DNA of 52,152 bases from Deltaproteobacteria bacterium. GTDB lineage: Bacteria; Myxococcota_A; UBA9160; UBA4427. Positions within the stretch are counted from its first letter, which is position 1, and the number at the start of each line of letters is the position of its first letter. A model generated the notes under the pieces. That model did no database searches. It was not told the origin of the DNA and saw only the letters and a program-made list of their open reading frames with translations. The DNA lies in contig JAJDAN010000014.1 of NCBI GenBank assembly GCA_029261855.1, positions 1-52,152 on the forward strand, read 5' to 3'. This document shows, one piece after another, positions 1 to 52,152 of the stretch. The position numbers were made by a program, and so were the translations under genes.

Positions 1-953
1 TGACGGGAGTACCGATCGTTCACGTCGAGAACGCCTCGGCCACGGGTTCTTCCGCGTTTCGGGAGGCTGCGCTTGCAGTCGCAGGGGGGAGCTGCGAGGT
101 GGCTATGGCTCTGGGGTGGGACGGCTCTCTTCGCAGCCGGGTCGCGTCGATGATGCGGGGCCGAGGTTCGACTCCGTCCGTCGAGGGTATGCTTCTGCCC
201 GCAGCCTTCTTTGCGATGTGGGCGGTGCGCCGCATGCACGAGCATGGAACGAGTGTCGAGACCTTCGCGAAGATCGCGGCAAAGAACTGGAACCATGCGC
301 GCCTGAATCCAATGGCAGAGCGACAGGCGGACAGGCAGATCTCCCCGCAGCAAGTCCTCGCTGCGCCGATGGTCGCCTACCCCCACACTGCCATGATGGC
401 CTGTGGTGCCGGAGGAGGCGCCGCCTGCGCGATCGTTGCCAGCCGGGAGGTAGCCGAGCGTCTTGCCGTCGGTCGCCCGCTCGTGCGTGTAAGCGCGTCG
501 CAGATGCAATCCGAGCACTACACCGAGGGTCACATCTTCCTGGGTGCCGTAGTGGGCCCCGCCGAGCTGACCCGAACCACTGCCCGCCTGGCCTACGAGG
601 AGGCGGGTCGAGGCCCCGAGGAGTTGAGCCTGGTGCAGGTCCACGATGCCTTTCCGATCGAGGAGCTGATGTACTACGAGCTACTGGACCTCTGCGCGGA
701 CGGCGAAGGGGACAAGCTCGTCGAAGAGGGGGCGACCGCCATCGGCGGCCGAGTTCCGTTCTCAACCGACGGGGGCCTGATCGCACGTGGCCATCCCGGA
801 GGCCCGACGGGACTTGCCCAGATCTGGGAGATCACCCAACAGCTCCGAGGCGAATCGGGAAAGCGGCAGGTCGCCGGCGCGAAGCTGGGTCTCGCCCACA
901 TGATGGGCGCCGGCTCAGTGTGCGTGATTCACATCCTCGAACGTGAGAGCTGA
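1..953 (+). CDS. Thiolase-like (SCP2/Ltp-type) protein, 5' end cut by window edge
   Basis: The frame is open from base 3, so the gene begins left of the window; 316 C-terminal residues are visible. The product belongs to the SCP2-thiolase/acetyl-CoA acetyltransferase superfamily. The nucleophile region reads NASATGSSA (visible residues 10-18), with serine where true thiolases have cysteine. An HDAF motif lies near visible residue 214 and GHPGG near 263, matching the second half of the fold, and the C-terminus (GAGSVCVIHILE) is typical. The missing cysteine argues against classical thiolysis; a retro-aldolase or acyl-binding role is more likely by analogy with Ltp-type proteins. It converges on the P450 gene with 14 bp between the stops. 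Family is secure, reaction is not. Confidence 0.85.
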   Translation, partial: TGVPIVHVENASATGSSAFREAALAVAGGSCEVAMALGWDGSLRSRVASMMRGRGSTPSVEGMLLPAAFFAMWAVRRMHEHGTSVETFAKIAAKNWNHARLNPMAERQADRQISPQQVLAAPMVAYPHTAMMACGAGGGAACAIVASREVAERLAVGRPLVRVSASQMQSEHYTEGHIFLGAVVGPAELTRTTARLAYEEAGRGPEELSLVQVHDAFPIEELMYYELLDLCADGEGDKLVEEGATAIGGRVPFSTDGGLIARGHPGGPTGLAQIWEITQQLRGESGKRQVAGAKLGLAHMMGAGSVCVIHILERES

Positions 954-967
954 TCGAGCCTAACAGG

Positions 968-2230
968 TCAGATGGCAGGCTCGGCCGGCCTGAGCTTCCA
1001 GCGGACCGGCATGTGCTTGATCCCGCCGACGATGCTCGACTGCAGTCGCTCGAGCTCTCCGGCGGGCTCGACGTGATCGAGACGGGCAAGGATGTGGCGG
1101 AACATCACCTGGAGCTCGATCCGCGCCACGTGCGCGCCCATACACAAGTGCTCGCCGATGCCGAACGCGATGTGCCGGTTGGGTTTCCGATCGATGCGGA
1201 AGCGGTCCGGCTCGTCGAACACCCTCTCGTCCCGATTCGCCGAGGGGTAGAAGAGACAGAGCGACTCGCCCTTGCGGATCTTCTTCCCGTGGAACTCCAC
1301 GTCCTCGGCCGCCGTCCTCGTGAAGTGGATTACGGGCGAAGTCATGCGGAGCACCTCCTCGACCATCGGCTTGAGCAAGCTGGGATCCTTCTGTGCCAAC
1401 GCGAGCTGGTCGGGGTTGTCCATCAACAGCTTCAGCCCGCCACTCGTGGCGTTCCGTGTGGTCTCGTTGCCCGCCACGACCAACAAGAAGTAGTACGACA
1501 TCAGCTCGAAGACAGGGAGAGGCTCGCCATCGACCTTCGAGTGGCTGAGCACGCTCACCAGATCGTCCTTGGGGTTCTTGAGCCGATCCTCGGTCATGCC
1601 CTGGAAGTACTGAAAGAGGGCGAGGCGAGCCGCCTGCATCGTTTCGATCGGCGTCTTGCCCTCTTCTTGATACTCCGGGTCGCCGGCGCCAATGGTGCGG
1701 TTCGTCCAGTCGAAGATCAGCTTCCAGTCACCGCGCGGCACTCCGAGCATTTCGGCGATCACCCAGATCGGAAGCCGCGCGGATACGTGCTGGACGAAGT
1801 CGAACTCGGTCTCGTCGCTTCCGAAGGTCACCGCGTCGAGGATCTCGCTGGCAATGTCGTCCACCTGGGCCCAGATCGGCTCGAGTGCTCGAGGCGTAAA
1901 GCGCTTGTTCACGAGGGCGCGGAACCGGTGGTGGTCGGGCGGATCCATGTTGAGGAGCATTCGCACCGGAAACTCACCGGTGGGGCTGGCGGCCTCCTGG
2001 CCCACGACGAGGCGGGGGGCGTTCAAGAACAACTCGGGCTGTTTCGACACCCAGATGATGTCCTCGTGACGTGTGATCGCCCAGAATGGAATTCCCGGCA
2101 GGCGATCGAACCAGTAGACTGGCGCCTCCTCGCGCAGAAGCTTCCACTCTTCGAAGGGATAGCCGTTCTGCGCGTAGTACTTCGGGTCGATCAACTCGAG
2201 CGTGTCGAGCGACAGGTTCGTATTGCTCAT
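968..2230 (-). CDS. Cytochrome P450
   Basis: A 420-residue soluble bacterial P450. The I-helix oxygen-activation motif AGNETT is at 253-258, the K-helix ExxR is E292/R295, and the haem loop FGIGEHLCMGAHVAR places the axial cysteine at C363. It is the most divergent of the four P450s here: the other three share GLHFCLG[AS]NLARREAR around the cysteine. By family it hydroxylates a hydrophobic substrate using electrons from a ferredoxin; the N-terminal style (YPFEEWKLLREEAPVYW) resembles CYP125/CYP142-like enzymes, but the substrate cannot be read from sequence. The start is the ATG preceded by AGGGA. It lies 63 bp downstream of an LLM gene in the same direction and is probably co-transcribed. 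Confidence 0.95.
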   Translation of the reverse strand: MSNTNLSLDTLELIDPKYYAQNGYPFEEWKLLREEAPVYWFDRLPGIPFWAITRHEDIIWVSKQPELFLNAPRLVVGQEAASPTGEFPVRMLLNMDPPDHHRFRALVNKRFTPRALEPIWAQVDDIASEILDAVTFGSDETEFDFVQHVSARLPIWVIAEMLGVPRGDWKLIFDWTNRTIGAGDPEYQEEGKTPIETMQAARLALFQYFQGMTEDRLKNPKDDLVSVLSHSKVDGEPLPVFELMSYYFLLVVAGNETTRNATSGGLKLLMDNPDQLALAQKDPSLLKPMVEEVLRMTSPVIHFTRTAAEDVEFHGKKIRKGESLCLFYPSANRDERVFDEPDRFRIDRKPNRHIAFGIGEHLCMGAHVARIELQVMFRHILARLDHVEPAGELERLQSSIVGGIKHMPVRWKLRPAEPAI

Positions 2231-2293
2231 GCAGTGCTCCCTGAATTGCTTCCAGATATTCGCACGGTCGGAAACGGGGTGCGGGTCGGCCCT

Positions 2294-3352
2294 CTAATCG
2301 CGGAACGCAGGCATGACTTCGCGGGCGAAGAGCTCCATCGAGGCGAGTACGTCCTTTTGGGCGATCGCGCCGCCTCGGTTCATCCAGAGAATGAAGTCGT
2401 TCATCCCCGTGCTCCGATTCGTCTCGAGCCGCTTCTTGACCTCGTCGGGGCTTCCCAGGAGGAAGTTGGGGCTCGTTACGGTGTTCGCATAGCCGATACT
2501 GCGCGCTCCGTCCCACCCCTCGCCGTAGCGGTCGTAGGTTTCAGGAAGGGAGCCGTCCTTCTGGCGTGGCGTTCCGTACTTCTCGAAGGCTTCCTGGTAC
2601 GAGAGCGCGCTCTCGCGCGGAATCTCGATCGCTCGCTCGTTGTCGGCGTGCACGAAGGACGGCGCGAGGGCCCAGAAGTTCTTGGCGAGCTCAGGCTTGC
2701 CCATCTTCGCGAGGGTCTCTTGGTACACCATGTAGGCGTCGTGAAACTGCGGATCCGCCTGATAAGGATTCCCGCTGATGATCCCGTAGCCCCGTTCCGC
2801 TGCATAGTGGAAGGTCGCCGGTGTGAGCATGGCGGTGACCCAGATGGGAGGGTGCGGCTTCTGGACGGGCTTCGGTTCGATCGTCACGTCATCGATCGTG
2901 TAGTGCTTACCCTGGTAGCTGAAGTGATCCTGGGTCCATAGCCCGACGCAGATGTCCATGACTTCTTCGTAGCGGGTCCGGCTCTCCGCCATCGGAACTC
3001 CCAGTCCACGGAATTCGCCGGCCTGATAGCCCCGCCCGGTTCCGAAATCGAAGCGACCCTCGCTGATCTGATCGACCATCGCCACCTGCTCGGCGAGCAA
3101 GATGGGGTCGTGGAAGGGCAGCACGATCACAGCCGTGCCAATGCGGATGCGCTGAGTCACTGTGGCGGCTGCCGCCGCGAGAACCAATACGTCGGGGGCG
3201 ATGCCGTAACGCGTGAAGCGATGCTCGGCGAGCCAGATGTAGTCGTAGCCCAGCTCGTCCGCCAGCTTGATCTGCTCGAGCGAGTTGCGGTAGACCTCGG
3301 CGTCGCTCTCCCCCTCCGGCTTCTCGAGCAAGAAAAAGAGTCCGAACTTCAT
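2294..3352 (-). CDS. LLM-class flavin-dependent oxidoreductase
   Basis: 352 residues of the bacterial luciferase-like monooxygenase family, a TIM barrel that uses reduced FMN or F420. The N-terminus MKFGLFFLLEKPEG and the segment DELGYDYIWLAEHRFT are diagnostic, followed by the RIGTAVIVLP and GRFDFGTGRGYQ strands. Substrate unknown; family members oxygenate alkanes, ketones, sulfonates and terpenoid intermediates. GGAGAGG precedes the ATG. It is the first gene of an operon with the downstream P450 and diverges from another LLM gene at 3505. A perfect 16-bp palindrome lies about 67 bp upstream of its start. Confidence 0.93.
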   Translation of the reverse strand: MKFGLFFLLEKPEGESDAEVYRNSLEQIKLADELGYDYIWLAEHRFTRYGIAPDVLVLAAAAATVTQRIRIGTAVIVLPFHDPILLAEQVAMVDQISEGRFDFGTGRGYQAGEFRGLGVPMAESRTRYEEVMDICVGLWTQDHFSYQGKHYTIDDVTIEPKPVQKPHPPIWVTAMLTPATFHYAAERGYGIISGNPYQADPQFHDAYMVYQETLAKMGKPELAKNFWALAPSFVHADNERAIEIPRESALSYQEAFEKYGTPRQKDGSLPETYDRYGEGWDGARSIGYANTVTSPNFLLGSPDEVKKRLETNRSTGMNDFILWMNRGGAIAQKDVLASMELFAREVMPAFRD

Positions 3353-3411
3353 CTGGCCACCTCTCCGCGCCGCACTCTGCCACGTGCCCTGGGCAGGGAG
3401 CGATCGGTTGC

Positions 3412-3427
3412 GTTTCCGATCGGAAAC
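3412..3427. promoter_or_regulatory. Palindromic operator GTTTCCGATCGGAAAC, copy 1 (16/16)
   Basis: Perfect 16-bp inverted repeat in the middle of the divergent LLM/LLM intergenic region, centred about 67 bp from the left gene's start and 85 bp from the right gene's start. The same sequence recurs with 0-2 changes in three other divergent promoters of this window. Symmetry, size and position suggest the binding site of a dimeric (TetR-like) regulator. The regulator is not identified. Confidence 0.75.
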
Positions 3428-3504
3428 AGGCTAGCATGATCGGTCGATGGTGCGAATCGGCCTGCGGATTTCGTACCCCGCGGGCACCAAGGAGCAGACC
3501 GAGC

Positions 3505-4581
3505 ATGGACTTTGGCATCCAGATGATCTTCCAGAGCTACGGCTACGACGATTCCGTGACCGACGGACAGGTGTACGACGAGGAGATTCGTCTTGCGTTG
3601 CTCGCGGAAGAGCTGGGCTTCGACAAGCTCTGGCCAGTCGAGCACCACTTCGAGGACTACGCCTTCTGTCCGGACAACACCCAGTTCCTGAGCTATCTGG
3701 CGGCCCGGACCACGCGAATCGGACTGGCGACGGGCGCCGTGATCCTTCCATGGAACGACCCGCTTCGCGTTGCCGAGAAGATCTGCCTGCTGGATCACCT
3801 TTCGGGCGGTCGCGCCGTCTTCGGGATGGGCCGCGGGCTGGCGAGGCGCGAGTACCAGCCCTTCGGCATCGACATGGACACCTCGCGTGAGCGCTTCGAT
3901 GAGGCGGCCCCCATGATCCTGGAAGCACTCGAGAGCGGCTTCATCGAAGGAGATGGACCGTTCTACAAACAACCGCGGACACCGATTCGCCCGCGTCCCT
4001 TCAAGACATTCAAGGGGAGAACGTACAGCGTCGCCATGTCGCCCGACTCCGTGCTCTCCGCCGCGCGCCTGGGCGCCCAGCCCGTGATGTTCAGTCAGCG
4101 TCCATGGGAGTCGGCCAAGGAGTCGGTCGACATCTACCGCGAAGAATTCGCGAAGAACCACGAGGGAACGCCTCCGCCGTTGATCACCTGCGACTTCATC
4201 TACTGCGACGAAGACCGGGATCGTGCGGAGGAGAGGGCGAAGGAGCACATCACCGGCTACCTCACGAGCGTTCTCGGGCACTACGAACTCGCGGGGGAGC
4301 ACTTCAAGAGCACCAAGGGTTACGAGTCGTATGGAGCGGCGGTCGACGTGCTTCAGCAGCTTGGCCTGGACACCCAACGCGACGCCTACATGGCAGTGCA
4401 GATCTGGGGCACTCCGGAGATGTGCATCGAGAAGCTCGAGCACCGCATCAGCGTGTTGGGAGACATCGATCTGACTGCTTGCTTCCGATACGCAGGGCTT
4501 CCCTACGAAGATGCCTCCCGGAGCATGCGGACCTTCGCCGAGAAGGTGATGCGGCCCATGCGTGCGAAGTACAACGCCTGA
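3505..4581 (+). CDS. LLM-class flavin-dependent oxidoreductase
   Basis: 358 residues of the luciferase-like family: MDFGIQMIFQSYGYDD at the N-terminus, then AEELGFDKLWPVEHHFEDY, TRIGLATGAVILPWNDP and GGRAVFGMGRGLARRE, all typical of the flavin-binding barrel. I chose the ATG at 3505 over the upstream in-frame ATG at 3436 because AAGGAG sits about 10 bp before it and the conserved protein begins there; the longer start would also place the palindromic box almost against the coding region. It is divergent from the LLM at 2294-3352, which is related but clearly not a recent copy. The metallo-beta-lactamase gene follows after 19 bp, so the two are probably one transcript. Substrate unknown. Confidence 0.93.
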   Translation: MDFGIQMIFQSYGYDDSVTDGQVYDEEIRLALLAEELGFDKLWPVEHHFEDYAFCPDNTQFLSYLAARTTRIGLATGAVILPWNDPLRVAEKICLLDHLSGGRAVFGMGRGLARREYQPFGIDMDTSRERFDEAAPMILEALESGFIEGDGPFYKQPRTPIRPRPFKTFKGRTYSVAMSPDSVLSAARLGAQPVMFSQRPWESAKESVDIYREEFAKNHEGTPPPLITCDFIYCDEDRDRAEERAKEHITGYLTSVLGHYELAGEHFKSTKGYESYGAAVDVLQQLGLDTQRDAYMAVQIWGTPEMCIEKLEHRISVLGDIDLTACFRYAGLPYEDASRSMRTFAEKVMRPMRAKYNA

Positions 4582-4600
4582 ACTTCAGGGAGCGACAGGC

Positions 4601-5680
4601 ATGAAGCAGGAGCAAGAGGAAGCACGAGCGAGCGTGACCGAGGTCGCGCCCGACGTGCTGCGCATGGAGCTTCCCATCTCGATGCCCGGGCTCGGGCACG
4701 TCAACTGCTACGCGCTTCTCGATGGAGAGGGTGCGGCGCTGATGGATCCCGGCTTGCCGGGACCTGAAACCCAGGACGTGCTCATCCATCGACTGGCACA
4801 GGCTGGGCTGCGCGAGACCGACGTGCATACCGTCATCATTACGCATTCCCACCCGGACCACTTCGGTTGTGCGAACTGGCTGCAGAAGGTGGGCGGCGCC
4901 CGGATCGTCGCCTACAAGAGCTTTGGCTGGGGGATCGGGCTCGGGCCCCATGGTCACGACCATGAGGTGTCGCTCGACGACCTGCGTGCTCACGCCGATG
5001 CCGTCGAACCACCCGAACCGGAAGAGAGCCTCGAGGAGCGCTGGCAGCGTCGTCGCGAACGCCTATCGCCCTGGGGCGGGAGCCCTCTCGGCGTGAGCCT
5101 CGAAGGTCGCGAATCCAGAGTCGCCGAGATGATGGGCTCGGGGAAGTACTTTCCGGAAATCTCCCACCCGGTGGCCGATGGCGACGTACTGAGACTCGGG
5201 GGTCGGGAATGGTTCGTCCGGTTCACACCCGGGCATACGAGCGATCACTTTTGCCTTCACTCCCCAGAGCTCGAGGTCCTGCTCTCCGGGGATCATGTGC
5301 TTCCGAGCATCACGCCTCACATCGCCGGGACGGGAGCACACGCGGACCCGCTCAAGCTGTACATGGAAGCCCTGGATCAGGTTGCCGCCCTCGAACACGT
5401 GAGCAGCGTGCTGCCGGCGCACGGACACCCCTTCGACAACCTCAGCGAGCGGACGCAGGCGATCAAGCGGCACCACTTCGAGCGTCTGGATCACACGAAG
5501 CAGATCGGCGGCGAGCTGGGGGCCGCGAGTGTCGAGGCTTTCTCACAAAGGCTCTTCCCGGAGCGAAGCTGGGGGATGATGGCCGAGAGCGAAACCTATG
5601 CGCATCTGGAGCATCTGCGTCACGCGCGCGAAGCGGAGTGTCACTCGGAGGACGGGAAGCTGCTCTACGTGATCCGCTGA
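4601..5680 (+). CDS. Metallo-beta-lactamase-fold hydrolase
   Basis: 359 residues. The metal-binding motif HSHPDH is at residues 82-87, with further ligands H212 (PGHTSDHF), D231 (SGDHVL) and H274 (AHGHPF): a complete two-metal site. Members of this general family hydrolyse thioesters, lactones or glutathione conjugates. The extended insert between the HxHxDH motif and H212 and the long C-terminal helical part match the 'MBL fold metallo-hydrolase' group often found beside CoA-ester pathways. The ATG at 4601 is used; the upstream extension overlaps the preceding LLM stop and has no conserved content. Co-directional with that LLM. A role in hydrolysing a lactone or CoA thioester formed by the oxidative steps is inference. 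Confidence 0.9.
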   Translation: MKQEQEEARASVTEVAPDVLRMELPISMPGLGHVNCYALLDGEGAALMDPGLPGPETQDVLIHRLAQAGLRETDVHTVIITHSHPDHFGCANWLQKVGGARIVAYKSFGWGIGLGPHGHDHEVSLDDLRAHADAVEPPEPEESLEERWQRRRERLSPWGGSPLGVSLEGRESRVAEMMGSGKYFPEISHPVADGDVLRLGGREWFVRFTPGHTSDHFCLHSPELEVLLSGDHVLPSITPHIAGTGAHADPLKLYMEALDQVAALEHVSSVLPAHGHPFDNLSERTQAIKRHHFERLDHTKQIGGELGAASVEAFSQRLFPERSWGMMAESETYAHLEHLRHAREAECHSEDGKLLYVIR

Positions 5681-5714
5681 ATCTCTGGACCGTCAGGATC
5701 TTCCAATGCCGAGG

Positions 5715-6791
5715 CTAGATCTCGGGCACGGGCCCCAACGCTTTGAACTCCCCGAGGATCTTCTCTCCGTCCGGACGTTTCTCGAGTTCATTGAGAATGT
5801 TCGTGTAGCGGTGGTCCATCATTCGCTGCATCCGCGGACCGCTCTGCCGCTCCAGTGCGGCCTCGCAGATCCGGTCGATGACGACCTCGCCCGGGATCTT
5901 GCCGCCGCCGGTCCCGATGAACGTGCGAGCGCGGGCTTCGGCCAACGCACACTGCAAGTAGTTCACGTGGATGTCCTCATCGGCCTGGATGTAGTCCACC
6001 ATCTTGGGCGCCCACTCCGGTGCGGCAGAGGCCTTGGGGTCGGCGAGCACGTCCTGGGCCCAGGCGAAGGTCTTGTAGGCGCCATGCTCAACCAACAGGA
6101 TCTGCGCCAGGCCTCGCAGCGTCATTTCAAGTGCGGGGTCCAGATCGGGAAAGAGCCGCTCCTGCATGGTGCCTACCGATAGAGCCTCCGGCGCCGGCTT
6201 GGCTCTTCCGGTGTACCCGGGCGGTGGAGCGATCGGAAGATTCTCGAACATGTCGTCGGTCACTTCAGGGTGATCGAGGGCGACGTCACGGATGGCGTAC
6301 CACATCTCGTCGTGGCCGCTCTCGCGCTCCGAGCCGGCTTCGTCCAGACCATGGGCGGTCAGGAGCCCCTTGTGCAGGTGATCGAGACACGTCCCTTCTA
6401 CCGACTCGACGAAGTACTTGCTCATATCTAGATTGGGCATCAGCTTGATGCCATCGTTCCCGAAGCCCTCGACGATTCCGATCATCGTCAGCAACCGCGT
6501 CATCGCGTCCTTGCAGCCTCGCTCCAGCAAGAGCTTCGTCTGCTCGACGCTGGGGAAGAACTCGAACATCTCGAGCACCGCGGCGCGGTCCATTACCTCG
6601 AGCTTGTGACCAGCATCGACGACCTGCTTGGACCAGGCGCTGATCGCATCTGATCGATGGAGCGAGCGCGGCGGCAGGTACTTGCCGTCGGCATCGAATC
6701 CCCCGTGGACCGTTCGGCCGTCGTGCCGCATCTTCTCCGCGAAGTCGTGCTCCGCAAGGATCTGGTCCTGGCTGTAGATCAGCTTTTCCAT
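5715..6791 (-). CDS. Unknown 358-residue protein, possibly all-helical
   Basis: I do not recognise a family. The protein is rich in predicted helices and in histidines and acidic residues. Segments such as TCLDHLHKGLL, LVEHGAYKTFAWAQ and ADEDIHVNYL contain E/H pairs, including an ExxH in EDIHV, that could form a ferritin-like di-metal site, but this is only a suggestion. There is no signal peptide or membrane segment. Its start overlaps the end of the upstream TetR gene by 13 bp, so the two are almost certainly co-transcribed. That coupling suggests it is either the regulator's main target or part of an autoregulated unit. It ends 34 bp from the convergent metallo-beta-lactamase gene. Confidence 0.85.
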   Translation of the reverse strand: MEKLIYSQDQILAEHDFAEKMRHDGRTVHGGFDADGKYLPPRSLHRSDAISAWSKQVVDAGHKLEVMDRAAVLEMFEFFPSVEQTKLLLERGCKDAMTRLLTMIGIVEGFGNDGIKLMPNLDMSKYFVESVEGTCLDHLHKGLLTAHGLDEAGSERESGHDEMWYAIRDVALDHPEVTDDMFENLPIAPPPGYTGRAKPAPEALSVGTMQERLFPDLDPALEMTLRGLAQILLVEHGAYKTFAWAQDVLADPKASAAPEWAPKMVDYIQADEDIHVNYLQCALAEARARTFIGTGGGKIPGEVVIDRICEAALERQSGPRMQRMMDHRYTNILNELEKRPDGEKILGEFKALGPVPEI

Positions 6792-7486
6792 GCCTTGTCT
6801 CCGTACCGGTTTCTAGGATTCCGACCCCCCGACTCTACCTGGGGGTGCTCGATGTCGTCTTGGAGCGAGCTCACGAGATCGGGCCAGCGCTCCGGGCGCA
6901 TGACTCCAAATAGAAGTAGACGCCTTAGCTCGCGGGCGAATCGCTTCGTGTGGACCCGGGTATCTCCATCGGGACCCGCCAGCTTGGGCGCCCAAAGAGA
7001 CCAGACCATCGTTGCCGCAACGAGAATTCGGGCCAGCATCTCGGCATCGATGCCGTCCTGGGCGAGATCGCTCTCCGCGAGCCCTTCGACGACGCCCAGA
7101 TAGCGCTGCCAACCCTCGTACTCTGAATCGCTGCCGTCTCCCAGCAGAGCGAAGAGCCAAAGCCTCGCCACCTCGCGGTGCTCCGACAAGAATTCCAAGA
7201 GCGAATCCATGCGTGCCCCCGTAGGTCCGCCCTCGCCGAGCATCCGGTTCAGCTCCCCGGCAAACCACTTCTTGACGGCATCCAGGAGGTGCTCGCGGGT
7301 GCGGAAATGCCGGTAGGCCGTCCCGCGATTCACCCCGGCGCGGTGGGCGACCTCGGAGACGGTAAGAGCTTCCGGCCCCCGCTCGGCCATCACATCTCGC
7401 GCGGCCGTCAGGATCGCGTCGTAGGTGGAGAGCGGGTCGCGCTGTCGTCTCGATCGGGGCGCGCTGGGGGCGCTCGCACTGGTCAT
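6779..7486 (-). CDS. TetR/AcrR-family transcriptional regulator
   Basis: 235 residues. The N-terminal DNA-binding domain is clear: TYDAILTAARDVMAERG, then the helix-turn-helix VSEVAHRAGVNRGTAYRHF ending in the family's YRHF signature. The C-terminal ligand-binding half is variable, as usual. It diverges from an SDR gene and overlaps the downstream unknown gene by 13 bp. The 113-bp divergent region carries the perfect 14-bp palindrome CAACAACGTTGTTG about 40 bp upstream of its ATG, the likely autoregulatory operator. The ligand is unknown; regulators placed this way commonly sense the substrate or CoA ester of the neighbouring pathway. Confidence 0.93.
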   Translation of the reverse strand: MTSASAPSAPRSRRQRDPLSTYDAILTAARDVMAERGPEALTVSEVAHRAGVNRGTAYRHFRTREHLLDAVKKWFAGELNRMLGEGGPTGARMDSLLEFLSEHREVARLWLFALLGDGSDSEYEGWQRYLGVVEGLAESDLAQDGIDAEMLARILVAATMVWSLWAPKLAGPDGDTRVHTKRFARELRRLLLFGVMRPERWPDLVSSLQDDIEHPQVESGGRNPRNRYGDKAWKS

Positions 7487-7516
7487 CGTTCTAATCTACC
7501 CTGCAGGAGATTTCAG

Positions 7517-7538
7517 ATCAACAACGTTGTTGGTTGAT
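7517..7538. promoter_or_regulatory. Overlapping dyads in TetR/SDR divergent promoter
   Basis: CAACAACGTTGTTG (7519-7532) is a perfect 14-bp palindrome. A second inverted repeat, ATCAAC at 7517-7522 and GTTGAT at 7533-7538, overlaps it. The stretch is notably AT-richer than its surroundings and includes a -10-like TACAAT at 7546-7551 facing the SDR gene. It is best explained as the operator of the adjacent TetR protein. Confidence 0.6.
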
Positions 7539-7599
7539 TATTTTCTACAATAATTCCAACTAGTTGAAGGTGAAACTTCCTGCCAGAGGGGCCAGCACC

Positions 7600-8424
7600 A
7601 TGGGAAGACTGGACGGAAAAGTCGCGCTGATCACGGGGGGCGCGAGTGGTATCGGGGAGGCCAGCGTGCGACGCTTCATCGGAGAGGGCGCACGGGTTCT
7701 CCTCGTGGATCTGCAGCAGGGGCGCGGCGAGAAGCTGGCCCGCGAGCTGGGCGACGCCGCCCGATTCTCCCGAATCGATGTGAGCAGCGAAGATGACGTC
7801 AGCGGTGCCGTCGATCTGGCTGTGAGCGAGTTCGGACGCCTGGACTGCATGTTCAACAATGCCGGGTTCGGCGGTACGTCGGGTCCCATCGCCGACCTGC
7901 CTGTAGAAGAGTACGACTTCACGATGGGCGTATTGCTGCGCGGGGTCTACCTCGGGATGAAGCATGCCGCGCGCGTCATGACCCCACAGGGTTCGGGCAG
8001 CATCATCAGCACGGCCAGCGTGGCGGGGTTGTCACCGGGCTTCGGCCCCCACATCTACAGCGCGGCCAAGGCAGCGGTGGTTCACCTGACCCGCTCGGTG
8101 GCCATGGAACTGGGCGAGCAGGGCGTGCGGGTCAACTGCATCTGTCCCGGCGGTATCGCTACTCCGCTGATCGCCAACGCCATGGGCGGGGGGGAGGCGG
8201 CGCTGGAAACGGTCAAGCAATTCATGGGAGCGCTGCAGCCGATCCAGCGCGCCGGGCTGCCCGAGGACATTGCGCAGGCCGCAGTATTCCTGGCCGGAGA
8301 CGAAGCCGGCTTCGTCAACGGCCATGCGCTGGTCGTAGATGGAGGCCTGGGGGGCGGGCGGCTCTGGTCCTCGCGTCCCGAAGCGATGCGGGTCCACCAG
8401 CCCATGCGCATGCCTGGCGAGTAG
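7600..8424 (+). CDS. Short-chain dehydrogenase/reductase (classical SDR)
   Basis: 274 residues with the classical SDR layout: cofactor motif TGGASGIG near residues 12-19, NNAG near 87, catalytic S140, Y153 and K157 (YSAAK), and CPGGIATP after the active site. It is an NAD(P)-dependent alcohol/ketone oxidoreductase; the acidic residue after the second strand (LLVDLQQG) favours NAD. The ATG at 7600 is preferred over an in-frame TTG at 7564 because MGRLDGKVALITGG is the standard SDR beginning. It diverges from TetR. Downstream is a frame-broken remnant of a P450 3' end. The last 24 codons of this gene match a relic at 12328-12399, so a paralogue once existed there. Confidence 0.94.
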   Translation: MGRLDGKVALITGGASGIGEASVRRFIGEGARVLLVDLQQGRGEKLARELGDAARFSRIDVSSEDDVSGAVDLAVSEFGRLDCMFNNAGFGGTSGPIADLPVEEYDFTMGVLLRGVYLGMKHAARVMTPQGSGSIISTASVAGLSPGFGPHIYSAAKAAVVHLTRSVAMELGEQGVRVNCICPGGIATPLIANAMGGGEAALETVKQFMGALQPIQRAGLPEDIAQAAVFLAGDEAGFVNGHALVVDGGLGGGRLWSSRPEAMRVHQPMRMPGE

Positions 8425-8436
8425 CGAGTCCTTCAG

Positions 8437-8529
8437 TCAGCCCAGGGCGGGGAGGGCAGGGGCCGCGCAGGAACAGACCGTCGACCCTTTTCCCGCTCCT
8501 CCCGTACGCGTCGGAGGCGGAGCAGGAGG
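8437..8529 (-). pseudogene. Relic of a P450 gene 3' end
   Basis: On the minus strand this matches the last codons of the intact P450 at 12485-13681. A 20-base run at 8459-8478 is identical to 12512-12531, and a 17-base run at 8494-8510 is identical to 12546-12562. A one-base insertion between these runs (VREER followed by an extra base) shifts the frame, and nothing of the haem domain remains upstream, where the LLM gene begins to end. The position, convergent to the SDR, mirrors the intact P450, which is convergent to an SDR relic. Confidence 0.8.
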
Positions 8530-8537
8530 AATCGTCG

Positions 8538-9749
8538 TCAGTCCTTGTGGTAGTAGGTCTCTCGCTTCCTCGACGCCTCGACGATCGGAATGTCGGCGTC
8601 GGGCAGTTCGGGCAACCAGTTCTTGCGAGCGAGTGCCTTCTCGATGAAGGGCGCTAGCTCCTCGCTCTTTTTGGCATCGCGCGCGGCGCGCGTTTCTTTG
8701 AATTCGGGCAAGACCTCGCGACCGAAGAGTTCGAGACTTTCGCAAATGTGGTCGTGTCGATTCTTGCCACTCTGCTGGAGTAGAACGATCTGGTCGACGC
8801 CGGCCTGCTGGAACTCGCGCACGAATTCGCTGAACTCTCCGGGAGTTCCGATTCCGGGCGAGCCAATCATCGGGAGGTCCCGATCCTTGAGATCCTCGAA
8901 TTCTCCCCAGAGCCGGCTGCGTCCCGGCCGCGCGTCGTTCGCCACGAGTGCGTTGATCGCGTAGCGGAAGAAGGCGAAGCCCTCGGCACCGCGCAGGCGC
9001 CCCTCTTCGACGTTCTGGTGCAGTGAGAAGCCCGCAACGACGGCGATGTTCGCGTTGACCGTGTGCCCGAGCGGTACGCACTCATCGGATTTGATGATCG
9101 AGTAGTAGGCGTCCGCCCAGGTTTTGGCTTCGTCCGGATCGACGAATGTAAACGCAAGCGCGCCGAGGCCGTTGCGAGCTGCGGTTTCGATGGTCTTGCG
9201 GTTCGTGCACGCAAGCCACATCGGCGGGTGCGGTTTCTGCCTCGGCTTGGGGATGACATTCCGGCACGGCATCGAAAACCCTTCGCCTTCGAAGCCGGGG
9301 TACGGATTCATCACCATCATGTTGGCAATTTGCTCCGCGGCCTCGAACGAGAGTGCCTGCTTTCGCTTTGCTGGAACTCCATAACCGTGCAGCTCCAGAC
9401 GCGTCGCGCCCTCCCCGATGCCGAACTCGACCCGGCCATTCGAGACGAGGTCGAGCATCGCGACGGCCTCGGCCGTTCGAGCAGGGTGGTTGTACTGGGG
9501 AATCACCTGGCGGATTCCAAACCCGATTCGGATCTGCTCCGTCTTCGCAGCGAGCGCTGTGAGAAACACTTCGGACGCCGAGCAGTGCGAGTACTCCTCG
9601 AGGAAGTGATGCTCTACCGCCCAGGCATGGTCGATGCCTATTCGATCGGCGATTCGGACCTGCTCGATCGCTTCGTGGATCAGCCGGTGTTCCGCACCCT
9701 CATCCCAGGGCTTCGGAAGCTGTAACTCATAGAATACGCCGAATCGCAT
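8538..9749 (-). CDS. LLM-class flavin-dependent oxidoreductase
   Basis: 403 residues, longer than the usual roughly 350 because of a C-terminal extension (EELAPFIEKALARKNWLPELP) and an internal insert. The N-terminus MRFGVFYELQLPKPW, the barrel segments ADRIGIDHAWAVEHHF and QIRIGFGIRQVIPQYNHP, and SNGRVEFGIGEGATRLEL mark the family. This is a distinct subgroup from the LLMs at 2294 and 3505. The gene follows the fused CoA-transferase gene by 65 bp in the same direction, so both are probably one transcript. A CoA ester as substrate is possible from context, but the substrate is not shown by sequence. Confidence 0.92.
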   Translation of the reverse strand: MRFGVFYELQLPKPWDEGAEHRLIHEAIEQVRIADRIGIDHAWAVEHHFLEEYSHCSASEVFLTALAAKTEQIRIGFGIRQVIPQYNHPARTAEAVAMLDLVSNGRVEFGIGEGATRLELHGYGVPAKRKQALSFEAAEQIANMMVMNPYPGFEGEGFSMPCRNVIPKPRQKPHPPMWLACTNRKTIETAARNGLGALAFTFVDPDEAKTWADAYYSIIKSDECVPLGHTVNANIAVVAGFSLHQNVEEGRLRGAEGFAFFRYAINALVANDARPGRSRLWGEFEDLKDRDLPMIGSPGIGTPGEFSEFVREFQQAGVDQIVLLQQSGKNRHDHICESLELFGREVLPEFKETRAARDAKKSEELAPFIEKALARKNWLPELPDADIPIVEASRKRETYYHKD

Positions 9750-9814
9750 AGATGCCGTTTCCTGTCAGGTGGTTGCTTCTTCATCGGTCGAAGGTCGCGA
9801 TGGGTCGCATCCAG

Positions 9815-12151
9815 CTATCTTCGTATGCTCTGCTCGAGAGCAAAATCGGGCACCGGACTCGATGCGATTCCTGCCGCATAGAGTTCGGCGATCTCGGACT
9901 CGCTCCGTCCGATTTCCGACAGGATCTCTCTGCTGTGCTCCCCCACCCAGGGACCGGCCCGCAGTGGTTCTGAGCCGCCCTCGACCCGAATGGCCCGGCC
10001 CGCGGATGCAAGCTCCCCGAAAAAGGGGTGCTCGTAGCGCCATGTACACTCCCGATCCTCGAAGAAGGGGTCGTCGAGCCGCAGCGGAAATGGAAGCCCG
10101 ACTCGGACGATTTGTAGCCGGCCCGCCGTCAACGCCTGCAGCTGATCCGAAGTCATGGTCCGGAGTTTCTCTTCGAGGAATCCAGCCAATTCACCTCGAC
10201 TCGTAGTGTCCCCTGCAACGCGATCATTTGATATCCCGAAGATCTCCCGGCACTCGGATGCGCCGACCCCCGACGTCGCGTGAACGTAGACCCAGCCGTC
10301 CGCGCACGCGTAGAGTCGGTGCAACGCGTCGCGACCCCGGGGATCCGTCGATGGTCCTTGCTGCCCGAACTCTCGAGCTGCCACGAACTCTGCGACCAGA
10401 TGAAGTGCGACCCCGGACTGCGTGATGCGGGACGCCGATCCTCCGCCGAGACGCTCGCGGCGCCACAACTCGACGAGCACAGTCAGCAGTCCCAGAAAGC
10501 CCGCTCCAAAATCGTTCAGGGAGATCAAGAAGAACACCGGAGAGCCTTCCCGCTCACCCTGCAGCTTCATCTGGCCACTCAAGGCCTGGATGAGGGGGTC
10601 GAAGGAGGGGCGACTCGCGAGGGCTGCATGATCGCCGTAGCCGTCGAACGAGCAGCTGACGAGATCCGGATTGCAGGCCTGCAGCGACGCGGCGTCGAGT
10701 CCGAGTCGCTGCATCGCGTCGCGACGAAATCCCGTGAGCGCAACGTCGGCAGCCCGCAGCAGTGCTCGCGACGACTCGCGCCCCGGATCGCTGTGCAGGT
10801 CGATTGCCAGTCCGCGCTTGCCGCGGTTGATTCCGAGGCAGGAGAGTCCGCTCGAGCGCAGGCCCTCACCACCAGGCGGCTCGATCTTGATCACGTCCGC
10901 ACCGAGATCGCTGAGTAGCGTCCCGCAGATGGGCCCGGCGAGATATGTCGTGAAATCGACGACGCGCAGGCCTGCAAGCGGAGCAGTCGTCTCCTCTGCG
11001 CTGGTTGGTCTTGGCCAGCGGGGAAGCCAGCCGAGATCTTTCAGCAGGCCTCCAGATCCCAGTGCAGGTGGCGGCGAGCTGGAGCGCTGGCGGAACCCCG
11101 CGATGTCACCGGGAAAACGAATCGCGCGTCCCTCACCCATCGGCACCAGAAGCTCGTTGTCTTCGACCACGCCACCTCGAAGGAATTGGTCGAGCTCCTG
11201 CACCGGCTGCGCCGGCACGTCGAAGTCCTCGAAACGAGCAAGGCACTCCGCCACTGTCAGCGCCGCGATCCGAGGCTCGAGGGCCTCGGCCTGGGCGGGC
11301 TGGTGTTCACTCGGCACGGCCCATGGGGCGCGCTCGAAGCGAGGATCCACGACTAGATCTGGCAGATCCAGAGCGAGACAGAAGCGGCTATAGAAGTCGG
11401 GACTCGTGCAGGCCACGCAGACCCAGCCGTCGCTGGCTTCGAAACAGCGATAGGCCTGGTTCTGTCCGAGTGGCGATCGCCACCGCAACGAAATCCCTCC
11501 GCCGCCCGGTCCCTTCGACGAGGTTCCGACCATCCCGACGAGGAGTGTCGAAACAGCGAGCTGGGAAACCTCGATACGCGGAGACCTTCCGTGGCGTTCT
11601 CTAGCGAGCAACGCGGCGGCGCAACTCGCCGCCGCCAGCATCCCCGTGAATATGGCCAGAGCAGGGAACACGTAACGCGTTGGCCCGTCCTCGTAGCCCG
11701 CTTGCACCCATAGCAGGCCGGTCGCCGCAGCCATCGCATCATCGTCGACCGGCAGTTCCCGACCGGACCGATCTCCAACTTGCGGCAATGTGACGAGCGA
11801 GGCGCTTCCCCCTTCGATGAGCTCGTGCGGATCGATCCCCATGCCGTCCAGCGCGCGCAACCAATATTCGTCGATCAGCACGACATCGGCTCCGCGGGCC
11901 GCGGCCTCCAGTGCGCTGCGGTCCTGGGACGAGCCCAGCTCACAGAGAACGGAGCGCTTGCCCCCGTTGAAGGCGGCGAATGCCGACTGACCGCGCGCCG
12001 TGTCACCCGTGGGAGATTCGACCTTGACGACCGATGCACCCAGCGCGACCAGGTGTGCGGCGGCGCTGGGACCCGCCACGCCATCACACAGCTCTAGCAC
12101 CCGCACATCGTCGAGCGGGGCAGGCGCAGGTGTCTTTTCAGAGCCCGCCAT
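9815..12151 (-). CDS. Tandem (fused) class III CoA-transferase, CaiB/BaiF family
   Basis: 778 residues, about twice the normal length. Two CaiB-like domains lie in series: domain 1 about residues 10-380 (VRVLELCDGVAGPSAAAHL, GASVVKVE) and domain 2 from about 390 (LRVVDFTTYLAGPICGTLL, GADVIKIEPP). The catalytic aspartate that forms the aspartyl-CoA intermediate is present in domain 2 (D547 in SLNDFGAG). The matching stretch of domain 1 reads FPALAIFTG, with alanine there, so domain 1 looks catalytically dead. Since these enzymes work as interlocked dimers, the fusion may be an obligate pseudo-heterodimer. The ATG at 12151 with AGGAGAGG upstream is preferred to a GTG at 12232. It transfers CoA between acids; the donor and acceptor are unknown. 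Confidence 0.9.
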   Translation of the reverse strand: MAGSEKTPAPAPLDDVRVLELCDGVAGPSAAAHLVALGASVVKVESPTGDTARGQSAFAAFNGGKRSVLCELGSSQDRSALEAAARGADVVLIDEYWLRALDGMGIDPHELIEGGSASLVTLPQVGDRSGRELPVDDDAMAAATGLLWVQAGYEDGPTRYVFPALAIFTGMLAAASCAAALLARERHGRSPRIEVSQLAVSTLLVGMVGTSSKGPGGGGISLRWRSPLGQNQAYRCFEASDGWVCVACTSPDFYSRFCLALDLPDLVVDPRFERAPWAVPSEHQPAQAEALEPRIAALTVAECLARFEDFDVPAQPVQELDQFLRGGVVEDNELLVPMGEGRAIRFPGDIAGFRQRSSSPPPALGSGGLLKDLGWLPRWPRPTSAEETTAPLAGLRVVDFTTYLAGPICGTLLSDLGADVIKIEPPGGEGLRSSGLSCLGINRGKRGLAIDLHSDPGRESSRALLRAADVALTGFRRDAMQRLGLDAASLQACNPDLVSCSFDGYGDHAALASRPSFDPLIQALSGQMKLQGEREGSPVFFLISLNDFGAGFLGLLTVLVELWRRERLGGGSASRITQSGVALHLVAEFVAAREFGQQGPSTDPRGRDALHRLYACADGWVYVHATSGVGASECREIFGISNDRVAGDTTSRGELAGFLEEKLRTMTSDQLQALTAGRLQIVRVGLPFPLRLDDPFFEDRECTWRYEHPFFGELASAGRAIRVEGGSEPLRAGPWVGEHSREILSEIGRSESEIAELYAAGIASSPVPDFALEQSIRR

Positions 12152-12284
12152 CAGTGCGATCGGCCTCTCCTGCTGGGGTGAACGAGAACGCACTCTCTCG
12201 TTCCGGGATGGTCTGGCCTTCCGCGGCCACACCGTGTCGCGTCTCCGACGAGACGCTCGAATCCAGTCAAGGGCACGCGAAGGC

Positions 12285-12300
12285 GTTTCCTATCGGTTGT
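12285..12300. promoter_or_regulatory. Weak variant of the palindromic operator (11/16)
   Basis: GTTTCCTATCGGTTGT keeps the left half-site and centre of GTTTCCGATCGGAAAC but not the right arm. It lies about 140 bp upstream of the fused CoA-transferase start, in the 333-bp stretch 12152-12484. That stretch otherwise holds only the SDR relic and no recognisable gene. Low confidence as a functional site. Confidence 0.25.
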
Positions 12301-12327
12301 CAGCGTTCATTATAGGGTATCGACCGC

Positions 12328-12399
12328 GCCGATGCGCTGGATGTCGATGAAGGTCTGGGGAGCGACAGGCTCCCCTCGTCGTGTCCCGAAGCGGTGCGC
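12328..12399 (+). pseudogene. Relic of an SDR gene 3' end
   Basis: Read in frame from 12328, 15 of 24 residues equal the C-terminal region of the SDR at 7600-8424; matching landmarks are DEGLGSDRL versus DGGLGGGRL and SSCPEAVR versus SSRPEAMR. Weaker nucleotide similarity continues to about 12430. Nothing resembling the rest of an SDR is found upstream. The relic points toward the 3' end of the P450 gene, the same convergent arrangement as the intact SDR and the P450 relic at 8437-8529. Confidence 0.75.
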
Positions 12400-12484
12400 C
12401 CAATCGCCGCTGCGCCATGCCCTGCGAGTTGCGGGGGGACACGACAGCCCCAAGGGAGGATCGCGAACGACGCGCCTCCTTCGG

Positions 12485-13681
12485 TCAGTCGAGGGCGAGC
12501 GGGAGGGTCTTGGGGCCGCGCAGGAACAGACTGTCGACCCAATCTCGCTCCTCCCGTACGCGCCGAAATCGGGGCAGGATCGGTAGAAGCTTCTCGATCG
12601 CAATCCGCGCTTCGCGACGCGCCAGGTTCGCACCCAAGCAGAAGTGAAGGCCCCGACCGAAGGCGACGTGACGCCTCGCATCACGAGTGACGTCGAAGCG
12701 ATCGGGGTCGCTGAATATCTCCGGATCTCGATTGGCTGACGCGTAACACACCATGAGTGGCGCGCCTTCCGGGATCAGGGTCCCGGCGAGTTCGACATCG
12801 CGGGTTGCGTTGCGAAAGAGTCCCTGAACCGGCGAGCAGTAGCGAAGCCCCTCCTCGACCGCATTGCGAACAAGGGAGGGATCCGCCTGGAGCTTCGCGA
12901 GCTGATCGGGATTGTCCATGAACGCCTCGACCATACCGCCGATCAAATTCGTCGTCGTCTCGTTTCCAGCAACCATCAGCAGGATCGCAAAGGCGAGAAC
13001 CTCGCGCGTCGAGATACGATCGGCCTCGCGTTCAGCTTCGACGAGGACGCTGATCAGGTCGTCGGCCGGCTCCGTACGCCGCTTGTCGGCCATCGCCAGG
13101 AAATACTGCGCAAGCTGAATGATCTCGCCGAGATGGCGCTGACGCTCCTCATCGCGCGCAGTCGGGAGGGCGATCAGCGAGTCTGACCAGCGTTTGAAAT
13201 CCTCGAAGCGGTCTTCCTCGATGCCGAGGAGCTGGGCGATCACGATCACTGGAAGTGGAATGGTGAAGTCGCGCACCAGATCGCACTCGCCTCTCTCGAC
13301 GATGCTGGCGATGAGCGAATCTGTGAGTGAGCGAATCGGCCCTTCGATCTTGCCCACTGCACGCGGCGAGAATCGACGCTGCATGATGAGGCGAAGCCGG
13401 TTGTGGATCGGGTTATCGGACGAGATGATCGTGGGCGGCAGATCCCGAGACTCGCCCCCCGCAAGTGATGCCAGGGCGTCGATCGGACCGAGCTGATTCG
13501 CCATCTCGAGCGAAGAGAAGTCATCGGTCCGCTCCAGCGCGGCGACCACGTCGGCGTAGCGCGCCACCAGGTAGTGGTCGGCTGGACCCACCTGGTGGAT
13601 GCCGGAGTCAGTCCGCAGCTCTGCGTACAGCGACCACGGATTGGCCCGCACATCGGGCGTGGAAAGGTCGTATCCGTTCAT
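12485..13681 (-). CDS. Cytochrome P450
   Basis: 398 residues from the ATG at 13681, which follows GGGAGG; the long upstream extension in the same frame has no P450 features. The I-helix has MVAGNETTTN, the K-helix ExxR lies in VEEGLRYCSP, and the haem loop FGRGLHFCLGANLARR places the axial cysteine at C348. It is closely related to the P450s at 17953-19143 and 38576-39751 (shared VEEGLRYCSPVQGLFR and GLHFCLG[AS]NLARREAR). The three are paralogues, probably acting on related substrates or successive positions. The divergent TetR gene starts 106 bp away and is the likely regulator. Confidence 0.95.
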   Translation of the reverse strand: MNGYDLSTPDVRANPWSLYAELRTDSGIHQVGPADHYLVARYADVVAALERTDDFSSLEMANQLGPIDALASLAGGESRDLPPTIISSDNPIHNRLRLIMQRRFSPRAVGKIEGPIRSLTDSLIASIVERGECDLVRDFTIPLPVIVIAQLLGIEEDRFEDFKRWSDSLIALPTARDEERQRHLGEIIQLAQYFLAMADKRRTEPADDLISVLVEAEREADRISTREVLAFAILLMVAGNETTTNLIGGMVEAFMDNPDQLAKLQADPSLVRNAVEEGLRYCSPVQGLFRNATRDVELAGTLIPEGAPLMVCYASANRDPEIFSDPDRFDVTRDARRHVAFGRGLHFCLGANLARREARIAIEKLLPILPRFRRVREERDWVDSLFLRGPKTLPLALD

Positions 13682-13742
13682 GCCTGAGCCTCCCGGTGGG
13701 CACACCTGCCCAACACGATGCTGATCGGGGTGACGGTAGTCA

Positions 13743-13764
13743 CTATCTACAGTAATGTCGATAG
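13743..13764. promoter_or_regulatory. 22-bp imperfect palindrome in P450/TetR divergent promoter
   Basis: Outer arms CTATC (13743-13747) and GATAG (13760-13764) enclose inner arms ACA and TGT; 18 of 22 positions are symmetric. It sits 23 bp upstream of the TetR ATG and about 62 bp upstream of the P450 ATG. This is the right size and place for a TetR-family operator controlling both genes. Confidence 0.55.
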
Positions 13765-13786
13765 CGAATCTGGGGAAGGACCACGG

Positions 13787-14464
13787 ATGGAGACCCAGCA
13801 ACGCGAGCAAAGACGGCCCTACGGCCGCCGCCGTCGTCGCTCGCCCGAGCAGGCTCGGAACGAGATCCTCGACGCTGCAGAGCGACGACTGGCAGCGGGC
13901 GGTCCCGAGGCGATCAGACTGAAGGAGATCGCAGCAGATGCGGGGATGTCGCACCCAACACTGCTCCACCACTTTGGCAGTCGTCAGGGGCTGGTCGAGG
14001 CGCTCGCCCAGCGAACGATGCGGGGGCTGGCGTCTGACCTGTTGGCGGCAATCCATTCGCCCGGCCCGGTGGCGTCCGCCCCGGCCACCTTGGATCGTGT
14101 GTTCCAGATCCTCAGCGAGGCGGGTCATGCTCGCCTGCTTGTGTGGCGTGTCCTGGCCGGGTGGACGCAATCGGGAAAGTCGATGGAAGCCACGCTCCTC
14201 GGGGAGGTGACGAAGACTCTGCACGCCCGCCTGACTTCCCTCCGTCACCAGAGGGGGCTCGACCCGCCGTCTCGCGACGAAACGGCATTCACCACTTTGC
14301 TCGCGGCCTTCGCGATCGTCGGAGAAGCCGTCGTGGGTTCGCTCGTGTTGAACGAGAGCGAGTTGGGCATCTCCAGGCCCGAGTTCCGCGACCGTCTTGT
14401 CCGGCTGGTACTGGACAGGCTCGTCGGTGACGCCCCTGGCGGCGCGGACGAGCTGGTGAGCTGA
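13787..14464 (+). CDS. TetR/AcrR-family transcriptional regulator
   Basis: 225 residues. After a basic N-terminal tail (YGRRRRRSPEQARNEIL) comes a TetR DNA-binding domain with the helix-turn-helix LKEIAADAGMSHPTLLHHFG. The C-terminal half (residues about 75-225) is the ligand domain and shows no recognisable pocket motif. The ATG at 13787, preceded by GGGGAAGGA, is chosen over an upstream in-frame ATG at 13718 because the latter would put the candidate operator inside the gene. It diverges from the P450 at 12485-13681, its probable target. A relic of a flavin hydroxylase follows 16 bp after the stop. Confidence 0.92.
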   Translation: METQQREQRRPYGRRRRRSPEQARNEILDAAERRLAAGGPEAIRLKEIAADAGMSHPTLLHHFGSRQGLVEALAQRTMRGLASDLLAAIHSPGPVASAPATLDRVFQILSEAGHARLLVWRVLAGWTQSGKSMEATLLGEVTKTLHARLTSLRHQRGLDPPSRDETAFTTLLAAFAIVGEAVVGSLVLNESELGISRPEFRDRLVRLVLDRLVGDAPGGADELVS

Positions 14465-14480
14465 CGAGAAGGAGAGACGG

Positions 14481-14666
14481 CGTGACGCACTCGTTGACAG
14501 TCTTGTCGTCTCTCACACGTGCATCAACCTGCGCAGCGCGAAGGCCCGCCGCCTCTACGAGCGCGACCTCGTGCTCGTGCGCCCCGACCAACACGTTGCC
14601 CGGCGCGGCGATCTCGATCCGCCCGACGCGGTGGCTGTGATCGATCGCGTACGAGGCGCCGAGTAG
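14481..14666 (+). pseudogene. Relic: C-terminus of an FAD-dependent aromatic hydroxylase (TfdB/PheA-like)
   Basis: An open frame ending at TAG 14664-14666 encodes about 61 residues. The motif LVLVRPDQHVARRG is the hallmark C-terminal thioredoxin-like end of 2,4-dichlorophenol hydroxylase/phenol 2-monooxygenase-type flavoproteins (usual form LVLVRPDQHVAWRG), followed by DPPDAVAVIDRVRG. The roughly 500 upstream residues, including the FAD-binding GxGxxG domain, are absent; TetR occupies that place. The sequence between 14465 and 14681 holds nothing else I recognise. Confidence 0.7.
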
Positions 14667-14681
14667 TCCAACGCTGAACAC

Positions 14682-15116
14682 CTAGCCCGTCAGGGTCTCC
14701 CATTGCGGGATGGTCAAGTCTTCGCCCGTCTCAGCGTCGTGGATTTCTTCGAAGGTCGCGCGAACCGGCTGCCCAATCGAAACCGCTTCGGGCGCCGCGT
14801 CTACGATGTTCCCGCAGACCCGGATCTGCGGCATGTCGTCGAGGGTAATCAGGGCCACCGCGTACGGGACCCGCTCCGTCAGCGCCGGGTGCACCGGGTG
14901 GTGGACGATGATGAAGCTGTGGACGGTGCCGAGGCCTGCGCTGTCCCGATGGCTGAACTCCGTCCCCTGACAGGCATGGCAGACGTCGTCGGGAGGATGC
15001 TGCGGCGCATCACAGGAGCGACAGACCTGAATGCGGATTACACCGGAGCTGAAGAATGGACGGATCTGCGGATCGAGATAGGGCAGCGCCCACGCGTCTC
15101 CCAGGTAGCGACTCAT
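14682..15116 (-). CDS. DUF35 OB-fold protein with zinc ribbon (Ltp partner)
   Basis: 144 residues: an N-terminal helix, a rubredoxin-like zinc ribbon with two CxxC pairs (CRSC and CHAC), and a C-terminal OB fold (GTVHSFIIVHHPVHP, YAVALITLDD). DUF35 proteins pair with Ltp-type thiolase-like enzymes; in ChsH2-Ltp2 the DUF35 domain is needed for retro-aldol activity. The Ltp-like gene lies immediately upstream in the same operon (24 bp gap), so a complex is expected. The ATG at 15116, behind GGGAGGG, is preferred over the TTG just before it. Last gene of the 20227-14682 operon. Confidence 0.9.
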   Translation of the reverse strand: MSRYLGDAWALPYLDPQIRPFFSSGVIRIQVCRSCDAPQHPPDDVCHACQGTEFSHRDSAGLGTVHSFIIVHHPVHPALTERVPYAVALITLDDMPQIRVCGNIVDAAPEAVSIGQPVRATFEEIHDAETGEDLTIPQWETLTG

Positions 15117-15140
15117 CAATCCCTCCCTCGCATCAGGGCC

Positions 15141-16298
15141 TCAATCTCGACAGAAGAGCACGGCACTTCCAGGGCTGAAGCCCGGCCCCGCGACCGCGAG
15201 GCTCAGCTCGACATTCTCTACCTGGCAGGTCGACTCGCCGCGAACCTGCCGCACTGCCTCGTTGATCAGCTCGAACCCGTGGATATAGGCTTCGCCGAGA
15301 TTTCCGCCGCTCGTGTTGAAGGGGAGCCGGGCGTCGGGCCCCTCGAGCGCACCGTTCGAGACGAATTCTTCGATCCCATCCGGCGGCGCAAATCCCATCT
15401 CGCTCATCGCGATCAGCACGGGTCCGGTGAAGTTCTCGTAGAACTGGGCGACATCGACATCTGCAGGGCGAACGCCCGATCGCTCCCAGATGCGCTTGCC
15501 GACGTTCCGGTAGAACGCCGTGGGGAAGTTCCGCTCGTTGAAGGCGCCGAAGCCGTCGCCCGCGTCGAGACCCTGCGCGGCCGCGAGGATCGGAACCGGC
15601 TTCTTGCGCAGGTCCTTCGCGCGTTCCGGCGTGGTGATGACGATCGCAGCCGCTCCGTCGTTCTCGGGGCAACAGTCGAAGAGATGGAAGGGTTCTACGA
15701 TCCAGCGTGACGCGTGGTATTGCTCTCGAGAGAGAGGCTTGCCACAACGGAGTGCTCTTGGATTGAGCTGCGCATTCGCATAGCAGGCGAGCGCGATGTC
15801 AGCGAGCGCTTCCTGGCTGATGTGGTGATCGTGCATGAAGCGACGGGTCTGCATGGCGCAGATGTGAGCCGGCGAGAGCAGGCCGTAGAGGGCCGAATAG
15901 TTGGCCGCTCCATAGAGGCGATTCGCCATGCGGGCCTGGCCGAAGCGGCCGAACTGGCCCTGGGCCAGGGCCCGAAAGGCCACGACGCACTTCGCCAGGC
16001 CGCCGCTGACCGCGGCATCTGCCAGCATGATCCCGGCCGCAACCCCATTGCCACCGCCACCCCAGGGCTGGGCGGCGAAGTCGAGGGTTTCGACGCCCAG
16101 CGCTCTCGAGAGACGCATGGGATCGTTGCGACTCTCCATGTGGGACACGAAGCCGTCGATCTCCGAGAGATCCAGGCCTGCGTCCTCTACGGCATTGCGG
16201 ATCGCGATGCAGGCGAGCTGGAACTCCGTCTCTTGAGCGGTTCCCCGCTTGTAGTAACTGGATTCTCCGACACCTACGACGACTGATCGGCGCTGCAT
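15141..16298 (-). CDS. Ltp-type thiolase-like protein, probable retro-aldolase
   Basis: 385 residues of the SCP2-thiolase superfamily. At the usual cysteine position the sequence is QPWGGGGNG (77-85), glycine-rich with no nucleophile, as in Ltp2-type aldolases. A conserved tyrosine motif QFYENFTGPVL and PFNTSGGNLGEAYIHG further along match that group. Proposed reaction, by analogy: C-C cleavage of a beta-hydroxyacyl-CoA whose beta carbon carries the ring or branch. The ATG at 16298 is favoured (GAGGGA six bases before) over an in-frame ATG seven codons upstream. Its partner DUF35 gene follows, and the acyl-CoA ligase gene precedes it by 42 bp. Confidence 0.9.
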   Translation of the reverse strand: MQRRSVVVGVGESSYYKRGTAQETEFQLACIAIRNAVEDAGLDLSEIDGFVSHMESRNDPMRLSRALGVETLDFAAQPWGGGGNGVAAGIMLADAAVSGGLAKCVVAFRALAQGQFGRFGQARMANRLYGAANYSALYGLLSPAHICAMQTRRFMHDHHISQEALADIALACYANAQLNPRALRCGKPLSREQYHASRWIVEPFHLFDCCPENDGAAAIVITTPERAKDLRKKPVPILAAAQGLDAGDGFGAFNERNFPTAFYRNVGKRIWERSGVRPADVDVAQFYENFTGPVLIAMSEMGFAPPDGIEEFVSNGALEGPDARLPFNTSGGNLGEAYIHGFELINEAVRQVRGESTCQVENVELSLAVAGPGFSPGSAVLFCRD

Positions 16299-16340
16299 CG
16301 TTCCCTCTTGGCGGGCCATTCGGTGTTGGTGCGCACTCTT

Positions 16341-17891
16341 CTAGACGATTCGCGAGTCTCGCTTGCCCCAGTAGCGATCCTTCAGGAGACGCTTGTAGAG
16401 CTTTCCCGTGGGCAGCCGCGGAAGCTCGAACTCGAAGTCGATCGAGTGCGGACACTTGTAGCTCGCCAGGTGCTCGCGGCAGTAGGACTTCAGCTCCTGC
16501 TCGAGCTCGGCCGTCCCATCGATTCCGCCGACCAGCTGAACGACGGCCTTCACTTCCTCGCCGAAGTCGGGGTTTGGCACGCCGAAGACGGCGACGTCGG
16601 CCACCTTCGGATGATCGACCAGGACATGCTCCGTCTCGGCCGGATAGATGTTCACGCCGCCGGAAATGATCATGTCGGTCTTGCGATCGGTCAGATAGAG
16701 GAAGCCCTCGTCGTCGACCTTTCCGACATCGCCCAGAGCCGTCCAGTTGGCGTGCTCGGGATGCTGTGCGCCCTTCGTCTTCTCCGGATCGTTGTGATAC
16801 TCGAACGGCATCTGCGGAAGCTCGAAGAAGATCGTCCCCGTTTCTCCCGTCGGAACTTCTGCTCCCGCTTCGTCGCAGATGTGAATGGTCCCCAGAAGCG
16901 GACGGCCGACGGATCCCCTGTGGGCCAGCCAGGTCGGAGAGTCGATGAACGTAAAGCCGTTGAGCTCGGTTCCGGCGTAGTACTCATAGAGGACAGGCCC
17001 CCACCAGGAGATCATCTTCTCCTTGACCGCCACCGGGCAGGGCGCCGCCGCGTGGACCGCCACGGCGAGACTGCTGAGGTCGTAGCGCGCGCGGTCTTCT
17101 TCGGGCAGCTTCAGCATGCGGGAGAACATGGTCGGAACCCACTGGCTGTGGGTGCATGCATGGTCCTGAATGCAGCGCAGCGCATCGAGCGCGTCGAACT
17201 TCTCCATGATTACGACCGTGCCACCGATCGCCTGCGTGGCCATCGAGAAACCGAGCGGGGCCGAGTGATACATGGGAGCAGGGGAAAGGTAGATGCTGTC
17301 CTCATCGAACTTGAAGATCCCGCTGAGCATGCCGTCGAGCCCTTCCGGCTCGTCGAGGCGCTTCCCAGAGAGTGGGCGCTTGATCCCCTTGGGCCGCCCG
17401 GTGGTGCCCGAGCTGTACAGCATCGTGGCACCTCGGATCTGATTCTCGAGGGGCTCGGAGGAATGCCCCTGCAGCACCTTCTCGTAGGACTCGAACCCCG
17501 CCGCCGCCTCGTCGACCATCAGGCGATTCGGGCAGTCCGGGATGTCCGAGAGCATCTTGCTGGCCTCTGCCGCGAGTGTCTTCGAGGTCACCACCAGCTT
17601 GGCCTCGCAGTCGGTCACGATGTAGGCGGCCTCTTCGGCCGTCAGGTAGCGATTGACCGTCGTGAGGTAGAGACCAGACCGGATGGCAGCCCAGTACACC
17701 TCCGGGTAGCTCGGATGGTTCTCCATGTAGATTGCAACGTGATCCCCTGGACGCAGCCCCCTGGCATGCATCAGCTGGGCGAGCCTCGCAGAGCGTTCGT
17801 CGAGCTCCGCATAGGTCACGATCTGACCGCTGCCGGCCATGATGTGGGCGGGCTTGCTGGGGTTCTTCTTCGCGTGGACGCCGGGGTGCAT
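16341..17891 (-). CDS. Acyl-CoA synthetase (AMP-forming, FadD-like)
   Basis: 516 residues of the ANL superfamily. The P-loop is YSSGTTGRPKG (159-169), the A5-type motif is EYYAGTELNG, GDVGKVDDEG holds the ribose-binding aspartate, DRKTDMIISGGVNIYPAE is the hinge, and PTGKLYKR provides the C-terminal catalytic lysine. All steps of adenylation and thioesterification should be intact. Substrate unknown; the FadD13/steroid-side-chain-like style and the flanking P450 and Ltp/DUF35 genes suggest a carboxylate produced by terminal oxidation. GAGGAG precedes the ATG. Third gene in the operon that starts with the hydrolase at 20227. Confidence 0.94.
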   Translation of the reverse strand: MHPGVHAKKNPSKPAHIMAGSGQIVTYAELDERSARLAQLMHARGLRPGDHVAIYMENHPSYPEVYWAAIRSGLYLTTVNRYLTAEEAAYIVTDCEAKLVVTSKTLAAEASKMLSDIPDCPNRLMVDEAAAGFESYEKVLQGHSSEPLENQIRGATMLYSSGTTGRPKGIKRPLSGKRLDEPEGLDGMLSGIFKFDEDSIYLSPAPMYHSAPLGFSMATQAIGGTVVIMEKFDALDALRCIQDHACTHSQWVPTMFSRMLKLPEEDRARYDLSSLAVAVHAAAPCPVAVKEKMISWWGPVLYEYYAGTELNGFTFIDSPTWLAHRGSVGRPLLGTIHICDEAGAEVPTGETGTIFFELPQMPFEYHNDPEKTKGAQHPEHANWTALGDVGKVDDEGFLYLTDRKTDMIISGGVNIYPAETEHVLVDHPKVADVAVFGVPNPDFGEEVKAVVQLVGGIDGTAELEQELKSYCREHLASYKCPHSIDFEFELPRLPTGKLYKRLLKDRYWGKRDSRIV

Positions 17892-17952
17892 GGTGGGCTC
17901 TCCTCAACTCTTTCCCTAGGTGCTGCCGAGCAGGGGGCTATCGGTCACGCGA

Positions 17953-19143
17953 TCAGGCAGCGGCTCGATCGAGACGTCGGAACGGAAGGCTCCTGGGACC
18001 TCGCAGGAACCAGGAGTCGACCCACTCGACCCGATCGAAGGTGGGTTCGACATCCTCGAGGAGCGGCAGGAGCCGTTCGATCGCCACGCGCGCTTCACGC
18101 CGGGCGAGATTTGCGCCAAGACAGAAGTGGAGCCCGAGGCCGAACGCAAGGTGTCCCTTGCAATGTCGGGTGATATCGAACTGGTTAGGATTGTCGAAGC
18201 GGCTGGGGTCACGGTTGGCAGCGGCATAGCAGACCATGACCTCGGAACCCTCTGGAATCGTCACTTCACCGACGCGCGCATCGCACAGGGTCTTCCGGAA
18301 GAGCCCCTGAACGGGCGAGCAGTACCGAAGCCCTTCCTCGACCGCGTTCTCGATGAGCTCCGGTCGCGAGCGGAGAAGCGAGAGCTGCTCGGGGTTCTGC
18401 AGCAATGCGAGCGTCATCCCGCCGATCAGGTTGGTAGTCGTCTCGTTGCCTGCAGCCAGTAGCAAGACGCAGTAGCCCAGGACCTCCGGTGCAGAGATCC
18501 GGTCCGCCTCCTTCTCTGCGTCGACAAGGGTTCCGATCAGGTCCTCCGCAGGGTGGCTGCGTCTGTGATCCGCCATCCCCATCAGGTATTGGGCGAACTC
18601 CCCCATCACGGCGCGGAGCGCCTGCTCTTCTTCGCCCTCGGCGCCGTTCATGAGGAGCATCAAGGCGTTCGACCAGATCTTGAAGTCCTCGAAGCGCGCG
18701 CTCTCGATTCCCAACATCTCCGCGATCACGATCACTGGCAATGGGATCGTGAAATCGGTGACGAGATCGAACTCGCGCTGATGACGGATGTCGCGGAGCA
18801 GTCCCTGGGTCAGGTCCTCGACTCGGGCCTGCAGCGTTGAAACGCGGCGCGGGGTGAATCGCTTGTGGAGAATGGAACGCAGTCTGTCATGGGTTGGATT
18901 GTCGCTCGTGATGATCGTGGCTGGCGTCATACCACCGAAGAGTTCACCACCTGTAGTCCTCTGGTTGCCCGTTGAGGAGAACTCGTCGGTTCGCTTCAGG
19001 ACATCCACGACGTCATCGTATCCCGTCACGATCCAGAGCCCGAACGGGTCGACCTGGACCGCTGCCGCTTCGTCTCGGAGTCGCGCGTAGAAGGGATAGG
19101 GATCGTCGCGGACTTCGGGAGCAAGAATATCATGGCGCCCCAT
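17953..19143 (-). CDS. Cytochrome P450
   Basis: 396 residues from the ATG at 19143, preceded by GAGGAGG; about 115 upstream in-frame codons are not P450-like and are discarded. Motifs: LLAAGNETTTN in the I-helix, ExxR within VEEGLRYCSP, and GLHFCLGANLARR with axial C341. It is a close paralogue of the P450s at 12485 and 38576. The 196-bp spacer to the upstream hydrolase gene contains an AT-rich stretch (ATATCGTATCGG at 19219-19230) that may carry its own promoter. Its place beside the hydrolase and ligase suggests hydroxylation or carboxylation of the side chain before CoA activation (inference). Confidence 0.95.
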   Translation of the reverse strand: MGRHDILAPEVRDDPYPFYARLRDEAAAVQVDPFGLWIVTGYDDVVDVLKRTDEFSSTGNQRTTGGELFGGMTPATIITSDNPTHDRLRSILHKRFTPRRVSTLQARVEDLTQGLLRDIRHQREFDLVTDFTIPLPVIVIAEMLGIESARFEDFKIWSNALMLLMNGAEGEEEQALRAVMGEFAQYLMGMADHRRSHPAEDLIGTLVDAEKEADRISAPEVLGYCVLLLAAGNETTTNLIGGMTLALLQNPEQLSLLRSRPELIENAVEEGLRYCSPVQGLFRKTLCDARVGEVTIPEGSEVMVCYAAANRDPSRFDNPNQFDITRHCKGHLAFGLGLHFCLGANLARREARVAIERLLPLLEDVEPTFDRVEWVDSWFLRGPRSLPFRRLDRAAA

Positions 19144-19339
19144 GGAAAAGACCTCCTCGAGACTCGGGTGCGCGACCCGCCCGGAGGGCGGCATCGTCAG
19201 TTTCTGATCGTGGACACAATATCGTATCGGAGACGAATTTCGCGAGGGCATGGAATAGCCCCGGGGCGGCCGATCGGGCCGGATGGGAACGGCGCTGGAT
19301 GTTCGGCCAACCAAGAAAGCCAGGTGATCGGGCTGGGCC

Positions 19340-20227
19340 TCAGGGCTGTGAAAGCAGCAGGTCCGCAACGAGCCCAGGCGCCTCCATGGGCATGAGATGC
19401 CCGGCGTCCAGCTCGAGGAAGCGTCCGGCTTCGAGGCACTGACACAGGTTCTCGAACATTTCGGTCGGGAAGTAACCCCGGCCCGCACGTACCACCCAGG
19501 TCGGCGCCGATACCGCCCGCGCCGCGCCCATCACGTCGGCGCCGCCCGTGTGCTCGAAGATCGCCGCCTCGACATCGCCCGAGCACGAGAGCTCGACCCG
19601 GCCGTCTTCGCGATCTCGCAGACCGTGTTCGAGATAGAACTCGAAGGCGCGCGCCTCCCAGTTCGCGAACATGGGTTTGTCGCGCCAGGCTTCCGCTGCC
19701 GCCATTCGGGACGGCCAGATCTGGCGGCGGCGCCGCGCCTGCTCTGCGATCGCCAGCGGCGGTCCTTCTCCCGAGGTCGGCAGTGGCGCATCGGCGCTCT
19801 TCTCGGTGCGACCGGCCCCGGCCGGGACGACCACGGGATCGAGCAACACCAACCGCCGGTACAACTTTGGCTGCTCCGCAGCCGCCAGAATTGACACGGC
19901 CCCCCCAAGCGAGTTGCCGACGACGAGGTCCAGCATCGGCTGATCGACCAGGCGCAACGCCCAACGCGAGACGGCCAGCCAGTCTCGGGTGAGCTCGTGC
20001 CAGTCGTAGGCCGCGTCTCCCTGCGGGCGTGACGAGTCCCCGTGTCCGCGAGCATCCACCGCAAGCACTCGCCAGCGCGGAGTCAGGCGTTCCGCGACCA
20101 GGCCCCAGGTTGCGGCACAGAATCCGTTGGCGTGGTGGAGCAGCGCGAGGGGACCATCGCCTCCCCAGTCGAGGACATGGATCTCCACCCCACTTTCACC
20201 CACGGCGACTCGGTGCGATCGCGGCAT
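19340..20227 (-). CDS. Alpha/beta hydrolase
   Basis: 295 residues. The nucleophile elbow is GNSLGG with S106, the oxyanion-hole strand LLHHANGFCAATW lies near residue 30, DARGHGDSS follows, and the catalytic histidine is in DAGHLMPME near the C-terminus. This is the epoxide hydrolase/haloalkane dehalogenase/esterase-like branch; no signal peptide, so it is cytoplasmic. The ATG at 20227 behind GAGGAGAA is favoured over a GTG one codon earlier. First gene of a five-gene operon with P450, ligase, Ltp-like and DUF35. A near-perfect copy of the palindromic operator lies about 170 bp upstream. It may hydrolyse an ester or lactone generated by the flavin monooxygenases. Confidence 0.92.
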   Translation of the reverse strand: MPRSHRVAVGESGVEIHVLDWGGDGPLALLHHANGFCAATWGLVAERLTPRWRVLAVDARGHGDSSRPQGDAAYDWHELTRDWLAVSRWALRLVDQPMLDLVVGNSLGGAVSILAAAEQPKLYRRLVLLDPVVVPAGAGRTEKSADAPLPTSGEGPPLAIAEQARRRRQIWPSRMAAAEAWRDKPMFANWEARAFEFYLEHGLRDREDGRVELSCSGDVEAAIFEHTGGADVMGAARAVSAPTWVVRAGRGYFPTEMFENLCQCLEAGRFLELDAGHLMPMEAPGLVADLLLSQP

Positions 20228-20263
20228 CACCCATTCTCCTCAGCGGCTCGCAGCCCCACCGCG

Positions 20264-20375
20264 AACGTACCTCACGCGCGAAGCTACGAACGCGCGCTGC
20301 CGCGCATCGAAACGACGGACCAGACCGGGTACGACGCGGTCTGGCTAGCCGAGCACAACTTCACCCCGCGAAAGG
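20264..20375 (+). pseudogene. Relic: N-terminal fragment of an LLM oxidoreductase
   Basis: In one frame about 35 codons read SYERALPRIETTDQTGYDAV followed by WLAEHNFTPR, matching the LLM N-terminal pattern (compare LADELGYDYIWLAEHRFT in the gene at 2294-3352). The sequence stops resembling the family after residue about 45, just before the palindromic box, and no flavin-binding part remains. It is remnant DNA in the 608-bp stretch 20228-20835, which otherwise holds the operator and a methyltransferase relic. Confidence 0.6.
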
Positions 20376-20391
20376 ATCATCGTAGCGCCAT

Positions 20392-20407
20392 ATTTCCGAT
20401 TGGAAAC
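20392..20407. promoter_or_regulatory. Palindromic operator, copy 2 (14/16)
   Basis: ATTTCCGATTGGAAAC differs from GTTTCCGATCGGAAAC at two positions. It lies about 172 bp upstream of the hydrolase operon (-) and about 61 bp upstream of the GTG of the methyltransferase relic (+). It is flanked by CGTAGCG (20381-20387) and CGCTACG (20407-20413), a further inverted repeat not exactly co-centred with the box. Confidence 0.65.
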
Positions 20408-20460
20408 GCTACGCTCCCTTGTTTGCGACGGGAGTCCGGAGTCGCGCCAGGAGTCGGGAC

Positions 20461-20794
20461 GTGGGCGAAAGCACGTACTTTCGGGACCACTGGGTCGTGG
20501 TGGAGCCCGAGCGAATCGAGACCGATGAGATGCTCTTTCAGTGGCAAGACGCCGATGGCCGGGCGCAAGCTCTACGGCAGCTTTCGCGATGCTGGCTTCG
20601 AAGACGTGCGCGTCCAGGTCAGCGTTCTCACGGACACCGTCGGGTTCCTGCTGCCGATCCTGACGAACATGGCGACCTACGCTCGGGCGTGCGGGAGGCT
20701 CGACGAACAGACGATCGCGGGCTGCCTCCGCGACGTCCAGGCGGGGCGGCACTTCGCCCTGCTCCCTCAATTCCTCGTCACAGGGCGAGGCTGA
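20461..20794 (+). pseudogene. Internally deleted SAM-dependent methyltransferase
   Basis: A GTG at 20461 with AGGAG upstream opens a frame reading STYFRDHWVVVEPERIETDE then MLFQW, the usual start of a class I methyltransferase subgroup. From about 20555 a different frame reads KLYGSFRDAGFEDVRVQV through LLPQFLVTGRG and a stop at 20794, the usual C-terminus of the same subgroup. The central roughly 150-170 residues, including the SAM-binding glycine motif, are missing and the two ends are out of frame. I read this as one gene inactivated by an internal deletion. Recognition of the ends is from memory of the family, so moderate confidence. Confidence 0.6.
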
Positions 20795-20835
20795 CCCGCG
20801 GGACCGTCGTCACCCGATAGGCCGTGGGCGGCGAG

Positions 20836-21087
20836 ATGCTGAAGGCAGTCAACGATCCGATCGCCCGGCAGCTCTACAGCGTCTCCCTGTCCGCGCGTCG
20901 CGTGGTTCTCTTCTCGACGATGCCGACTTCCACGTATATCGTCACCCAGCTAGAGCAGATTCTCGGCACGTATCTGTGCGCCGAGGAAAGCGGGGCTGCG
21001 ATCATGGAGGGCATCGGTCTGGATGGTCAATCCCTCGGACAGCGGATAGGTGAGCGGCACCCGGTACGCGAGATGAAGCACCGATGA
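20836..21087 (+). CDS. Small ORF of unknown function coupled to CoA-transferase gene
   Basis: 83 codons from the ATG at 20836 (a GTG at 20824 is also possible). I do not recognise the product; it contains LYSVSLSARRVVLFSTMP and YIVTQLEQILGTYLCAEE. The stop overlaps the next gene's start as ATGA, which favours translation. On the other hand the preceding 500 bp are gene remnants, so this may be the tail of another broken gene. No membrane segment or metal motif is visible. Confidence 0.35.
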   Translation: MLKAVNDPIARQLYSVSLSARRVVLFSTMPTSTYIVTQLEQILGTYLCAEESGAAIMEGIGLDGQSLGQRIGERHPVREMKHR

Positions 21088-22277
21088 AAGGCATTCGACC
21101 CCTCACGGGCATCCGGGTGCTGGACCTGAGCCGCGTCGTGGCCGGTCCGCTCTGCGGCCGGATGCTCGCCGATCAGGGCGCGGAGGTGATCAAGGTCGAG
21201 CCGCCGCGGCGGGACATGACCCGCAAGGCGCCTCCGATCGTCGCAGGATTCAGCTCGTACTACGCCCATCTGAACGCTGGGAAGATCGGACTGTGTGTCG
21301 ACTTGGCCGACGCGGAGGCCGCCCAGCTGGTCGGGCGACTGGCAGACGCGTCCGACGTCGTCCTGGAGAACTTTCGCCCCGGCATCCTCGAGCGCTTCGG
21401 GCTCGATGCCGCGAGCCTCCGGCGGCGGAATCCAAGGCTCGTCTACTGCTCGATCAGCGGCTATGGCCAGGCGGGGCCGTGGGCGGACCGGCGTTGCTAC
21501 GCACCCGTTGTTCATGGCGAGGCGGGCCTCATCGCGACCAACGCACGTCTGCACGATATCTCCGCGCGCCCCGAGGCCCTCTCGCACGCCGACATTCAGT
21601 CCGGCTTGATGGCGACGGCTGCGATCAGCTCGGCGCTCTTCGCGCGCGAGCGCACAGGCGAGGGCGCCCACCTCGACGTATCGCTCGCCGAAGTCACGGT
21701 CTACCTGAACGAGTTCAGCGCCCCGGAGCTATGCGGACAGACCGGCCCCGCTACCTATGCGGGTGCCGCCTCGCTTGTGCTCACCCTGGGAGACGGCACT
21801 TCCGTGGTCACGCAGGGGAACCCGGTCGACAACTTCGGGATGTGGGCGAAGGCGATGGGCCGCCCCGAGCTCCGCGAGGACCCGCGCTTCACGACACAGG
21901 CCGCGAGGATCCGCAACCGCACCGAGATCGATAGGCTCATCCTCGAGTTCTCACTCGGCTTCGATTCCTTCGAAGCGCTCCACGCGTGCGTCGACCCGCA
22001 TCGCATCGCCGTCGGTGTCGTCCGCAGCGTGAGCGATCTGGCCGAAACCGATTGGGCCAAGGAGCGCCGGCTCGTCTCAGAGCCGATCGCGGGGCTGCGA
22101 ATTCCGCGCGTTCCCTATCGATCGACGAGTGGTGAGATCGGCGTGGGCACCCGGCCCCCGATGCGTGGCGAGCACAACCGCGAAACCTTCGTTCGCCTGG
22201 CAGGACTGGACGACGCGGCCGTCGATCGGCTCTTCGCGCGCGGCGCACTCCTGACGGCGGACGACGGGAACAGCTGA
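21084..22277 (+). CDS. Class III CoA-transferase (CaiB/BaiF family)
   Basis: 397 residues, normal family length. N-terminal GIRVLDLSRVVAGPLCGRML and GAEVIKVEPP, then LENFRPGILERFGLD and CSISGYGQAGP are classical. The catalytic aspartate is D170 in LSHADIQSG, the position equivalent to D169 of formyl-CoA transferase, so the enzyme should be active. The C-terminal GEHNRETF is also typical. It moves CoA from a donor thioester to a free acid; partners unknown. It overlaps the upstream small ORF by ATGA and ends 4 bp from the convergent nitronate-monooxygenase-like gene. Confidence 0.94.
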   Translation: MKGIRPLTGIRVLDLSRVVAGPLCGRMLADQGAEVIKVEPPRRDMTRKAPPIVAGFSSYYAHLNAGKIGLCVDLADAEAAQLVGRLADASDVVLENFRPGILERFGLDAASLRRRNPRLVYCSISGYGQAGPWADRRCYAPVVHGEAGLIATNARLHDISARPEALSHADIQSGLMATAAISSALFARERTGEGAHLDVSLAEVTVYLNEFSAPELCGQTGPATYAGAASLVLTLGDGTSVVTQGNPVDNFGMWAKAMGRPELREDPRFTTQAARIRNRTEIDRLILEFSLGFDSFEALHACVDPHRIAVGVVRSVSDLAETDWAKERRLVSEPIAGLRIPRVPYRSTSGEIGVGTRPPMRGEHNRETFVRLAGLDDAAVDRLFARGALLTADDGNS

Positions 22278-22281
22278 CGCA

Positions 22282-23322
22282 TCAGGCAGAGCTCGCAGCA
22301 GCGACGGCCTGCGCCGCGGCGGCCGCCTCCGTCACGATGCGACGCATCAGCTCAGCGGCGGGGGGTGCGTCCTTCACCAGGCCCTGCGCTTGTCCGATCG
22401 GCTGGAGTCCCCGTTCCAGGTCACCATCCTCGATCGCGCGCTGCATCGCGACCTGGGCGCCGGCCATGCGTGCCATTCGAAGGGTCGACCCGGGTCCCCG
22501 GGCCAGCACCTGACGCACCAGCCGCGGCCACGGCACCCCAATCTCTGCCGCAAGGGTCCTCGACGCGCCCAGCGCGTTCCACAACTTGGGCCTCTCGCCT
22601 GCGAGCTGTTCGGTGTGTTCGGTCCGCAAGACGCGACCGTTCATTCCGTCGAATCGATCACCATAGAGGGTGTCGTCCGCCTTCCTATCCAGGACGTTGG
22701 CGAGGGTTCGCGCGTGCAGGGGACTCTCGGCGGCTGCAGCGAAACGCGTCCCCATTGCAACGGCACCGGCTCCGAGGGCGAGCGCGGCGACGAGGCCTCT
22801 CCCGTCGGCGAACCCACCTGCAGCAATGATTGGGATCTGCACGGCGTCCCGAATCGTGGGGACCAGCACCATTGAGGCGATGCCGCTCCCGTGGCCGGCG
22901 CCTTCGTGGCCAACGATCTGAACCGCGTCGCAACCCTGGCGCTCCGCGGCGCGCGCATGGCGCTCGGTCGTTGCGGTCGCGACGACGAGACCGCCGTACG
23001 CATGCGCAGCGGGCACGAGCCAATCGCCCTTTCCGAGCGAGTAGACGATGACACCCACCTTCTCGGCCAGAGCGACTTCAGCATTCTCCCGCCCGCCGGG
23101 CGTGAGCAGCGGAATGCCGACGCCAAAGGGTGCTCGGGTGCGCTTACGAACCTCGCGAATGGCGTCCCGCGTCGTATCCGGCCCAAGACTCGCCGTGGCC
23201 AGTACCCCCAAACCGCCGGCCTCGCTCACAGCGGCTACCAGGGGCGGCGTGGAGATTCGCGTCATCTGCGGAAGCACGACCGGGTGGCGAATCCCCAACA
23301 GACGCGTGACTTCGGTCTCCAT
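22282..23322 (-). CDS. Nitronate monooxygenase / 2-nitropropane dioxygenase-like flavoprotein
   Basis: 346 residues, an FMN-binding TIM barrel. LGIRHPVVLPQMTRIST, EAGGLGVLATASL, GHEGAGHG (the conserved histidine region) and IPIIAAGGFADGRG plus ALGAGAVAMGTRF form the FMN/phosphate-binding elements. Many genomic members act on substrates other than nitronates, including enoyl reductase-like roles, so I do not assign one. The ATG at 23322, not the GTG one codon before, is preceded by GAGGAAGG. Last gene of the 32155-22282 operon; a second member of the family is encoded at 26645-27661 in the same operon. Confidence 0.9.
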   Translation of the reverse strand: METEVTRLLGIRHPVVLPQMTRISTPPLVAAVSEAGGLGVLATASLGPDTTRDAIREVRKRTRAPFGVGIPLLTPGGRENAEVALAEKVGVIVYSLGKGDWLVPAAHAYGGLVVATATTERHARAAERQGCDAVQIVGHEGAGHGSGIASMVLVPTIRDAVQIPIIAAGGFADGRGLVAALALGAGAVAMGTRFAAAAESPLHARTLANVLDRKADDTLYGDRFDGMNGRVLRTEHTEQLAGERPKLWNALGASRTLAAEIGVPWPRLVRQVLARGPGSTLRMARMAGAQVAMQRAIEDGDLERGLQPIGQAQGLVKDAPPAAELMRRIVTEAAAAAQAVAAASSA

Positions 23323-23442
23323 CACCTTCCTCGCGAGTCAGTCGCGGACTTCTGGTGCGTGGGAGAGCCCGGTGCCGCTCTCCAGTCCTTCGATCGGGCC
23401 CCTCGTCGTCCGGTCCGAGGAGGGCGTTGCGTCACGGGGCCC

Positions 23443-25260
23443 TCAATCGCGCCTGATGAAATCGAGCCCCTCGAAGCGCCCCGAGCTACGCCATTTGTCG
23501 ATGTACTCGAAGAACGCGACCGGACCCTCGGGGTAGCCGCTCTGGTTGAGCCGCTGGCGGGGCCCGATCGGGCCGCCCTCGTTGTTGTAGTAGCCCGGCG
23601 TGCAGTCGGGGCTGCCGAGGAACGAGCGGGTGCTGCCCTCGAGCATCTTCACCCACGCCTGCTCGGCCTCGTCCGTCACTTCGACCTCGTCCGCGCCCCT
23701 GTCCAGCGCGTGCCGCAGGACCGCGGCAATCGTCGAGCCCGCCTCGGTCAGGTTGTGGGTGATGTTCGAGATGAGGTTTGCACCCTGGGCGGGCCCAACC
23801 ACGAAGAGGTTCGGAAAGTCGTGGACGTGGACACCATGCAGGCTCTGCATGCCCTCGGCCCAGCGATCCGAGAGCTGCACTCCGCCGCGACCGACAGGGT
23901 CGAAGCCCGCGCGCCGTCCGTACTCAGTGCCAACCTCGAAGCCCGATGCGAAAATGAGACAGTCGACGTCGTAGTGGACGCCCGCGACCCACACACCCGA
24001 CTCGTCGATCCGCTCGACTCCCTTGCCGTCAGTATCGACGAGGTGGGCGCTCGGCTCGTTGTACGACTGCAGGTACTCGTCGTGGAAGCACGGCCGCTTG
24101 CAGAGCTGCCGGTACCAGGGCTTGAGTGCCTGCGACGTTGCTTCGTCCTCGACGATCGCGTCCACGCGCGCGCGGATCTCTTCCATCTTCTCGTCGTCGC
24201 TGTCCTCGTAGGCTTGCTGGAACAGCTCGGGGCCGGGAATCGCGCCCGACTTCTGCGCGTTCTCGACGACGCGGTCGCGAATGCGCTGGCCGATATCGGT
24301 CCAACCGTCCTTCACGAGATCCTCGTCGGCGAAGCCACCGGTCTGGAGCGTCGCAAAGTTGATGAGCCACTTCTTCTGCCAGCCGGGCTCGAGCACATCG
24401 AAGAAGTCGTCCTCGATCGGGTGGTTGTTGCGCACGTCGATGGACGACGGAGTGCGCTGGAACACGTAGAGCTCTCTGGCATCGCGGGCGAGAGGCGGGA
24501 TGCACTGCACCGCCGTGGCACCCGTGCCGATGATGCCAACGCGCTTGTCCGCGAGCTTCGTCATCGGTGCGCCGGTGTAGCCACCACCCGTGTAGCCGTA
24601 GTCCCAGCGGCTCGTGTGGAAGCAGTGACCGCCGAAGGTCTCGATGCCGGGGATGCCTGGCAGCTTGGGGCGATGCAACGGGCCCGGCCCCATGGTCACG
24701 AACTTCGCCCGAATCTCATCGCCTCGGTTCGTGTGGATGATCCAACGGGAGATCTTCTCGTTCCAGTCGAGGCCGGCTACCTCTGTTGAGAAGAGCGCGT
24801 TCTCGTAGAGGCCGAAGTGTTCGGCGATGCGCTTCGCGTGACCGAAGATCTCGGGCGCGAACACGTACTTCATTGTCGGCTTGTGACCGGTCTCCTCGAG
24901 CAGCGGCAGGTAGATCATTGCTGCCGTGTCGCACATCGCGCCGGGGTAGCGATTCCAGTACCACGCGCCGCCGACATCCCCGCCACCCTCGATCAGCCGG
25001 AGGTCCTCGATGCCCGCCTCCCTGAGCCGCGCACCGACGCAGAGCCCCGAGAAGCCGGCGCCGATCAGCGCAACGGTCACCTCGTCGCGCACCGGCTCGC
25101 GCTCGGTCTTCTCGACGTAGGGGTCGTCCAGAAAGTGCGCAAAGCGGCCCTTCGGTTCGATGTACTGCTCGTTGCCGTCCGGGCGGATCCGCTTGTCACG
25201 CTCTACGAGGTACTTCGCGCGCAGGGTTTCGTGGTCGATGGTGCCGTCGACGGGCGTCAC
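23443..25260 (-). CDS. Baeyer-Villiger-type flavin monooxygenase
   Basis: 605 residues. The FAD-binding GAGFSG is at 67-72, the Baeyer-Villiger fingerprint FxGxxxHxxxWD is F209-G211-H215-W219-D220, and the NADPH-binding GTGATA is at 245-250. Length and the N-terminal extension (YLVERDKRIRPDGNEQY) match the cyclohexanone/steroid monooxygenase type. It should insert oxygen next to a ketone to give an ester or lactone. The start is GTG with GGGAGAA upstream. A related enzyme is at 45746-47575. It lies between an amidohydrolase-2 gene and a nitronate-monooxygenase-like gene in the long operon; product hydrolysis by neighbouring hydrolases is plausible. Confidence 0.94.
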   Translation of the reverse strand: MTPVDGTIDHETLRAKYLVERDKRIRPDGNEQYIEPKGRFAHFLDDPYVEKTEREPVRDEVTVALIGAGFSGLCVGARLREAGIEDLRLIEGGGDVGGAWYWNRYPGAMCDTAAMIYLPLLEETGHKPTMKYVFAPEIFGHAKRIAEHFGLYENALFSTEVAGLDWNEKISRWIIHTNRGDEIRAKFVTMGPGPLHRPKLPGIPGIETFGGHCFHTSRWDYGYTGGGYTGAPMTKLADKRVGIIGTGATAVQCIPPLARDARELYVFQRTPSSIDVRNNHPIEDDFFDVLEPGWQKKWLINFATLQTGGFADEDLVKDGWTDIGQRIRDRVVENAQKSGAIPGPELFQQAYEDSDDEKMEEIRARVDAIVEDEATSQALKPWYRQLCKRPCFHDEYLQSYNEPSAHLVDTDGKGVERIDESGVWVAGVHYDVDCLIFASGFEVGTEYGRRAGFDPVGRGGVQLSDRWAEGMQSLHGVHVHDFPNLFVVGPAQGANLISNITHNLTEAGSTIAAVLRHALDRGADEVEVTDEAEQAWVKMLEGSTRSFLGSPDCTPGYYNNEGGPIGPRQRLNQSGYPEGPVAFFEYIDKWRSSGRFEGLDFIRRD

Positions 25261-25335
25261 TGAGCTGTTCTCCCGAGCATCTGGTGGAATCGGTCGGCTC
25301 TCATTGCGCGCAGAATGTCGTTCGCGACCAGCGGC

Positions 25336-26505
25336 TCATGAATCGTTCGTCGCTCTTGTTGGGTAGAGGTCGAGAAAATTTCCCGCGAAGAACAACTTCT
25401 GCTCGCTACTCGAGAGAGATGCGGTCGAGCGCGCGAATCGGCCGATGGGATCTCGTCCACCTTCCGCATGCGGGTAGTCAGACGAGAACAGATACAGTTC
25501 CGCGCATGACCCGGAGACGAGTTGGCTCACGTCCTCGAATGGATAGGGCGTGAATCGCATTTGCTGCGCGAGTTGTTCGGAGGGCTTGCGCTTCGCTCTG
25601 GCGAGTTGTGGTTCGGATCTGGACCAGATATCGACGACGTGATCCAAACGCCGAATCATGTCGGGCACCCATCCTGCACCCATCTCGATGACACCGCCTC
25701 TCAGGTTGGGATGAGCTTCGAGCACGCCATCCAAGATCATCGCGGAGATGAAGCGATTCGCCCCGAAGTGGATGACCGTCAGGTCCTTGCTACCGATCAC
25801 TTCGGCGCCGCCCCGAGCACTTCGGGCTGCAGGCATGCCGTCGTTCATCCAGGCGTCACCGATGGTCAAGGGTGAAGAGCCGACGTGCAATATGAAGGGG
25901 AGGCCGGCTTCAGCCAACGCAGCCCAGATGCGGTCGTGAAGTGGGTGGCCCGGTGAACGCCCGCCTGGCGGGTCCGCCGCTATCCAGACGGCGCCGAGAC
26001 CCAGTTCGCTTACTCGAGCAATCTCTGCCAACGCTCGACGAACGTCTTGCAGTGGCACCATCGCCACTCCGATCAGGCGCTCGTCGGCCTGGCAAAATTC
26101 TGCCATTGCGCGGTTATGTGCCGCCGCTGCACCGTACGCGACGTCATCGTCAGGCGCATCGAATATGAGGCGTGCACAGAACGATGAGAAAACGACCTGC
26201 CGCTGAAATCCCAGGAGGTCCAATGCATGACTGCGTTCGGGCCCATGGAATGCGCCGAGAGCTTCATGCCATTTCGGTCCCTTCCTGGTGAGGTCGTCTC
26301 CCAGTTCTACAAGGCTCGCGACATGTGCCGCGGAGTGGCCTCTACTGGCGGTATAGGCCTCGGGGTCGAACAGGCCCGTTAGCACGTCTGTTAGATCCGG
26401 CAGCTTGGAGCGAAGCTCACGGTCTGCATGCCGCTCGAGAAAGTCCGGCAGCTCCATCAGGTGGGCATCTGCGTCGTAGATCAGGCGCTGTCCGGCATAC
26501 GACAT
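25336..26505 (-). CDS. Amidohydrolase-2 family metal-dependent hydrolase/decarboxylase
   Basis: 389 residues of the COG2159 (aminocarboxymuconate-semialdehyde decarboxylase-like) family. The metal motif DxHxxE is D13-H15-E18 (DADAHLME), a further histidine is in ILHVGSS, and the distal aspartate is in LFSSDYPHAEGG. Members decarboxylate or hydrolyse beta-dicarbonyl and aromatic acid intermediates. I use the ATG at 26505 (AGAGGA upstream) and discard 17 in-frame residues before it. The 139-bp gap to the upstream gene is the largest inside this operon and contains nothing recognisable; it could hold an internal promoter. Confidence 0.9.
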   Translation of the reverse strand: MSYAGQRLIYDADAHLMELPDFLERHADRELRSKLPDLTDVLTGLFDPEAYTASRGHSAAHVASLVELGDDLTRKGPKWHEALGAFHGPERSHALDLLGFQRQVVFSSFCARLIFDAPDDDVAYGAAAAHNRAMAEFCQADERLIGVAMVPLQDVRRALAEIARVSELGLGAVWIAADPPGGRSPGHPLHDRIWAALAEAGLPFILHVGSSPLTIGDAWMNDGMPAARSARGGAEVIGSKDLTVIHFGANRFISAMILDGVLEAHPNLRGGVIEMGAGWVPDMIRRLDHVVDIWSRSEPQLARAKRKPSEQLAQQMRFTPYPFEDVSQLVSGSCAELYLFSSDYPHAEGGRDPIGRFARSTASLSSSEQKLFFAGNFLDLYPTRATNDS

Positions 26506-26644
26506 GGGTTCATCCTCTTGGGCCAGGTCCCTGGAAGGCGGTTGTTGGATTGGCATCCTCGATGGCGGGTTGCATGTCTCGGTTCGCAGGATGCGACAAC
26601 CGCAAGCGCTCTCCGGTCGACGAACCCCGCCGGCCGGGCGATCT

Positions 26645-27661
26645 TCACCCCACCCTCTCGAGCCGGTCGAGAGACTCTCGCGTCTCCGCGACGAGTCGCG
26701 CGACGATCTCCCCGGCCGGGGCGACGTCGTGGATCAGGGCCGACGACTGACCCGCGGCGAGCGCGCCGATGTCCACCTTTCCCTCGCGACGGCCTGCGAT
26801 GTACGGGTCCTCGCCCAACCACTTTCCGATGACACCAAATTGCCTGGGAAAGGGCATGATCTGGTCCTGCAGATCGCGGTCCTCCCAGGACTGGGTGGTG
26901 TCGTTCCGGATGACTCGACACGGTTTTCCGCTGAAGCAGCGGCTTCGGATCGTTCCCTCGTCACCGATCTCGACGATCCGGTTCTTGTAGTTGTCGTGGG
27001 CGAACGCTTCAGAGCTGGCGACGAATCGCGTCCCGATCCACGCCCCAACAGCGCCCAGCGCGAGGGCGGCCGCGATTCCTCGTCCGTTGGCGATTCCTCC
27101 AGCCGCGATCACCGGGACGTCGACTGCATCCACCACGGCCGGCAGCAGTGTCATGGTTCCGACGCGGCCGGTGTGACCTCCGCCGTCGTAGCCTTGCGCG
27201 ACGACCGCATCGACACCGCTGGCCGCTACCCGCTCGGCGTTGCGGACGTTGCCGACGACTGCGAGTACCTTCATGCCCAGCTCGTGAGCCTGCTCGACCA
27301 CGGGCCCCGGGTCACCGAGACCGCTCGCGAGTACTGGAACCTGCTCATCGAAGACGACGTCGATCTGCTGCTGGACTCCTTCGGTGAAACGGGCCGACGC
27401 GGCGTCGCCGCTCGGCCGTCCAATCGTCGCGAACAGGATGTCGACACCGAAGGGTCGATCCGTCAGCCCCTTGACCTTCCGGATCTCGTCGCGGAGTTGT
27501 TCTGGAGATAGTGAAGCGGCGCCGATGACACCTAGCGCACCCGCTTCGGAAACGGCCGCACAGAGCTCGCCGCGCGCAACGTATCCCATCCCTGCCTGGA
27601 TGATTGGCTGGGTGATCCCCAGCAGGTCGCAGAGCGAAGTTGAAATTGCGGAGTGCGGCAT
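26645..27661 (-). CDS. Nitronate monooxygenase-like flavoprotein
   Basis: 338 residues. DLLGITQPIIQAGMGYVARG, SEAGALGVIGAASLS, GYDGGGHTGRVGT (active-site histidine region) and VPVIAAGGIANGRG with LGAVGAWIGTRF identify the FMN-dependent family. This member resembles the trans-2-enoyl-ACP/nitronate type more than its operon neighbour at 22282. The ATG at 27661 is preceded by AAGGGA; the long open frame continuing upstream is antisense or frame noise over the next gene. It lies 23 bp downstream of the D-aminoacylase-like gene. Reaction not assigned. Confidence 0.9.
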   Translation of the reverse strand: MPHSAISTSLCDLLGITQPIIQAGMGYVARGELCAAVSEAGALGVIGAASLSPEQLRDEIRKVKGLTDRPFGVDILFATIGRPSGDAASARFTEGVQQQIDVVFDEQVPVLASGLGDPGPVVEQAHELGMKVLAVVGNVRNAERVAASGVDAVVAQGYDGGGHTGRVGTMTLLPAVVDAVDVPVIAAGGIANGRGIAAALALGAVGAWIGTRFVASSEAFAHDNYKNRIVEIGDEGTIRSRCFSGKPCRVIRNDTTQSWEDRDLQDQIMPFPRQFGVIGKWLGEDPYIAGRREGKVDIGALAAGQSSALIHDVAPAGEIVARLVAETRESLDRLERVG

Positions 27662-27684
27662 TGCTGGCTCCCTTGCTCGCGAGA

Positions 27685-29376
27685 TCAGGCGGTGGCGCTG
27701 CCGCCTCGAAGCAGGCGACCCGGCAGAGGGCCTTCGGCATCGATACGATCGACCCCCGCCTGCCGCAGGATCGACCCGTTCACAACGACCGCGTCGATCC
27801 CAAACGCGTCTGCCAGAAGCCGCTCGGCGCCCGCGGGTAGGTCGTTGGAACGCCGCAGGCCGCTCGTGCCCACCTCGTCCGGATCGAAGACGACCACGTC
27901 GGCCGGACGCCCGACTTCCAGTCGGCCCCGGTCGCTGAGGCCAAAGATCTGCGCGGGCCTCTCGGTCAACATGTGCACTGCCTGCTCGAGGCTGAGAGCC
28001 TTCTTTTCGCGCACCCAGCGCGACAGGAGGAACGTGGAGAAGCAGGCATCGCAGAGCTGGCTCGCATGGGCCCCTGCGTCGGATAGACCCAGCACGGTAT
28101 TCGGATCGTTGAGCAGTTCCTCGACCTCGTCCTCGTCCGTATTCAACACGGCCATCCGGAAGCGCGCCCGCAGCTTGTTCTCGAGAGAGAGATCGCACAT
28201 CAGCTCGATCGGATCGAGCTTTCGCTCCTGAGCAACCTCGACGAGCGACCGCTCTTCGAGATCGGGTTCGCTCGGGCAGAACGAGATCACGGTCCGATCC
28301 CAGCGGGTCCCGAAGCCTCCTCCAGAATCTGGGCCGGCCTTCTCGATGAAGGCTCGGCGGAACTCGGGGTCTGCATAGATCTTCATCTTGCCATCGAAGT
28401 CGGCCGCCGAGATCGGCTTGAAGGCGGACATACTCTCGAACAGAAACGGCTCTTCGAGATTGAACTCGAAGTTCAAGGGGCGGCAGGTGACCTGCGGATA
28501 GACGGGGATCCCCTTCTCCATGAGCTCTGCGGATCGTGCCAGCAGCGGACGGTGGGAACCGGGCCCCATCATTCCTGCGAGCAGCGCCGTCCAGCTGACT
28601 GGACGCCCGGTCTCCTCGGCGATCTGGCCGAACTGGTCGAAGAAGAGATCGCGCCCGACAGTCGCCTGCATCATGCCGGTTCCCAAATCGCCGAGCACGG
28701 ACGCGAGTTCGCGAATTTCCTCGAAGTCGGCCATCCGGCTCGGGACGGGTCGGCCCCCGTAGCCGACGTGGGTGGTGGCATGGGAAGTGGCGAATCCGAC
28801 AGCGCCGGCGGTCAACGCTTCCTGCACGAGTGCGCGCATCTTCGCGACCTCTTCCTGCGTGGCGACTCGCTCGGTCGACTCCTCTCCCATGACATACATC
28901 CGAATCGGCGTGTGGCCGACCAGGACGCCGACGTTGATCGCGGACCCCGCTTTCTCGATGGCATCCAGATACTCCGGGAACGTCTCGAACGGCCACTCAC
29001 CCCCGATGCCCTCTTGAAGTGCGTCGAGGCTCATCCCCTCCACCTTCTCGAGCGTTCTGAGGATGAGATCTCTGTGCTCCGGACGGGTTGGCGCGACTCC
29101 GAAACCGCAGTTCCCCATGACGACCGTCGTCACCCCGTGCCACGGAGAGATCGTGAGCATCCGGTCCCAGAGGATCTGCGCGTCGTAGTGGGTGTGGATG
29201 TCGACGAAGCCCGGAGAGACGATTCGGCCTTTGGCGTCGATGGTCTCGGCCGCACTTCCTTCGACTTCACCGAGTGCCACGATGAGGCCGTCCCGAATCC
29301 CGACGTCGCCCGCGAAGCGCTCGCCACCGGTCCCGTCGATGATCATGCCGCCGTTGATACGCAGGTCGAAGTCCAT
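27685..29376 (-). CDS. Amidohydrolase, N-acyl-D-amino-acid deacylase-like
   Basis: 563 residues of the amidohydrolase-3/D-aminoacylase type: an N-terminal beta-sandwich (LRINGGMIIDGTGGERFAGD), the metal motif HTHYD (H61, H63, D65), GNCGFGVAP, and a late SDAGAH motif carrying the catalytic aspartate, then GRLEVGRPADVVVFDPD. Although annotated families call these D-aminoacylases, many members in catabolic clusters cleave other amides or cyclic imides/lactams. With no amino-acid context here, the substrate is open. GAGGAGAT precedes the ATG. It sits 10 bp after the amidohydrolase-2 gene at 29387. Confidence 0.9.
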   Translation of the reverse strand: MDFDLRINGGMIIDGTGGERFAGDVGIRDGLIVALGEVEGSAAETIDAKGRIVSPGFVDIHTHYDAQILWDRMLTISPWHGVTTVVMGNCGFGVAPTRPEHRDLILRTLEKVEGMSLDALQEGIGGEWPFETFPEYLDAIEKAGSAINVGVLVGHTPIRMYVMGEESTERVATQEEVAKMRALVQEALTAGAVGFATSHATTHVGYGGRPVPSRMADFEEIRELASVLGDLGTGMMQATVGRDLFFDQFGQIAEETGRPVSWTALLAGMMGPGSHRPLLARSAELMEKGIPVYPQVTCRPLNFEFNLEEPFLFESMSAFKPISAADFDGKMKIYADPEFRRAFIEKAGPDSGGGFGTRWDRTVISFCPSEPDLEERSLVEVAQERKLDPIELMCDLSLENKLRARFRMAVLNTDEDEVEELLNDPNTVLGLSDAGAHASQLCDACFSTFLLSRWVREKKALSLEQAVHMLTERPAQIFGLSDRGRLEVGRPADVVVFDPDEVGTSGLRRSNDLPAGAERLLADAFGIDAVVVNGSILRQAGVDRIDAEGPLPGRLLRGGSATA

Positions 29377-29386
29377 GGTGATCTCC

Positions 29387-30490
29387 TCAGAGTGCCAGCT
29401 GGTACAGCTCGGCGACGTTGTCGTGCAGGATCCAGTCCTTTTCCTGCTCGGTGAGATGCTGCGTGTGCTCCTTCAAGACGTCCTGGGACCACGGCCAGGT
29501 GGAGTCGCTGTGGGGAAAGTCGTTCGCCCACATCAGGCGTTTCGCGTTGCACATCCCCGTCATCTGGAACGCCACCCAGTCGTCCTGGAACGTCACGTAG
29601 ACGTGCTCGCGGAAGTACTCACTCGGAAGCTTCGACAGAGTGCCGGCGGGCAACCAATGCCGGTGGCGCTTGAACGCATGATCCATACGGTACATGTAAT
29701 GCGGCACCCATCCCGCGTCCGCCTCGACGCAGACGAGCTTCAGCTTCGGGTTCCGTTCGAACACACCGCCCAGGACGAAAGTCCCCATGATGTCCTGGCA
29801 GCCGCGGATGATCGACAGAAACGAGTTCATCTTCGGCCCGCGCGTCGGGGCGGCCAGGCTGTCGCTCTTGCCGGTGAGAATGTGGAAGGACAGGGGAAGC
29901 CCGAGATCCACCGCCGCCTCCCAGACCGGGTCATAGATGGTGCTGTCGTAGTCCTCTTGCTGCGGATGTCCGGGCATCATCACACCCCGAAGGCCGAGGT
30001 CCTTGATGCGGCGAAGATCCTCGATCGCTTCTTCCGGCGAACGCACGGCCGTCTGACCGCAGCCGAAGAGACGTTCGGGGTGGGTGTCGCAGTACTCTGC
30101 GATCCAGAGATTGTATGCGTCGAAGCAGGCCTTCTTGTAATCGAAGTCCGGGTGGTTGCAAAGGAGCATCCCGACTGTTGGGTAGATCACCTCTCCCGCG
30201 ATGCCGTCGCGATCCTGGTCCGCCAGGCGCGCTTTCGGATCCCAACCGCCGCGGTGGAGTTCCTCGAACAGAACCCCGCTCACGCGAATGTCCTCAGGGG
30301 CCTTGCCGGCAGCCGCCACGAGCCCCATCGGAATGGGCGTGTCGAGGCCTTCGATGACGTAGATGTCTCCCATCGTGTCGTGACGGACCATGTGAGGGGC
30401 CCGGTCCTTGAACTTCGCATCGATGCGATCGACATACGTACCGGGAGGCTCGGTGATGTGGGAGTCTGCGGAGATGATGGGCTTGGTCAT
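29387..30490 (-). CDS. Amidohydrolase-2 family metal-dependent hydrolase/decarboxylase
   Basis: 367 residues from the ATG at 30490 (GAGGAGAG upstream). The metal motif is D9-H11-E14 (SADSHITE), with LSFHILTG in the middle and WANDFPHSDSTWP near the C-terminus. The HSDSTWP version and DAGWVPHYMYRMDH are typical of the TIM-barrel proteins found beside P450/LLM catabolic genes. It is related to the one at 49422, where the same EYFR segment occurs. Third gene of the long operon, 35 bp after DUF35. Probable role: hydrolysis or decarboxylation of an oxygenated intermediate (family-based inference). Confidence 0.9.
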   Translation of the reverse strand: MTKPIISADSHITEPPGTYVDRIDAKFKDRAPHMVRHDTMGDIYVIEGLDTPIPMGLVAAAGKAPEDIRVSGVLFEELHRGGWDPKARLADQDRDGIAGEVIYPTVGMLLCNHPDFDYKKACFDAYNLWIAEYCDTHPERLFGCGQTAVRSPEEAIEDLRRIKDLGLRGVMMPGHPQQEDYDSTIYDPVWEAAVDLGLPLSFHILTGKSDSLAAPTRGPKMNSFLSIIRGCQDIMGTFVLGGVFERNPKLKLVCVEADAGWVPHYMYRMDHAFKRHRHWLPAGTLSKLPSEYFREHVYVTFQDDWVAFQMTGMCNAKRLMWANDFPHSDSTWPWSQDVLKEHTQHLTEQEKDWILHDNVAELYQLAL

Positions 30491-30525
30491 TCGGGTGCTC
30501 TCCTCGTCGTTCGCTGCCGCTGTCT

Positions 30526-30960
30526 TCATCGCGCAGCAGGACTTCTGTGTCGAAACACTGGGATGCTCGTATCTTCCGAGATCGATAGGAACGCGACCTC
30601 TAGGGGTAGATCCATTTCGAGCTCATCGAGTGCGATGTCCTGGACCCCGCTCACCATGCGGACGCCCTCTTCGAGTTCGACGACGATCGCCGCGTAGGGT
30701 GTCTCGTCGGCGAAGGCCGGAAGCATGGCTTGATGGGTGATCGTCCAGGAGTAGAGGTGACCCCGGCCGCTCGATTCCCGCCACTCCCAGTCGGGGGAGC
30801 CGCAGGACGCGCACATCAGGCGCGGCAGATGTCGCCAGGTCTTGCAGGACTTGCAGCGCTGGAAACAGAGCTTCCGATCGGAACAGAAGTCCCAGAACTC
30901 CTTATCGAGGAGCATGTCCGGCATCGGAGCAGGGCGGGGCAAAGCGGCGGATTCAGTCAC
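30526..30960 (-). CDS. DUF35 OB-fold protein with zinc ribbon (Ltp partner)
   Basis: 144 residues. Zinc ribbon with two CxxC pairs (CKSC and CASC), preceded by the helix FWDFCSDRKLCFQRC, then an OB fold (GRGHLYSWTITHQAM, YAAIVVELEEGVRM). The start is GTG with GGGAGAG. It follows the Ltp-like gene by 31 bp, so the pair should form a ChsH2-DUF35/Ltp2-like complex. A sequence resembling the regulatory palindrome (TTCCGATCGGAA at 30872-30883) lies inside this coding region and is probably accidental. Confidence 0.9.
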   Translation of the reverse strand: MTESAALPRPAPMPDMLLDKEFWDFCSDRKLCFQRCKSCKTWRHLPRLMCASCGSPDWEWRESSGRGHLYSWTITHQAMLPAFADETPYAAIVVELEEGVRMVSGVQDIALDELEMDLPLEVAFLSISEDTSIPVFRHRSPAAR

Positions 30961-30991
30961 GAAGCTCTCCCTTGTCGTTTGCTGGTGCCAG

Positions 30992-32155
30992 TCACCTGCG
31001 AAGGATCACGAGGCTGCCGTCGCCGAAGTCGCCCCAGCCCGTGACGACCCCGACCTCGGCACCGGCGACCTGCGCCGCGCCCGCCTCGCCGCGCAGTTGA
31101 CGAGTCGCCTCGACGACGTGGTTGAGGCCCCAGACGTGCGCCTGGGACAAGAGGCCGCCGTGTGTGTTGAGCGGAAACTCACCGCCGAGCTCGATCCGGC
31201 CACCTCGCACGAAGTCACCGACCTCGCCGGGCTTGCAGAGCCCCAGGGCCTCGAGCTGCAGCAGGACCACATAGGTGAAGCAGTCATATATCTGCAGGAA
31301 GTCGAGGTCCTTCGGCTCGATACCGGCCATCTCGAAGGCCTTCGGAGCGGCCCTGGTCAGACCCAGCCGGAAGATGTCCGGGCGACTCGGAATGTCGTCC
31401 GCTGGATACGGATGTCCTTCTGCGGCCCCCATGATGTAGACCGGGGGGTGCGGGCAGTTGCGGGAGCTTTCGGCGCTCGAGATGACGATCGCGCACGCGC
31501 CGTCCGTTTCCAGGCAGCAGTCATAGAGCCGGAAGGGTTCGGAGATCCAGCGCGCATTCATATACCGATCGAGGGTGAGCGGCTTACCGCGCATCACTGC
31601 CCGCTCGTTCAGCTGTGCGTGCTTGTTGCAGGCCAGGGCGACGGCCGCCATGTCCTCGTGCGTCGTCCCATAAGTCTTCATGTGACGCTGAGCGATCCAG
31701 GCGTACATCTGGGCGGGTGCGGTGACGCCGTAGGGAATGTAGTGACCCGCGATCGCTCGGCGCATCGCGGCGATGCCCAGCTTCTCGCGCATGACACCGG
31801 GCTTGGGGCGCATGGCCGAGTATCCCAGCCAGCCGACCAGGACAAGAACGTTCTTCGCGACACCATTCGCCACGGCCAGCGCCGCACTCTGAATCGCCGA
31901 TGTTGGACTGGCACCGCCCATGTTCACTGTGACGGAGTAGCGAAGGTCCTCGATGCCGAGGTTGGCGGCCGCCTCTTCGGCTGTGAGTTGGACGGGAGGA
32001 GGAATGATGCCGTCGATCTCGTTCGGGAGTAGCCCCGCATCGGCGATCGCGCTCCGGGCGGCCTCGAGCATCAGCTCGATCGATCCGCGCTGAGCTCCCC
32101 GCACGTACTCGGTCTCTCCGACGCCGACGATTGCGGTCCGATCCTTGATGCTCAT
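30992..32155 (-). CDS. Ltp-type thiolase-like protein, probable retro-aldolase
   Basis: 387 residues. The position of the thiolase cysteine reads VNMGGASP (77-84), glycine instead of cysteine. Later motifs are [16 protein letters not shown], which carries the tyrosine conserved in Ltp2-type aldolases, and [21 protein letters not shown] precedes the ATG. It heads the eight-gene operon and diverges from a MaoC hydratase pair. Hydration by MaoC followed by retro-aldol cleavage by Ltp/DUF35 would be consecutive steps, so the divergent placement makes pathway sense. Reaction by analogy only. Confidence 0.92.
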
Positions 32156-32220
32156 GCCGCTCGAGCCTCCTGCATCTTGCTCTGCTGTAGGCGTCCTGCC
32201 CGGGCCATGCTACCGTGACC

Positions 32221-32236
32221 GTTTCGGATAGACAAC
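32221..32236. promoter_or_regulatory. Palindromic operator, degenerate copy 5 (12/16)
   Basis: GTTTCGGATAGACAAC keeps 12 of 16 positions of GTTTCCGATCGGAAAC, including both outer arms GTTTC and AAC. It lies in the middle of the 183-bp divergent region between the Ltp/DUF35 operon (73 bp) and the MaoC pair (110 bp), the same geometry as the better copies. The 12-mer ACCGTTTCGGAT also occurs upstream of the P450 at 38576. Confidence 0.4.
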
Positions 32237-32338
32237 ATTCACATCTGATAGGCAATGAGACCAACGATCGGTGGCTCATGCTGATCGAAGCGAGCCGGAC
32301 ACGCCAATCGCCGTGATCCACCGGAAGGAGATCCATCC

Positions 32339-32782
32339 ATGGCCCAGATCCAGCCCCCTGGCTTTCCGATCGAACGCGGGAAGATCCACGAGTTCGCCAA
32401 TTCACTGCTGGATGATGATCCTCTCTACCACGATCTGAATGCAGCGGAGGCGGCCGGCCTGCCCTCGGTCGTCGCGCCTCCGACGTTCGCCTCGGCAGCA
32501 GCGTTCTTTCCCGACCCGAACGCGCGTGGGCCGAGCATGAAAGGGCTCGACATGCGCTTTCTGCTCCACGGCGGGCAGGAACTGATCTTCGAACGCCCCC
32601 TGTTCGCCGGCGACGAGCTCCAACCCGAGCCCGGCGAAACCAAGAGCTGGGAGAAGGAAGGACGGCGCGGTGGAACCATGAAATTCATCGAGAACGAGAC
32701 GATCTGGCGTGACAAGGTCGGGGAGATCGTGCTCCGAGTTCGCAATACGCTCATTCAGACCGCGGGGGTCGTGAAGGACTGA
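32339..32782 (+). CDS. MaoC-like hydratase subunit (non-catalytic partner type)
   Basis: 147 residues with a hotdog fold of the FAS1-type dehydratase N-terminal class: FPIERGKIHEFANSLLDDDP, VAPPTFASAAAFF and LHGGQELIFERPLFAGDEL. It lacks the hydratase-2 signature with catalytic Asp/His. Its stop overlaps the start of the next gene (TGATG), which encodes a MaoC protein with the full signature. This is the arrangement of ChsH1-ChsH2-type heterodimeric enoyl-CoA hydratases for bulky CoA esters. GGAAGGAG precedes the ATG. Confidence 0.9.
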   Translation: MAQIQPPGFPIERGKIHEFANSLLDDDPLYHDLNAAEAAGLPSVVAPPTFASAAAFFPDPNARGPSMKGLDMRFLLHGGQELIFERPLFAGDELQPEPGETKSWEKEGRRGGTMKFIENETIWRDKVGEIVLRVRNTLIQTAGVVKD

Positions 32783-33204
32783 TGCGTAAAGAAATCTGGA
32801 GTCAGGTCAAGGTCGGTGACGAGTACAGCTTCGAACTCGAGAACGTGAACCGGAGCCATTTCGTCCGTTATGCGGGCGCGGGCGGAGATTTCAATCCGAT
32901 CCACCACGATCAGAGCTTCGCCGAGAAGGCGGGGCTTCCGACGGTGTTCGGCATGGGCATGTTCACCGCCGGGGTGCTGGCGCGTGTACCCAGCGAATGG
33001 TTCGGTCCAACCAGCGTTCGGCGGTACGCGATCAAGTTCACCTCGCGGATCTGGCCCGAAGACACGATCCTGTTCCAGGGTCGAGTCACCCGGGTCTATG
33101 AGGAGGATGGTGTCTCGCACGCGGATCTCGAGCTGAAGGCAACGAACCAGAAGCAGGAGGACCTGATTCGAGCCGAGGCCACTGTTCGCGACTGGAAGCC
33201 TTGA
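32782..33204 (+). CDS. MaoC-like enoyl-CoA hydratase, catalytic subunit
   Basis: 140 residues. The hydratase-2 signature YAGAGGDFNPIHHD is present, with catalytic D36 and H41. Together with the upstream partner, to which it is translationally coupled by TGATG, it should form a heteromeric (R)-specific enoyl-CoA hydratase. The second hotdog half SVRRYAIKFTSRIWPEDTI is intact. It ends 27 bp from a convergent second MaoC pair. Probable role: hydration of a 2-enoyl-CoA made by the two-subunit acyl-CoA dehydrogenase. Confidence 0.93.
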   Translation: MRKEIWSQVKVGDEYSFELENVNRSHFVRYAGAGGDFNPIHHDQSFAEKAGLPTVFGMGMFTAGVLARVPSEWFGPTSVRRYAIKFTSRIWPEDTILFQGRVTRVYEEDGVSHADLELKATNQKQEDLIRAEATVRDWKP

Positions 33205-33231
33205 GACGGACTCCCGCTAGAGTGAACGGCT

Positions 33232-33636
33232 TCAACAGCGAACGCGGGCTGTTCCAAGAACTCGGGTCTCGTTCGCCTCGTTGAGGATGACGAGGTCGAG
33301 TTCGAGTTCGCGCGCCTCCGCGTCCCGGTCGGTCACGACGATCCTGCAGGTCGGGCTCGAGTCCACCTGCAGAGGCGCTCGAAAGATGGTGTCGATCGAT
33401 TCGATGACGCCGTCCACGATCCACGCGTTGATGGCGGCCGTCAGCAGCCCCTGGCTCATGATCCCCGGGATGATCGCACTGGGGAGCCCCTCCTTGCGTG
33501 CCGCGTCATGGTCGAGGAATCGGCCCACTTTCATCCCGGTCGCCTCTGTGAACAGGGTGACCTGCTCCATGCTTACGTCCGGTCTGGATTCGGCCTCGTC
33601 CCCGAAGTCCAGATCGTCGAAGCGCTTGGCAGGCAT
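33232..33636 (-). CDS. MaoC-like hotdog protein
   Basis: 134 residues. A hotdog fold is recognisable from LFTEATGMKVGRFLDHD, GLPSAIIPGIMSQGLL and APLQVDSSPTCRIVV. The usual NPIHxD signature is replaced by KVGRFLDHD, so one histidine and aspartate are retained but the motif is atypical. It begins one base after the stop of the upstream MaoC-like gene, so the two form a coupled pair like the convergent one at 32339-33204. Whether it is catalytic is uncertain. Last gene of the 37319-33232 operon. Confidence 0.85.
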   Translation of the reverse strand: MPAKRFDDLDFGDEAESRPDVSMEQVTLFTEATGMKVGRFLDHDAARKEGLPSAIIPGIMSQGLLTAAINAWIVDGVIESIDTIFRAPLQVDSSPTCRIVVTDRDAEARELELDLVILNEANETRVLGTARVRC

Positions 33637-33637
33637 C

Positions 33638-34114
33638 TCAGGACTCCTCGCTCTTGTTCTTCTTCTCTCGGACGACCATGCGCCAGTCGACGATCGACTT
33701 CAGCTCATCCTCGAGGCCCGTGAAGGTCATGCGATGGACGATGAAGAGCATGCTGCCCGAACGTCCCGTTTTCTCGTAGATGTCGTGGATCTCACTGCGG
33801 CCGATCAGCTTCTCGCCGGGACGGATTGGCGCGTGGCTCTCGACACGCTTGCCCGCGTCGAAGGGCAGTCCCCGCCAGAAGAGCTCCGTGAGCTCCTTGG
33901 GAAATGCCTTGCGTCCCGTGTACTGCGACGCGAACGTCACGGGGACTTGAAAGTCCTGGTGCTGTGAGTCGCAGAACTCTGGTCGTGTCTCCCCGCAGGC
34001 CCGGGCCCATAGCTGCGCCCGTTCGAGGGAGACCTCGAACTCCTTCTCGTCGAACTGTCGACCGACCCACTCGGCTCTCAGTTCGTCCAGCTCACCTTCT
34101 TCGAGCAATGACAT
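33638..34114 (-). CDS. MaoC-like hydratase subunit (FAS1-type N-terminal class)
   Basis: 158 residues: WVGRQFDEKEFEVSLERAQL and ACGETRPEFCD, then VPVTFASQY and ESHAPIRPGEKLIGRSEI. No hydratase-2 Asp/His signature is present. It is the counterpart of the protein at 32339 and is separated by one base from its partner at 33232. It lies 6 bp downstream of the SDR gene. The second heteromeric hydratase in the window probably handles a different chain length or ring form. Confidence 0.88.
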   Translation of the reverse strand: MSLLEEGELDELRAEWVGRQFDEKEFEVSLERAQLWARACGETRPEFCDSQHQDFQVPVTFASQYTGRKAFPKELTELFWRGLPFDAGKRVESHAPIRPGEKLIGRSEIHDIYEKTGRSGSMLFIVHRMTFTGLEDELKSIVDWRMVVREKKNKSEES

Positions 34115-34120
34115 CCTGTG

Positions 34121-34903
34121 TCATCCTTGTTTCGTGATGAGATCGGGTACGCCCGAGCGGATCGATGTGCCGCCATCGACCACGATGGCGGCACCCGTGA
34201 CATACGAAGCCTCATCGCTGACCAGGAAGAGCGCGACGTTCGCGATTTCCTCCGGCTCGCCAAGCCGCTGCATGGGGATCTGCACGCCAATCTCCTCGCG
34301 CTTCTCCGGGCGGCCGAGGAACCCGCGCTCGACAGCCGGGGTTGCGATCAGCCCCGGACACACGCAGTTGACGCGGACGCCACGTCCAGCAGCTTCCAGC
34401 GCCGCGGTGCGCGTCAAGTTGATCACACCAGCCTTTGCGGTGTTGTAGGCCGACATTCCGTCGTCCGCGCCGAGACCACAGATCGACGCCGTGTTCACGA
34501 TGGCCCCGCTGCCCTGATCGAGAAAGACCGGCAGCGCCGCATTCATTCCGTAAAACACCGCATCCAGCGTGACGTCGAGGGTCCGACGCCACTCGGCTAC
34601 AGAAAGCTTGTGGGTTCGACGCATGGCGGTCCAGAACGCGTTGTTGACGAGAATGTCCAGGCGTCCGAAGTCGCGCTGAGCGGCCTTCACCATGGCGGCC
34701 ACCGCGTCGGGCTGGCTGACGTCCGTTTCGAGAAAGTTCACTCCGTCGATCTCGTCCGCCACGCGCTTTCCACGATCCGCGTCCACGTCCGCGATCAGCA
34801 CGCGGGCGCCCTCGGCTGCGAAGCGTCGCGTGACGGCTTCGCCGATACCGGACGCCCCTCCCGTTACGATGGCTCCCCGACCTGCTAGCCGACCTTCTCC
34901 CAC
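34121..34903 (-). CDS. Short-chain dehydrogenase/reductase
   Basis: 260 residues, classical SDR: TGGASGIG near 15-22, NNAF near 88, serine in VNTASICG, YNTAK catalytic motif, CPGLIATP and GAAIVVDGG at the end. The aspartate-rich LIADVDADRG after the second strand favours NAD. The start is GTG with GGAGAGG. It is encoded between the acyl-CoA dehydrogenases and a MaoC pair, so it probably oxidises the 3-hydroxyacyl-CoA formed by hydration, or a ring alcohol. It is not the paralogue of the relic at 12328. Confidence 0.93.
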   Translation of the reverse strand: MGEGRLAGRGAIVTGGASGIGEAVTRRFAAEGARVLIADVDADRGKRVADEIDGVNFLETDVSQPDAVAAMVKAAQRDFGRLDILVNNAFWTAMRRTHKLSVAEWRRTLDVTLDAVFYGMNAALPVFLDQGSGAIVNTASICGLGADDGMSAYNTAKAGVINLTRTAALEAAGRGVRVNCVCPGLIATPAVERGFLGRPEKREEIGVQIPMQRLGEPEEIANVALFLVSDEASYVTGAAIVVDGGTSIRSGVPDLITKQG

Positions 34904-34943
34904 GACCTCTCCTCTGCGCGGATCCCATCACGCACCGCCACGA

Positions 34944-36182
34944 TCAGCCCGTCGGGATCTCCCTGAACGCCACTTCCTTGTCGATGCGCGGCTCGGGGGG
35001 CAGGCGGAGGACCCGCTCGGCAATGATGTTCCGCATGATCTCGTCGGTCCCGCCGGCGATCCGCATGCCGGGTGCCCAGAGATACGCCTGCTGCCAGCCC
35101 GCCTCGTCCGCGGTGAGCTGCGTGTCCAGGAGCCCTCCCACTTCGCCCTGCAGCTCCATCGCGAGTGCTGCCATCTCCTGTCGCATCTTCGCCGCCACGA
35201 GCTTGCCGATGGAACCGCCAGGTCCCGGCGTCTCGCCACGAGACAACGCAGTCAACGCCCGATTCGAGGTGAACTGGAGACCCTTCTGGCGCACGTAGTA
35301 GTCCGCCATCTTCTCCTGGATCGCGCCGTCTTCAATGGCCGGACGCCCGTCGAGCTCGACCGAACTCGCAAGATCGAGAAGGTCGCGGAACCCGACTCCG
35401 CCCCCGACACCTCCGCCGCCGATGCTGGACCGTTCGTTCATCAGGGTTGTAATCGCCACGGCCCAGCCGTTGCCTACTTCTGAGATGCGCTGGGTGTCGG
35501 GGATACGGGCGTCGTTGAAGAACACCTCGTTGAAGTTCGCGCCCCCCGAAATCTGCTTGATCGGTCGACACGCGACGCCGGGAGACTTCATGTCGACCAC
35601 GAAGTACGTCAAGCCCGCGTGCTTTCGAACTGCGGGATCCGTACGCGTCACGACGATGCCCCAGTCGCAGTAGTGCGCGCCCGAGGTCCAGATCTTCTGG
35701 CCGTTCACGATCCAGTCGTCGCCGTCGCGGACCGCCGATGTTCGCAGATTCGCGAGATCGGATCCCGCGGCGGGCTCACTGAAGAGCTGGCACCAGATCT
35801 CTTCCCCGCGGATCATCTTTGGCAGCCAGCGCTTCTGCTGTTCGGGAGTCGCATGCGCCATCAACGTTGGGCCGGCCATCCCGAGCCCGATCATGAACAT
35901 GTTGGGCGGTACCGCGTAGCGGCCCTCCTCCTGCCCCCAGATCACATTCTGGATCGAGGTGCCACCGCGCCCTCCATACTCCTTGGGCCATGTAATGCAG
36001 GCCCACCCCGCGTCGGCCTTCCTGGCCTGCCAGGCCTTGGCTGCCGCGATGGTGTCGGGATCGTCGCGCTCGAGTCCGCCGGCGGTCTTCTCTCCCGGCT
36101 TCTTCAGCTCTGCGTTCTTCTCGAGCCAGCTTACCGCTTCAGCGCGGAAGGCGGCCTCGTCGGGGGTATCGTCGAAATCCAT
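34944..36182 (-). CDS. Acyl-CoA dehydrogenase, FAD-binding subunit type
   Basis: 412 residues. The FAD/substrate motif LFSEPAAGSDLANL and the following VNGQKIWTSGAHYCDW are canonical. The C-terminal motif is IAGGTDEIMRNIIAE; the YEGT glutamate of MCAD-type enzymes is replaced, as in many FadE proteins of steroid and terpenoid clusters that use another glutamate or a partner subunit. The partner dehydrogenase gene lies 24 bp upstream. Together they resemble the alpha2beta2 ChsE1-ChsE2 heterotetramer. GAGGAGAT precedes the ATG. Probable role: alpha,beta-dehydrogenation of a bulky acyl-CoA. Confidence 0.92.
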   Translation of the reverse strand: MDFDDTPDEAAFRAEAVSWLEKNAELKKPGEKTAGGLERDDPDTIAAAKAWQARKADAGWACITWPKEYGGRGGTSIQNVIWGQEEGRYAVPPNMFMIGLGMAGPTLMAHATPEQQKRWLPKMIRGEEIWCQLFSEPAAGSDLANLRTSAVRDGDDWIVNGQKIWTSGAHYCDWGIVVTRTDPAVRKHAGLTYFVVDMKSPGVACRPIKQISGGANFNEVFFNDARIPDTQRISEVGNGWAVAITTLMNERSSIGGGGVGGGVGFRDLLDLASSVELDGRPAIEDGAIQEKMADYYVRQKGLQFTSNRALTALSRGETPGPGGSIGKLVAAKMRQEMAALAMELQGEVGGLLDTQLTADEAGWQQAYLWAPGMRIAGGTDEIMRNIIAERVLRLPPEPRIDKEVAFREIPTG

Positions 36183-36206
36183 CGAAATCTCCTCGTAGGG
36201 GTCGTG

Positions 36207-37319
36207 CTACTCGACCGAAGACGTGGCGAGCCGTCGGATCAGCGCCCGTTTCCAGTCCCGTGCGGTCCCCAGCATGGACCCCTGGAGCATTGCGCGGCGT
36301 AGGAAGAGGTGGCAGTCGTACTCCCAGGTGAAGCCAACGCCTCCGTGGATCTGCAGATTCTCTTCGGCACAGAACTGGAACGCCTCACTGGCGCTGATAC
36401 GGGCCAGACAGGCAGCCACGGGTAGCTCCTCGGAGTTGGTCGAGAGGGCCCACGCTCCGTAGTAGCAATTCGACCGAGCCAGCTCGACTGCGGTGAACAT
36501 GTCCGCCAGCTTGTGCTTGATCGCCTGGAACGACGCGATTGGGCGCCCGAACGCATAGCGCTGCCTGGCGAACTCGATCCCGATGTCCAGACAGCGTTGA
36601 GCCGACCCGAGCTGCTCAAAGGCCAGCAAGATCGCAGCGCGATCGCGCACGTCCTCGATCAGCCCCTGGCCCTCGGCCAGCTTGCCGAGGCGTTTGGCGG
36701 GCGCGGCCTCGAATTCGATCGTGGCCTGGGACACGGCGGGGTCGAAGGACTCGACCGCATGTCGCTTGATACCCGCTCCTGTCAGCTCGACCAGGACGGG
36801 CACGACCTTTCCCTGCTGCTTGGCAACGACGACCGCAATGTCCGCAACGTCACCGTAGGGCACGGCGACCTTGCGCCCGGTGAGCTTGCCGCGAGACAGG
36901 GCCGTTTCGACATTCGACCCACCGGACTGCCCGACCCGCTCAGCGAGCGCGAAGGTCCCGATACAATCGCCGCTGGCGAGTCCGGGTAGATACCTGGCGT
37001 TGATCGCGGCGTCATCAGCGAGAAGCAACGCCTCGGTCGCCAGGTAGACGGACGGCGCGAAGGGGATCGCGGCGATGGCCCGACCCACTTCTTCAGCAAC
37101 CAAGGCCAGTTCGAGGTAGCCGAATCCGGCACCACCAACCGACTCCGGCAACGCAGCCCCCTGCCAGCCCATCTCAGCCGCGCCCTTCCACAAGGCCTCG
37201 TCATAGGGGAGATCGCTCTCGAAGATCTCACGCACCCGAGCAAGCGTGCAATTTGCCTCCAAGAAGTCTCGGCTGGCTTTCTGAAGGAGCTTCTGCTCTT
37301 CCGAAAAGTCGAAGTTCAT
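36207..37319 (-). CDS. Acyl-CoA dehydrogenase, partner subunit type
   Basis: 370 residues of the acyl-CoA dehydrogenase family: FSEEQKLLQKASRDFLEANC, ESVGGAGFGYLELALVAEEVG and a C-terminal IHGGVGFTWEYDCHLFLRRA. The TEPxAGSD-type FAD loop is not conserved (TFALAERVGQSGG instead), which fits the second chain of a heteromeric enzyme. GGAGG precedes the ATG. It heads the operon to 33232 and diverges from the PdxA-like gene, with a 14/16 operator copy between them. Confidence 0.92.
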   Translation of the reverse strand: MNFDFSEEQKLLQKASRDFLEANCTLARVREIFESDLPYDEALWKGAAEMGWQGAALPESVGGAGFGYLELALVAEEVGRAIAAIPFAPSVYLATEALLLADDAAINARYLPGLASGDCIGTFALAERVGQSGGSNVETALSRGKLTGRKVAVPYGDVADIAVVVAKQQGKVVPVLVELTGAGIKRHAVESFDPAVSQATIEFEAAPAKRLGKLAEGQGLIEDVRDRAAILLAFEQLGSAQRCLDIGIEFARQRYAFGRPIASFQAIKHKLADMFTAVELARSNCYYGAWALSTNSEELPVAACLARISASEAFQFCAEENLQIHGGVGFTWEYDCHLFLRRAMLQGSMLGTARDWKRALIRRLATSSVE

Positions 37320-37391
37320 GGGTCCTCCTGGCTTTCGACGCAGGTTCTCGGAGTCCCGCTGGGATCCGGTGGTGGCCGATACGATATCATC

Positions 37392-37407
37392 GATTCCGAT
37401 CCGAAAC
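37392..37407. promoter_or_regulatory. Palindromic operator, copy 3 (14/16)
   Basis: GATTCCGATCCGAAAC differs from GTTTCCGATCGGAAAC at two positions. It is centred 80 bp from the acyl-CoA dehydrogenase start (-) and 75 bp from the PdxA-like start (+), almost the same spacing as copy 1. Just upstream, CCGATACGATAT (37376-37387) is also present in reverse near 19219-19230; that shorter match may be chance. Confidence 0.65.
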
Positions 37408-37474
37408 TATGCGAAGGTGAGGACGAGACGGGGGCGTGCCTGAGTCGAGCTCGATGGCCCCCGGAAAGGCGCGC

Positions 37475-38449
37475 ATGAATTCCAAGCCGCGGATTGCCAT
37501 TACGCCCGGAGATCCCTGCGGGATCGGGCCCGAGGTCGTGGCCAAGGCCCTCGCGACGAACCAACCCCACGAAGTCTGCCGGCCGGTCGTCGTCGGCAGC
37601 GTTGCCGCCATGCAGCAGGGAATCGAGATCGCCGGAGCCGATCTTCGCCTCTCGTCGATCGCCGACTTGGACGAGTGTACGGGTGAGCCGGGAACGATCG
37701 AAGTTCTGGACTCCGGCGCACTCGATCCCGCCGACATCGAGCTCGGCGTCGCGAAGGCCGAATGCGGTCGTGCAAACGGCGTCTGGCTGGCAGAGGCCGC
37801 CGAGCTCGCGCTCGCCGGTCAGGTGGCAGCGAGCGTGATGGCGCCCGTCAATGCCGAGGCGCTCATCAAGGGGGGCGCGGTCGGGCAGATCATCGGGACC
37901 GACCCGACCCAGCGCTACCTGACGCTTCTCTCCGGTCCGCTCCGAGTGGTTCACGTCTTCGATCACGTAATGCTCGAAGACGTCTGCCGCGACATCAGCA
38001 TCGAACTCGTGCTCGGCGCGATCCAGAAGACACACTCGTCGCTCGTAGGCTGGGGGATTCCCAAACCCCGACTCGGGGTGGCCGGTCTGAATCCACATGC
38101 GCAAGGGCCGCAGGAACGAGACGCAATCGGCCCCGCCGTCGAGCAGGCCGTACGCGAGGGAATCGACGCCAGCGGGCCGACCTCGCCCGACACTGTCTTC
38201 CGCCAGTGCATCGATGGTCGTTACGACGTCGTCGTCGCCATGTGTCACGACCAGGGTCACATCGCCATCAAGACGTGGGGGTTCGTCGGGAACTGCGCGA
38301 TGTTTCTCGGCGCACCCTACCTCTTCATGAGCGTCGGTCACGGTACGGCATTCGACATCGTCGGCCGCGGAGTTGCGAACCACGAGATGATCCTGGCAGC
38401 CATCCTGCAGGGGGCCAATCTGGCCTGCGGGCGCGGATTTCTCGATTGA
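37475..38449 (+). CDS. PdxA-family dehydrogenase (divergent)
   Basis: 324 residues. ITPGDPCGIGPEVVAKAL is the family N-terminus. The three metal-site histidines are seen as H164 (DHVMLED), H208 (NPHA) and H258 (CHDQG), and APVNAEALIKGG resembles the substrate loop. After NPHA the vitamin B6 enzyme's GEGG stretch is replaced by QGPQERD, and LKYxGF by IKTWGF, so it is unlikely to be true 4-hydroxythreonine-4-phosphate dehydrogenase. Catabolic members oxidise and decarboxylate cis-diols or hydroxy acids (for example terephthalate diol dehydrogenase). The ATG at 37475 (GGAAAGG upstream) is chosen over 37454 and a GTG at 37436. First gene of the rightward operon. Confidence 0.88.
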   Translation: MNSKPRIAITPGDPCGIGPEVVAKALATNQPHEVCRPVVVGSVAAMQQGIEIAGADLRLSSIADLDECTGEPGTIEVLDSGALDPADIELGVAKAECGRANGVWLAEAAELALAGQVAASVMAPVNAEALIKGGAVGQIIGTDPTQRYLTLLSGPLRVVHVFDHVMLEDVCRDISIELVLGAIQKTHSSLVGWGIPKPRLGVAGLNPHAQGPQERDAIGPAVEQAVREGIDASGPTSPDTVFRQCIDGRYDVVVAMCHDQGHIAIKTWGFVGNCAMFLGAPYLFMSVGHGTAFDIVGRGVANHEMILAAILQGANLACGRGFLD

Positions 38450-38575
38450 AGGACCCATCACGACGGCGGCTGGGGCGAGAGCAACCGTTTCGGATCAGGC
38501 GTTCATGTTGCCAACTGGAACGAATCCTGCTGGAATAGGTGCCGCGCTCGCGATGCACCGAGGAGGCGAGATCCA

Positions 38576-39751
38576 ATGGCTCGTGTCAACCTGCTGGATC
38601 CTGAGACTCTGGCGAATCCCTATCCCCTGTACGCAGAGCTTCGACGGGAGGCGCCCGCCGTACAGGTCGACCCGAACGGGATGTGGGCCGTCACCCGTTT
38701 CGCAGACGTCGTCGAAGTGCTCAGGCGCGTCGACGATTTCTCGTCAGAACCAGCTGACGACGACCGAGAGAAGCTCTTCGAGAACGCCTTCGGCGGCGCG
38801 AACATCATCGGGTCCGACAATCCCCGTCATGATCGACTTCGCTCGATCATGCAGAAGCGTTTTACGCCAAGACGGCTCGGTCACCTGCAGGGCCGGGTAG
38901 AAGACCTGAGCCGCGAGCTGCTGGCGAGCCTTGCATCGGATGGCGAGTTCGATCTCGTTCCCACGTACACGGTTCCCCTCCCGGTGGTCGTGATCGCCGA
39001 GTTGCTCGGAGTCGAAGCGAATCGGGTCGACGACTTCAAGCGCTGGTCGAACGCACTCGTCGCGATCGTGAACTCGGCAGAAGGCGCGGAGCGACAGTCG
39101 GCCCTCGCCGAGGTCGGAGAGCTCGCGAAGTACCTCTCGGCCGCGGCCGAAAGGCGGCGACAAGATCCCGCGGAGGACCTGATCGGTGCGCTCGTCGCCG
39201 CCGAGAAGGAGCCCGGGAGGATCTCGGCGGGTGAGGTTCTCTCCTATTGCATTCTGCTGCTCGCTGCCGGAAACGAGACGACGACCAATCTGATCGGTGG
39301 AATGATCAGCGCACTGATCGACAACCCGGATCAGCTCGCCCTGCTGCGCGATGATCCCAGCCTGATCCCCAACGCGGTCGAAGAGGGTCTCCGCTACTGC
39401 TCCCCCGTCCAAGGCCTCTTCCGTCGGGTCTTGCAGGATACCCAGCTCAATGGTGTCACCATTCCGGCTGGATCCCGAGTGTGGGTCTGCTACGCCTCGG
39501 CCAATCGCGACCCGGAGCGTTTCCAGGATCCGGACCGCTTCGACATCAAGCGCGACTGTCGAGGGCATGTAGCATTCGGCTGGGGTCTCCACTTCTGCCT
39601 GGGATCAAACCTGGCACGCCGCGAGGCCCGCGTCGCGATTTCCGCATTGCTCCCGCTGCTCTGCGAGTCGAATTTCTCCCAGGCCGTCGAGTGGCTGCCT
39701 TCGTGGGTCATTCGCGGACCCAAGGCGCTCGTGCTCAGAAAGGCGGCGTGA
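38576..39751 (+). CDS. Cytochrome P450
   Basis: 391 residues. LLAAGNETTTN in the I-helix, ExxR in VEEGLRYCSPVQGLFRR, haem loop FGWGLHFCLGSNLARR with axial C341. It is a close paralogue of the P450s at 12485 and 17953. AGGAGGCGAG precedes the ATG. It is the P450 nearest to the ferredoxin gene, about 940 bp downstream in the same direction, with a NUDIX gene between, so it is the likeliest direct partner of that ferredoxin. The 126-bp gap before it holds a half-site GTTTCGGAT (38487-38495). Confidence 0.95.
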   Translation: MARVNLLDPETLANPYPLYAELRREAPAVQVDPNGMWAVTRFADVVEVLRRVDDFSSEPADDDREKLFENAFGGANIIGSDNPRHDRLRSIMQKRFTPRRLGHLQGRVEDLSRELLASLASDGEFDLVPTYTVPLPVVVIAELLGVEANRVDDFKRWSNALVAIVNSAEGAERQSALAEVGELAKYLSAAAERRRQDPAEDLIGALVAAEKEPGRISAGEVLSYCILLLAAGNETTTNLIGGMISALIDNPDQLALLRDDPSLIPNAVEEGLRYCSPVQGLFRRVLQDTQLNGVTIPAGSRVWVCYASANRDPERFQDPDRFDIKRDCRGHVAFGWGLHFCLGSNLARREARVAISALLPLLCESNFSQAVEWLPSWVIRGPKALVLRKAA

Positions 39752-39817
39752 CGTGGGTCCGTTCCTGATCTCGCTCGGAGGTCTCTCGACGCACTCAACC
39801 TTGAATCGGAGATCGTG

Positions 39818-40642
39818 ATGGGCGACGTCGCCCAGCCCGCCCCCGCCGCAACCATCATCCTGCTGCGTGAAGCTCGGGTGTCACCCGAGGTTCTGATGAT
39901 CCAGCGCAGCGTGAAGAGCGAGTTCCTCCCCGATCTGTACGTCTTCCCGGGTGGGCGAGTCGATCCGTCGGATCACGACCTGGCAGATCGAACAGGCGGA
40001 TTCAGCGCCGCGCGTGCGGTCGCCATGGCCACGACCGTCGATCCGGAGCTCGCGCTCGGCTTCTTCGTGGCGGCCATCCGTGAGACCTATGAGGAAGCAG
40101 GCATTCTGCTCGCGCGTCGCCGCGGCGAGTCGCACCTGATCGATGAGATGATGACCAAGAGGCTGGGCAAGCATCGTCTCGCGGTCCAGGACGGGTCGAT
40201 GTCCTTCCGCGACGTCCTGGAGGGCGAGGACCTGGAGCTGGCGCCGGATCTCCTGGCGGTCCACGCCCACTGGATCACGCCGAAAGTGGTCCCGCACCGC
40301 TACGACACCCTCTTCTTCGCGGCGGCTACTCCGCGCGGCCAGCTGGCCGCGCATGACGGCTTCGAGTCTACCTCGCATGTCTGGATTCGACCCGAAGAGG
40401 CTCTCGAGCAAGCGACGGCCGGTGAGCGGCAGATGGTCTTCCCGACGAAATGCAATCTCGAGACGCTCTGCGGACACGCGGACGTCGACGCGGCGGTGGC
40501 CGCATCCTCGGCCCGGCCCGTGGTTCCGATCCATCCCAGGGTCGAGCCTCGCGACGGAAAGCCGATGATCGTCATTCCCGAAGAAGCCGCATATCCCACC
40601 TCGGCTGAGCCGCTCCCCAAGCGCCTGCCTACCGGCTCGTAG
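39818..40642 (+). CDS. NUDIX hydrolase
   Basis: 274 residues. The Nudix box is split: FPGGRVDPSD near residues 45-54 and AAIRETYEEAGILL with R88-E89 and E92-E93. The roughly 30-residue insertion between the glycines and the REx2EE helix is characteristic of the NUDT7/NUDT19-like group that cleaves CoA and acyl-CoA diphosphates. That fits a CoA-based pathway, but the substrate is not proven. The ATG at 39818 is used rather than the preceding GTG. It lies between the P450 and ferredoxin genes in the same direction. Confidence 0.9.
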   Translation: MGDVAQPAPAATIILLREARVSPEVLMIQRSVKSEFLPDLYVFPGGRVDPSDHDLADRTGGFSAARAVAMATTVDPELALGFFVAAIRETYEEAGILLARRRGESHLIDEMMTKRLGKHRLAVQDGSMSFRDVLEGEDLELAPDLLAVHAHWITPKVVPHRYDTLFFAAATPRGQLAAHDGFESTSHVWIRPEEALEQATAGERQMVFPTKCNLETLCGHADVDAAVAASSARPVVPIHPRVEPRDGKPMIVIPEEAAYPTSAEPLPKRLPTGS

Positions 40643-40693
40643 CGGAATCGGATGCGCCATCATCACAGAAACGATCTGACACCAGGAGATCCC

Positions 40694-40885
40694 ATGAAGA
40701 TCATCGTCGATTACGACCTCTGCGAGGCCAACGCTCTCTGCATGGACAGCTGCCCCGAGGTATTCCGAGTGGAGGAGGACGACAGCTTGACGATTCTGAT
40801 GAGTGAAATTCCGGAGAAGTTGCGTGGAAAACTCGAGGAATCGGTGCGGTTGTGCCCCCGGCAGGCGCTTCGAATAGAAGGTTGA
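40694..40885 (+). CDS. [3Fe-4S] ferredoxin, P450 redox partner type
   Basis: 63 residues. Cluster cysteines C10, C16 and C54 follow the P450-ferredoxin pattern C-x2-X-x2-C...C-P, with asparagine N13 at the position that in 4Fe ferredoxins is the fourth cysteine; C20 is an additional cysteine (CMDSCPEVF). Such ferredoxins pass electrons to P450s. AGGAG precedes the ATG at 40694; the upstream in-frame ATG is inside the preceding spacer. It is the only ferredoxin in a window with four P450s and no recognisable ferredoxin reductase. It ends 32 bp from the convergent alcohol dehydrogenase gene. Confidence 0.94.
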   Translation: MKIIVDYDLCEANALCMDSCPEVFRVEEDDSLTILMSEIPEKLRGKLEESVRLCPRQALRIEG

Positions 40886-40917
40886 GACGGGCCGCCTCAG
40901 ATCGACTTGGCGAGGTT

Positions 40918-42003
40918 CTAGGCGTCCGGTACCAGAGAGAGGTGGATCCCGTATTCGCCTTCCACCTCATTGCCCAGGATCCGCACGGCGCGATCGGCGT
41001 CGCTCAGTGAGATGCTGTGCGTGTGCATCAGCTCGAGGGGATACTTCCGCGATTCGATGATCCGGATCGCCGCCTCGTATGCCGGGAAGTCCACCGCAAG
41101 GGCTCCGATGATCGTGATCTCCTTCATCAGAACACGGTTGGCGTCGAAGCCGTCGACCTTGTTGTACTTCATACCGGCGAGCACGATCCGGCCGCCCTGG
41201 GCGGCGAGTTCGATCGCATCGATGACGGGCTGCGTGGCACCGCTCGTGACCTCGACCACCACGTCGGCCATGGCGCCGTCCGTCATCTCCCGTACCACGT
41301 CGACGACATCCTCCTTCTCGACGTTCACGGTGCGCTCGGCACCGAAGGTGCTTGCGAGTTCGAGCTTCCGCTCGTCGACGCCGAGACCCGTGACGATCAC
41401 CCGCGCCCCGGCCTCGCGCGCGGCGATGACGCAAGCGAGCCCGCGCTGCCCACAGCCGAGCACGACGACAGTCTCGCCGATTCCCGTTCCGGGCAGGCTC
41501 TGGGCCCAGCGCACGCCGGCGCCGAGCGGGTTGAACATCACGGCCAGCTCCGAGGGCAAGTCCGGATCGACCTTGTGCAGAAGGCTGTGCGGATCCAGGT
41601 ACATGAACTGAGAGTGCCCGCCCCAGAGTGTGGGCGTCTCTGAGACGTTCCGGTAGCCATAGGCATGGATCATCGAACCGGAGGCTCGGCAGAGATTGTA
41701 CTTCCCGCGTACGCAAGGTCGACAGAAGCCACAGGGCAGCATCGTCTCGACAGCCACGCGATCCCCGACGCCGACCCCCCAGCGTTGTGCAGCGATTTCG
41801 CCGACCTGCTCGATGATTCCCACTGGCTCGTGGCCCGGGATCACTGGGAAAGGAAAGCCCTGCTTGTACTGCGACCAGTCACTGCCGCAGATGCCGGACT
41901 GTTCGATGCGTAGCAGTCCCTGCTCGGGGCCGATCTCCGGCACCTCGAATTCCTGCTGCTCGTACTTGCGTGCCCCTGTCTGAACGATGGCGCTGGATTT
42001 CAT
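40918..42003 (-). CDS. Zinc-dependent alcohol dehydrogenase (MDR family)
   Basis: 361 residues. Catalytic zinc ligands C39 (GICGSD) and H58-E59 (GHE), structural zinc cysteines C91, C94, C97 and C105, and the nucleotide motif GCGQRG at 183-188. All needed residues are present, so it should be an active NAD(P)-dependent medium-chain dehydrogenase, probably oxidising an alcohol formed by a P450 or released from a lactone. GGGAG precedes the ATG. It is 121 bp downstream of the thiolase-like gene in the same direction; that gap shows no gene. Confidence 0.93.
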   Translation of the reverse strand: MKSSAIVQTGARKYEQQEFEVPEIGPEQGLLRIEQSGICGSDWSQYKQGFPFPVIPGHEPVGIIEQVGEIAAQRWGVGVGDRVAVETMLPCGFCRPCVRGKYNLCRASGSMIHAYGYRNVSETPTLWGGHSQFMYLDPHSLLHKVDPDLPSELAVMFNPLGAGVRWAQSLPGTGIGETVVVLGCGQRGLACVIAAREAGARVIVTGLGVDERKLELASTFGAERTVNVEKEDVVDVVREMTDGAMADVVVEVTSGATQPVIDAIELAAQGGRIVLAGMKYNKVDGFDANRVLMKEITIIGALAVDFPAYEAAIRIIESRKYPLELMHTHSISLSDADRAVRILGNEVEGEYGIHLSLVPDA

Positions 42004-42124
42004 GGGTTCTACTCCCGTCAGGTGCCCCGATGGCGGGCCTATCGAATGAGATCAGCCACAGACCTTCGCGGAAAAATGGCCGCGCGTGCATCGTGCATGT
42101 GCCTCTCGTCTTCGCGAAACCACG

Positions 42125-43609
42125 CTAGAGCTTGTACATCGGAGGCGAACCCGTCACGGAGATTCGACTCCCAACCACACTCTGCTCAGCCAGACTGGAG
42201 AGAATCGCCGGCTCAGCCTTTGCAACGATTCGGCTGCCATCGTCGAGCGTCGCGATGACCGGTGCGCTCTCGACGCTGCCGTCGCGTCCGTAGACGACTG
42301 TCCCCCCCACGACGATCGCCTGCCCTGAGGCTTTCGTGCTTACCGGGAATGCCGACGCCTGTATCTTCGCTTGCTCCTGCGACGTGTCGAGGCTTCGAAA
42401 GCCGTCGGGGGGCGGCTCGCCGCCGTAGACCCCTAGCGAGTGCTTCGACAGGAAGCCGCCGTTCGCCGCCACGTAGCCGAAGCGACCGGATTCGCGCAGC
42501 CGCAGAGCAACCGATGCGATCGCGTGGCTCGAGTAGTTGTTTCCCGGGCCCCCGAAGAACGGCATCCCGCCTGTCACCGTGAGACCTCGCTCGTCGTCGG
42601 TCGCCAGGCCGATCGCGTCTGCCCCGACCTGGAACGCCGACGGGAAGCATGAGTACAGGTCGATCCAGTCGATCTCATCGATTCCCATACCCAATGCGCC
42701 GAAGAGCGCGTCGGCGGCAGCGCGAATGGCCGGCGAGTCGCCGAGATCACGGCGCGCCGCAGGCGCCACGTCTGTATTGGTCGCGCCCGCCCACGGGAAT
42801 ACGCACTGATCTACCAGGCCGGCCTCGCGCGCGAGTTCGAGCGAGGTCAGCAGCAATGCCGAGCCCTGGTCCACGTTCGGGAACGCGTTCATCCTCTTCG
42901 TGTAGGGCTCTGCCGTGAGCCGATTCGACGCCGAGACCTCCGAGATGTCGGAGGGAGTCAACTCCTCGCGGAACCAGGCGAATGGGTTGGCGGCTGCCAC
43001 CCGGGTGAAGGGTGCCTCCAGACGACCGATGTGCTCACGCTGCTGGACCGGGCTCCGGTTTGCCGATGCCGCCAACGCGCTGTCGAAAACAGGGTAGACA
43101 TCCGCCGGACGTACGAAGCCAGCCTCCACCTCCGCCTTGGAGAGGACGCCAGACATGCTGGGCCCGACTACGGGTTCCGGTTCCTGTGAGGCTGTCCCAC
43201 CTGCGCGCGAGCCGCCCATGAAGCTCGCCCCGGGGTCGGCGGCACGCATCGAGCGTGTCGCTTCCGCGCCGACAATCAGCGTTGCCCCGAGACTTCCCGC
43301 TGCGATGTCGGCGGCTGCTCGAGTCACGGCCCACTGGGGGGTATTCCCGCCCGCGGTAGTCACCTCGCAGTGGACATCGCGGAGACCCAAGCGAGAGGCC
43401 AACTCGGTAGAGGGAGCGTTCCCGCCAGGTGAGAAGATTGCGGAGACCGTGGTCACACGCTCGATCCGATCGGCGAGTCTCGGAGCATCGTCGAAGGCCG
43501 CGCGCGCGGCCCGCTCCGTCAGATCGAGGACTGTCACGAGCCTGTCTCGTTCGATTGACTGCCCGACGCCCACCAGAACAGGCGTCCGTGCCGCATGGGG
43601 TCGGCTCAT
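42125..43609 (-). CDS. Acetyl-CoA acetyltransferase-like protein with C-terminal extension
   Basis: 494 residues: a thiolase-like core of about 410 residues plus a C-terminal OB-like domain (GQAIVVGGTVVYGRDGSV, VIATLDDGSRIVAKAE). The nucleophile position reads TTAGGNTPQ (84-92), glycine rather than cysteine. Later, IDLYSCFPSAFQVGADAIGL and GGMPFFGGPGNNYSSHAIA match the long acetyltransferase-like family known from mycobacteria. The C-terminal domain may do in one chain what separate DUF35 proteins do for the other Ltp-like proteins here. AAGGAG precedes the ATG. It diverges from the LLM at 43828, with an operator copy between. Confidence 0.9.
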   Translation of the reverse strand: MSRPHAARTPVLVGVGQSIERDRLVTVLDLTERAARAAFDDAPRLADRIERVTTVSAIFSPGGNAPSTELASRLGLRDVHCEVTTAGGNTPQWAVTRAAADIAAGSLGATLIVGAEATRSMRAADPGASFMGGSRAGGTASQEPEPVVGPSMSGVLSKAEVEAGFVRPADVYPVFDSALAASANRSPVQQREHIGRLEAPFTRVAAANPFAWFREELTPSDISEVSASNRLTAEPYTKRMNAFPNVDQGSALLLTSLELAREAGLVDQCVFPWAGATNTDVAPAARRDLGDSPAIRAAADALFGALGMGIDEIDWIDLYSCFPSAFQVGADAIGLATDDERGLTVTGGMPFFGGPGNNYSSHAIASVALRLRESGRFGYVAANGGFLSKHSLGVYGGEPPPDGFRSLDTSQEQAKIQASAFPVSTKASGQAIVVGGTVVYGRDGSVESAPVIATLDDGSRIVAKAEPAILSSLAEQSVVGSRISVTGSPPMYKL

Positions 43610-43698
43610 GAGTTCTCCTTACAAGCGCGATCGTCGCCACTTTCGGCGCAGCGGGTCGCTCTTCGCGCAACTCAGGCGAAGACCGATCATAGCAGGCT

Positions 43699-43714
43699 AT
43701 TTCCGATCGGAAAC
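43699..43714. promoter_or_regulatory. Palindromic operator, copy 4 (15/16)
   Basis: ATTTCCGATCGGAAAC contains the perfect 14-bp palindrome TTTCCGATCGGAAA (43700-43713) and differs from copy 1 only in the first base. It is centred about 97 bp from the thiolase-like start (-) and about 121 bp from the LLM start (+). No gene is seen in the 218-bp region 43610-43827; a TATAAC hexamer lies at about 43815-43820, close to the LLM start. Confidence 0.7.
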
Positions 43715-43827
43715 CAAGCACTTGCCTGCCGAGCGGGGCTTCGATTCGATTCCTCGCTCCGCGGAACATCTGGATCGTCACACTTCGGGTGCCGCGCGCC
43801 ACGGCGGAGTCGTGTATAACGAGCGAC

Positions 43828-44856
43828 ATGCGAATCAATCTCATGAGCGGCCCTCAAGAGCTACACGACATTCAAGCACTGGCCCGGGACACCGAGCGTG
43901 CCGGATTCAGCGGCATCACTTTCACGGAGGCGGGCCGCACGGCCTATCTCTCTGTGGCCGCCGCCGCCCTCGCGACCGAGCGCCTGGAGTTCTCCACGGG
44001 CATCGCCGTCGCCTTCCCGCGCAGCCCGATGATCACGGCGGGCGTGGCGTGGGAACTGCAGGACGCGAGCAGGGGGCGGTTCCGTCTAGGCCTCGGCACC
44101 CAGGTTCGCGCCCATATCACGCGCCGATACGGAGCGAAATTCGATCCTCCGGGCCCTCGCATGCGGGACTACGTCAGCGCGCTGCGCGCGATCTTTCGCG
44201 CCTTCCAGGGCGAGGAAGCTCTGAACCACCGGGGCCCCTACTATGAGCTGACGCTGCTCAACCCCATGTGGTCACCCGGGCCCATCGACTACCCCGCACC
44301 CGCGATCGACATCGCAGCCGTCGGACCCTACATGCTGAAGATGGCGGGCGAGCTGTGCGACGGCATCCACATCCATCCGCTCCACAGCCTGAAGTATCTG
44401 ACCGACGTCGTCGTACCCGCCGTCGCCGAGGGGGCAGGCCGCAGCGGACGTGATCCGGCGGGGGTCGAGCTGCTGGTGCCCGTCCTCACCATCGTCGGGA
44501 ATAGCGAGGAAGAAAAGGCAAGGTCACGAGCGATCTGCCGTCAACAGGTGGCGTTCTATGGGTCGACTCCCAACTACGCGCTGCAATTCGATCTGCTCGG
44601 CTTCGAGGGCACGACGCAGCGCTTGCGAGAACGTCAGAAAGCCGGCGACATGGCGGGCATGGCAGAGGTCATTAGCGACGAGATCCTGCAGCACTACACC
44701 GTTGAGGCCAGTTGGGATGACATCGCAGACCGGCTCGTCGAGCGTTACGGCGAGCGGGCGAACCGATTGATCATCTACACGGCCGGGATGGACTACGCGA
44801 GCGAGCCATCCTCGATCGATCGCTGGGGAGAGGTCGCCAAGGCGGTCGCAGGATAG
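43828..44856 (+). CDS. LLM-class flavin-dependent oxidoreductase (F420-type style)
   Basis: 342 residues. MRINLMSGPQELHDIQAL, AERAGFSGITFTEAG-like segment and LEFSTGIAVAFPRSP with GRFRLGLGTQVRAHITRRYG are typical of the TIGR-type F420-dependent LLM subgroup; the final assignment to F420 or FMN is uncertain. The ATG at 43828 is where family similarity begins; 13 in-frame codons upstream are discarded. It is followed after 62 bp by the thioesterase gene and shares a divergent promoter with the thiolase-like gene. Confidence 0.92.
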   Translation: MRINLMSGPQELHDIQALARDTERAGFSGITFTEAGRTAYLSVAAAALATERLEFSTGIAVAFPRSPMITAGVAWELQDASRGRFRLGLGTQVRAHITRRYGAKFDPPGPRMRDYVSALRAIFRAFQGEEALNHRGPYYELTLLNPMWSPGPIDYPAPAIDIAAVGPYMLKMAGELCDGIHIHPLHSLKYLTDVVVPAVAEGAGRSGRDPAGVELLVPVLTIVGNSEEEKARSRAICRQQVAFYGSTPNYALQFDLLGFEGTTQRLRERQKAGDMAGMAEVISDEILQHYTVEASWDDIADRLVERYGERANRLIIYTAGMDYASEPSSIDRWGEVAKAVAG

Positions 44857-44918
44857 ACGGGGCTACCGCGGCGAGGCCAGGGTATCAGATTGGTGGAGCA
44901 ATCGTTGAAAGTGAACAG

Positions 44919-45641
44919 ATGGCAGACGTAAGCAAATCAGACTCGATCTTGGACCGCATCGCGGAACATCGATCCCTCCTCGAAGAGGCGCCCGGGACGT
45001 GGCCCGCGAAGCGCCGACTCGCTGCCGCGGTTCGTGAACTCACGGACTGCATCTGCGCCACTGACGCGAACGAGGATGAGTTGCTCGCTGCAGCCCAACA
45101 GATCGAGGCGCAGGCGCATCGCTTCGCCGCACAGCCGCGAATGGTGAATCCACCCGGCGTCGCGGAGATGGCACTGGCAGGGGGGATGGAGATCTTTCAC
45201 GACCGGAGCCCACTGATGGGCCTCTCGAACCCGATGGCACCGCCCCTCGAACTCGAACCCGACATGGAAGCGGGCGAAATCCGGGGCGGCGTGGACTTCG
45301 GAAACGCCTACGAAGGGGCACCGGGATGCGTTCATGGCGGATTTCTGGCTGCCGCTCTCGACGAGGCCCTGGGAATGGCGTGCATCTTTTCGGATTCGCC
45401 CGGAATGACGGGCGAGCTCACGATCCGTTATCTCAAGCCCACACCGACCAAGACGCCTCTTCGCGTCGAGGCGCGCCTCGACCGGATCGAGCGGAGGAAA
45501 ATCTACACCTCAGGTGAAATCCTGGCCGGAGACGTCGTTACGGTCCGAGCCACGGGAATCTTCATCTCGATTGCCCGCGAGAAGTTCGAAGAGCTGCGCG
45601 AAGCACAGCAGCGCAGGGGGGAGGAGCCCGAATCCCCTTAG
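44919..45641 (+). CDS. Hotdog-fold thioesterase (PaaI-like)
   Basis: 240 residues. The N-terminal ~110 residues are a helical region (ILDRIAEHRSLLEEAPGTWP); the hotdog domain follows with GCVHGGFLAAALDEALG, the helix bearing the catalytic acidic residue, and GELTIRYLKPTPTKTPL. The N-terminal extension is longer than in simple PaaI proteins. It should hydrolyse acyl-CoA or aryl-CoA thioesters and could release CoA from dead-end intermediates. No strong Shine-Dalgarno is seen (GAAAG only). Co-directional with the LLM gene. Confidence 0.9.
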   Translation: MADVSKSDSILDRIAEHRSLLEEAPGTWPAKRRLAAAVRELTDCICATDANEDELLAAAQQIEAQAHRFAAQPRMVNPPGVAEMALAGGMEIFHDRSPLMGLSNPMAPPLELEPDMEAGEIRGGVDFGNAYEGAPGCVHGGFLAAALDEALGMACIFSDSPGMTGELTIRYLKPTPTKTPLRVEARLDRIERRKIYTSGEILAGDVVTVRATGIFISIAREKFEELREAQQRRGEEPESP

Positions 45642-45680
45642 GTCCGAAGGGGGGTTGCCAGCCGAGATGAGGCGACACGC

Positions 45681-45749
45681 ATGCGGAAGAAGTCTCTGCA
45701 GGCAGCACTCAACGAGATAGACGCGCGGCTCGAAACTCTTCGGGCCTAA
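45681..45749 (+). CDS. Possible 22-residue small ORF
   Basis: MRKKSLQAALNEIDARLETL followed by RA and TAA; a GATGAGG lies about nine bases upstream. The peptide would be one amphipathic helix. It overlaps the convergent monooxygenase stop by 4 bp and is too short to judge. It could equally be the tail end of mRNA from the thioesterase gene. Low confidence. Confidence 0.15.
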   Translation: MRKKSLQAALNEIDARLETLRA

Positions 45750-47575
45750 CGAATCTCGAGCCCCCGCAGCGTTCCCTCTGCGCGCCAATCGGCGATCAGC
45801 TCGAAGAAACTCACGGGTCCGGCGCCGAACTGGCCATTCATGAACCCGTTGCGGTTTCCGACTTCTCCTTCGTTGCTGTAGTAGCCGGGCGTGCACTTCG
45901 CGAAGTGGCGCTCCACCGCGTCGGCGCTTTGCTCGATGACGGCAACCCAAGCATCCTCGGCCTCCTGGGTGGGTTCGATCGTCTTCGCGGCGCGCTTGTG
46001 GCCCTCCTCGATCACATAGGCGATGTGCTGGGCCTGCTCGCCGAGCATGTGGGTGAAGTTGGGCGAAACCCCGGTCTGGATGTAGCCGAGGAAGAAGCAG
46101 TTGGGAAACCCGCGGCTGAGGATGCCGTGCAAGGTCGAAGGCCTATACGCCCATCTCTCGCTCAACATCGCGCCGTCCCTTCCGATCACGTCGTAGCCCG
46201 AGCGCGTGGTGTAGCTGCTGCCCAGCTCGAAGCCTGTCCCGAAAATCAGACAATCGACCTCGTATTCCCTGCCGCCCACGACAACACCTTTCGGGGTGAT
46301 CCGTTCGACGCCTTGGCCGTGAGTATCTACCAGGGAAACGGTTGGAAGATTGTAGGTCTCGAGATACTCGTCGTGGAAGCAGGGTCGCTTACAGAACTGC
46401 CAGTAGTAGGCCTTCAAAGCCTCGGCGGTCGCTTCGTCCTCGACGACGCTCGACACTCGATCTCGGATCTCTTCCATCTTCTTCAGATCCGCGAGCTCCC
46501 GAAGTTCCTTCTTCTGCTCCGGTGTCGTCTTCGTCTTCTCACGCTCCATTTTCTCTGCGCTGTTGGCTACATCCGTCCAACCGTCATTCACCTGATCCTG
46601 TGCCGACTTCGCCTTCTTGGGTCGCCCACCGGTGACCAGGAGGCTGAAGTTCTCGACACGCTTCTTGTGCCAACCCGGCTCGAGCCTCTTGACCCATTCG
46701 GGATCGGTGGGAGCGTTGTTTCTCACATCGACCGACGAAGGCGTACGCTGAAAGACGTAGAGCTGCTTGGCCGACTCCCCCAGGTGAGGAACGCACTGCA
46801 CTGCCGTTGCGCCCGTTCCGATCATCCCGACGCGCTTATCGGCAAGCCCCGTGAGCTTGCCTTCAGAGCTGCCACCTGTATACGCATAGTCCCAGCGACT
46901 GGTGTGGAAGGTATGGCCTTCGAAGGACGTAATCCCTGGGATGCCGGGGAGCTTCGGGCGCGTCAGGACTCCGTTCGCCATGATCACGTAGTGGGCCTTG
47001 ATCACGTCCTTGCGGTCCGTGTAAATGGCCCAGAGCTTGCTCTCCTCGTCCCAGCGAAGCTCAGTGACCTCCGTCTGGAAGCAGGTGTCCCGATAGAGGT
47101 CGAATTTCTTCGCGATCGCGATGGCGTGATCCAGGATTTCCGGCGCGTGCGAATACCTCTCTTTGGGGATGTAGTCGAGCTCCTCGAGCAGGGGGAAGTA
47201 GACGAACGACTCCACGTCACACTGAGCACCGGGATACCGGTTCCAGTACCAGGTGCCGCCGAAATCGCCCGCCTTTTCGATGAAGCGGATATCGTTCAAC
47301 CCGGCCTTTCGGAGCTGTACGCCGGCCAGCAGTCCACCGAATCCACCGCCGATGATGAGCACTTCGACCTGATCGGTGAGCGGCTCTCGCTCGAAGCCGG
47401 GTTCCACATAGTGGTCCTCCATGAAACCAGCGAGATCCCCCGTGGCTTGCTGGTACTGACCGAACCCGTCCTTCCGGATTCGCTTGTCTCGCTCCTCTGC
47501 ATACTTCTCGCGCAGTTCATCCGGATCGAAGTCGAGGTTCGAAGTGTCGATCGAGTACTTTTTCAGCTCTGTCAT
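45746..47575 (-). CDS. Baeyer-Villiger-type flavin monooxygenase
   Basis: 609 residues from the ATG at 47575; 37 low-complexity upstream residues in frame are discarded. FAD motif GGGFGG (76-81), Baeyer-Villiger fingerprint F218-G220-H224-W228-D229 (FEGHTFHTSRWD), and GTGATA for NADPH. It is homologous over its length to the enzyme at 23443-25260, with a shared N-terminal extension (EERDKRIRKDG versus VERDKRIRPDG), so the two are paralogues or separate recruits of one subfamily. It contains a charged insert (EREKTKTTPEQKKELREL) the other lacks. It lies 225 bp downstream of DUF35 and has its own candidate operator. Confidence 0.94.
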   Translation of the reverse strand: MTELKKYSIDTSNLDFDPDELREKYAEERDKRIRKDGFGQYQQATGDLAGFMEDHYVEPGFEREPLTDQVEVLIIGGGFGGLLAGVQLRKAGLNDIRFIEKAGDFGGTWYWNRYPGAQCDVESFVYFPLLEELDYIPKERYSHAPEILDHAIAIAKKFDLYRDTCFQTEVTELRWDEESKLWAIYTDRKDVIKAHYVIMANGVLTRPKLPGIPGITSFEGHTFHTSRWDYAYTGGSSEGKLTGLADKRVGMIGTGATAVQCVPHLGESAKQLYVFQRTPSSVDVRNNAPTDPEWVKRLEPGWHKKRVENFSLLVTGGRPKKAKSAQDQVNDGWTDVANSAEKMEREKTKTTPEQKKELRELADLKKMEEIRDRVSSVVEDEATAEALKAYYWQFCKRPCFHDEYLETYNLPTVSLVDTHGQGVERITPKGVVVGGREYEVDCLIFGTGFELGSSYTTRSGYDVIGRDGAMLSERWAYRPSTLHGILSRGFPNCFFLGYIQTGVSPNFTHMLGEQAQHIAYVIEEGHKRAAKTIEPTQEAEDAWVAVIEQSADAVERHFAKCTPGYYSNEGEVGNRNGFMNGQFGAGPVSFFELIADWRAEGTLRGLEIR

Positions 47576-47689
47576 CGTCGATGTCGCCCCCGACGTACCC
47601 GCCGGCGGCTGCCCCTTGTTCGGCGGCCGAGGCGACAGGCAGAGGCCTCGGCGTTCGTGTCGGCTGTTGGCGGCCGCCCCGGTCACGAA

Positions 47690-47716
47690 GGCGTATCATA
47701 CGCCATGACGTATCAT
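47690..47716. promoter_or_regulatory. Palindrome plus direct repeat upstream of Baeyer-Villiger gene
   Basis: GGCGTATCATACGCC (47690-47704) is a perfect 15-bp palindrome around a central C. The octamer CGTATCAT occurs within it (47692-47699) and again at 47709-47716, 17 bp on. It lies 115-141 bp upstream of the monooxygenase ATG, inside the 225-bp gap 47576-47800. That gap shows no gene, though GAGGAGG at about 47750-47756 (minus strand) may be remnant coding sequence. It is likely a regulator site distinct from the GTTTCCGATCGGAAAC family. Confidence 0.5.
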
Positions 47717-47800
47717 CCGCTACGGGCGGGCACCCGAGAAGTAGAGCACCTCCTCGAGACGTTCGGCTTTGGAGCAACGAGCCGCCAGCGCCGTGACTGC

Positions 47801-48220
47801 TCAGCTGGCATGCGGGCGGAAGCGGACCAGCGTGACGTCCTCGATCGTCTCGAAGGCGGCCTCGAGCGGCATCCCCACTCGCAGGTCGTCGAGATCGCAG
47901 TCGATGATTCGCGCCGTCATGCGCGGACCCTCCGAAAGTTCCACGACCGCAATCGCGAAGGGCACATCGCCGGCCAACGCCGGATCGTGTCCCATCCGGT
48001 CGACGGTAAAGGCGTGGAGCGACCCGCGACCGCTCACGTCCTCCCAGGACCAGTCAGCGCCGAGGCAGTTCGGACAACGCGCTCTCGGATAGAAGAAGAA
48101 CCCATCGCGCGGACAGCGCTGAATACAGAGCCTCCCCTCACCAGCAGCAGCAAAGAACGGCTGCGTGGTCGGGTTCGGGGTGGGGAGAGGACGTCCATCT
48201 GTCGACATCCGAGTTCCCAT
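47801..48220 (-). CDS. DUF35 OB-fold protein (Ltp partner) with altered zinc ribbon
   Basis: 139 residues. The OB-fold half is normal (GRGSLHAFTVDRMGHDP, FAIAVVELSEGPRM). In the zinc ribbon the first pair is CPRD instead of CxxC, while the second pair CPNC is intact, so only three cysteines remain with aspartate as possible fourth ligand. Its ATG at 48220 overlaps the Ltp-like stop as TGATG, the tightest coupling of the three Ltp/DUF35 pairs in the window. A stable complex with that protein is expected. Confidence 0.88.
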   Translation of the reverse strand: MGTRMSTDGRPLPTPNPTTQPFFAAAGEGRLCIQRCPRDGFFFYPRARCPNCLGADWSWEDVSGRGSLHAFTVDRMGHDPALAGDVPFAIAVVELSEGPRMTARIIDCDLDDLRVGMPLEAAFETIEDVTLVRFRPHAS

Positions 48221-49422
48221 CAAGCGCCCTCCAGAATCAGCGCGACCTGTTCTGCCATCATTCCGCCGGTCCCGTTCACATAGGCTACGTCGCAGTTTCG
48301 CACTTGACGTCCATCGCCGCGGCCTTGAATCTGCAGCACTCCCTCTGTTATGTGCGAGAGCCCGCCTGCCAACCCCGCCTGACCCATCCCGAGCTGTCCG
48401 CCATGCGTGTTGAGAGGGAAGTCTCCGTCGTGACGGAGGTCGTGTTCCTCGAGGAAGCGACCGCCTTCGCCGACGCCGCAGAAGCCCGCGTCCTCGAGGG
48501 TGAGCAGCACAGTGATCGTGTAGCAGTCGTAGGGCAGCGCAACGTCCACGTCACTGCGCGCGACGCCAGCCATTGCGAAGGCACGCTCCGAGGCTACCCG
48601 CGTCGGCGTCTCGTCCAGATCCGGTGCGTAGGTGATGCTCTTGTGGGTGAGCCGCTCACCATGACCCGATACGAAGACCGGGCGATGCGGGCCGCGTGAC
48701 GCCCGATCCGCGCGCGTCACGATCACCGCACCACCGCCGAAGCAGGGCATCACCACCTCCAGGAGCTTGAGAGGATCTGCCACCATTCGCGAGGCGAGTA
48801 CATCGTCGATGCTGATGGGCTCGTCACGGAAGATCGCCTTCGGATTTCGGGTGGCGTTCTCACGCTGATGCACAGAGATCTTGGCGAGCAGCTCCGGCGC
48901 AGTGGGAAATCGTGCCAGGTAGCGACTTGCAAGCAAGGCGAAGCTCGGCGTGGCGGCCACCAGCCCTGACGGCAGCTCGAACTGGCCCTGGGGCGAGCCC
49001 CACGCATCTCCACCCAGATAGGCGGGCAGACGCGCCGGACCACGACTTGCGCCGGAAGGCGACGACCTCGGAGGCGGAGGGACCGTCGTGCAGACGACCA
49101 GAACGGTTTCGCAGGCTCCCACCTCGATGGCAGCAGCAGCCCGCCAGATCATGCCCGCCGGCGAGGCGCCGCCCAGGTCGACCATCTCTGCGAAGTTCGC
49201 CCGCACGCCCAGGTACTCGGCCAGCGCCGAGGGTCCGAACATTGGCGACTCGAACACGGGCCCGGTCACCAGGCCGTCTACCTCGCCGTGCTCGACCTGC
49301 GCGTCCGCGAGCGCCAGAGCGGCCAACTCGGCCGCGGCCTCCATGGAGAACATGGGCCGGTCCCAGCGGCGTTGCGGTGCCCACTCCGCCAGGCCCACGA
49401 TCGCGGCAGCACGCTTTCCCAT
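48220..49422 (-). CDS. Ltp-type thiolase-like protein, probable retro-aldolase
   Basis: 400 residues. The thiolase cysteine position reads VDLGGASP (81-88), again glycine. ALPYDCYTITVLLTLED provides the conserved tyrosine and LNTHGGQLGMGQAGLAGG the later loop. It resembles the protein at 30992 in these motifs ([25 protein letters not shown]). The ATG at 49422 overlaps the upstream amidohydrolase stop (TGATG) and its stop overlaps DUF35 in the same way, so the three genes are translationally coupled. Role by analogy: C-C bond cleavage of a beta-hydroxyacyl-CoA. Confidence 0.92.
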   Translation of the reverse strand: MGKRAAAIVGLAEWAPQRRWDRPMFSMEAAAELAALALADAQVEHGEVDGLVTGPVFESPMFGPSALAEYLGVRANFAEMVDLGGASPAGMIWRAAAAIEVGACETVLVVCTTVPPPPRSSPSGASRGPARLPAYLGGDAWGSPQGQFELPSGLVAATPSFALLASRYLARFPTAPELLAKISVHQRENATRNPKAIFRDEPISIDDVLASRMVADPLKLLEVVMPCFGGGAVIVTRADRASRGPHRPVFVSGHGERLTHKSITYAPDLDETPTRVASERAFAMAGVARSDVDVALPYDCYTITVLLTLEDAGFCGVGEGGRFLEEHDLRHDGDFPLNTHGGQLGMGQAGLAGGLSHITEGVLQIQGRGDGRQVRNCDVAYVNGTGGMMAEQVALILEGA

Positions 49423-50588
49423 CAAGCGAGACCGTAGAGCGAGGCCGCGTTGTCGTGGAGCACCTTTCGGAGCGTGTCCTCAGGAAGATCTCCGAGCACC
49501 CGCTGCGCGTAGACCCGCGGGCGCTCGGCGGGTGTGCGCGGGCCCGGCGCCATACACGTCGGATGCGGATAGTCGGTCTCGTAGAGGATGTTCTCCGGGA
49601 AGAGCTCGATCGCGCGCTGGGCACCCCGGTTCTCGAACCAGAAGCAGCCGTAGATCTGGCGCCGGAAGTACTCGCTGGGAAGAAGATCGTACTCGGGATG
49701 CTCCTCTCGAACTCCGCCGTTCAGCCACTGCCAATCGAAGGCCTCGAGCAGTCCCACCAGCCACCCGACACCGCTCTCCACGGAAACGAAGCGCAGATCG
49801 GGGAACCGGGCGCAAATGCCACTGAAGATGAGGTCGGCGATGCACTGCGCGTTCTCGACGAAGATGAGGGAGGAAACGCGGCCAAAGTTGGCCTTGAAGC
49901 CCATGCCGACCTCATCGTTCAACAGAGCACCGATGTCGCCACCACCGATGTGGAAGCTGATCGGCAACCCGGCTTCCTGGGCCGCCGCCCAGACAGGATC
50001 CCAGTGTCGATCCGCCACCCGCGGCTGACCGTAGGTCTCGGGAACATTGGGAAAGAGCACGGCCTTGTGCCCCGCAGCAGCGCAGCGCTGCATCTCCTTC
50101 ACCATCTCACCAACGTCCCAGAACGGCATCGCCGTTACGGGTATGAGTCGCTGCGGATCCTCGCTCGCCCAATCCGTGAGGAAGTCGTTGTAGGCCCGCA
50201 CGCACTCGAGCATGAGTTCGGGTTCGCCAAGCGAGAGAAAACGCCCCGAACCGAAGCCGCCAACGTTGGGATAGAGCACCTGGGCATGGATCCCTTCGCG
50301 ATCCATGAACTCGAGACGCGCCGCCGCGTCGTAGGCACTGGCGGGGCACTCGTCGAAGGTGTTGCGACACTCGGGCAGCGTGCCGTCGAAGCCCGCCATC
50401 GTGAAAGCACCGGGGGCGCCCGCCACCTCGCCGTTCACGATCCACACGTCCTTCTCTCCCAATCGCTCCATGCGGGGCACCTTGTCACCCCACTTCTTGG
50501 AGACGCGTGAGGTCCACACGTCGTGCGGCTCGGTGACGTGCGTGTCCACGTCGATTACGGAGTAACGGTCGAATAGATCATCAGGCAT
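49422..50588 (-). CDS. Amidohydrolase-2 family metal-dependent hydrolase/decarboxylase
   Basis: 388 residues from the ATG at 50588 (GGGAGAG upstream; 53 in-frame residues before it are discarded). Metal motif D15-H17-E20 (DVDTHVTE), LPISFHIGGGD in the middle and LYETDYPHPTCMAP with the distal aspartate. It is related to the protein at 29387, including EYFR before the C-terminal barrel strands. Both sit in operons with an Ltp/DUF35 pair, suggesting a shared step. It lies 44 bp downstream of the CoA-transferase gene. Confidence 0.9.
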   Translation of the reverse strand: MPDDLFDRYSVIDVDTHVTEPHDVWTSRVSKKWGDKVPRMERLGEKDVWIVNGEVAGAPGAFTMAGFDGTLPECRNTFDECPASAYDAAARLEFMDREGIHAQVLYPNVGGFGSGRFLSLGEPELMLECVRAYNDFLTDWASEDPQRLIPVTAMPFWDVGEMVKEMQRCAAAGHKAVLFPNVPETYGQPRVADRHWDPVWAAAQEAGLPISFHIGGGDIGALLNDEVGMGFKANFGRVSSLIFVENAQCIADLIFSGICARFPDLRFVSVESGVGWLVGLLEAFDWQWLNGGVREEHPEYDLLPSEYFRRQIYGCFWFENRGAQRAIELFPENILYETDYPHPTCMAPGPRTPAERPRVYAQRVLGDLPEDTLRKVLHDNAASLYGLA

Positions 50589-50632
50589 GCGTTTCTCTCC
50601 CAAACGAATGAAGTGAGGGGCCGAACTGGTGC

Positions 50633-51925
50633 TCAGTGCCCGCCGGAGCTCCCCAGGGCCTCGATCTCGTCGGCGGACAGCCCCAGGTCGGCAAAGACCT
50701 CGCGATTGTGTTCCCCCAGCCGTGGCGCCGGGCGGGAGATGCGCCACGGGGTCTTCTCGAAGACATAGGGCGCCCCGGGATAGGTGAACGTCTCGCCGAG
50801 CTCGGGGTGCTCCACCTCGACCGGGAAGCCGCGGGCGCGGAAGTGCTCGTCTTCCATCGCCTCCTCGGGCGAATAGATGACTCCCACCGTGATGCCCCGC
50901 TTCTGGGCGCCCTCGAAGAAGTCATAGGCCGAGACCCGCGAGGCAATGAAGTTCAGCGCCTCGCGTGCCGCGCCGAAGATGGCGGTGAGCTCTTCGTTGC
51001 TTCCGATCTGCGAAAGATCGATATGATCGCGCTCGGCTCCCATCTGGATGAAGATCGCCTCGGGGAACTCATCCGTGAGGCCGAGCTCGACGAGCCACTG
51101 GTAGAGCGTCGCGAACTCGGCCGGCGTTCGAGGAGGCACACCAGTCGTCGCATGGCGCCCATCGGCGCACTCGATCTGGGTCGGCAAGGTCGAGAACTCC
51201 ATCGCGTGCCGTCCCGTCTGACGCTGCACGGTTCCCTTCGACACCAGCCAGTGATACGAGGCCATCTCGGTCGTGACGTTGCACGCCGCGTGTGCGTTCA
51301 CGTCGACGTGCTGTCCCTGACCCGTCGCCTCGCGCACGAGGACTGCCGTAAGCGCCGACATGACGGCGTAGTGACACGCGGTCTGATATCCCTGGTTGCC
51401 ACCACCCCGGACTGGGGGAAGCGAGTGGTCGTCGTAGCCGCAGCTCCAGACCGGACCGCCTTCGGCCAGCAGCGTGAGGTCCGTCGCGAGATCGTCACGG
51501 CGCAATCCCTGCTGGCCGAAGGGTGTGATCGAGACGGTGATCAACTCCGGCCGCTCGGCGATCAGGGCGGCGTGGTCGAGACCGAGCCCCGCGAGCCGCC
51601 CCGGAGCCTCGCACTCGAGCAGCAAGTCGGCCGTACCGATCAGGCGTCGAAGGAGCTCGCGATCCGGCTCGGCATCGAGGTCGAGCGTGACGCCGCGCTT
51701 GCTCGTGTTGTAGTGCCACCAGAAGAGGCTGCCCTCCGGGTCCGGAACGTCGTCCCGGAAGGGTTCGTAGCCGCGCATCGGGCTTCCCCCGGGCGGCTCT
51801 ACGCAGATGACGTCGGCACCCATGTCCGCGAGGAGCTTCCCGGCGAAGGCGCCCAGCTCACTCGACAGCTCCACCACACGGATGCCGTCCAAGGCCGCCG
51901 CCGCAGCGCCGTGCGCGGCACTCAA
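50633..51925 (-). CDS. Class III CoA-transferase family protein, catalytic Asp not evident
   Basis: 430 residues. GIRVVELSSELGAFAGKLL, GADVICVEPPGGSP and the C-terminal RLGEHNREVF are clear CaiB features. In the region that normally carries the catalytic aspartate the sequence is GGGNQGYQTACHYAVM, with no obvious aspartate. The start appears to be TTG at 51925, overlapping the stop of the preceding CoA-transferase gene (TTGA); no ATG exists near the conserved beginning. Two adjacent CaiB genes, one possibly degenerate, parallel the fused pair at 9815-12151. Function as a partner subunit is plausible. Confidence 0.88.
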   Translation of the reverse strand: MSAAHGAAAAALDGIRVVELSSELGAFAGKLLADMGADVICVEPPGGSPMRGYEPFRDDVPDPEGSLFWWHYNTSKRGVTLDLDAEPDRELLRRLIGTADLLLECEAPGRLAGLGLDHAALIAERPELITVSITPFGQQGLRRDDLATDLTLLAEGGPVWSCGYDDHSLPPVRGGGNQGYQTACHYAVMSALTAVLVREATGQGQHVDVNAHAACNVTTEMASYHWLVSKGTVQRQTGRHAMEFSTLPTQIECADGRHATTGVPPRTPAEFATLYQWLVELGLTDEFPEAIFIQMGAERDHIDLSQIGSNEELTAIFGAAREALNFIASRVSAYDFFEGAQKRGITVGVIYSPEEAMEDEHFRARGFPVEVEHPELGETFTYPGAPYVFEKTPWRISRPAPRLGEHNREVFADLGLSADEIEALGSSGGH

Positions 51926-52152
51926 ATCACACCCTCCTCGCGCAGCCCCTCGATCTCGCTCGCGGAGATACCGAGCAGCTCACCATAGACCCGTTCGTTG
52001 TGCTCGCCGAGACACGGGCCACCGTGCTCGATGTGCCAGTCGGTCTTCGAGAAGTGGACCGGCAGCCCGTCGACGCGAACCGTCCCCATCTTCTGGTGTA
52101 CCGCCTCGGGGAAGAGCCCCCAGGCTTCCACGTTCGGGTTCTGGTCGATCCG
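51922..52152 (-). CDS. Class III CoA-transferase, 3' end only (cut by window edge)
   Basis: The frame is open through the right edge; 76 C-terminal residues are visible. Segments FPEAVHQKMGTVRVDGLPVHF, read in parts, and HGGPCLGEHNERVYGELLG are the C-terminal signature of CaiB/BaiF proteins (LGEHN...). Its stop overlaps the TTG start of the next CoA-transferase gene. Upstream gene of the rightmost operon; the catalytic half lies outside the window. Confidence 0.85.
   Translation of the reverse strand, partial: RIDQNPNVEAWGLFPEAVHQKMGTVRVDGLPVHFSKTDWHIEHGGPCLGEHNERVYGELLGISASEIEGLREEGVI

Follow-up and report, generated by a model that had tools for sequence, protein, structure and literature searches.

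A fused two-domain family III CoA-transferase predicted to keep its catalytic aspartate in the second half only

The 52,152 nucleotides analyzed here (the window) make up contig C14 in full, one of 91 contigs of a Deltaproteobacteria assembly of 6.96 Mb. On its minus strand, at 9815 to 12151, lies a gene for a two-domain family III CoA-transferase, with an ATG at 12151 and a stop codon ending at 9815; a preliminary description of this DNA had the coordinates right, and the gene has 778 codons. The 778-residue protein is encoded in one uninterrupted frame, so that it is not two separate chains as in BbsEF, and PF02515 matches it in two stretches (414.3 bits, curated cut-off 23.3).

Two neighboring genes are on the same strand: a luciferase-like monooxygenase gene (8538 to 9749), 65 bases downstream of the CoA-transferase gene, and a P450 gene (12485 to 14248). 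The 587-residue P450 ORF has a Pfam match at residues 358–555 only, and its best NCBIfam models start at approximately residue 195–207; because the first part matches no family, the true start may lie inside the ORF. The contig also carries further P450s, thiolase-like proteins, amidohydrolases, an AMP-binding enzyme, acyl-CoA dehydrogenases and flavin monooxygenases. A flavin monooxygenase at 45746 to 47686 scores 769.6 bits, short of the required 1100, on the neopentalenolactone/pentalenolactone D synthase model; we take this model to be of the Baeyer-Villiger type. Breakdown of terpenoid or steroid acids via CoA esters would fit these neighbors. Two further CoA-transferase loci are present: a pair of genes at 50633 to 52152, and a single-domain family III CoA-transferase gene with the aspartate on the plus strand (21084 to 22277), which belongs to neither pair and serves as a comparison.

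The fused protein divides into an N half (approximately residues 1–388; 10988 to 12151, minus strand) and a C half (approximately residues 386–778; 9818 to 10996, minus strand). The C half carries the catalytic residue D547 (minus-strand codon at 10511 to 10513) within LNDFGAG, residues 545–551, as had been described, and is predicted to be live from alignments and from its matches to solved structures. Asp169 of formyl-CoA transferase (Frc) and the aspartate of YfdE share the D547 column, and D547 is invariant in 15/15 aligned doubles (two-domain proteins). In the N half the corresponding stretch is FPALAIFTG (residues 162–170), likewise already noted as having no aspartate; A166 (minus-strand codon at 11654 to 11656) occupies the Asp column, and sequence alignments predict this half to be dead. 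A166 aligns with the catalytic aspartate of human SUGCT, with that of two Asp-bearing N halves (alignment A1) and with that of other CoA-transferases (alignment A3), and a profile aligner places a gap in half 1 at the Asp column. An aspartate in domain 1 matching D169 of formyl-CoA transferase had been named as evidence against a dead half; the alignments place A166 there, and D155 (in YEDGPTRYV), the nearest preceding aspartate at eleven residues upstream, aligns elsewhere. The proposal of one live and one dead half is thus supported from the sequence.

A relative, L061, from the assembly Planctomycetota bacterium OFTM161, is 74% identical to the window protein over residues 1–748 and has FPALALFSG in half 1, with alanine at the Asp column, and SMNDFGAG in half 2. 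Because L061 comes from another assembly and has the same state, a sequencing error at A166 is unlikely, and because it matches the window protein in both halves, the loss of the aspartate is kept in two assemblies. L061 was the one close relative found in a further search; across 79 genomes of the same order, with up to 13 candidates scored in each, the best match beyond the own genome reached 155.7 bits. The search for relatives also found 11 loci in viral contigs, and a subsequent search yielded none. Two fused CoA transferases of Rhodococcus plasmids, WP_081559037.1 and WP_085470503.1, are 31.1% and 29.2% identical to the window protein over 97% of its length, with glycine or serine in the N half and aspartate in the C half.

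Comparison of the whole 778-residue protein with solved CoA-transferases gives its best matches through half 2 (top match 10uh, residues 390–763). Half 1 by itself finds 5yiy and others with a lower score (87.4 bits), most of its length being covered, and it retains G38, A39, V41, E45, R53, K65 and D89, which are invariant in the 15 aligned doubles. Moreover, half 1 is 77% identical to that of L061, versus 73% for half 2. These matches, the kept invariant residues and the relative identities of the halves argue that half 1 is a constrained domain and not debris. That it is merely decaying and functionless would agree with its lack of both the aspartate and the NFxPG motif, but the identity to L061 speaks against decay, as does the coverage of most of the profile by each half throughout the 122 two-domain ORFs surveyed below (itself a cut-off of the count), and we regard this explanation as very improbable.

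The pair at the right end of the window presents an unfused arrangement. The gene at 50633 to 51925 (minus strand) encodes a separate dead subunit with tyrosine at the Asp position, as anticipated by the earlier remark that one member of the pair has no clear aspartate; among solved structures it comes closest to the BbsEF chain 9fn0_A (207.5 bits), which likewise has tyrosine in this column. The partner at 51922 to 52152 (minus strand) is cut by the contig end to its last 76 codons and the stop, which leaves the position of its aspartate outside the window. The remainder of this live partner is on contig C35 (L066, 3648–4913) and carries the aspartate in GWGYSYMDHTG, and homologs match both pieces in order. 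The right ends of C14 (window 52012 to 52152) and C35 (the last 141 bases of L066) share 141 identical bases, and the two contigs are therefore probably genomic neighbors. A homolog of the partner in another genome (L092) has its best solved match in 9fn0_B, the aspartate of which is residue 178; the title of entry 9fol names a D178-CoA adduct. At the homologous loci L088–L102 (L103 was not counted) the aspartate is present in the upstream gene in 15/15 cases and in none of the downstream genes, where the column holds tyrosine (11), phenylalanine (2), alanine (1) or tryptophan (1). The order of the two genes varies, with the live gene first in L088–L102 and the dead gene first in L133. The 50633/51922 pair thus has the BbsEF-type arrangement, a dead subunit and a live partner gene, and groups with the BbsEF chains.

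We surveyed 122 two-domain ORFs, comprising 11 from the own genome, 107 from other genomes (among the matches listed), three plasmid proteins and L061. Domain matches had to span more than 250 profile positions, identical copies were merged, and doubles interrupted by a stop between the two domains were counted as singles. The 107 ORFs came from a search with a profile whose 15 rows are known doubles, two of them with an Asp-bearing N half; beyond the own genome, the survey is therefore not an unbiased sample. Among the matches listed, the aspartate is present in 122/122 second halves and in 15/122 first halves. The remaining first halves of these listed ORFs have glutamate (33), histidine (14), tyrosine (14) or serine (13), less commonly glycine (7), tryptophan (7), phenylalanine (6), alanine (5) or a gap (3), and rarely leucine (2), threonine, valine or glutamine (1 each). 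Fused genes with one dead half always have that half first, among the matches listed.

All 11 two-domain genes of the own genome have the aspartate in the second half, and two of them also have it in the first; a broken ORF with two partial domains (C48:128500-132500, L081) was dropped. Twenty-five single-domain proteins or pieces of this genome were read, a set that excludes the full-length C11:179654, C34:80429 and C26:29752 and three short edge pieces; 24 have the aspartate and one, that at 50633, has tyrosine. Over all singles, 26/113 are without the aspartate, which is no frequency since the loci were partly picked by similarity to 50633. The own genome has 55 PF02515 matches, 22 of them within the 11 fused genes. 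The two fused genes with the aspartate in both halves are C13:56481-58829 (L065) and C35:6782-9133 (L066), and their N halves lie inside the dead-half clade of the tree described next.

The main tree contains 359 domains and was built with the Asp column and its neighboring columns left out. One clade (support 0.997) holds the N halves of 113 of the 122 ORFs listed, all 26 singles without the aspartate, among them 50633, and 9fn0_A; a second clade (support 0.998) holds 113 C halves of the ORFs listed, 26 live singles, including the partner of 50633, and 9fn0_B. All 15 Asp-bearing N halves sit inside the dead clade, and only nine changes of the Asp state are needed on the tree; the p value of a Fisher test on the counts takes no account of this kinship. 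By these clades, the split between live and dead domains is probably older than most of the fusions, and each side of it holds fused as well as unfused forms. The same clades appear in a second tree, of 81 rows (SH-aLRT 97 for the dead clade and 99 for the live clade). In the main tree, nine doubles fall outside both clades, including the window gene, L061 and the Rhodococcus and Embleya plasmid proteins; placing the eight second-lineage N halves in one clade (L132 left out) was not rejected (p 0.458). The mirror-tree correlation between halves (r 0.927) is expected for the halves of one gene and carries no evidential weight.

The separate pair had been thought to be the unfused version of the same idea as the fused gene. 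As to design this stands, a dead subunit lying beside a live one throughout the relatives counted; as to lineage it probably does not, since by the tree the pair belongs with the other, 113-member group. The halves of the window gene lie apart from the clades of the pair in both trees, as a phylogeny of the kind the preliminary description proposed could reveal, albeit with borderline statistics: when the window-gene and L061 halves are forced into these clades, the log-likelihood falls by 18.5 and 24.5 units, with AU p values of 0.049 and 0.0507. A shared ancient dead/live split for the window gene and the 50633/51922 pair would draw on these borderline tests, and on a polarity (dead first, live second) that the window gene shares with the rest of the fused genes in which one half is dead. 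Against such a common split, neither half of the window gene lies within the dead or the live clade in the two trees, and half 1 is most similar to live singles outside both clades (30% identity at best), followed by main-lineage C halves (28%) and N halves (26%). We consider a single origin somewhat unlikely. An origin of the window gene separate from the 113-member lineage is likely but not proved, given the borderline AU values.

Subunits of family III CoA-transferases interlock. We think it probable, from the sequence features described above, that the window protein is a family III CoA-transferase of the CaiB/Frc type, with two domains and a single working aspartate site per chain, at D547. 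By analogy to the family, D547 would form covalent intermediates first with the acyl group and then with CoA, the CoA being passed to an acid, and half 1 would keep its fold, complete the interlocked pair and lend its small domain to the D547 site. To judge from the neighboring genes, the likely substrate would be a carboxylic acid intermediate of the surrounding oxygenase/acyl-CoA gene cluster. Formation of covalent intermediates by the aspartate of this family is described in the available portion of PMC6006322, and according to excerpts of PMC3720670 the aspartate and the GNxH loop of one YfdE site are supplied by different subunits.

The loop bears directly on which halves pair. In the main lineage (113 doubles listed) the C half has the aspartate in 113/113, the GN-loop asparagine in 102/113 and the following proline in 112/113, whereas the commonest states of the N half at the same columns are glutamate (33; aspartate in 15), a gap (28) and a gap (33; proline in 26). 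Because the loop is thus conserved on the live half itself, simple half-to-half pairing, and with it the pseudo-heterodimer that the preliminary description proposed, is not to be taken for granted. With pairing inside a chain, the conserved loop would face the dead site; either its conservation would have some other cause, or live halves would pair across two chains. An arrangement without pairing inside a chain, in which C halves from two chains form ordinary sites and the N halves pair separately as a dead scaffold, would match the one-sided loop pattern and the division of aspartate and loop between YfdE subunits. Its weaknesses are that the loop may be retained for some other reason, that the window protein has the GN...AP loop motif in neither half, and that the 35 distinct solved sequences matched, the longest of 456 residues, include no two-domain chain. 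For the window protein we see this arrangement as unlikely, and pairing of half 1 with half 2 remains our preferred reading.

Structure prediction adds little to this choice. The model of the full 778-residue chain (mean pLDDT 55.7, pTM 0.56), the alignment behind which had eight single-domain rows, all on half 2, is too poor to show interlocking, and a model of half 1 alone (mean pLDDT 65.0, pTM 0.59) is too weak to superpose residues. Fold searches with these weak models rank family III CoA-transferases first for both half 1 and the whole chain, although the CoA-transferase rows of the whole-chain search span only residues 387–769; with rmsd values of about 13–18 angstroms, the searches amount to agreement with the sequence result only.

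Half 1 could also have a second job, binding CoA or substrate without an aspartate or performing a second reaction as in DddD, a two-domain protein that is both a transferase and a lyase according to the available parts of PMC6006322 and PMC4437653. Main-lineage N halves do have near-invariant residues with no C-half counterpart (among them Asp 27 in 111/113 and Gly 241 in 113/113), but they have mostly lost the Asn-Phe of NFxPG (both present in 4/113, versus 63/113 C halves), and the window protein gives no sign of a second reaction. We hold such a role to be quite unlikely.

For the family as a whole, we suggest, with a rather low probability for the account in its entirety, that asymmetric CoA-transferases arose at least twice. 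An ancient dead/live split would have given the BbsEF-type subunits and most of the fused enzymes surveyed, while the window fused gene, with relatives in actinobacteria, would have lost its half-1 aspartate independently. The live halves of the main lineage may pair between chains, in which case the dead half would act as a scaffold instead of forming half of a site.

The window gene is one more two-domain CoA-transferase; Rv1866 is also a fused member. What is of use is the one-sided rule in the surveyed set, with the aspartate always in the second half and rarely in the first, together with a tree that ties most surveyed doubles to the BbsEF subunits. Which halves pair is a testable question raised by the loop pattern.

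The fused dead/live design itself is already known and is not special to the window gene. A two-domain enzyme with the aspartate in its C-terminal domain is in print: in the available portion of PMC6006322, mutation of the C-domain aspartate of PtmU4 lowers activity 125–400-fold, and DddD is given as the only member characterized before PtmU4. The accessible part of PMC7174347 ascribes two CaiB domains to DddD of Endozoicomonas. For the structures of BbsEF and DddD, we found no text in open-licence PubMed Central. Like the window protein, PtmU4 and DddD have tandem family III domains with the conserved aspartate C-terminal, a likeness taken from their published description; the reactions are distinct, PtmU4 moving sulfur and DddD cleaving DMSP in the portions of PMC6006322 and PMC4437653 available. 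Formyl-CoA transferase and YfdE of E. coli belong to the same domain family, with the aspartate at the D547 column, but have one domain and an aspartate in every subunit. The Rhodococcus plasmid CoA transferases are fused like the window protein, although their neighbors differ and they are annotated only as CoA transferase. BbsEF, the succinyl-CoA:(R)-benzylsuccinate CoA-transferase (PDB 9fn0, 9fol and 9fun), resembles the window protein in combining a part without the aspartate and a part with it, chain A having tyrosine and chain B D178 at the catalytic column; it differs in consisting of two separate chains, and in the trees groups with the 50633 pair and the 113 doubles rather than with the window gene.
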